Positions 1-35,429 of a DNA stretch of 35,429 nt are shown here, one piece after another. The stretch's first letter is position 1, and every line of letters begins with the position of its first letter. The notes under the pieces are model-generated. The model saw nothing but the letters and a program-made list of their open reading frames with translations. It ran no database searches and was not told the origin of the DNA. The position numbers were made by a program, and so were the translations under genes. Origin of the DNA: Bacillota bacterium (GTDB lineage Bacteria > Bacillota > Clostridia > Saccharofermentanales > Fastidiosipilaceae); assembly GCA_030057555.1 (NCBI GenBank), contig JASGUU010000002.1, forward strand, positions 1 through 35,429, read 5' to 3'.

Positions 1-634
1 TACATGACAGAGCCAGTGCGCCGCGGACAATGTTCAGGCTCAGTGTCGGACGGACAAAGGACATCTGAAAGGGCTTTTCGGCCGGGATGTCCGTTTCTCC
101 CAGGCTGCCGTCACGGACGCGCTGGACAATGCTGACGACCGAAGAGATGAGCATGGAGCCGACGACGATCCAGAGCAGATTGGTCGTCACAAAGAAGTAG
201 AGCAGGACCGCACTGGCGATGGAGACCGCGGTGACGAGCCTGCGCTTTTTGCCCATCTCCAAAGCGGTCCGGGCCAGCATGAAGCCAACGCCGGCCATCA
301 TGGCTGAGAGAATGGTTTCGCCACCCCAGGTCATGACGCGCGAGATGACGCCGAAGACTCCGAGCAGGGCTGTCAGGACGGCCGCCCAGATCACCATGGA
401 GATCCGTTCCTCCCGATCGCGGCCCACCTGTCCGGCGAGAACCAGCGTCTCCGCCTGGAAGGAGACAGGCGCTACGGAGCCGAAGGCGCCGGTGGCGACG
501 GCACCGATGATGAAGCCCAGCGAGGTCGGCACGGAAGCGAAGCCGACAGAAAGAGCCAGAAGGCCCTGCGGAATGCCATTGAGCACAACGGCAAGCGCCG
601 CCAGCAGGTCCTGCAGCAATGCACCAAAATCCAT
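1..634 (-). CDS. Multi-pass membrane permease, NCS2 (xanthine/uracil)-like, N-terminal part
   Basis: The reading frame opens with ATG at 634-632 and stays open to the left edge, so about 211 residues are visible and the C-terminus lies outside the window. The protein is strongly hydrophobic, with several likely membrane segments (about residues 7-25, 28-50, 80-100, 102-120 and 130-160). These are separated by short polar loops such as GRDREER and EMGKKRR. The loop with SVAPVSFQAET near residue 55 recalls the conserved substrate region of NCS2-type nucleobase permeases, but this is a weak family call and another multi-pass transporter is possible. A G-rich ribosome binding site (GGGGGG) lies about ten bases before the ATG. 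It is divergent from the hydrogenase operon. Confidence 0.55.
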   Translation of the reverse strand, partial: MDFGALLQDLLAALAVVLNGIPQGLLALSVGFASVPTSLGFIIGAVATGAFGSVAPVSFQAETLVLAGQVGRDREERISMVIWAAVLTALLGVFGVISRVMTWGGETILSAMMAGVGFMLARTALEMGKKRRLVTAVSIASAVLLYFFVTTNLLWIVVGSMLISSVVSIVQRVRDGSLGETDIPAEKPFQMSFVRPTLSLNIVRGALALSC

Positions 635-665
635 AATAGGTTCCCCCCGAATGAAGATGCTAGGC

Positions 666-694
666 ATCGTGCCCATCGTTTGCCCGGCTGTCAA
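666..694 (-). promoter_or_regulatory. Probable promoter of the permease gene
   Basis: On the minus strand a perfect -35 TTGACA (694-689) is followed after 17 bp by a poor -10, CACGAT (671-666). The leader to the ATG at 634 would be about 25 nt. The -35 is convincing but the -10 is not. Confidence 0.4.
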
Positions 695-748
695 GCGAAG
701 AAAGCTTCAAAATGGCCTGATATGACTTGGCCAGACCCTGTGTTTCCC

Positions 749-777
749 TTGATTCTGCCACTCATGTTTTCTAGAAT
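749..777 (+). promoter_or_regulatory. Promoter of the hydCBA operon
   Basis: A -35 box TTGATT (749-754) and a -10 box TAGAAT (772-777) are separated by exactly 17 bp, with the start codon of the first gene 31 bp after the -10. The -10 is overlapped by a short inverted repeat, CTCAT (761-765) and ATGAG (776-780). Another inverted repeat, TGGCC (713-717) and GGCCA (729-733), lies just upstream of the -35. Either could be an operator. I see no clear Rex-type site (TTGTGA with TCACAA) here. Confidence 0.65.
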
Positions 778-808
778 GAGAAAAGTTATCACGATCTGGA
801 GGTGACCC

Positions 809-1324
809 ATGTCCCATCTCGAGCTCGATATGAGCATCCTCGAGCCTGAGCTTCTGGCCGAACTCGATGCTTACATCGACAGTCTGCCGGACCCGCGGGG
901 CAGTATCATTGCCGTCCTGCATAAAGCACAGGAACTTAATGGCTATCTTCCGCGTGAGCTGCAGCTCTACGTGGCACGCCGCACGGGCCTCCCGACGGCA
1001 AAGATCAACGGTATCGTGACGTTCTACTCCTTCTTCTCGGAGGTGCCGAGCGGAGTGTACACGATCAGTGTCTGCACGGGCACGGCCTGCTTCGTCAAGG
1101 GAGCGCAGGAAGTTCTCGACCGTTTCCGTGAAGAACTGAAACTTGAGGAGGACGAGCCGATGACCGAGGACGGCCTCTTCTCCATCAACGATGTTCGCTG
1201 CATCGGAGCCTGCGGCCTGGCGCCGGTGGTCCGCGTCAACGAGCGGATTTTCGGCCATGTCAAGCCCGACCAGGTCAGCGAAATCATCGCCCAGCATCGA
1301 AAGGAGGCCGCCGATGCCAGCTAA
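809..1324 (+). CDS. hydC: Bifurcating [FeFe]-hydrogenase, NuoE-like [2Fe-2S] subunit (HydC/HndA)
   Basis: This 171-residue protein belongs to the 24-kDa (NuoE) family of thioredoxin-fold [2Fe-2S] proteins. The four cluster ligands are visible as C89-x4-C94 in VCTGTAC and C131-x3-C135 in RCIGAC. The helical N-terminal part has the usual NGYLP and IVTFYSFF signatures (residues 44-76). In trimeric hydrogenases this subunit sits beside the flavin subunit and relays electrons in the cytoplasm. The start is set by an excellent ribosome binding site, GGAGGTGA at 798-805. It is the first gene of a three-gene operon, and its end overlaps the next gene by 11 bp, which suggests translational coupling. 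Confidence 0.9.
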   Translation: MSHLELDMSILEPELLAELDAYIDSLPDPRGSIIAVLHKAQELNGYLPRELQLYVARRTGLPTAKINGIVTFYSFFSEVPSGVYTISVCTGTACFVKGAQEVLDRFREELKLEEDEPMTEDGLFSINDVRCIGACGLAPVVRVNERIFGHVKPDQVSEIIAQHRKEAADAS

Positions 1325-3272
1325 GGCCAGCGGGAACAGCACCATTGCGACGGAGAACTGCCGTATCGCAAATGCCGCGGCTCTCGAGGAGCGCCGTGAA
1401 GCGATCCGGTCGCTGATCGCCCTGCGTCACGACGAGGAGATCGGGATTACCGAAATCAGAGAGTCCGCACCGGCCACAGAGGAGGTCTCGATTCGTCTCG
1501 ACGGCCGCCGTGTTGTCCGTGAACTGCTCGTCTGCGGCGGCACGGGCTGCCGCTCTTCCGAGTCGGCCCAGCTGATCCGGGAGCTGCGGGAGCAGCTCGC
1601 CATGCACGACATCACGGATGTCGAGGTCATTCAGGTCGGCTGCTTTGGTTTCTGCGCCCAGGGCCCGATCGTCAAGGTCATGCCCGAAGACATCTTCTAC
1701 GTGCAGGTAAAGCTCTCCGACGCCGCACGTATTGTTGAGCAGCATGTGATCCGGGGCGAACAGGTTGCCGATCTGCTCTTTGTCGAGCCCTCAAGCGGCG
1801 AGGCGGTTGTCCATCAGGACGACATGGCCTTCTATGGCAAGCAGATGCGCGTCGTTCTGCGCAACTGCGGCCTGATCGATCCCGAAAGTATCAATGAATA
1901 TATTGCCGCCGACGGCTATGCGGCTCTTGCGAAGTGCCTGACCGGGATGACGCCGGCCGAGGTCACCAGTGTCGTCCAGGCGAGCGGTCTGCGCGGCCGC
2001 GGCGGCGGCGGCTTCCCGACGGGACTGAAGTGGAGTCTCGCAGCGCGCGAAGTGAGCGATAAGAAATATGTGCTCTGCAACGCCGACGAGGGCGACCCGG
2101 GTGCCTTCATGGACCGCTCCATCCTCGAGGGTGACCCCCACTGCATCGTCGAGGCCATGACGATCTGCGGCTACGCGATCGGCTCCGACGAAGGCATCGT
2201 TTATATCCGCGCCGAGTACCCGCTGGCGGTCTCGCGTCTCGAGCTCGCCATCAGCGAGGCCCGTGCGGCCGGCCTGCTGGGCGAAAACATTCTCGGAACG
2301 GACTTCAGCTTTGACATCCACGTGAGCCTCGGTGCCGGCGCCTTTGTCTGCGGCGAGGAGACGGCCCTGATCCATTCGGTCGAAGGCCAGCGCGGCGAGC
2401 CGACCCGCAAGCCCCCCTTCCCCGCCGTGTCGGGCTATCTGAAGAAGCCGACCAACGTCAACAACGTCGAGACCTATGCCAACATTCCTCCGATCATCCG
2501 GAACGGCTCCGACTGGTTCCGCAGTTTTGGCACGGAAAAGTCGACGGGGACAAAGGTCTTCGCGCTCGCCGGAAAGATCAACAACATCGGCCTGGTCGAG
2601 GTGCCGATGGGCACGACGCTGCGCGAGATTGTCGACGAAATCGGCGGCGGCATTCCGGACGGGAAGAAGTTCAAGGCCGTGCAGACGGGCGGACCGTCGG
2701 GCGGCGTCATCACCGAGAAGGACCTCGATACCCCGATCGACTATGAGAGCCTGACCGCCATCGGTTCGATGATGGGCTCCGGCGGCATGATCGTGATGGA
2801 CGAGGACAACGACATGGTCGAGATCGCGCGCTTCTATCTCGATTTCACCACCGACGAATCCTGCGGCAAGTGCACACCCTGCCGTGTCGGCTCGCGCCGC
2901 ATCCTTGAAATGCTGGACACGCTGCTGGCACAGGAGGGCGATGAGGAGATGCTCGAAAAGCTCGAGTCTCTCTGCATGGCCATCAAGGACACCGCGCTCT
3001 GCGGTCTGGGGCAGACGGCCCCGAACCCGGTGCTGAGCACGATGAAGTACTTCCCGGAAGAGTACCTGCGCTATGCACGCCGCGAGGTGCAGAAGGCCTA
3101 CTCGATCGATCCCGAGAAGTGCATCGGCTGCACGCGCTGCGCCCGTGCCTGCCCTGTCAACTGCATCAGCGGCAAGGTACGTCAGCCGCATGTCATCGAT
3201 CCTGCTGCCTGTATCGCCTGCGGAGCCTGCCAGCAGGCCTGCCCGGTTGGCGCTGTCAACAAGCCCCGTTAA
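1314..3272 (+). CDS. hydB: Bifurcating [FeFe]-hydrogenase, NuoF-like flavin/NADH subunit (HydB/HndC)
   Basis: The 652-residue product is the diaphorase subunit that binds FMN and NAD(H) and exchanges electrons with ferredoxin and HydA. Domains in order: a thioredoxin-like [2Fe-2S] domain (C74, C79, C110, C114); the 51-kDa NuoF core with the glycine-rich FMN loop GRGGGGFPTG (228-237) and CNADEGDPGAF (255-265); an SLBB region; the NuoF [4Fe-4S] site in SCGKCTPCRVG (C517, C520, C523, plus C563); and two C-terminal ferredoxin-type clusters (C603/C606/C609/C613 and C633/C636/C639/C643). An in-frame upstream ATG at 1191 would add 41 residues inside hydC, but the start at 1314 has AAGGAGG at 1301-1307 and is preferred. 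All cluster ligands are present. The domain order is that of HydB/HndC rather than of respiratory complex I. Confidence 0.92.
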   Translation: MPAKASGNSTIATENCRIANAAALEERREAIRSLIALRHDEEIGITEIRESAPATEEVSIRLDGRRVVRELLVCGGTGCRSSESAQLIRELREQLAMHDITDVEVIQVGCFGFCAQGPIVKVMPEDIFYVQVKLSDAARIVEQHVIRGEQVADLLFVEPSSGEAVVHQDDMAFYGKQMRVVLRNCGLIDPESINEYIAADGYAALAKCLTGMTPAEVTSVVQASGLRGRGGGGFPTGLKWSLAAREVSDKKYVLCNADEGDPGAFMDRSILEGDPHCIVEAMTICGYAIGSDEGIVYIRAEYPLAVSRLELAISEARAAGLLGENILGTDFSFDIHVSLGAGAFVCGEETALIHSVEGQRGEPTRKPPFPAVSGYLKKPTNVNNVETYANIPPIIRNGSDWFRSFGTEKSTGTKVFALAGKINNIGLVEVPMGTTLREIVDEIGGGIPDGKKFKAVQTGGPSGGVITEKDLDTPIDYESLTAIGSMMGSGGMIVMDEDNDMVEIARFYLDFTTDESCGKCTPCRVGSRRILEMLDTLLAQEGDEEMLEKLESLCMAIKDTALCGLGQTAPNPVLSTMKYFPEEYLRYARREVQKAYSIDPEKCIGCTRCARACPVNCISGKVRQPHVIDPAACIACGACQQACPVGAVNKPR

Positions 3273-3287
3273 GCGAGGAGGACTGCC

Positions 3288-5087
3288 ATGAGTCAAGAGA
3301 ATAAATCTGCCGGCATCCCGCTGCCGAACATCTTCGATCGTCCTGCCAACACCGTGTCGCTGACGATCAACGACATACCGGTGACGGTCAACCGCAACTC
3401 CACCATTCTGGAAGCGGCGACCAAGGCCGGGGTCCATATCCCGACACTCTGCCATCTGGCGCTCGACGGCTTCGACATCCATTCCGAAACCTCCTCGTGC
3501 CGCGTCTGCGTGGTCGAGGTCGAAGGGCGTCCGCGCCTCGTGACCTCCTGCTCCGAGAAGGTCGTCGAGGGCATGGTCGTGCGCACCGACAGCCCGCGGG
3601 CCATCCGCGGCCGGCGCACCAACCTCGAGCTGCTGCTGTCGAACCATCCCCGTGCCTGCCTGACCTGCGCCAAGAACCTGGACTGCGAGCTGCAGAAGCT
3701 GGCCCGCGACATGTCGATCCGCGAGATCACGTACAAGGGCGAGCGCAAACGCTTCGACATCGAGTACTCGAGCCGCGCGATCATCAAGGATCCGGACAAG
3801 TGCATCATGTGCCGCCGCTGCGAGACGATGTGCAACGATGTGCAGACCGTGCATGTGCTGTCGGCGCTCGGCCGCGGTTTCGATTCGGTGGTCGGGCCGG
3901 CGTTCCACGCCGATCTGGGCGAGACCACCTGCACCTTCTGCGGCCAGTGCGTGGCTGTCTGCCCGACGGCCGCCCTGACCGAGGTCAACGAGACGAGCCG
4001 CGTGTGGCGTGCTTTGCATGATGAGAAAAAGCACGTCGTCGTGCAGGTGGCACCGGCTGTCCGCGTCGCGATCGGCGAGATGTTCGGCATGGCGCCGGGC
4101 TCGATCTCTACCGGAAAGATCGCCACGGCACTGCGGCGTCTGGGCTTCGATGCCGTCTTCGACACCAACTGGGGTGCCGACCTGACGGTCGTCGAGGAGG
4201 CTTCCGAGCTGGTTTCGCGCATTCAGAACGGCGGCCCGATGCCGATTCTGACCTCCTGCTGCCCGGCCTGGGTCAACTTCATCGAGTCCCAGTTCCCGGA
4301 TATGCTCCACATTCCCTCAACGTCCAAGTCGCCGATGATCATGCTGGGCGCCATGGCGAAGTCCTACTATGCCCAGGAGCGTGGTATTGATCCTGACAGC
4401 ATCGTTGTTGTTTCGATCATGCCCTGTCTGGCAAAGAAGGCCGAGGCGGCGCGTCCCGAGCTCTCAAAGGACGAGAACCAGAACGTCGACATCGTCATCT
4501 CGACACGCGAGTTCGGCCACATGCTGCAGGAGATCGGCATCGACTTCCCGAATCTGGTGGAGTCCGACTTTGACAGCCTGATGGGCGAATCAACCGGCGC
4601 GTCGATCATCTTCGGCACCACCGGCGGCGTCATCGAGGCCGCCTGCCGCACCGCCTATGAGATCCTGATGGAGGAGCCGCTGGAGCGTGTCGAACTGACG
4701 CAGCTGCGCGGACTCGAGGGCATTCGCTCCGGCACGGTGATGTTTGGCGATACACCGATCCGCATCGGTATCGCGCACGGCCTCGGCAACGCAAGGCGCC
4801 TGCTCGAGGGGCTGCGCAGCGGTGAGTATGAGTTCGAGGCGATCGAGATCATGGCCTGCCCCGGCGGCTGCATCGGCGGCGGCGGACAGCCCTACCACCA
4901 CGGCGATATGGATGTACTGCAGGACAGGCAGCGGGCGCTCTACCGCGAGGACCGCAACACACCGCTGCGGAAGTCGCACGAGAACCCCATGATCCGCCGC
5001 ATCTACGACGAATTCCTCGGCACACCCTACGGTGAGAAGGCGCACGAGCTGCTGCACACGGAGTACACGGCGCGCGAGAAGATCTAG
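3288..5087 (+). CDS. hydA: [FeFe]-hydrogenase catalytic subunit, trimeric bifurcating type (HydA/HndD)
   Basis: The 599-residue catalytic subunit reduces protons to H2 (or the reverse) at the H-cluster. The N-terminus holds a plant-type [2Fe-2S] domain (C55, C71, C74, C88). This is followed by the His-Cys [4Fe-4S] site (H120, C124, C127, C133) and two ferredoxin clusters (C172/C175/C178/C182 and C215/C218/C221/C225). The H-cluster motifs are intact: L1 TSCCPAW (322-328), L2 MPCLAKK (378-384) and L3 MACPGGCIGGGGQP (522-535). A small-subunit-like tail ends the protein. It lies 15 bp after hydB with GCGAGGAGG upstream of the ATG. NuoE-like and NuoF-like partners in one operon point to the electron-bifurcating, NADH plus ferredoxin class. 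The direction in vivo is inferred, not seen. Maturases HydE, HydF and HydG are not in the window. Confidence 0.95.
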   Translation: MSQENKSAGIPLPNIFDRPANTVSLTINDIPVTVNRNSTILEAATKAGVHIPTLCHLALDGFDIHSETSSCRVCVVEVEGRPRLVTSCSEKVVEGMVVRTDSPRAIRGRRTNLELLLSNHPRACLTCAKNLDCELQKLARDMSIREITYKGERKRFDIEYSSRAIIKDPDKCIMCRRCETMCNDVQTVHVLSALGRGFDSVVGPAFHADLGETTCTFCGQCVAVCPTAALTEVNETSRVWRALHDEKKHVVVQVAPAVRVAIGEMFGMAPGSISTGKIATALRRLGFDAVFDTNWGADLTVVEEASELVSRIQNGGPMPILTSCCPAWVNFIESQFPDMLHIPSTSKSPMIMLGAMAKSYYAQERGIDPDSIVVVSIMPCLAKKAEAARPELSKDENQNVDIVISTREFGHMLQEIGIDFPNLVESDFDSLMGESTGASIIFGTTGGVIEAACRTAYEILMEEPLERVELTQLRGLEGIRSGTVMFGDTPIRIGIAHGLGNARRLLEGLRSGEYEFEAIEIMACPGGCIGGGGQPYHHGDMDVLQDRQRALYREDRNTPLRKSHENPMIRRIYDEFLGTPYGEKAHELLHTEYTAREKI

Positions 5088-5135
5088 GCAAAGGGCGCTT
5101 CCGGCGGACGACAACGCCGTACGGAAAACAAAGAG

Positions 5136-5172
5136 AAAAGAGAGGCTGTCTCAGCGGAGGCAGTCTCTTTTT
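5136..5172 (+). terminator. Rho-independent terminator of hydCBA
   Basis: A stem-loop starts 48 bp after the hydA stop. AAAGAGA and CTGTCTC (with a GG bulge between them) pair across an AGCG loop with GAGGCAG and TCTCTTT, followed by a run of Ts. The arms allow one G-T pair. It ends the hydrogenase transcript. Confidence 0.75.
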
Positions 5173-5179
5173 CTTCCTG

Positions 5180-6125
5180 CAGGCCAGACTGCGACGGGCA
5201 GGGTCAGGGGAAACAGCGTCAGGGACCGGCTGCACCTGGTATCGCCCAGGCCAAAGCTAGGCAGAAGTCGATGTGCGGTTCGCGTTTTCGTGCAGGCTTC
5301 TCCTCTCGGCCAGGCGTTATGGTTTGACTTAGGAATAGTTGTTTCTGAACTGGACAGGCAGCGTTACCCGCTATACCAATTCCCTCATTAATTAAAATGA
5401 AACCTCAGCTGTCCAATTATCTATGTATTACCAGAAGTGCTTGAATTTTCATCTGCACATGTTCCACCGGACTCACACGTAATAATCTCTGTAAAGGAGA
5501 AAGGTGATGAACCGGACGCCCGTGCCGCAGACGCAATGCAGTCCAGCGATGAGGATGGCGCCGGAACAAGAACCTGTACGCACGGGTAACGAATCTGCGG
5601 GCATTTGTCTCCGGTGTGAATGGCATCACAATTATCTGGAATGCCTCTCAAGGAGTAGATGGCTATGAGGTGCGTCGCTGTATGCCATACCATGACCCGG
5701 TTTGACACTCTCGTGGCGAGTCGGACAAAGCCAGATGCACGGACTACCCTGTCCAGACCGATCTCTACTTCGATGAAACAGGCAGCAGGAGTTATTTCAC
5801 CTGATCCATCAGCATGCCCGATGGTGCCTCGCATGTGACCGTACGCGGGACACCATCTTCTTTGACTGCGGAAGTACCTGGTCAGGACAGCCAGAACTCC
5901 AGGTTACTGTGCAAAACATTCGTTTAATCCGCCTGCCCATGTCGTGTCAGCGTCCTCTCTGCCGCCTCCATGGTCATGATTGACCCCCATGTACCAGTAC
6001 GCGGGCCGCAGCTTTTGGGCCACAGTGGGTACGCGGGAGTAGTGCCCCGATTCGTGAACGCTCCTGCCCAGGATTGCGGACAGCAAAAGACTTTGGGCCA
6101 TCTGCTCCGAATCGCGAACCGAATA
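5180..6125. other. Gene-poor gap between hydA and uppP
   Basis: No intact gene is convincing here. Base composition is less GC-rich than its neighbours, especially at 5330-5480. Short open frames on both strands overlap one another and lack convincing family motifs. The only recognisable content is the broken fibronectin-type-III-like segment listed separately. No terminator for uppP is evident. Confidence 0.6.
5550..5867 (+). pseudogene. Relic of a fibronectin-type-III-like surface domain
   Basis: In a single frame (GTA at 5586) the sequence reads VTNLRAFVSG, then ITIIWNASQGVDGYEVRR. This is the strand A-B-C pattern of FnIII domains of secreted Clostridia proteins (hydrophobic-x-W, then DGYEV-R). 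The same frame continues past a TGA at 5703-5705 into DLYFDETGSRSYFT, meets a second TGA at 5802-5804, and then reads SISMPDGASHVTVRG. Two in-frame stops with sensible domain sequence on both sides indicate a decayed gene fragment. No start, signal peptide or full-length partner is seen. The family assignment is by pattern only. Confidence 0.45.
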
Positions 6126-6977
6126 CTAAAGCACGCCTGCTGCGAGAAGCAGTATCAGCAGACCTCCTGCAGCAATACGGTACCAGGCAAAGACAGCGAG
6201 GCGATGGCGATGCAGAAAGGCCAGGAAAGCCCGCACAACAAGCAGGGCGACAACAAAGGAAACCACAAAGCCGACAATGAGCGAGGCTGTCTGGTAGCCG
6301 GCGATGCCGGTGAAGTCAAAACGGATGAGTTTCAGGCCCGATGCTCCAAACATGATCGGAATAGCGAGGAAAAAGGAGTAGTCCGCAGCGAGCGGCGTGG
6401 TGAAGCCGGCGATCCAGCCGCCCATGATGGTGGCAGCCGAGCGCGAGAAGCCGGGCCACAGCGAGAGGCACTGCATCAGGCCAACCGTCAGGGCCTGGCG
6501 GCTGGAGATATCCTCGACCCTCTCGGTCGGCACCACCGCTGTCGCCTCAGGAGCTGCAGGCTGTGGCGCCCGCCGCTCGAGGAACAGCAGCAGTATGGCG
6601 CCCGCGACCATGGCTGCGGCGACGACGGGAATACGGAAGAGCCAGGCATCGAGGTCCAGAATCTCCCAGCCAAGCCCCAGAACAACGGCCGGCAGGCAAC
6701 CTAAGATCCAGACACGCATGAACTGCCGCCCCTCCGCCTGACCTCGGAAAAAGGCGCCGAGCTTGGCCCAGATGCGCGGCCAGAAGAGAATCAAAACGGC
6801 GAGTATGGCACCGAGCTGGATCACCACCATGAACATGGCGTTAAAATCGTCGGAGGGCAGGCCCAGCATAGACTGTGCGATGATGAGATGGCCGGTCGAG
6901 GAGACGGGCAGGAATTCGGTAATGCCTTCAACAATGCCCATCACAATGGACTTGAGCAGATAGATGAACTCGAACAT
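6126..6977 (-). CDS. uppP: Undecaprenyl-diphosphatase UppP (BacA)
   Basis: This 283-residue, multi-pass membrane phosphatase converts undecaprenyl diphosphate to the monophosphate, recycling the lipid carrier for peptidoglycan and other envelope polymers. It is also known to give bacitracin tolerance. Both family signatures are present: GIVEGITEFLPVSSTGH (14-30) and LWPGFSRSAATI (173-184), which together hold the catalytic Glu, Ser, His and Arg residues. Length matches the family. The frame extends to an ATG at 7043, but the start at 6977 begins exactly at the conserved MFEFI-LLKSI sequence and has AAAGGCAGG upstream. It stands alone, divergent from nfnAB. Confidence 0.95.
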   Translation of the reverse strand: MFEFIYLLKSIVMGIVEGITEFLPVSSTGHLIIAQSMLGLPSDDFNAMFMVVIQLGAILAVLILFWPRIWAKLGAFFRGQAEGRQFMRVWILGCLPAVVLGLGWEILDLDAWLFRIPVVAAAMVAGAILLLFLERRAPQPAAPEATAVVPTERVEDISSRQALTVGLMQCLSLWPGFSRSAATIMGGWIAGFTTPLAADYSFFLAIPIMFGASGLKLIRFDFTGIAGYQTASLIVGFVVSFVVALLVVRAFLAFLHRHRLAVFAWYRIAAGGLLILLLAAGVL

Positions 6978-7007
6978 GGAGTGCCTGCCTTTCAGATACT
7001 GGAGCCC

Positions 7008-7036
7008 ATGATAACGAGTCGGCTTCCGGGCGACAA
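7008..7036 (-). promoter_or_regulatory. Promoter of uppP
   Basis: On the minus strand TTGTCG (7036-7031) and TATCAT (7013-7008) are spaced by 17 bp. This predicts a leader of roughly 25 nt before the ATG at 6977 and supports that start over the longer frame. Confidence 0.55.
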
Positions 7037-7294
7037 GGCGCAAAAGCCAGGTCCGGACACAGCAGCAGCCTCGATCTCAGGCAACAGGTCTCCGTCTATC
7101 CTCCCTGCTGCGCCATTCCCTCGCCTGACATGCTCATAAAACGATGCGTCTGGCATGCAGAGCCGTTCTCGACCGGTGTATAGTTGGAGAGGCAAAGTGG
7201 TTGCAGACCATCTCACATGTGTCTGCCTCCCCTGCATGCGGCCATCCCGTTCGCAGCAACTGGAATCCGGCGGCGGCACCTGCTGTTCCCGCTA

Positions 7295-7303
7295 TGCTAG
7301 AAT
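7295..7303 (+). promoter_or_regulatory. Candidate extended -10 promoter of nfnAB
   Basis: TG at 7295-7296, one base, then TAGAAT (7298-7303) form an extended -10 like the -10 box of hydCBA. No -35 consensus is found at the expected distance. The predicted leader is about 38 nt. Confidence 0.35.
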
Positions 7304-7347
7304 GCCGACGTTACGACAGCAGCGCCACACCGGCGGGAGGTTCGTCA

Positions 7348-8199
7348 ATGTATCAGATTCTCAGTAAACGGGCCCTGAACGAGCAGGTCACGATGATGGA
7401 GATCGAAGCCCCCCTCATCGCAAAGAAGGCCCGCCCGGGGCAGTTCATCATCTTCCGTGTCGACGAGTTCGGCGAGCGCGTGCCCCTGACCGTGGCGGCG
7501 ACAGATCCCGAACGCGGGGCGGTCACCATCATCTTCCAGGCCGTCGGACTGGCGACGAAGAAGCTGCAGCAGCTCGAGGCCGGCGACGCCATCCTCGATT
7601 TTGTGGGTCCGCTCGGCCGCCCCTCGGATCTGGACGGCGCCCGGCGCGCGGTCGTGATCGGCGGCGGTGTCGGAAACGCCATTGCCTACCCCTCGGCCAG
7701 ATATCTGCACGAGCATGGCGCCGAAGTCGACGTCATCGCCGGCTTCCGCTCCCGCGACCTGGTCATACTCGAGGAGGAGCTCGCCGCCGCCTCGACCAGG
7801 CTCTATATCACCACGGATGATGGCAGCTACGGCGAGGCCGGCTTCGTCACCGACAAGCTGCGCGCTCTGCTGGACGCCGGGAACCAGTACGACCTCGCGA
7901 TCGCCATCGGCCCGGTGCCGATGATGAAGTTTGTCTCCCGGCTGACACGCGAATACCATCTCCGCACCCTGGTTTCGCTCAACCCCATCATGGTAGACGG
8001 CACCGGCATGTGCGGCGGCTGCCGCGTTCTGGTCGGGGGCGAAACCCGCTTCGCCTGTGTGGACGGCCCGGAATTCGACGGCCATCAGGTCGACTTCGAT
8101 GACCTGATGCTGCGCAACCGCTCCTATCTGGAGCAGGAACAGGAAGACCATACCTGCCGTCTCCAGCAGGCCGTTCAGAATCATGGAGGCAAAGCATGA
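7348..8199 (+). CDS. nfnA: NADH-dependent ferredoxin:NADP+ oxidoreductase, alpha subunit (NfnA)
   Basis: This 283-residue protein is a ferredoxin-reductase-fold subunit resembling dihydroorotate dehydrogenase electron-transfer subunits. The FAD-binding RVPLT (44-48) and the nucleotide-binding GGGVGN (105-110) are clear. The C-terminal [2Fe-2S] site is C222, C225 and C237, with D217 a possible fourth ligand as described for NfnA. In the Nfn complex it handles NAD(H) while the beta subunit handles NADP(H) and ferredoxin. The start at 7348 has GGGAGG at 7335-7340; an in-frame ATG at 7144 would add 68 unrelated residues. Its ATGA overlaps nfnB by 4 bp. Alone it could be read as PyrK, but the partner argues for NfnA. 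Confidence 0.87.
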   Translation: MYQILSKRALNEQVTMMEIEAPLIAKKARPGQFIIFRVDEFGERVPLTVAATDPERGAVTIIFQAVGLATKKLQQLEAGDAILDFVGPLGRPSDLDGARRAVVIGGGVGNAIAYPSARYLHEHGAEVDVIAGFRSRDLVILEEELAAASTRLYITTDDGSYGEAGFVTDKLRALLDAGNQYDLAIAIGPVPMMKFVSRLTREYHLRTLVSLNPIMVDGTGMCGGCRVLVGGETRFACVDGPEFDGHQVDFDDLMLRNRSYLEQEQEDHTCRLQQAVQNHGGKA

Positions 8200-9614
8200 G
8201 CCGCAACCCGAGTCTCACCCAGACCCCCATGCCCGTCCAGGACCCCGCCCTGCGGGCCCGCAACTTCGACGAAGTCGCACTTGGCTACAGCGCCGCACTG
8301 GCGGTCGAAGAAGCCGGCCGCTGTCTCGACTGCCGCCAGGCACCCTGCATCGCCGGCTGTCCCGTCGGTGTCCGGATCCCCGACTTTATCCGCCAGGTGG
8401 CGGCCCGGGACTTTGCCGCCGCCTTTGACACCATCACGCAAAGCAACAGCCTGCCGGCCGTCTGCGGACGCGTCTGCCCCCAGGAAACCCAGTGCGAGGC
8501 CCGCTGTGTCCGCGGCATCAAGGGCGAGCCGGTCGCCATCGGCCGCCTTGAACGCTTCGTCGCCGACCACCACCGCGAGACGGTGGGGGCACGCCCCGAG
8601 CCCGTCCCCGCCAACGGCCACCGCGTCGCGGTTGTCGGCGCCGGTCCGACGGGTCTCTCCTGTGCCGCCGATCTCGCAAAACTGGGCTACAGCGTGACAA
8701 TTTTCGAGGCCTTTCATACCGGCGGCGGAGTCCTCGTCTACGGCATCCCGGAGTTCCGCCTGCCCGAAAGCATCGTCCGCGACGAAATTGCGAATCTCGA
8801 GGCCCTCGGCGTCAGACTCGAAACCAACATGGTGATTGGCCGCGTTCTGACCGTTGATGAACTGCTCGACGATTTCGGCTACGAGGCGGTCTATCTCGGC
8901 ACCGGTGCGGGACTGCCGACCTTCCTGGGCATAGAGGGCGAAAACCTCATCGGTGTTTACTCCGCCAATGAATACCTGACCCGCTCCAACCTGATGCACG
9001 CCCATGACGAGCGCTATGACACTCCGATCCGTCGCTCGCACAGTGTCGCCGTCATCGGCGGCGGCAACGTCGCCATGGACGCTGCCCGCACCGCCCTGCG
9101 TCTCGGCGCCGCTGAGGTCACGATCGTCTATCGCCGCAGCTTCGAGGAGATGCCCGCCCGCATCGAGGAGATCCACCATGCCTGCGAGGAGGGTGTGCGT
9201 TTCGAGAATCTGGCCTCACCCACCCGCATTCTGGGCGACGAGCGGGGCCAGGTACAGCGCCTCGGCTGCCTGCGCATGGAGCTCGGCGAGCCGGACGCCT
9301 CCGGGCGGCGCCGGCCTGTGGAAATACCGCATTCCGACTTCGAGCTCGAGGTCGACACGGTTATTGTCGCCATCGGCACCAGCCCCAACCCCCTGATCCG
9401 CAACACCACAGCAGGCCTCGAGACGAACCCGCGCGGCTGCATCGTCGCCGCTGCGGACGGCAGTACCAGCCGCCCCGGCGTCTTCGCCGGCGGTGATGTC
9501 GTGACCGGCTCTGCCACGGTCATTCTGGCCATGGGCGCAGGGAAAAAGGCCGCGGCGGCGATCGACGCCTACATCCGCGGCAAAACGGAGCCTAAAGACT
9601 GCAGCGAAAACTAG
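8196..9614 (+). CDS. nfnB: NADH-dependent ferredoxin:NADP+ oxidoreductase, beta subunit (NfnB; GltD/GltA-like)
   Basis: The 472-residue flavoprotein belongs to the glutamate synthase small subunit family. The N-terminus carries two [4Fe-4S] ligand sets (C43/C46/C51/C55 and C90/C94/C100/C104). The FAD Rossmann motif is GAGPTG (148-153), the NADP(H) Rossmann motif is GGGNVA (288-293), and the closing FAD motif is VFAGGD near residue 430. It is often annotated as homotetrameric glutamate synthase. No large GltB glutaminase subunit is nearby, and the adjacent NfnA favours the Nfn transhydrogenase, which couples NADH and reduced ferredoxin to NADP+ reduction. The stop codon shares a CTAG with the stop of the convergent cca gene. 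Confidence 0.87.
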   Translation: MSRNPSLTQTPMPVQDPALRARNFDEVALGYSAALAVEEAGRCLDCRQAPCIAGCPVGVRIPDFIRQVAARDFAAAFDTITQSNSLPAVCGRVCPQETQCEARCVRGIKGEPVAIGRLERFVADHHRETVGARPEPVPANGHRVAVVGAGPTGLSCAADLAKLGYSVTIFEAFHTGGGVLVYGIPEFRLPESIVRDEIANLEALGVRLETNMVIGRVLTVDELLDDFGYEAVYLGTGAGLPTFLGIEGENLIGVYSANEYLTRSNLMHAHDERYDTPIRRSHSVAVIGGGNVAMDAARTALRLGAAEVTIVYRRSFEEMPARIEEIHHACEEGVRFENLASPTRILGDERGQVQRLGCLRMELGEPDASGRRRPVEIPHSDFELEVDTVIVAIGTSPNPLIRNTTAGLETNPRGCIVAAADGSTSRPGVFAGGDVVTGSATVILAMGAGKKAAAAIDAYIRGKTEPKDCSEN

Positions 9615-10927
9615 ACCCGGCCTCGATCTGCAGCGTCAAGGCATCGCGCCAGCTCCAGCAGCGGAGTTCTGGCATTCGCGACACGCTCGTGGATCACGGC
9701 GGCGAGCAGCCGGTGCAGAAGCGGGCTGCGGCGGGCGGCACCAATGCCCAGATACTCGAGGTCATGGCCGTCGATGGCGAGGTCCTGCAGTCTCACGAAG
9801 TCGCCTTCCCTGAGCACCCGGTGGTCCTCGGCGACAGCTTGCTCCAGCAGCCCCGTCCCCTCCCCCAGCGGCAGCCAGGGATCGTCCGCTTCGAGGCACT
9901 GCAGCAGCCCGAGCGCCAGCTGCGAGACCGGGCTCATCTTTGTGGCATGGAGCTCGCGTGCAGCCAGGCGCAGCTCAGCGTCGCTGACACTCCGTTTCCC
10001 GGCCAGCAGAGCGGACCAGTGCGACAGGGCACCCAGAGCTTCATGGAGGCGGCGGCGCAGGGCACGCGGCAGCTGCTGGTCGCGCAGCAGGGCTTCCGCC
10101 GCCTCGCGCTGCCCGGGACCACCGAGGCAGCTGCGCAGCAGGGCGAGATGGCTGGACTCAGGCTCCGCGGCCACAGCGGCGGGCAGCAGATGTGACCAGG
10201 TCGCCTCCGTAACACCGGGCATCTCCCACAGCAGCGGCCAGGCATGGCGCCAGATCACAGCGGGCGCCGCCCAGGCCAGGCTGCGCCAGGGCGCCGTGAG
10301 AATCCCTCTCCGCTCGACAGCCAGACGCTCACGGGCCACCATGTCGAGGAGGTCCGCCTGTTCGAGCATCGCCCGTGCCGTAGCCGCCTCCGGCTCGAGT
10401 CCGAATCGCGCCATGAAGCGCAGCCCGCGCAGAATTCTGAGCGCATCCTCGCCAAAGCGCAGCCTGGCATCGCCAACCGCACGCAGACGGCCGGCGGCGA
10501 GATCACAAATCCCCGACCAGGGATCCACGAGCCCGTCCCGAGGGCTCCAGCAGATGGCATTGACGGTAAAGTCGCGGCGGGCCAGATCGGCCATGATGTC
10601 ATCGACGAAACGCACCGCATCCGGCCGCCGGTGATCGCTGTAGGACCCGTCCATCCGCAGTGTCGTCACCTCGCAGGCGAGCCCCTCCTCCACCACCGTG
10701 ATCGTCCCGTGGGCGAGGCCGCTGGCATGCGCCTGCCGGCCGAACAGCGCGAGGCCCTCTCCGGGCAGGGCCGCAGTCGCGATATCGTAGTCCAGAGGGT
10801 GGATGCCCAGCAGGGCATCACGCGGTGCGCCGCCGACGATCCAGGCCCGGCGGCCGGCCTGCTCCAGCTTCTCCAGCACGGCCACTGCACGGGGATCCAT
10901 CAGCCCTGCCAGCTCTGTCTCGAGCAC
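9611..10927 (-). CDS. cca: CCA tRNA nucleotidyltransferase
   Basis: The enzyme adds or repairs the 3' CCA (or terminal A) of tRNAs without a template. Class II signatures are all present: the VGGAPRDALLG nucleotidyltransferase motif with the downstream PLDYDIAT acidic pair, the RFVDDI and RRDFTVNAI motifs, and VGDARLRFGEDALRILRGLRF. No HD phosphohydrolase domain is evident. The frame is open to an ATG at 11029, but that longer N-terminus lacks a ribosome binding site and would contain a perfect 13-bp hairpin. I therefore prefer GTG at 10927, with GGAG eight bases upstream, giving 438 residues and placing VGG at the usual distance from the start. ATG at 10903 is another option. Confidence 0.88.
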   Translation of the reverse strand: MLETELAGLMDPRAVAVLEKLEQAGRRAWIVGGAPRDALLGIHPLDYDIATAALPGEGLALFGRQAHASGLAHGTITVVEEGLACEVTTLRMDGSYSDHRRPDAVRFVDDIMADLARRDFTVNAICWSPRDGLVDPWSGICDLAAGRLRAVGDARLRFGEDALRILRGLRFMARFGLEPEAATARAMLEQADLLDMVARERLAVERRGILTAPWRSLAWAAPAVIWRHAWPLLWEMPGVTEATWSHLLPAAVAAEPESSHLALLRSCLGGPGQREAAEALLRDQQLPRALRRRLHEALGALSHWSALLAGKRSVSDAELRLAARELHATKMSPVSQLALGLLQCLEADDPWLPLGEGTGLLEQAVAEDHRVLREGDFVRLQDLAIDGHDLEYLGIGAARRSPLLHRLLAAVIHERVANARTPLLELARCLDAADRGRV

Positions 10928-10979
10928 CGTCCGCTCCGTGGCCCGGAGCCGCGCGCGGCCCGCGCTGATCCCTGAGGCA

Positions 10980-11008
10980 GACGAGCCCCGGCATGGCCGG
11001 GGCTCGTC
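10980..11008 (-). terminator. GC-rich hairpin between trxA and cca
   Basis: GACGAGCCCCGGC (10980-10992) pairs perfectly with GCCGGGGCTCGTC (10996-11008) across a three-base loop, 34 bp after the trxA stop. No T-run follows on either strand, so it may be an RNA processing or mRNA-stability element rather than a classical terminator. Confidence 0.4.
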
Positions 11009-11041
11009 AGTTGTCGAAATATCCTGCATCCGTGTCCGGGA

Positions 11042-11356
11042 TCAGAGATCCAGCATCGCGCGGATCGCTTCCTTCGGCTTCGCACCGATGCTCTTCTTTA
11101 CGACCTGGCCACTCTTCATCACGGCCAGCGTCGGGATGCTCATGATGCCAAACTTCGCGGCGAGTTCGGGCTCTTCGTCAACATTGACCTTACCAACCAC
11201 AATCTTCCCGTCGAGCTCCTCCGCCAGCTGGTCAACAATGGGAGACACCATGCGGCAGGGTCCGCACCAGGCTGCCCAGAAATCGATCAGGACGGGCAGG
11301 CTCTCCTCCATGACGGCGGACTGAAAATTCTGGCTGGTGATGTTCACAACGCTCAT
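11042..11356 (-). CDS. trxA: Thioredoxin
   Basis: This 104-residue cytoplasmic disulfide reductase has the canonical active site WCGPC (30-34). It also has the FWAAWC lead-in, the conserved cis-proline in SIPT and a C-terminal helix, so it is full-length and apparently functional. AGGAGAA precedes the ATG. Reducing power would come from NADPH or ferredoxin through a reductase not seen here. It is followed by a strong hairpin and then cca. Confidence 0.96.
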   Translation of the reverse strand: MSVVNITSQNFQSAVMEESLPVLIDFWAAWCGPCRMVSPIVDQLAEELDGKIVVGKVNVDEEPELAAKFGIMSIPTLAVMKSGQVVKKSIGAKPKEAIRAMLDL

Positions 11357-11479
11357 TAGATTCGTTCTCCTGTTTCATCTGCGGCGCCTCGGGCACCGAC
11401 CATATTTGCATGGCAGGATAACACGCTTACGCGGTCCGGCAGGTAACAAAGGTTATGGCTTTTGGCAAAGACTTCCCTC

Positions 11480-12379
11480 TCAGTCGGAATACTCCGCCTC
11501 GGGATCCGAGTTTGACAGCACCACGAGCGAGGGAATGCGGTAGCCGAAGTCCGCCATCACCTGGGGATCCTGAAAGCGGCCATTGCCGGAAGGCCCGAGC
11601 GGAACCCTGAAGGCGGCATCATGGTTGGTGGCTGTTTTGACCAGCGGATGGCGGATTTCAAACTGCAGTTCGGCATAGCCGCTTTGCGGATCGACGCTGC
11701 AGCTGCCCAGTCTGGCGCCCGCCGCCACGCGCTGGCCGCGGAAGACCTGAAGCGTGGACAGGCCAATATAGACGGAATAGAGGGTATTGACGCGGTCGGC
11801 ATCGTAGTGAAAGGCCGGCGCCAGAGAGAAGCGATACTGTCCCTCAATCGGCTGGCGGTAGACCCTGTCGGCTGCAGGACCGCTGCCGGGGTCGAAGGAG
11901 CCATACTCGTTTGTGATGATCTCGGCACCGGAAACGGTCAGCGCGGAGCCGCTCGCGGCCGGGATTACGAAGTCGCCGACATGGCGCAGGACCACGTAGT
12001 GGAGCCGGCGGCTTCCCGTGCGCTCGAGCTTCCCCGTATAGGCAACCTCACCTGCGGCAATGGCATAAACCGGAGCCTGATTCAGCGTCGTGACCCAGAT
12101 CTCGCCGGGTACGGAACCCACCCCTCCGCCCAGCTCTCCGGAAATCTGACTGCCCGGAACCGAGCCCATCGCCTGGGCCAGAGTCCAGCCTGCCACCGTG
12201 CGACCGAAGGGATCGCGCAGGAGGTTCTGACGCGGATCCTGCTGCTCCGCCGCACCCGGAACAGGCAGGGACAAGCCGCAGGCACCGAGCAAAAGAGTCA
12301 GAAAGAGAACCAGACCTGCCCGGAGAAGTCCGTTCAGGGTAGCGGGGTGGCGCTCATTCGCCGGACGGCTGGACTTCAC
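11480..12379 (-). CDS. Lipoprotein with a degenerate M23/LytM-type domain
   Basis: Starting at GTG 12379 (GGGGAGGAGG twelve bases upstream) the product is about 299 residues. An ATG at 12421 is possible but lacks a ribosome binding site and overlaps ftsB further. A hydrophobic signal ends in LLLGAC, a lipobox with C34 as the lipidated residue. Residues about 95-265 follow the M23 beta pattern (VYAIAAGEV, YVVLRH, VYIGLSTLQVFRGQRVAAGARLG). The final catalytic motif HLHFE is replaced by ELQFE (237-241), and I see no upstream metal-binding H-x3-D. It is therefore probably a non-catalytic LytM-like protein, perhaps an amidase activator or a cell-wall scaffold. It overlaps the end of ftsB by 26 bp, so a division role is plausible but inferred. 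Confidence 0.65.
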   Translation of the reverse strand: MKSSRPANERHPATLNGLLRAGLVLFLTLLLGACGLSLPVPGAAEQQDPRQNLLRDPFGRTVAGWTLAQAMGSVPGSQISGELGGGVGSVPGEIWVTTLNQAPVYAIAAGEVAYTGKLERTGSRRLHYVVLRHVGDFVIPAASGSALTVSGAEIITNEYGSFDPGSGPAADRVYRQPIEGQYRFSLAPAFHYDADRVNTLYSVYIGLSTLQVFRGQRVAAGARLGSCSVDPQSGYAELQFEIRHPLVKTATNHDAAFRVPLGPSGNGRFQDPQVMADFGYRIPSLVVLSNSDPEAEYSD

Positions 12380-12761
12380 TAGCTTCTGCCGCCTCCTCCC
12401 CGTCAACGAAAAGGATCTCATTGGGCCGGATCATGCCGAGCTGGCCGCGGGCATATTTCTCGACAAAGGCATCGGAGTCGAGCTCATCCAGCTGACGCTC
12501 GATGTCCGCCGCCTGACTGCGGGCGCGTTCGAGCTGTGCGCTCAGCACGCGACCGCGCTCAACGAGGTGCTCGCGTTCGGAACTCATGGTATGAAGCAGA
12601 AAAGCGGCAGCGAGCACGACGATCAGCACCACAGCCAGCGCCAGCACCCGCGGTACGCGGCGCAGGCGCATTCTGAGCGTGTCCAGCCAGCCACTCTCCG
12701 CCTGCGATCTGGCGGAATGGGCCGGATGATGTGTCATCTCATGTCGGGCTCTCTGTGACAT
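12354..12761 (-). CDS. ftsB: FtsB/DivIC-family cell-division protein
   Basis: This 135-residue bitopic membrane protein has a short cytoplasmic head, one transmembrane helix (about 38-57), a heptad-rich coiled coil (61-95) and the family tail DAFVEKYARGQLGMIRPNE (97-115). DivIC/FtsB joins FtsL and FtsQ/DivIB to regulate septal peptidoglycan synthesis. The ribosome binding site AAGGAGAGG lies just before the ATG. In many Clostridia divIC lies close to rqcP and mazG, as here, but 1 kb of non-coding DNA intervenes. The acidic tail after residue 118 is not conserved as far as I can judge. Confidence 0.85.
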   Translation of the reverse strand: MSQRARHEMTHHPAHSARSQAESGWLDTLRMRLRRVPRVLALAVVLIVVLAAAFLLHTMSSEREHLVERGRVLSAQLERARSQAADIERQLDELDSDAFVEKYARGQLGMIRPNEILFVDGEEAAEASEVQPSGE

Positions 12762-12794
12762 GCCTCTCCTTCCAGCGATTGGTGATTACTCTCG

Positions 12795-12803
12795 ATTCTA
12801 CCA
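12795..12803 (-). promoter_or_regulatory. Probable extended -10 promoter of ftsB
   Basis: On the minus strand TGG followed directly by TAGAAT (12800-12795) forms an extended -10, about 34 bp before the ftsB start codon. No good -35 is seen. Confidence 0.4.
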
Positions 12804-13143
12804 GTTTCTCCCGGAGCATGGGACCACGCCGGTTTGGCTTTTGACTGAGCGTCTATGGACGCACGCATCGTGTAGCCACCAGGGAGCCGTCTGCCCTTTT
12901 ATAGACGACAGCGATGACATGGAGCAAAGCTGCGCCAAAAAGCAGGTGTGTCTCTGACTGAATTTTCAGGCAGAGAAGCTCATGCGGTCATTCACGGGCA
13001 GGAAATGTGAAAGTTCGTCAATGACCCCAGCTGATGTATGTAACTTCGACAAAATGGGGGTGCACGTCAAGAGTGCCGGGAAGCGGTTGAGCATGCCAGG
13101 AACACGGCTGGCAAGGGAGAAAGGCAGCTGGCGGACTTCTGGT

Positions 13144-13420
13144 GGTCAAAACGAGGAGTTTTCCAAAAAACCATTTGGATTACTCGCTATCCTGACCACA
13201 AAGGGGCCGTTTCTGGTCAAAACGAAGAGTTTTCCAAAAAACCATTTGGATTACCCGCTATCCTGACCACGAAGGGACCATTTCTGGTCAAAACGAAGAG
13301 TTTTCCAAAAAACCATTTGGATTACTCGCCATCTTGACCACAAAGGGGCCGTTTCTGGTCAAAACGAAGAGTTTTCCAAAAAACCATTTGGATTACCCGC
13401 TATCCTGACCACGAAGGGGC
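13144..13420. repeat. Array A: four tandem 71-bp repeats with internal dyad symmetry
   Basis: Units start at 13144, 13215, 13286 and 13357, each beginning GGTCAAAACGA; the first three are exactly 71 bp and the fourth stops after 64. Units are over 90 percent alike by eye. Units 1 and 3 share variants (ATTACTCGC, CAAAGGGGCC), and units 2 and 4 share others (ATTACCCGC, CGAAGGG), so the array may have grown by duplicating a two-unit block. Within each unit, GGTCA (1-5) pairs with TGACC (50-54) and TCCAAA (19-24) with TTTGGA (31-36). In units 1 and 3, GAGT (13-16) also pairs with ACTC (39-42). All pairs share one axis. The period is not a multiple of three, so the array is not coding. Confidence 0.93.
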
Positions 13421-13507
13421 GCGCACTTCGCTGCGCGGCGCGCTGCTTGTCGGGATCTCCTAATCTTACGGCATCAGAGCAACAGAACCTGGATCGCTTC
13501 ACCATCT

Positions 13508-13523
13508 CCTGGCACGTGCCAGG
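13508..13523. repeat. Perfect 16-bp palindrome
   Basis: CCTGGCACGTGCCAGG is self-complementary over its whole length. It could be an operator for a dimeric regulator or a small cruciform. No promoter is evident beside it. Confidence 0.5.
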
Positions 13524-13630
13524 GCGTGTCTGTCACCTCGCCGCTCGCTAAGCTATCGCATACCATTCATATTCCGGCAGTTTACGAGATTGATCGCTAC
13601 GCTGGCCACGGGAGAAGGGATCTTCTATAT

Positions 13631-13644
13631 GCCTGCATGCAGGC
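13631..13644. repeat. Perfect 14-bp palindrome
   Basis: GCCTGCATGCAGGC is self-complementary and lies 107 bp after the 16-bp palindrome. Function unknown. Confidence 0.45.
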
Positions 13645-13807
13645 TACGCTAAAATTTCGGTGTTTCAGGTGTTTGAGAAAGGGCGCGGAAAAAGGTTTTA
13701 CGCATCCCGACAAATATGACGTGACGTGCGCCGGTTTGGCGGCTCACCCTGGCCGGGTACGGGCACCGCGATTCCGGCCATCCGGACCCCGGCGCAGCCA
13801 CGGTTGT

Positions 13808-14077
13808 CTACTGCTCTCCGACCCGTCGCTGCGTACCCTCGAGGACTTCATAAAGCAGGGCGGCCTCCTCACGGCGGACATTCTCGCGCACGTCGAGGAC
13901 ACGCACGCGCGAGGAACCACTGCCGAAGGAGATTTCGATGATGTCTCCGACCGCAACGTCGGCGGAGGGCTTCGCGATGCGGCCGTTCAGGGCTACGCGG
14001 CCATTCTCGCAGACCTCGTTGGCCACGGTCCGGCGCTTGATGATGCGCGCGACTTTCAGGAATTTATCGAGTCTCAT
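13808..14077 (-). CDS. rqcP: RqcP-type S4-domain RNA-binding protein (YabO/Hsp15 family)
   Basis: The 89-residue product is almost entirely an S4 domain: MRLDKFLKVARIIKRRTVANE, then NGRVALNGR and the A-VGDIIEI strand. In Bacillota this protein works with RqcH on stalled 50S subunits, stabilising peptidyl-tRNA during C-terminal alanine tailing. It overlaps mazG by 4 bp (ATGA), so the two are translated together. The size and the position beside mazG and near divIC fit the family. Confidence 0.9.
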   Translation of the reverse strand: MRLDKFLKVARIIKRRTVANEVCENGRVALNGRIAKPSADVAVGDIIEISFGSGSSRVRVLDVRENVRREEAALLYEVLEGTQRRVGEQ

Positions 14078-14790
14078 GCATTCTCCTCGCTACTTCTCTC
14101 AACATAGCCGCGGTTCGCCGCGCTCAGGGCTTCCTCGGCATCGATACCGCAGCGGTTGCCGAGGGCGGCGAGCGCAAACAGCAGTTCGCCGTAAGCTGTC
14201 TCAAGCTCCGGCGACGCCGTCGCGCCAGGACCGGGCTGCAGGTCGTTGACAGCTGCGAGACCACGGCCGACAGCGAGCCAGGGATCCTCGTCCATGCCGG
14301 CCCGCCGCTCAAGCTTCTGCGCCCGCAGCAGGGCAGGCAGGGCCAGCGCCACTCCGCGCAGCCGATCGGCGGTGCTCTCGTAGCCTTTTTCCTTCTGCTT
14401 GTTACGCTCCCAGAGATCCAGCACTTCACCGGTCTCCTCCACGTGATCCTGGCCGAAGACATGGGAGTGACGGTATATCAGTTTCTTCACGATTCCGTCG
14501 ATGACATCGCCGCGGTCGAAGAGCCCCGCCTCCCGGGCGAGTTCGGTCTGAAAGGCCACCTGCAGCAGCAGGTCACCGAGCTCTTCGCAGAGGGCTTTCA
14601 CATCGCCGCGGTCGATCGCATCGGCCACCTCGTAGGCCTCCTCGATGACATGTGTACGCAAAGTCGCGGATGTCTGCTCACGGTCCCAGGGACAGCCGTC
14701 CGGCGCGCGCAGCAGAGCTACAATCCGCTCCAGGTCCTCAAAGGCATCGTAGCGGGGGCGCTTCAGAAATGTCTCGCGGTCAAAATCCAT
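14074..14790 (-). CDS. mazG: MazG nucleoside triphosphate pyrophosphohydrolase
   Basis: The 238-residue enzyme hydrolyses NTPs or dNTPs to monophosphates and is viewed as a house-cleaning enzyme. Signatures are the CPWDREQT lead-in (33-40), the first metal-binding motif EEAYE (50-54) and the second, EELGD (69-73), with YRHSHVFG further on. The C-terminal MazG repeat is shorter and weaker than in E. coli MazG (263 residues). It starts immediately after the stop of the small upstream gene and overlaps rqcP downstream, forming a tight three-gene operon. Confidence 0.9.
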   Translation of the reverse strand: MDFDRETFLKRPRYDAFEDLERIVALLRAPDGCPWDREQTSATLRTHVIEEAYEVADAIDRGDVKALCEELGDLLLQVAFQTELAREAGLFDRGDVIDGIVKKLIYRHSHVFGQDHVEETGEVLDLWERNKQKEKGYESTADRLRGVALALPALLRAQKLERRAGMDEDPWLAVGRGLAAVNDLQPGPGATASPELETAYGELLFALAALGNRCGIDAEEALSAANRGYVERSSEENA

Positions 14791-15054
14791 CTAGTCCTCC
14801 AGATAGCGCAGCTGCAGGCGATCGAAGGCGACCGGCTCGTCAAACTGCTCGGAAAAGAACAGCGTCTGCCGGAAGCGTGCGATCTCCCTGGTGTTCTTCG
14901 GCAGCCAGAGCGGGAGGGGGATCGCGAGGGCTTTGCACAAAGCAATCAGACAGAGGGTCATGCGGCGATGAAAGCCGAGCTCCGTATCGCTGTTGCCAAC
15001 CAGTTCGCGGCCGACGACCGTGTTGCCGCGATAGAGAATGCCTTCGAGTCTCAT
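14791..15054 (-). CDS. Small conserved-looking protein of unknown function upstream of mazG
   Basis: I do not recognise this 87-residue protein. It has an N-terminal MRLEGILYRGNTVVGREL strand pattern, a middle hydrophobic helix (LCLIALCKALAIPLPLWLPKN) and a polar tail with REIARFRQTLFF and LQLRYLED. Its stop codon (14791-14793) abuts the mazG ATG, so it is co-transcribed and probably real. There are two candidate starts: ATG at 15063, which overlaps the TATAAT box, and ATG at 15054, seven bases after that box. Neither has a ribosome binding site, so the message may be leaderless. A role next to mazG and rqcP cannot be deduced from sequence alone. Confidence 0.65.
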   Translation of the reverse strand: MRLEGILYRGNTVVGRELVGNSDTELGFHRRMTLCLIALCKALAIPLPLWLPKNTREIARFRQTLFFSEQFDEPVAFDRLQLRYLED

Positions 15055-15061
15055 GTCGTCC

Positions 15062-15118
15062 ATTATAGATTAGGGTGTAAGTTCACGCCCTTTTCACGTA
15101 CCGTTGGAATCTGTTCAC
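15062..15118 (-). promoter_or_regulatory. Promoter with three phased TTCAC repeats (mazG operon)
   Basis: A consensus -10 TATAAT (15067-15062) lies 7 bp before the ATG at 15054, with no recognisable -35. Upstream, the plus strand reads TTCAC at 15082-15086, 15093-15097 and 15114-15118, spaced 11 and 21 bp, or about one and two helical turns. Direct repeats with an 11-bp period are typical of OmpR/PhoP-family activator sites, so an activator-dependent promoter is a reasonable inference. Confidence 0.5.
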
Positions 15119-15150
15119 AATTTCACCATTAAAACGATACAGGCGCTATG

Positions 15151-15275
15151 TAGAATAAGAGCATCTCCAATCACAAATGGAGATGATGCTTCACAAGCCT
15201 CCGAACCTGAGGCACGTCTTCCCCCCCAGACGTCCTCGCCCGAAGCGCCGGTCCCTCCCGGCGCTTCCTTGTTTC
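15151..15275 (+). ncRNA. Candidate structured small RNA with four consecutive stem-loops
   Basis: Four stems follow one another: CATCTCC/GGAGATG (15162-15185), GCCTC/GAGGC (15197-15213), ACGTCT/AGACGT (15214-15233) and the perfect 10-bp stem GAAGCGCCGG/CCGGCGCTTC (15242-15267). The last is followed by CTTGTTTC, a modest U-rich tail on the plus strand. A TAGAAT box at 15151-15156 resembles the -10 of hydCBA. It does not match any RNA family I know. Strand and boundaries are inferred. Confidence 0.35.
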
Positions 15276-15384
15276 GTAAAAACAGCGGCGGCAGCGTTTC
15301 ACCGGCCGACACGGCATTCTCTACGGAGAGCCGGCAGGCGCTGCTGAGGCACGCCAAATCCTGCGTTTTCCGTGCATCCGGACA

Positions 15385-15420
15385 TGAAATCAACCTCCCG
15401 GACGTTTCCGCCGCGGGAGG
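15385..15420 (-). terminator. Possible terminator of the hexokinase-gdhA operon
   Basis: On the minus strand CCTCCCG (15420-15414) pairs with CGGGAGG (15400-15394) and is followed by TTGATTTCAT, a weak T-rich tail, 67 bp after the gdhA stop. Confidence 0.35.
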
Positions 15421-15486
15421 CTGACGACTGCTTCGGCCCCGTCCGCCTGCTGGCGGGTCGGGCTGATTCGGCTGTAAGAGCCTGGC

Positions 15487-16773
15487 CTAGATCCAGCCGC
15501 GCATGTGCACCGCGTTCGCGACGCGCTCGACGGCGATGTCATAGGCCGCCTGACGCAGACTGATGCCGCGTTCCGTGGCCAGTTTGTAGACGCTGCGGAA
15601 GGCCGATGTCATCAGCGGCTCGAGCTTCCCGAGCACCTCCTCCTTTGTCCAGAAGTGGTTCGTGTTGCTCTGCACCTGCTCGAAGTAGCTGCAGCTGACA
15701 CCGCCGGCGTTGACCAGGAAGTCCGGCACCACCGTGATCCCGCGCTCCGCAAGCAGCGGATCCGCAGCCGGCGAGGTCGGCCCGTTCGCCGCCTCGCAGA
15801 TGACCTTGACACGGTCGGAGATGCGCGCGACGTTATCCACGGTAATCTGGTTTTCGAGCGCCGCGGGAATCAGGATGTCGACATCCTGGCTGATCCAGTC
15901 GTCGCCCGGCAGGATCTCGTAGCCCGCCGCGGCCGCCTGCTTCGTGTCGATGCTGCCGTAGCTGTCCGTCATCCCGGCCAGCTCTTCGATGTCGCAGCCC
16001 TCGCTGCGGCGCACGGTGTAGGAGCAGCGATCGGCGGCATTCCAGCAGGACACGGCGACCACCAGACCGCCCAGAGCGGCAAACTTCAGGGCGGCGTACT
16101 GGGCGACTTTGCCAAAACCCTGAATGCTCGCCGTGGTGCCGGCAACCTCACGGCCCATGGTCCCGAGCAGCTCGGTGAGCACATAGATCACGCCGTAACC
16201 CGTCGCCTCCGTCCGGCCCTCGGATCCGCCGAGCCCCACCGGCTTCCCGGTAATCATGCCGGGCTGGTGCTGACCGGTCAGCGCCTCGTATTCATCGAGC
16301 ATCCAGATCATGTGCTGGGCGTTCGACATCATGTCGGGGGCCGGCACATCGACGTTCGGGCCCACGCGCGTGTAGAGTCCGCGCACGTAGCCGCGGCAGA
16401 GGCGCTCCTGCTCGGTCGGGGAGAGAGCCCGGATATCGCAGACGATGCCGCCCTTGGCACCGCCGAGCGGGATGTTGACGACCGCGCACTTCCAGGTCAT
16501 CCACATGGAGAGGGCGCGCACGGTGTCGGCGGTCTCCTCGGGATGGAAGCGGATGCCGCCCTTTCCCGGGCCGCGGGCGTCGTTGTGAATCATGCGGAAG
16601 GCGCGGAAAACCCGCGTCGTCCCATCGTCCATCGTCAGCGGGATCGCGAAATGGATCTCCTGCTTCGGTGCACTGAGGTAGTCCCGCATCGCCGGACCGA
16701 GGTTGAGCCTGTCGGCCACCTCCGAAAACTGCTGCCTGGCAGCCTGAAAGGGATTGTAATCTGTCTTTGCCAT
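15487..16773 (-). CDS. gdhA: Glutamate dehydrogenase (NAD(P)-dependent)
   Basis: The 428-residue enzyme interconverts 2-oxoglutarate plus ammonia and glutamate. The substrate and catalytic regions are intact: GPGKGGIRFHP (68-78), WKCAVVNIPLGGAKGG (94-109) with the catalytic lysine, and PAPDMMSN (145-151). The Rossmann region is QGFGKVAQ (218-225). Length and motifs fit the hexameric bacterial and archaeal class. NAD versus NADP preference cannot be told by eye. A strong GGAGGACG site precedes the ATG, 19 bp after the hexokinase stop, so the two share a transcript. With NfnAB in the same region a biosynthetic, NADPH-using role is plausible but not shown. Confidence 0.94.
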   Translation of the reverse strand: MAKTDYNPFQAARQQFSEVADRLNLGPAMRDYLSAPKQEIHFAIPLTMDDGTTRVFRAFRMIHNDARGPGKGGIRFHPEETADTVRALSMWMTWKCAVVNIPLGGAKGGIVCDIRALSPTEQERLCRGYVRGLYTRVGPNVDVPAPDMMSNAQHMIWMLDEYEALTGQHQPGMITGKPVGLGGSEGRTEATGYGVIYVLTELLGTMGREVAGTTASIQGFGKVAQYAALKFAALGGLVVAVSCWNAADRCSYTVRRSEGCDIEELAGMTDSYGSIDTKQAAAAGYEILPGDDWISQDVDILIPAALENQITVDNVARISDRVKVICEAANGPTSPAADPLLAERGITVVPDFLVNAGGVSCSYFEQVQSNTNHFWTKEEVLGKLEPLMTSAFRSVYKLATERGISLRQAAYDIAVERVANAVHMRGWI

Positions 16774-16792
16774 CTGGCGTCCTCCGTCGCCT

Positions 16793-18091
16793 TTAGTTGG
16801 TCAGGGCCGCAATCGCAGCACCGATCAGGTTTGAGTTCTCCGCACGGATGAACTCGTGATAGAGACCTAGCTGACCGTTGACATAGTCGACCATCAGATG
16901 GTCGATCTTCGGCTTCAGCAGCTTGGCCTTATAAAAAGTCGTACCCTCGGCGGAAATGCCAACCGGGTAGACAGGGTTTGTGCCCTCGCCCATGTGCTTC
17001 ATCACGCCGGCGAGATTGATCGTCGCGAGCCGCGCAGCGCGCTCGAAGAGGTTGTCGAGGATCCAGAACAGCTTCAGCCGGTCGGTGTCGCTGTCGCAGA
17101 GCCTGGCCAGACGGTTGTCGCCGCGCGGGCGGAAGAGGAACTGGTCGAGCTCATAGCTGTCAAATTCCTTCGTAAATTCAAAGCCCATGGCAAAGGCCGG
17201 GCTGAACAGACCATCGGCCACCGCATGCTGAAGCGTGTGCCAGAGCTGCATTCCCTGATAGCGGCCCGAGATCACTTTCTCGAAACGGTAGCTGCCGGGG
17301 TTCTGCGTCGTCTGATCAATCGCCTCGTCGACAATGGACAGCTGAATGTCGGGATAGGTACCCGACTCCATGTTGATGATCATGCGCCCGCCGTCATCGG
17401 GCCGGCCGAGCTTCCCGATTGCCGCGATGCGCTCGGTGTAGGCCGTGTTGGTACCCGTGCCCAGAATGAAGCCGATATAGCTCGAGAAGTCGCGTCCCTG
17501 CGTCTGGCTCATGCCCCCCAGCAGCGCGGCTACGGTATCATTCAGCACCGTGATCTCGACATCCGAGGAGAGGCCGGCGCGGTCGAGAGCTGCGCGGATG
17601 TTGACGCCAAGCAGCTGGCCGACCACCTCGGGCAGCTCGACTTCCTTCGAGAAGTTCAGCACCTGGCCGTCGCGCTCGGGCGTGATCTTCGCAGCATAGG
17701 AGAAGCAGAAGCCGATGTGGCGGCTCTTCGGCAGCAGCGGGCGCATGACTTCGACGAGATGGTCAAAGAACTCGTCGCGCGTCACCGGGCCGCTGGTTCC
17801 GGGCATCTCGCTGCGCCGGAAATCCTCAATCTGAACGGAATAATCTTCGCCGAAGGTCAGTGTCGCCACCCGAAAGTTTGTCCCGCCGGCATCCATGACA
17901 ATGACCGGCTCGTTGACCGGGATCCGCCGGCCAACCTGAATATAGGTCGGAATCATGTTCATCGCCGGCTGCTCCTCGGCCAGTCCCGAGAGCATGTTCG
18001 CGATAAACTTGTCGACCTCACGATCGAGATCGATGCGATCGGCGTTCAGTTCCCGCGATTCCAGGAACTTCCTGACTTCCTGCTTTACCAT
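16793..18091 (-). CDS. Hexokinase of the eukaryotic-type (PF00349/PF03727) family
   Basis: The 432-residue protein shows the classical hexokinase fold rather than the ROK glucokinase type. It has the phosphate-1 motif DAGGTNFR (67-74), FSYAAK (130-135) where the family has FSFP, and a NFSKE segment (146-150). The catalytic aspartate lies in LNDTVAALLGG (183-193), with ILGTGTNTAY (209-218) and NMESG (240-244) following. It would phosphorylate glucose or related hexoses with ATP in the cytoplasm. The frame is open to 18283, but the start at 18091 has GGGAGGAG just upstream and follows a good promoter. It is the first gene of an operon with gdhA. Sugar specificity cannot be inferred. Confidence 0.87.
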   Translation of the reverse strand: MVKQEVRKFLESRELNADRIDLDREVDKFIANMLSGLAEEQPAMNMIPTYIQVGRRIPVNEPVIVMDAGGTNFRVATLTFGEDYSVQIEDFRRSEMPGTSGPVTRDEFFDHLVEVMRPLLPKSRHIGFCFSYAAKITPERDGQVLNFSKEVELPEVVGQLLGVNIRAALDRAGLSSDVEITVLNDTVAALLGGMSQTQGRDFSSYIGFILGTGTNTAYTERIAAIGKLGRPDDGGRMIINMESGTYPDIQLSIVDEAIDQTTQNPGSYRFEKVISGRYQGMQLWHTLQHAVADGLFSPAFAMGFEFTKEFDSYELDQFLFRPRGDNRLARLCDSDTDRLKLFWILDNLFERAARLATINLAGVMKHMGEGTNPVYPVGISAEGTTFYKAKLLKPKIDHLMVDYVNGQLGLYHEFIRAENSNLIGAAIAALTN

Positions 18092-18148
18092 ATGACTCCT
18101 CCCTGCATGCATTGGCGAACCAATCCTGTTTTGTTCGGGTATCATGGA

Positions 18149-18177
18149 ATTATAGGCTCTGCACTGCGCTCTAACAA
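18149..18177 (-). promoter_or_regulatory. Promoter of the hexokinase-gdhA operon
   Basis: TTGTTA (18177-18172) and a perfect TATAAT (18154-18149) are separated by 17 bp on the minus strand, giving a leader of about 50 nt. This rules out the longer reading frame that begins upstream of the promoter. Confidence 0.75.
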
Positions 18178-18285
18178 GTTTCGCCGCAGGCAAAGCATAA
18201 TTTCGCTCAGCTTCCTGACGTCCGCCCCACAGGCCCCGCAGGCGCAGCCGGCCCGGAGTGAGCATTTCGGAGGTCTCAGACAACA

Positions 18286-19431
18286 GTGACGCACAATCTC
18301 GCCGTCATCGGCTGCGGCCGGGTAGCCCGCCGCCACCTGCGCGCCGTCAGGCATCTCGCACCGCGGCTCAGACTCGGCGCTCTGGTCGACGCCCGGCCCG
18401 CCCGTGCCGCCGAGCTGCTGCAGGAAGCCAGCTGGCGCGGTCCGGCGCCCTCTGTCTACGCCTCCCTCGACGAGCTTCTCGAAGCCCGGGCCCGCGGCGA
18501 AGCTGCCGTGGATATCGCTGCCATCACAACGCCGTCGGGCAGCCACTTCCCTCTCGCCCGCCGCTGCCTCGCCGACGGCCGCCTCCACCTCCTCCTCGAA
18601 AAGCCGATGACCCTCGACCTCGCCGAGGCACGCGAGCTCGCCGCCCTCGCCGGGCGCCTCGACCTCCGCATCGCCATGGGCCATATCTACCGCTACTTCC
18701 CCTTCGTCGACCGGATCCGCCGCGAGATCGCCTCGGGCGAGGCCGGCCCCATCCGGAACGCCCAGGTTCTCGTGCGCTGGGGCCACGACCAGGCCTACTA
18801 CGATGCCGCCGCCTGGCGCGGCAGCTGGGCTGCCGACGGGGGCGTCCTGATGAATCAGACGATCCATGCGCTCGACCTGATGTGCTGGCTGCTCGGCGAG
18901 CGGGTACTGCGGGCGAGCTGCCAGATCCGCCGCCTCAGTCACCGCATGGAGGCCGAAGACCTCGGCCTCGCGCTGCTGGAGCTCGAGGGCGGCGGCCTGC
19001 TTCACGTCGAGGGCACAACGAACAGCTCGCCAAAACAGCACCTGGCCAGCTTCTACATCCTTTGCGAGAAGCGCAGCTACACGGCCGGCATCGACCGCGG
19101 CCGTCCGCTGCTGGAAGTCAGGGATCACGAGGGGCGAGGGCTTACCCGCCGCTACTACGCCGCCTTTCTGCGCCAGCTGCTCGACGACGGCCCGCGCTTC
19201 ACCCTGCGGCGCACCCTGAATCCTCACAGCGCCATTTATGACGATCTCCTCGACGCCATTGAGTCCGGGAGCCAGCCGCGCGCCGATGCCGCTGCCGGCG
19301 TCGCCTCCGTCGAGCATATCCTCGCCCTCTACCGCAGCGCCCTTGGCGGCGGCTGTCCGGTCGAGCTACCGCTCGAAGACGCCTCGCTGGCCGAGATGGC
19401 GGGCTTTTTCCCGCCCCGGGAATGCGAATAG
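18286..19431 (+). CDS. Gfo/Idh/MocA-family NAD(P)-dependent oxidoreductase
   Basis: The 381-residue protein has an N-terminal Rossmann domain (LAVIGCGRVA, 5-14) and the family catalytic EKP motif (105-107). The second domain contains MGHIYRYFP, GGVLMNQTIHALDLMCWLLG and a beta-sheet end. Such enzymes oxidise or reduce sugars, inositols and related hydroxyl compounds. The substrate cannot be told, though H in NQTIHALDL is the usual catalytic histidine position. The start is GTG at 18286 with GGAGGT eleven bases upstream. It is divergent from the hexokinase operon and very rich in GC. Array B begins 18 bp after its stop. Confidence 0.88.
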   Translation: MTHNLAVIGCGRVARRHLRAVRHLAPRLRLGALVDARPARAAELLQEASWRGPAPSVYASLDELLEARARGEAAVDIAAITTPSGSHFPLARRCLADGRLHLLLEKPMTLDLAEARELAALAGRLDLRIAMGHIYRYFPFVDRIRREIASGEAGPIRNAQVLVRWGHDQAYYDAAAWRGSWAADGGVLMNQTIHALDLMCWLLGERVLRASCQIRRLSHRMEAEDLGLALLELEGGGLLHVEGTTNSSPKQHLASFYILCEKRSYTAGIDRGRPLLEVRDHEGRGLTRRYYAAFLRQLLDDGPRFTLRRTLNPHSAIYDDLLDAIESGSQPRADAAAGVASVEHILALYRSALGGGCPVELPLEDASLAEMAGFFPPRECE

Positions 19432-19813
19432 GCAACTGCGTTGTCGCTCATGTGCAGTTTTTCAAGCTTCCGCACGTTTTCGCTGCGGAACCTTGAAATT
19501 TCGCTCAGAATGCCCCGGAAATGTGCAGTTTTTCAAGCTTCCGCTCACTTTCGCTGCGGAACCTCGAAATTTTGCACAGAATGGCCCGGAAATGTGCAGT
19601 TTTTCAAGCTTCCGCACGTTTTCGTTGCGGAACCTCGAGTTTTTGCTCAGAGGAGACAAGCACACTCCCACTCATGAGAGTAAAGAACCATGGCCTGCTT
19701 ATTCAATACCCTGTGTATGTGCTGGATCAATTCATTCGTGTGAGTATTTCTACACGGAAGAGGCGCAGACACTGCGAATGGTTGATAAACAGTACTTTTG
19801 ACAGCGTATCACG
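19432..19813. other. Convergent intergenic region holding array B
   Basis: This 382-bp stretch separates the 3' ends of the Gfo/Idh gene and priA. Its first 220 bp are array B; the rest is AT-richer and shows no gene. Open frames exist in all three plus-strand frames because the 71-bp unit shifts frame at each copy. Confidence 0.6.
19450..19662. repeat. Array B: three tandem 71-bp repeats with internal dyad symmetry
   Basis: Units start at 19450, 19521 and 19592, each with ATGTGCAGTTTTTCAAGC; the first two are exactly 71 bp and the third diverges after about 62. In each unit TTCAAG (12-17) pairs with CTTGAA (43-48) and TTCCGC (19-24) with GCGGAA (36-41) on one axis, with a single C-C mismatch between the stems and an 11-base loop. 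Outer bases GC (5-6) and TG (2-3) also pair. In unit 2, T4 gains a pairing partner at A56, while the CTCGAA variant costs one pair in the lower stem. The sequence is unrelated to array A. Its position just after the Gfo/Idh stop would also allow a role in ending or stabilising that transcript. Confidence 0.92.
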
Positions 19814-22096
19814 TCAGGCCGGATCCATCGAGAGCCCGATGGCGGTGCCGCGTTCGAGTCTGAGGCCGGCCGCGATCCGGAATAGCCAGGCGATGTCGCG
19901 GGTCAGCGGAGAGGTCAGGTGCAGCTGCCAGCGCGAGCGGTTGTTGATGCGCCGGATCATGGCAGGGGCCGGCGGCAGGATGCGCAGCGCCACGAGGCCC
20001 GCCCGCCGCGCCTGTCTGACCAGTTCCTCCCGGATGGCCCAGGTCGCACGCTCGGCAAAGGCGTCGGAGCTGTGGCTGACCGTGATGGTCCCCATGGTGC
20101 TGTAGGGCGGATAGCCCAGCTGCTCGCGAAAACGCAGTTCCTGACGGTAAAAGCCCTCGTAGTCCTGGGCCACCGCGCGGTTCAGCGCCTCGTGATCGAC
20201 CGCAAAGGCCTGGATGATGACGTGCCCCGGACGGTCGGCGCGCCCGGCACGCCCGGCGGCCTGGGTCAGCAGCTGGAAGCCGCGCTCAGAGGCATGGAAG
20301 TCGTTGCCCTGAAAGAGCAGATCGGCCAGCAGGACGCCGACCAGAGTGACATCGGGGAAATCGTGACCCTTCGCGATCATCTGCGTGCCCAGCAGGCAGT
20401 CGGCCTCGCGGCGGCGGAAGGCACCCAGAATGCTGGCATGCGAACCGCGCCCGGTCGTCGTATCCTGATCCATGCGCAGGATGCGCCGCTCCGGGAAGGT
20501 CTCCCGAAAGATCGACTCGATCTGCTCGGTGCCAAAGCCGCGCGGCGCGAGGGCCGGCTCGCCGCAGTTGGGACAAAGCTGCGGCACCGCATGCGTCAGA
20601 CCGCAGTAGTGGCACTCGAGGCGGTCCGGACGTCCATGGCGGCCGAGGTGCAGGGTCATCGCCACGGAACAGGCCTGGCACTCAACCGCAGCACCGCAGC
20701 TGGAGCAGATTTCGAGGCCCGACCAGCCCCTGCGGTTGTGAAAGAGCATGACCTGCTCGCCGCGATCGAACACCTCCTCCATCGCCTGACGGAGAACCGG
20801 GCTGAAAAGACCGTCAGTCGCACCGGGCGCAAGCCGACGCAGATCGACCACCCGGACAGACGGGAGCCTGGCCCCGGCCGGCCGCTCACCGATGCGCAGC
20901 AGCTGCGAGAGTCCACGGTCGCAGCGCCGGCGGCTCTCCAGCGACGGGGTCGCCGAGCCCAGCAGCAGCAGGGCCGCGCGGTCACGCACCCGCAGACGGG
21001 CGACCGAGCGGGCATCATAGCGGGGATTGCGGTCGGAGCGATAGGTCGACTCCTGCTCCTCGTCGATCACGATGAGGCCGATATTCTCAAGCGGACTGAA
21101 AACGGCGGAACGGGCACCGACAACCACCTGCACCTGGCCGCTGCGGATCAGCTCCCACTGCCTCTGGCGCTCCCGGGGCGTCAGGCGCGAATGCTGGATG
21201 GCCACCTGCCCGCCGAAGAAGCTTTCGATGCGTTCGGACATCTGCGGCGTCAGCCCGATCTCGGGCACCAGGATGATGACGCCCTGGCCGGCGCGTACGA
21301 CCGTCTCGGCAAGGCGCAGATAGACCTCGGTCTTCCCCGAGCCGGTCACACCCTGCAGCAGGTACTCGCGCACGCGCGGCCCTTCTTCCCTGCGTCTTTC
21401 GTAGGCGGCGGTCAGAACGCCAAGCGCCTCCCGCTGCCCCTCCGTCAGGCTCAGCACGGTGCCGCCACCGCCTCCGGCGGCCACTGCTCTGCCCGGCTCC
21501 TCTTCGGGCTCCTCGGTCAGCCAGCTCGTTTCGATCCAGCCCTTCTTCCGCAGTGTCGTGATGGTCGACTCGGTCAGCTGGCAGGCCGTCAGCAGATCGT
21601 GGACATCCACCGGCGCCTCCGCGTCGAGCAGAAACTCCATGATGCGAATCTGGTTGACATGGGTGACATCGCCGTTCTCGAGCAGTGCGATCGCCGCTTC
21701 GCGATCGGTCAGCGAAACATGGCGGACACGGCCTCCCCCCGGTCCTGCAGCCTCTTCAGTCAGGGCCGGGATCATGAGGCGGGCGGCTTCGCCGCGCGTG
21801 GTGGCATAGCGGATGGCCATATGCTCGCAAAGCTCGAGCTGATCTTCGCGCAGCAGGGGGAAGTTCTCAACCAGCGAATCGATGCTCTTCAGCTGTCCCC
21901 TGCCTGCCGTCCCGGATGGCTCATCCAGGAGACGGCGGACAAAGGCCGGACGCAGGCCGTCGCCGCGACCAAAGGGCACCAGCACCTGCATCCCGGGCCG
22001 GATAACCCCCGCGAGCGGCGGCGGCACGAGGTAATCGTAGAGGCGGTCGAAGCTCGGGCGCGCCTGGCGGAGGAAAACCTGTGCGTAGAGAGCCAT
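19814..22096 (-). CDS. priA: Primosomal protein N' (PriA helicase)
   Basis: The 760-residue 3'-5' DNA helicase restarts replication at stalled forks. It has the N-terminal 3'-DNA-end binding domain (residues 1-100), Walker A GVTGSGKTE (249-257) and the Walker B box DEEQ (345-348). These are followed by the GSATPSLES motif, a zinc-binding block with CSSCG, CQAC, CHYC and CPNC, and the helicase motifs GTQMIAKGHDFP and QAAGRAGR. All expected parts are present. Its ATG shares one base with the polC stop (TGATG), so translation is likely coupled. A direct polC-priA pairing is less usual than priA next to def and fmt. Confidence 0.95.
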   Translation of the reverse strand: MALYAQVFLRQARPSFDRLYDYLVPPPLAGVIRPGMQVLVPFGRGDGLRPAFVRRLLDEPSGTAGRGQLKSIDSLVENFPLLREDQLELCEHMAIRYATTRGEAARLMIPALTEEAAGPGGGRVRHVSLTDREAAIALLENGDVTHVNQIRIMEFLLDAEAPVDVHDLLTACQLTESTITTLRKKGWIETSWLTEEPEEEPGRAVAAGGGGGTVLSLTEGQREALGVLTAAYERRREEGPRVREYLLQGVTGSGKTEVYLRLAETVVRAGQGVIILVPEIGLTPQMSERIESFFGGQVAIQHSRLTPRERQRQWELIRSGQVQVVVGARSAVFSPLENIGLIVIDEEQESTYRSDRNPRYDARSVARLRVRDRAALLLLGSATPSLESRRRCDRGLSQLLRIGERPAGARLPSVRVVDLRRLAPGATDGLFSPVLRQAMEEVFDRGEQVMLFHNRRGWSGLEICSSCGAAVECQACSVAMTLHLGRHGRPDRLECHYCGLTHAVPQLCPNCGEPALAPRGFGTEQIESIFRETFPERRILRMDQDTTTGRGSHASILGAFRRREADCLLGTQMIAKGHDFPDVTLVGVLLADLLFQGNDFHASERGFQLLTQAAGRAGRADRPGHVIIQAFAVDHEALNRAVAQDYEGFYRQELRFREQLGYPPYSTMGTITVSHSSDAFAERATWAIREELVRQARRAGLVALRILPPAPAMIRRINNRSRWQLHLTSPLTRDIAWLFRIAAGLRLERGTAIGLSMDPA

Positions 22097-25000
22097 CAGT
22101 TGAGGTCATAGAGCTCGAAAAAGCTCATCTGACTGCTCTCGGGGAGTCCCGCGAGGACATCGCATTCGGCCAGGGTCGCGATCGCCGCAGGGCCGAGTCC
22201 GGTGCGCTGACGCAGGTTTTCCTGAGAATCGAAGGGGCCGTCGGCACGCGCCGCCACGATCGCCTCTCCCTGGCTGCGCGAGATGCCGGCCAGGGCGCTG
22301 AAGGGCGGGCGGACGGCGTCGGGCGTCTCCGCACTGAAGCGGTCGGCGAGAGAGTACTTGAGGTCCACGGGCAGGAAGCGGATGCCGCGCAGCTGCATCT
22401 CCTCGCAGAGCTCATAGAGAAAGAACTGGCGCTGCTCGCGATCTGGCAGCTCCTTTCCGTGCCGGTCGATGTGCTGGCGCCGGCTTCTGAGCTCCGGCAG
22501 CCCAGCGAGCATCGTATCATAGTCGAAGTCGGCGAGTTTCTCGGTAAACCAGGCGGCGTAGAAGGAGGCCGGGCGGTGGATTTTAAACCAGCCGAGACGC
22601 ATCGCCGAGATGGAGTAGGCAGCGGCATGGGCCTTCGGGAAGAGATACTTGATCTTGCGGCAGGACTCGATGTACCAGTCCTCCACCCCGTGGCGGCGCA
22701 TCAGCTTCTCCTGTTCGGGGGTGAGGCCGCGGCCTTTGCGTACCTTCTCCATGATGTCGAAGGCAGAGGCGGAATCGACCCCCTTCTGCATCAGCGTGGT
22801 CATGATGCCGTCACGGCAGCCGATGACGTCGGAGAGGGTGAAGCCGCCCTCGAGAATCAGGTCACGGGCATTGCCGAGCCAGACATCGGTACCGTGCGAG
22901 AGACCCATCAGCTGGAGCAGGTCGTAGAAACTGCGGGGACGGGCCTCGCGAATCATGTCGCGGGCGAGGCGGGTGCCGAGCTCCGGCAGGCCCAGCGTGC
23001 CGCAGTCAGCGTCGGTTGTCCCCGGCTCGATTCCGAGCGGGCGGGTCGATTCCAGCAGGGCCAGCACCTCCGGCGCCGGCACCGGTATCTCGTCGAGGCC
23101 GAGGCCGGCCTCGTCGCAGAGCTGCTTTAGCATGCGCGGATCATCATGGCCGAGGATGTCGAACTTGAAGATCGTTTCCTTCAGTGCGTTGAAATCGAAG
23201 TGCGTCGTGATGATGCCCGCCGACTTCTTGTTGGCAGGATACTGGATCGGCGTAAAGTCCCAGATTTCACGGTCGCTGGGAACAACGACGATACCGCCGG
23301 GGTGCTGGCCTGTCGTGCGCTTGACGCCGATCAGTCCCTGGGCCAGACGGTTCTTGTCCTGCTGGGTGGCGTATTCTCCGGTCGTCTCGAGGTACTTCAG
23401 CACCAGCCCCAGGGCGTTCTTATCCGCGTATCCCGTAATGGTGCCAGCCCGGAACGTGTAGTCCGAACCGAACATCTCCTCGACCTGGGCATGGGCACGC
23501 GCCTGATAGTCGCCGGAGAAATTGAGGTCGATATCCGGCTGCTTCTCACCCTCGAAGCCAAGGAAGGTCTCAAAAGGGATGTCCTGGCCGTCACGGTCCA
23601 GCGCCATCCCGCAGAGGGGGCAGTCGCGGGGCTCGAGGTCGAAGCCCGAACCATAGGAACCGTCGGTGATAAAGTCGGAATAATGGCAGTTCGGGCAGAC
23701 ATAGTGAGGCGGCAGCGGGTTGACCTCGCTGATGCCGCACATGGCCGCGACGATGGAGGAGCCGACCGAACCGCGCGAGCCGACGTTGTGGCCCTCGGCC
23801 ACCGCCTGTCCGACGACGGCATGGGCGATGTAGTACATGATGCCGAAGCCGTTTTTGATGATGCCTTCGAGCTCGTCGCGGATTCTCGTCTCCACCAGTT
23901 CCGGGAGCCGGCCCTCGTGTTCATAGCGGGCGCGCGCCATCTCCCAGGTCAGCTCCGCGACGGCCTCATCGGCATGGGGCAGATGGGGCGGATAGGAGCC
24001 CCTCGGGAAGGGCCTGAGGCCGTCCGCTACGCGCCGGGCGATCTCCTGCGGTGCCGTGAGCACCACCGCCTCGCGCTCGGCAGCGCTCAGATAGGAGAAC
24101 TCCGCCATCATCTCGTCCGTGGTCCGGAGATGGAGTTCAGCCGGATTTTCTGTGTCCTCAAAACCCATACTGGTCTGCAGGATCTTCCGGTAGATGCCGT
24201 CTTTGGGCTCGATATAGTGGGCATCGCTGGTGGCGCAGACGGGACGGCACGCCGCAGCACCGAGGGCGATGACGAGGCGGTTCAGGTTCTGCAGGTCCTC
24301 CTCGCTGTGAACCTGCGGGATGTTCTGCCGCAGCATGAAGCGATTGTTGGCGAGGGGTTGCACCTCGAGGTAATCGTAGTACTGCGCCAGGCGCCATGAG
24401 GGACGGCTCTGGAGCCGGGCCAGGGCCGTCTCATAGCTGCCTTCCGACTCCTGCCAGACCTCGAGCACGTGGCGGAAGACCTCGCCGGCCTCGCAGGCGG
24501 AGCCGATGATCAGCCCGGCGCGGAAATAGTCCAGCAGGGAGCGCGGGATGCGCGGCCGCCCCTTGAAATACGTGATATGCGAAAGTGAGACCAGACGGTA
24601 GAGATTGTAGAGGCCGAGCTGGTTGGAGACCAGCAGGACCACATGCCAGGGTTTCCGGCCCTTTTCGAGGATCGCTTCCAGGGGCAGGCGGCCGACGGCG
24701 GCATTGATAGAGGCCAGATCCGTGCAGCCCAGCTCGCCGAGCAGGCTGATGGCCACGTGGCCCGTCGCTTCGACATCGGCGGCGGCTCGGTGGGACTCGG
24801 TCGGCGTGTAGCCGAGAGCGGGCGCCACGGTAACGAGCCTGTGGTTCTTGAGTTCGGGCCGCAGAACCCGCGCCAGCGGCAGCGTGTCGATGCACCAGGG
24901 ATTGAACTTCACAGGCGGCTCTCCCTCGGCGGCACTGCGATAGGCCTCATGGCGCAGCAGGCCGAGATCGAAGAGCACGTTGTGCCCGACCAGTACCGCA

Positions 25001-26655
25001 TCGCCGATGAAGTCGTGAAACTCCCGCAGAACCCTGTCGATCGCGGGCGCTCCGAGCAGGTCGAGATCTGTCAGGCCGGTCAGCTCCGTAATTTTCCCGC
25101 TCAGGCTGACGCCCGGATTCACCAGACTCTGGTAGCTCTCTCCGGGCACATAGGCCGGCCCCTCCTCTCCCTCAGCCAGTTCGCGGCGGTGATAGCGGCA
25201 GGCGGCCACCTCGATGATGCGGTCGTTCACGATGTCGGTGCCCGTGGATTCCAGGTCGAAGACGACGAAGCTGTCGAGCCTGCCCTCCTCTCCTCCCGGC
25301 GCCTCGCCGGGGCCGAAGACGACAGCGGTGCCGTCGTCCACCAGATAGCCCTCGAGGCCGTAGATCAGCTTGATTTCACAGCCCTTCGCGGCGAGGTTGT
25401 CGCGCGTCTCACAGGCCTCGGGAAAGGACTGCACCACGCCATGGTCGGTGATGGCGATCGCCGGATGACCAAAGTCCGCCGCCCGCTGCACCAGAGCCGC
25501 CGTGTCGGCGATGCCGTCCTGGGCCGAGTTTTTGGTATGGGCATGCAGTTCCACGCGGCGCCCGCCCCGCCAGTTGTCGCTGCGGCGGAGCGGCGGGGCG
25601 CAGAGCCTGAGTCCGGAAACACTGGCCACGAGATCACGGTCGTAGGTGCCGTCGTAGGAGACCATCGCCTCCACCTCGACATAGCTGCCGTTCTTCAGCG
25701 AGGCTCTGATCCTCTGCTCCTCGGCGGGACGGACAAATTTCACGCAGCCTACCGCACCGTTCTCGCCATAGACGGCAAACTTCACCAGCAGGGATTTGCC
25801 GTTTTTCGTCAGTCTGATGTCCAGATCGGCGACCTCGCCGCGGAAGCGCGCCTCGCCGGTTTCACTCGTAAAGCTGCGGATCTCGGAGAGCGGCATATCG
25901 CGGTGAAACCTGCCAAGAATCGTGCTCCTTCCCCGCCTCTCATAAGCTGAAGCGGAACGGACCGGGGTACGCCTGACTGACCTCTTCTCACCATTCGCGT
26001 CGACCAGAACCGGGCTGCCATCCTCGTCAACACGACGTTCAGCCTGTGCCGCTAATTCCTTCTCCCTCTCCCGTTCGCGCTCCTGCTCACGCAGCGTTTC
26101 AATCAGGTCCCGGACCTGCCGGGACTGCGCCGGGAGACAGTTTGTGTCCTGCCCTGCCGGCAGGCCCTCCGGACGCCGGCACTCGCTGACCTTCAGTTCG
26201 AGTCCCGCCCGCAGACGGAAAAACTCCGCGACATCGGCTCCCAGTTCATCGAGGTGATCCGTCCCTCCGCCCGCCGGCAGCACGATTCTGAGACAGTCTC
26301 CTGCCGCTTCGAGCTCGGATCGCTCCAGATGCATGACCCGGTATCCATTCTCCAGGCGCCAGCTGGCGAGCAGCCAGGGCCAGAGCCGTGCGGCGGCGTG
26401 GGCCGCCTCTACGTGATCGGCGGCATTCAGAGAACGCACGCAGAGTTCAAGCGCCGGTGTGTCGAGCTGTTCCGCGAGCCAGTTCTCCGCCGCCATCAGG
26501 GCCGCGGCCGGAGGGAACGCAGCACAGGCGAGTGTCAGCCGAACCCTGTGATCGTTCAGAGCGAGGTCCTCGGCCCGGCCCGCGAGCAGGGTCGCATCTG
26601 CCGCGGCGGGCGGGCGGAGGGACAGTCGGGCCACCAGATCAGCGAGAGTCGGCAT
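22096..26655 (-). CDS. polC: DNA polymerase III alpha subunit, PolC type
   Basis: The 1519-residue replicative polymerase of low-GC-type Gram-positive lineages also carries its own proofreading exonuclease. Domains in order: N-terminal domains with a charged Arg/Glu-rich stretch (185-210), an OB-like domain (about 258-352), and the PHP domain opening with VELHAHT (368-374, both metal-binding His retained). The DEDD exonuclease is inserted in the PHP domain, with FDLES (466-470). The polymerase core has GSRGSVGSS, a four-Cys zinc module (CPNC and CPLC) and PDIDLNFSGDYQ. It is somewhat longer than B. subtilis PolC (1437). The start at 26655 has GAGGAGGAG upstream; a longer frame to 26790 lies inside ispG. 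It overlaps ispG by 17 bp. Confidence 0.97.
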   Translation of the reverse strand: MPTLADLVARLSLRPPAAADATLLAGRAEDLALNDHRVRLTLACAAFPPAAALMAAENWLAEQLDTPALELCVRSLNAADHVEAAHAAARLWPWLLASWRLENGYRVMHLERSELEAAGDCLRIVLPAGGGTDHLDELGADVAEFFRLRAGLELKVSECRRPEGLPAGQDTNCLPAQSRQVRDLIETLREQEREREREKELAAQAERRVDEDGSPVLVDANGEKRSVRRTPVRSASAYERRGRSTILGRFHRDMPLSEIRSFTSETGEARFRGEVADLDIRLTKNGKSLLVKFAVYGENGAVGCVKFVRPAEEQRIRASLKNGSYVEVEAMVSYDGTYDRDLVASVSGLRLCAPPLRRSDNWRGGRRVELHAHTKNSAQDGIADTAALVQRAADFGHPAIAITDHGVVQSFPEACETRDNLAAKGCEIKLIYGLEGYLVDDGTAVVFGPGEAPGGEEGRLDSFVVFDLESTGTDIVNDRIIEVAACRYHRRELAEGEEGPAYVPGESYQSLVNPGVSLSGKITELTGLTDLDLLGAPAIDRVLREFHDFIGDAVLVGHNVLFDLGLLRHEAYRSAAEGEPPVKFNPWCIDTLPLARVLRPELKNHRLVTVAPALGYTPTESHRAAADVEATGHVAISLLGELGCTDLASINAAVGRLPLEAILEKGRKPWHVVLLVSNQLGLYNLYRLVSLSHITYFKGRPRIPRSLLDYFRAGLIIGSACEAGEVFRHVLEVWQESEGSYETALARLQSRPSWRLAQYYDYLEVQPLANNRFMLRQNIPQVHSEEDLQNLNRLVIALGAAACRPVCATSDAHYIEPKDGIYRKILQTSMGFEDTENPAELHLRTTDEMMAEFSYLSAAEREAVVLTAPQEIARRVADGLRPFPRGSYPPHLPHADEAVAELTWEMARARYEHEGRLPELVETRIRDELEGIIKNGFGIMYYIAHAVVGQAVAEGHNVGSRGSVGSSIVAAMCGISEVNPLPPHYVCPNCHYSDFITDGSYGSGFDLEPRDCPLCGMALDRDGQDIPFETFLGFEGEKQPDIDLNFSGDYQARAHAQVEEMFGSDYTFRAGTITGYADKNALGLVLKYLETTGEYATQQDKNRLAQGLIGVKRTTGQHPGGIVVVPSDREIWDFTPIQYPANKKSAGIITTHFDFNALKETIFKFDILGHDDPRMLKQLCDEAGLGLDEIPVPAPEVLALLESTRPLGIEPGTTDADCGTLGLPELGTRLARDMIREARPRSFYDLLQLMGLSHGTDVWLGNARDLILEGGFTLSDVIGCRDGIMTTLMQKGVDSASAFDIMEKVRKGRGLTPEQEKLMRRHGVEDWYIESCRKIKYLFPKAHAAAYSISAMRLGWFKIHRPASFYAAWFTEKLADFDYDTMLAGLPELRSRRQHIDRHGKELPDREQRQFFLYELCEEMQLRGIRFLPVDLKYSLADRFSAETPDAVRPPFSALAGISRSQGEAIVAARADGPFDSQENLRQRTGLGPAAIATLAECDVLAGLPESSQMSFFELYDLN

Positions 26656-27739
26656 CCGTCTCCTCCTCGGGGAAGCGTTCGGCGATGAGCGCGAGCAGCT
26701 GTTCAACGGCCTCGGACTCCGGGACGCGGGCCAGCACCTCGCCCCTGGCAAACAGCAGAAACTCACCGCGCCCGCCGGCGATGCCCACATCCGCTGCGCG
26801 CGCCTCGCCCGGTCCGTTCACCGGGCAGCCCATGACCGCCACTGTCAGCGGACGGCGGATGCCGGCGATGCGTCGCTCCACCTCGGCCGCGAGCGGCACG
26901 AGATCGACCTCGGTACGGCCGCAGGTCGGACAGGAAACCAGCGTCGCCCCGCGGCGCACGAGTCCGAGCGCCTGGAGGATGGTCCAGGCCGCCTCGACCT
27001 CAAGGACGGGATCGGCGGTCAGCGAGATGCGTATGGTGTCGCCGATGCCTTCGGCGAGCAGGGTGCCCAGAGCCACGGCAGCGCGCACGCGTCCGTTTTC
27101 GGGCGTGCCCGCCTCGGTGACGCCCAGATGCAGGGGATAGTCCGTCTCCCGGGCCAGCGCGCGGTTGACGGCGATCGTCAGGGCCGGGTCCGAGGCCTTC
27201 GCAGAGATCACGATATCCGTCAGCCCCGCGGTTTCGACCGCCCGCACCGCCGTGAGCGCCGAATCGACCAGCGCCGGGGCGCCGATCCCGCCGTGCTTCT
27301 GGAGCATCTCGCGGGAGAGCGAGCCGGCATTCACGCCCACGCGGATCGGCACTCCGTGGGCACGGCAGCAGTCGACCACCTCGCGCAGCTTCTGCGGTCC
27401 GCCGATGTTACCGGGATTGATGCGGATCTTCGCCGCCCCGTTCTCGACGGCCGCGATGGCGAGGCGATGGTCGAAGTGAATATCCGCAACCACCGGCAGC
27501 GGCGAGCGCCGCACGATCTCGTCGAGGGCCCGGGCCGCCTCCAGATCCGGTATCGCCACACGTGTCAGGTGACAGCCGGCCGCCGCCAGCCGCTCAATCT
27601 GGGCGAGCGTCGCTGCGACATCGCGGGTATCGGTCGCATTCATCGACTGGATCACTATCGCAGCCCGGCCGCCCATTGTCACCGGACCGACTTTGACTTC
27701 CCGCGCCGGGCGCCGCGGGCTCAGACTGCCATGGTTCAT
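26639..27739 (-). CDS. ispG: 4-hydroxy-3-methylbut-2-en-1-yl diphosphate synthase (IspG/GcpE)
   Basis: The 366-residue [4Fe-4S] enzyme makes HMBPP from MEcPP, the penultimate step of the MEP isoprenoid pathway. The TIM-barrel part has QSMNATDTRD (31-40), ADIHFD (85-90) and the KIRINPGNIG motif (104-113). The cluster ligands are C270, C273 and C305 with E312 in CPVNGPGE. Electrons come from ferredoxin or flavodoxin, consistent with a ferredoxin-rich metabolism. It sits just after rseP and overlaps polC by 17 bp. Confidence 0.96.
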   Translation of the reverse strand: MNHGSLSPRRPAREVKVGPVTMGGRAAIVIQSMNATDTRDVAATLAQIERLAAAGCHLTRVAIPDLEAARALDEIVRRSPLPVVADIHFDHRLAIAAVENGAAKIRINPGNIGGPQKLREVVDCCRAHGVPIRVGVNAGSLSREMLQKHGGIGAPALVDSALTAVRAVETAGLTDIVISAKASDPALTIAVNRALARETDYPLHLGVTEAGTPENGRVRAAVALGTLLAEGIGDTIRISLTADPVLEVEAAWTILQALGLVRRGATLVSCPTCGRTEVDLVPLAAEVERRIAGIRRPLTVAVMGCPVNGPGEARAADVGIAGGRGEFLLFARGEVLARVPESEAVEQLLALIAERFPEEETDADSR

Positions 27740-27745
27740 GACGGC

Positions 27746-29089
27746 CTAGCCCCGGAGCACGATGCGCGAGACATCGAGGTAGATGCCGTAGAAGAAGATC
27801 GCGGCGATGATGATGACACCGCTGATGCTGACGATCTGGATGACGCGCCGCGGCAGGCGGCGACCGCGAATGGCCTCGATCAGGAGAAGCAGCAGGTGAT
27901 TGCCGTCCAGCAGCGGGATCGGCAGCAGATTGGTGAAACCGAGGCTGAGCGAAATAATGGCTACCAGCGTCACGAGGTCAATGGCCTTCTCGCCCCAGTC
28001 GATGCCCGGCTGTGCGACCACGGTCGACATCATGTCGACGATGGCGATCGGGCCCGAGAGCGTCTCGCGCGGCTGGAGGGCACCGGTGAAGAGCCCGCCG
28101 ATCGCCCGCAGCGAGCCCGTGATCACGGACCAGCCGTACTGCAGGGCATAGGGGAAGGCGCCCAGGCGGTTCTGGCTGCGCGTCAGCACGAGGCCGCGAT
28201 CTGTCTGCGTCTCGACCTGGCGCGTCACCGTCTCGACCGTGATCTCCTCCCCGCCCCGGCGCACCCGGACCGTGAAGACGCCTTCGGGCTGCTGCATCAG
28301 TATCCCGGCAAAACTCTCCTGGGTGACTTTCTCTCCGCCGATGGCCAGAATTTCGTCGTCCACCTGGAAGACCGGCGAGCCGTCGTTCTGCCAGCTCTCC
28401 ACCGCCAGCACGCGGATGACGGGCTCGCTGCGGTCGGTCGTGATGCCGAGGCGGCGCACCATGCGCGTAGCGGGCTCAAGCACGGTTTCCAGCCGGCTGC
28501 CGTCGGGCTGCCGGACGCGGATGGCGAGGGCGGCGTCGGCGGGTGCCAGGGCGTCGGCATAGGCCGCGTCGATGTCCGTGCGCACACGGACGCCGCCGAG
28601 CATCTCGATCCGCGCGCCGGGCTGAAGGCCGGCCGCCGCTGCCTGCGTGTCCTCCGGCACCGCGCCGATGACCGGCACGACATAGCCGCGGCCGAGGAAA
28701 AGAAAGAAGTAGATCAGGATGCCCGAAATGATGTTCGCCACCGAGCCGGCCGCCAGCACCGCGGCCCGGTAGCGCTTCGGGCGATTGACAAAGAGGCCCG
28801 GGTCGCGGGGATCGTAGTCGATCCCCTCTTCCGTGATGACCTGGTCCTCGTCCTCGGCCGCCGAGAGCTCGCCGCCGGCGAAACTGACCGCCGCCCCGAT
28901 CGGTATCAGGCGGAGGCTGTAGCGAATGCCGTTCCTGACCCGGCTCCAGAGCCGCGGGCCCCAGAAGATCATGAACTCCGTGATTTTGAAGCCGAGCTTC
29001 CGCCCGACCAGAAAATGGCCCAGCTCGTGAATCGTCATCATGATGCCCAGTGCCAGCAGGGCGATTACTATGCCAATGAAGCGCTCCAT
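27746..29089 (-). CDS. rseP: Site-2 intramembrane metalloprotease RseP/RasP
   Basis: The 447-residue membrane protease has the zinc motif HELGH (21-25) in the first membrane helix and GG-LSAAEDED in the following loop. PDZ domain sequence occupies the central region (about 130-300). The C-terminal motif NLLPIPLLDGNHLL (about 387-400) carries the third metal ligand. It would cleave membrane-bound anti-sigma factors or signal-peptide remnants. AGAGGAA precedes the ATG. Its place between dxr and ispG is common in Bacillota and may mean simple co-transcription with envelope genes. Confidence 0.94.
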   Translation of the reverse strand: MERFIGIVIALLALGIMMTIHELGHFLVGRKLGFKITEFMIFWGPRLWSRVRNGIRYSLRLIPIGAAVSFAGGELSAAEDEDQVITEEGIDYDPRDPGLFVNRPKRYRAAVLAAGSVANIISGILIYFFLFLGRGYVVPVIGAVPEDTQAAAAGLQPGARIEMLGGVRVRTDIDAAYADALAPADAALAIRVRQPDGSRLETVLEPATRMVRRLGITTDRSEPVIRVLAVESWQNDGSPVFQVDDEILAIGGEKVTQESFAGILMQQPEGVFTVRVRRGGEEITVETVTRQVETQTDRGLVLTRSQNRLGAFPYALQYGWSVITGSLRAIGGLFTGALQPRETLSGPIAIVDMMSTVVAQPGIDWGEKAIDLVTLVAIISLSLGFTNLLPIPLLDGNHLLLLLIEAIRGRRLPRRVIQIVSISGVIIIAAIFFYGIYLDVSRIVLRG

Positions 29090-29109
29090 GCGTATTCCTC
29101 TGTTCTATG

Positions 29110-30363
29110 TCAGTTTCCGGCGGTCCCGAGACCGCGGACAGCGGCCGCCGCCAGGCGTCTGGCCTCGCTGTCGAGCTCGAGGACCTGGGCCATCTCCGTA
29201 GCATCCTCCTCCCAGCCCGCACGGCGTCCCTCGAGGACGGCGGTCACCACCGCCATGATGGCCGGAAAAGCGATCTTCCCGGCCAGGAAGGCCGCGACGG
29301 CGACCTCGTTGGCCGCATTCAGCGCGAGCGGGTGTGAACCGCCGCGGCGCAGACATTCACGGGCCAGCGCCGTTGCCGGAAAGACGGCTTCGTCGAGGGG
29401 GGCGAAGTCGAGACGGGAGCTCGACGGATCGAGGGGGTCCCAGCGACGTTCGGGATGGGGCCAGCGTTCCGGATAGCTTAGCGCAAACTGGATCGGCTGG
29501 CACATGTCAGGGAAGCCAAGCTGCGCGAGGACCGAGCCGTCGGTCCACTCAACAAACGAATGGATGATGCTCTGCGGGTGGATCACGGCGTCGATCTCGG
29601 CGGCCCCGAGACCGAAGAGGCAGGCGGCCTCGATCATTTCCAGACCCTTGTTCATCATCGTAGCCGAATCAACGCTGATTTTCGCCCCCATCGCCCAGGT
29701 CGGATGGGCCACGGCGGCCGCCGGCGTGACGGCGGCCAGCTCTGCCAGGCTGGAGCCGTAAAACGGTCCCCCTGACGCCGTCAGGATGACCCGGCGCAGA
29801 GCGGGGTGACGGTCGCCCGAGGCTGCCTTTGCGTAAAAAGGCTCTCCCTCTCGCGGAGGCGAACCCGACAGCGCCTGCCAGATGGCCGAATGCTCCGAAT
29901 CGATCGGCCGCAGCACGATCCCGGCCCGTCGGCAGGCCTGCTGCACGAGGGAACCGGCGGAGACCAGCACTTCCTTGTTCGCGATGGCAAGTTTGTGACC
30001 GGCTGCGATGGCCGCCAGTACCGGCTGGATGCCGGCCATGCCGACCATGGCCTGGACCACGATGGCCGGACCTGGAAGGCCGGCGAGGCGACAGGCGGCC
30101 CCGTCGCCGCCATGGACGACGCAGTCGGCAAAAGGCGTATGCGCGAGGCGGTCGGCGAGAATCCGGGCTGCGTCCCGATCCTCGACGGCGACGGCGGCGG
30201 GATGAAAGCTGCGGATCTGCTCCTCCAGCCGTTCGATGCTGCTCTGGCAGCCGAGGCCCAGAACAGGAATTCCGTAGCGCCCGCAGACCTCGAGGGTCTG
30301 ACAGCCGATGGAGCCTGTCGAGCCGAGCAGGATGACCGGCAGTGTGGAACGCGGGACAGACAT
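29110..30363 (-). CDS. dxr: 1-deoxy-D-xylulose-5-phosphate reductoisomerase
   Basis: The 417-residue NADPH-dependent enzyme commits DXP to the MEP pathway. It shows the nucleotide-binding GSTGSIG (14-20), IANKEVLVSAG, the metal-binding DSEHSAIWQ and the flexible-loop and catalytic segments further on (SGGPFYG, HPTWAMGAKISVDSATMMNKG). All expected residues are present. Its ATG shares one base with the cdsA stop. NADPH demand links it loosely to NfnAB. Confidence 0.96.
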   Translation of the reverse strand: MSVPRSTLPVILLGSTGSIGCQTLEVCGRYGIPVLGLGCQSSIERLEEQIRSFHPAAVAVEDRDAARILADRLAHTPFADCVVHGGDGAACRLAGLPGPAIVVQAMVGMAGIQPVLAAIAAGHKLAIANKEVLVSAGSLVQQACRRAGIVLRPIDSEHSAIWQALSGSPPREGEPFYAKAASGDRHPALRRVILTASGGPFYGSSLAELAAVTPAAAVAHPTWAMGAKISVDSATMMNKGLEMIEAACLFGLGAAEIDAVIHPQSIIHSFVEWTDGSVLAQLGFPDMCQPIQFALSYPERWPHPERRWDPLDPSSSRLDFAPLDEAVFPATALARECLRRGGSHPLALNAANEVAVAAFLAGKIAFPAIMAVVTAVLEGRRAGWEEDATEMAQVLELDSEARRLAAAAVRGLGTAGN

Positions 30364-31295
30364 CAGAAGAGGTAGTAGACGAGCCCCAGCGCGAGTGTGA
30401 CCGGCATCGTGAAGAGAACGCCGTCGAAGCGGTCGAGAATGCCGCCGTGGCCCGGGAGAATGTTGCTGTAGTCCTTGGTCTTAACGAAGCGTTTCAGCGC
30501 GCTCGCGAACCAGTCGCCAAACTGCGAGACAAGGCTCAGAACGAGTCCGGCGAGCAGGCCGAAGGCGATGTTGCGGCCGAGCGAGGTCTGCATCGGTTCC
30601 GGACCGCCCATGAAGATGCCAAAGAACAGTGCCGACGTCAGCATGGTGCCGACGATGCCGCCAATGGTGCCCTCGAGGGTCTTCTTCGGACTGATCTGCG
30701 GGAGAATCGGGGTGTGCCCCACGTTGACGCCCACATAGTAGGCGGCCGTGTCGCTGATCCAGGGGGCGAAGAGCGCGAGCAGCAGCCAGAGCCAGCCGTT
30801 GGGTACGCCATAGAGGAGAATCGGGACCACGGCGAGCGGAGCGGCGATCCAGAGAAAGGCCGCCGTCTCGCCCGCGACTGCAGGCAGAGCCTCGGGGCCA
30901 TAGCGGATGACTTTCAGGACAGCGACGGTAAAGATGCTCAGCAGCATGACGAGGGCCACAAAGGCGAGGGAGAGGCCGACGAGCCAGAGATAGTCGGTCT
31001 GCCAGCGCCCGTCGATGGCGGAGTCGGTCTTCGTCAGCAGCTGCCAGTTGGGGCGCAGCATGCGGTATGAAAGCAGGATGACCAGCGGCCAGAACTGGTA
31101 GAGCGAGGCCGCCAGCATCGTAAACAGCGAGAGATGCTCCAGTCGCCGCGACAGTGCGTGGTGCAGCTCGAGCGCGGCGGCGAGTCCGACAACGCCAAAG
31201 AGAATCAGCGGCAGCCAGGGGATGCGGAAGGCCGGAATGATAAAGGCCAGAACAATGGCCGTAAAGATAATCCCTGTTCGTACACGCGTGTTCAT
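30363..31295 (-). CDS. cdsA: Phosphatidate cytidylyltransferase
   Basis: The 310-residue, multi-helix membrane enzyme makes CDP-diacylglycerol from phosphatidate and CTP, the branch point of phospholipid synthesis. The signature is SDTAAY (181-186) followed by ISPKKTLEGTIGG (201-213). Several hydrophobic helices lie before it and a GDWFASALKR segment after it. The ribosome binding site GGGAGG overlaps the uppS stop region. It is a little longer than the usual 260-290 residues because of a loop around residues 80-100. Confidence 0.94.
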   Translation of the reverse strand: MNTRVRTGIIFTAIVLAFIIPAFRIPWLPLILFGVVGLAAALELHHALSRRLEHLSLFTMLAASLYQFWPLVILLSYRMLRPNWQLLTKTDSAIDGRWQTDYLWLVGLSLAFVALVMLLSIFTVAVLKVIRYGPEALPAVAGETAAFLWIAAPLAVVPILLYGVPNGWLWLLLALFAPWISDTAAYYVGVNVGHTPILPQISPKKTLEGTIGGIVGTMLTSALFFGIFMGGPEPMQTSLGRNIAFGLLAGLVLSLVSQFGDWFASALKRFVKTKDYSNILPGHGGILDRFDGVLFTMPVTLALGLVYYLF

Positions 31296-31305
31296 AAATG
31301 CTTAA

Positions 31306-32175
31306 CTACCTCCCTGCCGCAGGAGACGTAGACGGCGCAGCAGCCGCCGGCGGCATCTCATTTGAAGCGAGCGCTCCAAAACGGCGATCGCGCTGCTGGT
31401 AGGCCTGTATGGCCTCAAGCAGGGCGTCGGCGTCAAAATCCGGCCAGTAAACCGGTGTAGCGTAAAACTCGGCATAGGCCGCCTCCCAGACGAGAAAGTT
31501 GGAGAGACGCTTCTCGCCGCTGGTGCGGATGACCAGATCCGGATCGGGCACATCAGGCAGATAGAGGTTTCGCCCGATATCGCTCTCGGAAATCGTCTCG
31601 GGATCGAGGCGGCCGGCTGCGGCCTCCCGGGCCAGATGGCGGGCGGCTGAAACCAGCTCCTGGCGACCGCCATAGTTGAAGGCGATGATGAGCTGGAGAC
31701 CCTGGCGCCCGAGGCTCCCGGCCTCCGCTTCGGCCCAGGTGACCTGGACATCTTCGGGCAGACCCCGGCGGTCGCCCATGAAGCGCAGACGAACATCGGC
31801 CTCGCGCAGGCGCTCGTCATAGAGATGGAAGAACTCGACAAAGAGCTTCATCAGCGCCCGGACCTCGCCCTCCGGCCGTGACCAGTTCTCCGTGGAAAAG
31901 GCGTAGACCGTCAGATAGCGCACGCCCTGCCGGGCGGCGGCGGCGGTGATGTCGTGCAGACGGGTAGCCCCGGCCCGATGGCCAGCCTGCCGCGGCAGGC
32001 CGCGTTCCTTCGCCCAGCGCCCGTTGCCGTCCATGATGATCGCAACATGCTGCGGCACCCCGCCCGTCACCGCCGGCACGGCGTCGGAGGAGGCTTTGAA
32101 GAGGCGGGCCAGCAGGCCACGCCGCCGGCGGCCGCCGGCGGCGGCCTCGGGAGGGGATGAATGTCGCGACGGCAT
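31306..32175 (-). CDS. uppS: Undecaprenyl diphosphate synthase (UppS)
   Basis: The cis-prenyltransferase extends farnesyl diphosphate to the C55 carrier lipid used for peptidoglycan, the same lipid recycled by UppP in this window. MDGNGRWA (48-55) carries the catalytic aspartate, followed by HRAGA, YAFSTENW and the RTSGEKRLSNFLVW motif. The first 40 residues are a basic, low-complexity extension, and the assigned ATG at 32175 has no good ribosome binding site, so a start further downstream is possible. It begins 4 bp after frr. The C-terminus is Ala/Pro-rich. Confidence 0.94.
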   Translation of the reverse strand: MPSRHSSPPEAAAGGRRRRGLLARLFKASSDAVPAVTGGVPQHVAIIMDGNGRWAKERGLPRQAGHRAGATRLHDITAAAARQGVRYLTVYAFSTENWSRPEGEVRALMKLFVEFFHLYDERLREADVRLRFMGDRRGLPEDVQVTWAEAEAGSLGRQGLQLIIAFNYGGRQELVSAARHLAREAAAGRLDPETISESDIGRNLYLPDVPDPDLVIRTSGEKRLSNFLVWEAAYAEFYATPVYWPDFDADALLEAIQAYQQRDRRFGALASNEMPPAAAAPSTSPAAGR

Positions 32176-32179
32176 CGGA

Positions 32180-32749
32180 TCAGATGTCCATCAGGTCCTT
32201 CTCTTTTTCGGCAACCAGCTGGTCAACGCGCTCGGTGGCACGGTCCGTGATCTTCTGCACCTCGCCCTCGGCGTCCTTGAGGTTGTCCTCGCCGATCTCG
32301 CGGCGTCTGAGATAGCCCTGAAGTTCGCTCATGCACTCGCGTCGCACGTTGCGGATCGCGACCTTCGCCTCTTCGCCGAGCTTCTGTACCTGCCTCACGA
32401 GATCGCGGCGGCGCTCCTCGGTCAGAGGCGGGAAGACGAGACGGATGGTCTTCCCGTCATTGGTCGGATTGATGCCGAGATCCGAGGCCTGCAGGGCGCG
32501 CTCGATATCGCGCAGCAGGGTCGGATCCCAGGGCGTGATGGCGAGCAGGCGCGGCTCCGGGACCTGGATGGCCGCCACCTGGTTCAGAGGCGTATCGGTT
32601 CCGTAGTAGGGCACCGAGATGCGGTCGAGCACGCGTGGATTGGCCCGCCCGGCGCGGATCGCGTTGAATTCCTCGCCGAGATAGTCGATGCTCTTCTGCA
32701 TGCGATTCTCGTAGCTGCGGTACCAGCTTCTGGTAATCTCAATGGCCAT
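32180..32749 (-). CDS. frr: Ribosome recycling factor
   Basis: The 189-residue factor splits post-termination ribosomes together with EF-G. It has the typical long-helix pattern and the sequences RAGRANPRVLD, PYYGTDTPLNQVA, ITPWDP, RLVFPPLTEERR and the ending DLMDI. Full length. GGAGGGTT precedes the ATG. It sits between pyrH and uppS as in most Bacillota. Confidence 0.97.
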   Translation of the reverse strand: MAIEITRSWYRSYENRMQKSIDYLGEEFNAIRAGRANPRVLDRISVPYYGTDTPLNQVAAIQVPEPRLLAITPWDPTLLRDIERALQASDLGINPTNDGKTIRLVFPPLTEERRRDLVRQVQKLGEEAKVAIRNVRRECMSELQGYLRRREIGEDNLKDAEGEVQKITDRATERVDQLVAEKEKDLMDI

Positions 32750-32818
32750 GCTTTAACCCTCCTCGACTCCTTGTCTCTCCGAGCGCCAATGGCAGCTGCG
32801 GACACATGATTCTCTATT

Positions 32819-33526
32819 TTACTCAACCAGAGTCCCGATCTCTTCACCGCGGACGATGCGCAGGATGTTTTCGGGATCGTTCATGTTGAAGACGATGATG
32901 CGCAGGTGGTTGTCGCGGCAGATCGCAGCCGCATTTGAGTCCATCACCTGCAGGCGCTTCTGCAGGATATCGTCGTGGCTCAGCCGGCGGTACAGATGGG
33001 CATCGGGATTCGTTTTTGGATCGCTGTCGTAGACGCCGTCCACATTGGTGGCCTTCAGCGTGACATCGGCGTCGATCTCGGCGGCCCGCAGGGCCATCGC
33101 CGAATCGGTCGAGAAATAGGGACTCCCGGTGCCGCCGGCAAAGATCACGATGCGTCCTTTCTCCAAATGGCGGAGGGCGCGTTTGCGGATATGTGGCTCG
33201 CAGATCTGACGCATCTCAATGGCCGACATGACCCGGGTCGTGCTGCCCGCCTGCTCGAGGGCATCCGAGAGTGCGAGGGCGTTCATGGTGGTGGCGAGCA
33301 TCCCCATGTGGTCGGCTGTCACCCTGTCCATGCCGTCACTGGTCCGGCCGCGCCAGAAGTTGCCTCCGCCGACTACGATCGCCGGCTCGACGCCCATGGC
33401 GGGCAGCTGGTGCAGCGCGGCGGCGAGGCTGCTCAGAATCTGGCTGTCCAGTCCGAAACCCCGCGCTCCGGCGAGAGCCTCACCGGAGAGTTTCAGCAGA
33501 ATGCGCCTGTAGGCCGTTTTACTCAT
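32819..33526 (-). CDS. pyrH: UMP kinase
   Basis: The 235-residue amino-acid-kinase-fold enzyme phosphorylates UMP for pyrimidine nucleotide synthesis. It shows LKLSGEAL (11-18), VVGGGNFWRG (51-60), the DHMGMLAT motif and GTGSPYFSTDSAMALRA. The frame opens at 33637, but the start at 33526 begins exactly with the conserved N-terminus and has GAGGAA upstream. The longer frame would run back into the terminator after tsf. Confidence 0.96.
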   Translation of the reverse strand: MSKTAYRRILLKLSGEALAGARGFGLDSQILSSLAAALHQLPAMGVEPAIVVGGGNFWRGRTSDGMDRVTADHMGMLATTMNALALSDALEQAGSTTRVMSAIEMRQICEPHIRKRALRHLEKGRIVIFAGGTGSPYFSTDSAMALRAAEIDADVTLKATNVDGVYDSDPKTNPDAHLYRRLSHDDILQKRLQVMDSNAAAICRDNHLRIIVFNMNDPENILRIVRGEEIGTLVE

Positions 33527-33593
33527 TGACTCTATTTCCTCGACTTTCGGGTCGCGTTTCGCCGCAGTGATCAGGGGCGAAGCTTTCAGCTTT

Positions 33594-33634
33594 AAAAATT
33601 GAGGGCTTCCGTGCGCAGACGGAACACCCTCAAT
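33594..33634 (-). terminator. Rho-independent terminator after tsf
   Basis: On the minus strand ATTGAGGG pairs with CCCTCAAT and TTCCGT with ACGGAA across a six-base loop, with a small internal mismatch and a T5 run at 33598-33594. It separates rpsB-tsf from pyrH-frr; partial read-through is likely because no clear pyrH promoter follows. Confidence 0.85.
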
Positions 33635-33667
33635 CATACACTACGTGCCCCCGGCTTCAGGGCGACA

Positions 33668-34318
33668 TCACCTGATCTGGCTCATGACCTCGGCGGCGAA
33701 GTCCTCTTCGCGGCGCTCAAGTCCCTCGCCCAGCTCATAGCGGGTGAAACGGCGGATGACAATGCGCTCGCCGATCTTTACGGTCATCTCGGTCAGCAGC
33801 TCCTGAACGGTCTTCCCGTCATCCTTGATAAAGTCCTGGTCGAGGAGGCAGTTCTCCTGATAGAACTTGGCGATGCGGCCCTCCACGATGCGGTCCACAA
33901 TCCTCTCGGGCTTCCCCTCGTTCAGGGCCTGGTTGCGCACGACTTCGCGCTCGCGCTCGAGCTCTTCGGCGGGGACGTCCTCACGCGAGACCCAGCGCGG
34001 ATTCATGGCGGCAATCTGCAGGGCGACATCGCGGACGAACTCCCTAAAGGCTTCGTTGCGAGCGGCGAAGTCCGTCTCGATGTTGACCTCGACAAGCACG
34101 CCGACACGGCCGCCGCCGTGGATGTAGGACTCGACGACGCCCTCGGCTGCGATGCGGCTGGACTTCTTCAGCATCGTCGCGATGCCCTTCTCACGCAGCC
34201 AGTCGAGCGCTTTCTCGATGTCGCCGCCGTTCTCGGCCAGCGCCTTTTTGCAGTCCATCATGCCCGCGCCGCTCTTGTCGCGCAGCTCCTTAATGCTCTG
34301 AATGCTGATATCTGCCAT
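33668..34318 (-). CDS. tsf: Translation elongation factor Ts
   Basis: The 216-residue nucleotide exchange factor for EF-Tu has the N-terminal UBA-like domain ([19 protein letters not shown]) and the TDF motif in [11 protein letters not shown]. It is shorter than E. coli EF-Ts (283) but matches the compact form known from several Bacillota and Thermus. A GAGGAG site lies close to the ATG, and it follows rpsB by 49 bp. Confidence 0.96.
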
Positions 34319-34367
34319 ATCTGCTCCTCATTTCTCACAAACTGTATTCGCAGGCGAATGACAGCCC

Positions 34368-35147
34368 TTAGTCCTCGTCGTCGTAATCCTCGTCGTAGTC
34401 CTCGTCATCCATGATGATTTCGGGGGACAGCATGTCCTGATCGACGGCCGCTTCCTCATATTGTTCGCCCTGATGGCCCTCGATGACGGCATCGGCCATC
34501 TTCCCGGCGATGAGCTTGACGGCACGAATGGCGTCGTCATTGCCGGGGATGATGTAGTCGACCTCATCCGGGTCGCAGTTGGTGTCGACGATGGCGACAA
34601 TCGGAATTTTCAGGCGGCGAGCCTCGGCGACGGCGATCGCTTCCTTCTTCGGGTCAACGATGAACACCATGTCCGGCAGCTTCGTCATGTGCTTGATGCC
34701 GCCCAGGTTGGCCTCAAGCTTCTCGTGCTCAAGCTGGAGCTTCGCGACTTCCTTCTTCGGCAGATAGTTGAGCGCACCCTCCTCGAAGAGACGGTCGAGT
34801 TCACGCAGCCTGTTGATTCGGCGGCGGATTGTGACAAAGTTTGTCAGCGTGCCGCCGAGCCAGCGGTTGTTGACATAGAACATCCCGCAGCGGGTGGCCT
34901 CTTCGCGGATCGAATCCTGCGCCTGCTTCTTCGTTCCTACAAAGAGCAGATTGCCGCCGCGGGCGGCCATGTCGCGCACCGCCATGTAGGCGGTCTCGGC
35001 CATGCGCACGGTCTTCTGCAGATCGATGATGTAGATGCCGTTGCGCTCGGTGAAGATGTACTCTGCCATCTTCGGATTCCAGCGACGGGTCTGGTGACCG
35101 AAATGGACACCGGCTTCCAGCAGCTGCTTCATGCTAATGACGGACAT
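34368..35147 (-). CDS. rpsB: Ribosomal protein S2
   Basis: The 259-residue small-subunit protein starts with the conserved [19 protein letters not shown] and contains [21 protein letters not shown] and the [18 protein letters not shown] motif. The tail is a strongly acidic run of Asp, Glu and Tyr after residue 245, longer than in E. coli S2. GGAGG precedes the ATG. It is the first gene of the translation block. Confidence 0.97.
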
Positions 35148-35184
35148 AGATCAACCTCCGTTTTATCCGCCATGCCCCCTCGGG

Positions 35185-35249
35185 ACGCCTGCGGCGTTCA
35201 CGGATAGCTCGAATGGGCATGTGTGTATTAGGCTCGGAATTTGCGAGCC
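35185..35249 (-). promoter_or_regulatory. Possible structured leader of rpsB
   Basis: In the roughly 100-nt leader two hairpins are visible: GGCTCG (35249-35244) with CGAGCC (35236-35231), and ACGCC (35197-35193) with GGCGT (35189-35185). S2 leaders in other bacteria mediate feedback by S2. Whether this one does is unknown. Confidence 0.3.
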
Positions 35250-35256
35250 ATCGGGA

Positions 35257-35284
35257 ATTATACCATGACTTCCGGAGATAACAA
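35257..35284 (-). promoter_or_regulatory. Promoter of rpsB
   Basis: TTGTTA (35284-35279), a 16-bp spacer ending in TGG, and TATAAT (35262-35257) form a consensus promoter with an extended -10, as expected for a highly expressed ribosomal operon. The same TTGTTA/TATAAT pair drives the hexokinase operon. Confidence 0.75.
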
Positions 35285-35429
35285 GGCCTGGCAGCCTCTC
35301 GCCACGGCGGCGACAAGGATTCTTGCAGTTAGATGACAAGGAACAGGAGATGCTGTTTTTACGCAAGGTGAATCCGTAAAACGTCAAGTCCGACTGGCTT
35401 GTGAGAGCAGGCTGCCTTTACAGAGACTG

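Follow-up and report, generated by a model that had tools for sequence, protein, structure and literature searches.

The array of four 71-bp units in the stretch of DNA analysed here (35,429 nucleotides, called the window) forms the interior of a larger element bounded by inverted repeats, a setting absent from an earlier reading made from the letters alone (the sequence-only reading). This element is very probably a non-autonomous DNA transposon (MITE) of BOX-like build, and the array is its internal hairpin module of variable number. The MITE reading follows from the inverted ends, the many intergenic copies, two sites that are empty in a sister species, and some short target duplications. 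In kind it is an ordinary genome parasite, dispersed in its genome and without a transposase of its own; its repeat module is unusual and structure-preserving. A stand-alone array, or a single replication or segregation site, is ruled out because dozens of copies share the same flanks and ends. Of the three functions that the sequence-only reading had offered, the RNA hairpins gain support, and a single replication/segregation element does not fit dozens of scattered copies. The features of the window copy are collected in Table 1.

Table 1. Features at and around the array, in window coordinates.
Feature	Position	Strand	Basis
DivIC/FtsB-like septum formation gene adjoining the insertion	12354..12761	(-)	Pfam PF04977
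Direct repeat CGCCGGTTTGGC, left copy	12828..12839	(.)	seen in sequence
Fragment of second repeated element (type 2)	12844..13057	(+)	flank comparison, end alignment
Left arm, opens with left terminal inverted repeat (core match 13060-13081, 1 mismatch)	13058..13143	(+)	flank comparison, end alignment, core-pattern search
Array A, four 71-bp units	13144..13420	(-), better-folding strand	TRF, pairing, folding against shuffles
Right arm, closes with right terminal inverted repeat (core match 13705-13726, 3 mismatches here)	13421..13726	(+)	flank comparison, end alignment, core-pattern search
Direct repeat CGCCGGTTTGGC, right copy	13729..13740	(.)	seen in sequence
S4-domain protein gene adjoining the insertion	13808..14077	(-)	Pfam PF01479
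mazG, upstream of the S4-domain gene	14074-14790		Pfam PF03819

Structure of the array

In the window, TRF detected a repeat of period 71 with 3.9 copies, 92% matches and a score of 493 at 13143-13420. Each unit of array A consists of a 54-nt imperfect hairpin and a 17-nt linker. The array folds far better than its shuffles on both strands (z of -6.5 on the plus and -7.3 on the minus strand; 0 of 200 shuffles equal it on either), which together with the TRF result bears out the description of four 71-bp units that are each a long imperfect palindrome. The paired positions had been said to sum to 55. In this register 75.6% of the cells at 24 position pairs are Watson-Crick, against 14-34% at 26 other sums from 45 to 71, counted over the distinct units of the genome of the window (G000, 106 units) and of a sister species (G001, 79 units), and the claim holds. 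G001 is a draft that agrees at every base over 3,992 bp with the deposited MAG JASGUW01, 'Bacillota bacterium MAG87_KBP'. The GAGT/ACTC pairing is present in units 1 and 3 of the window array, as the sequence-only reading had it. In units 2 and 4 it is broken by a single A.C mismatch, which is G.U when read on the minus strand.

The 94-aa frame that spans the array had no Pfam match up to E = 1, in agreement with the view that no protein frame is kept, and an Rfam scan of the window gave 0 matches at the gathering score. A CRISPR array is ruled out: the units are contiguous, with a conserved linker and no unique spacers. The array is unlikely to be an assembly artefact, as the element recurs with differing unit numbers at dozens of unrelated places in two drafts, with the caveat that in draft genomes exact unit counts may be wrong and several element copies lie at contig ends.

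Architecture and distribution of the element

The window element spans about 13058-13726. Its left arm is followed by (71-bp unit)n and then by a right arm of ~300 bp, and its two ends form an inverted repeat. Similarity of the flanks to the window extends past the array, and in most copies it has sharp limits near 13058 and 13723. Alignment of the copies at these limits showed that the element ends are mutually inverted repeats, GGGTGCACGTCAnnnnTGTCGGGA; the left end reads GGGTGCACGTCA...TGTCGGGA and the right end is its reverse complement. The element has the terminal inverted repeats expected of a MITE. Their core (up to 3 mismatches) was found at 76 places in G000, against 1 for a reversed-pattern control. 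The sequence-only reading had proposed to search for the unit elsewhere, and this search was productive: the array gave 76 matches in its own genome, and further copies were found in the sister species.

Thirty-nine further array loci were fetched from G000 (40 with the window) and 13 from G001. No array overlapped a called gene among the 40 in G000 (window included) and the 13 in G001, with genes and neighbour orientations called by a crude codon score written for this analysis. The neighbouring genes are convergent at 8, divergent at 11 and tandem at 14 of the 40 G000 sites (7 undetermined); the corresponding numbers for the 13 G001 sites are 4, 3 and 2 (4 undetermined). With neighbouring genes in all possible orientations, the element is unlikely to have a fixed regulatory role for them; an effect on read-through transcripts is possible.

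Two end modules surround a variable number of tandem inner modules, which is a BOX-type layout. The end cores are spaced from 358 bp (about two units) to 739 bp in plausible G000 pairs, and 836 bp in G001. In 59 G000 arrays the unit number is 1 (10 arrays, of which three, L212, L215 and L218, are partial hits and two, L224 and L225, lie at contig ends), 2 (12), 3 (20), 4 (10), 5 (4), 6 (2) or 7 (1). In the 13 G001 arrays it ranges from 4 to 14, best hits only. All seven contig-end TIR loci (L219-L225) match the same element.

Of 58 genomes searched, two gave hits to the array sequence: G000 and G001, the one other member of its genus in the set. The end pattern (up to 2 mismatches) was multi-copy solely in G000 and G001 among the 58 relatives, with single matches in three others. 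In 60 kb each of G002 and G006 no arrays like A were seen. As far as these searches show, the element family is recent or confined to the genus, because array and multi-copy ends were found in the same two of the 58 genomes.

The window copy as a composite

In the window the array element adjoins a type-2 fragment that lacks both of its outer ends, and the same type-2 piece adjoins the array element at 7 other fetched loci. The ends of the type-2 element are ACACGTCCGGCACCCT on the left and a near reverse complement on the right. A TIR-bounded type-2 element with the ACACGTCCGGCACCCT ends is seen at L097:1286-2589, and several copies of type 2 contain the array element, inserted at site CAAAATGG. 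The 97-aa frame of type 2, the sole frame tested, had no Pfam match above cut-off. The whole window insert is flanked by the 12-bp direct repeat CGCCGGTTTGGC, possibly a target duplication, a recombination junction or a deletion scar. No promoter-like or terminator-like sites were found in 12750-13830.

Empty sites and target duplications

In G001 the aligned flanks of the S4-domain and DivIC/FtsB-like genes are separated by 21 bp; in the window the distance is 994 bp. The site orthologous to L085 measures 25 bp in G001 and 671 bp in G000; the element is missing from it, and so is the 10-bp repeat that flanks the L085 copy in G000. The copies are thus dispersed and there are sites without the element in a relative, as expected of a MITE, at two empty sites. 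Neither of them matches to the base: outside the repeats, a further ~110 bp of flank at the window site and ~70 bp at L085 are without a G001 counterpart, and the pre-insertion target was not seen.

Of 31 end pairs, 5 had a perfect 8-bp target duplication, where mismatched pairs gave an expectation of 1.07, and 11 had a duplication with at most 1 mismatch, where 2.27 were expected. The count includes only pairs 250-1300 bp apart, with the shortest taken, and it keeps at least 6 pairs that look mispaired by length or ends (L074, L091, L094, L100, L103, L141). Target-site duplication, another mark of MITEs, is therefore seen here, though three of the five perfect cases are one nested site (L069, L097 and L104) and independent cases are few. 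By eye a duplication of 8 to 10 bp is possible, as G and C letters at the ends leave the length ambiguous. In the window copy the right end is changed and no clean duplication of the target is seen.

Search for a mobilising transposase

The element would be moved in trans, by a transposase encoded elsewhere that recognises its ends, perhaps one of ISL3 type. The transposase searches in G000 covered the Y1_Tnp and ISL3 families. A search of the draft genome (completeness 96%) found no Y1_Tnp, with 5 of 14 control genomes positive, and no ISL3 transposase was found in the same draft. By eye, no facing end pair spaced for a transposase gene was present in the end list of G000 or in those of the 58 relatives. 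The seven contig-end TIR loci (L219-L225) contain no clear transposase frame, and there is no recognised coding frame inside the element where it was looked at.

The look of the ends makes an ISL3-type partner possible. They begin GGGT and carry TGnnGG at the spacing found in the ISL3-like element ISKox3, for which the duplication is 8 bp long. However, the likeness is loose, and when ISL3 records from plasmids were scanned the end-finder gave ends with a perfect duplication in one of six (ISKox3) and no ends with duplication in the other five. In G001 the C-terminus of a truncated ISL3 transposase occurs twice (L232 and L234), each time at a contig edge and with a common 3' end. That 3' end has only a short core in common with the element ends. 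ISL3 as a proven partner was rejected: G000 has no such transposase and G001 has only the two C-terminal pieces at contig edges.

Maintenance of the hairpin

The palindrome is maintained: paired positions vary in concert, and most mismatches are G.U when read on one strand. Between G000 and G001 units 14 consensus columns differ, several of them as partners (10-45, 14-41), and some G001 units have a different inner stem that is changed on both arms. Compensatory changes were found at pairs 10-45, 14-41, 20-35, 21-34 and 22-33, both between and within species. Copies that kept the sequence and lost the pairing are the opposite of what was seen, as the sister-genome copies change sequence and keep pairing, and in this respect the sequence-only reading stands.

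Unit hits with more than 6 gap positions (50 of 238) were dropped before the register, growth and wobble counts. The covariation set comprised 76 of the 188 kept units (75 distinct), one per G000 array and up to three per G001 array. Pairing in this set was 86.8% of cells, against 83.3% when shuffled and 31-55% when slid. Judged by shuffles that do not keep relatedness among units, double-change cells (91 against 57.3) and the covariation score (0.204 against 0.145) were each matched by 0 of 500 shuffles, and further pair types (26 against 22.3) by 8 of 500. The number of pairs with change on both sides (9 against 7.4; 71 of 500 shuffles as high) was not unusual.

With G.U allowed, pairing in G000 is 87.0% on the minus and 76.3% on the plus strand, and in G001 85.3% and 79.4%. 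Mismatch columns lean towards G.U on the minus strand (A.C on the plus) by 6 to 1 in G000 and by 7 to 1 with one tie in G001. Because the mismatches are mostly G.U on the minus strand, this suggests that one strand folds, the window's minus strand, either as RNA or as single-stranded DNA. The bias is no more than suggestive, because the two species share ancestry and the few columns are not independent. The hairpin would be kept because it folds in that form, and its likeliest effect would be a structured stretch in read-through transcripts that alters their stability, as discussed for BOX.

Within arrays the mean identity of units is 0.889 at lag 1 and 0.878 at lag 2 in G000, and 0.893 and 0.882 in G001. 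The nearest neighbour of a unit lies inside its own array for 27 of 100 units in G000 (2.3 expected) and 47 of 81 in G001 (7.0 expected). Local duplication of units inside each copy fits these data, because nearest relatives in the own array exceed chance and likeness falls with distance. Units would multiply in place, within the element, through slippage or unequal recombination. The alternation of variants (1 like 3, 2 like 4) is seen in the window array at few sites and is not general, as neighbours are most alike. Growth by copying a two-unit block was not confirmed as a general rule, with identity highest at lag 1.

Alternative explanations

How the hairpin came to be kept admits several readings. 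The 71-bp units may be selected as working RNA hairpins, for example to protect or process element transcripts, with the mobile ends merely spreading them. This is a possible explanation, though somewhat doubtful: it would account for the compensatory changes at the five pairs between and within species and for a G.U bias to one strand that is fixed in element orientation, but the better-folding strand has no clear tie to the direction of neighbouring genes (tandem sites 9 same and 5 opposite in G000, 1 and 1 in G001), the independent wobble columns are few and the window is without an Rfam match. A further reading appears improbable, namely a row of selected, transposon-borne RNA hairpins, variable in copy number and with a fold more conserved than the sequence, acting on the element's own mobility or on host transcripts (for example through a host RNA-binding protein). 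Neutral tandem expansion of a palindromic stretch in a dead element is about as tentative as the working-hairpin reading. The range of unit number from 1 to 14 and the drop of similarity with distance from adjacent units, which are most alike, agree with it, and pairing could also return by copying between palindrome arms, without function. Against this, the wobble pairs 7-48, 9-46 and 11-44 persist in 93, 89 and 92 of 106 G000 units, respectively. Arm copying would tend to erase them, and simple arm-to-arm palindrome repair is disfavoured because they persist.

The units could instead be DNA sites for a dimeric protein (a host regulator, nucleoid protein or transposase), bound in a line from one unit to the next. 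In favour of this, GGTCA/TGACC shows little or no variation in either species, and at the unit junction (columns 69-71 and 1-2) the sequence itself is conserved, and not the pairing alone. However, the middle and inner stem vary in both arms with pairing kept, and mismatches that favour G.U on one strand are unexpected for a double-stranded site, so this explanation is unlikely. REP/BIME-type repeats, spread by a RAYT (Y1) transposase, resemble the units in being palindromic, extragenic, repeated and arranged in rows. The unit here is larger than theirs and is set in an element with inverted-repeat ends and target duplications, and the draft contains no RAYT transposase or other Y1_Tnp; a REP/BIME origin is very improbable.

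Comparison with known repeat families

The closest likeness of the MITE described here is to BOX. BOX elements of Streptococcus pneumoniae and S. suis are described as boxA-(boxB)n-boxC, with inverted-repeat ends, mutual insertions and a varying module number, and the predicted fold of boxB as largely independent of the rest of BOX (PMC3049150). Both are small interspersed composite repeats in which end modules surround a variable tandem module that folds mostly alone, with inverted-repeat ends and nested insertions (PMC3049150). The match is one of architecture, taken from the description of boxA, boxB and boxC and not from their sequences (PMC3049150). Unlike BOX, the element here has a 71-bp unit with a 54-nt imperfect hairpin, a right arm of ~300 bp and up to 14 units, and both of the genomes that carry it, 2 of 58, are of one genus.

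Bacterial MITEs are described as having inverted-repeat ends, target duplications, intergenic positions and transcripts that form stem-loops (PMC10969869). The element has the inverted-repeat ends, target duplications and intergenic sites, but differs in holding a long tandem array of variable unit number inside it; neither 'tandem' nor 'internal' occurs in the main text of that review (PMC10969869). No paper naming the element or the sister MAG was found in the open-access literature searched. By architectural comparison with BOX, the element may be classed as a new family of BOX-like MITEs, in which structure-preserving change is well documented. Such a build in an uncultured Bacillota lineage suggests that placing tandem hairpins between transposon ends may be a solution that recurs. 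With its many copies, whose arms co-evolve inside one genus, the family is a natural data set on whether selection acts on such modules as RNA, acts on them as DNA sites, or is absent.

Other repeat arrays

Arrays of a second family (B) with a 71-bp period occur between genes at window 19450-19651 and at 25 further fetched loci (e.g. L111 and L120). The B unit is a palindrome of ~57 nt with a linker of ~14 nt. Families A and B are unlike, yet have the same period. The window B locus has no flank in common with the other fetched loci beyond the array, and these look like bare arrays. At L125 and L126 the B-type hairpin arms lie ~80-87 bp apart, as though the centre of the palindrome had received an insertion. 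Two arrays, at L212:717-933 and L245:14526-14739, have a 60-bp period and a common unit, and only the first adjoins an inverted-repeat end. In the sister MAG a different repeat, often spaced about every 121 bp, occurs in many places and often at contig ends, and the same genome has arrays of 92-205 bp period with B-like letters (L146:8667-8735 and L146:3063-3483 for the two observations together). The genus looks rich in tandem repeat arrays.
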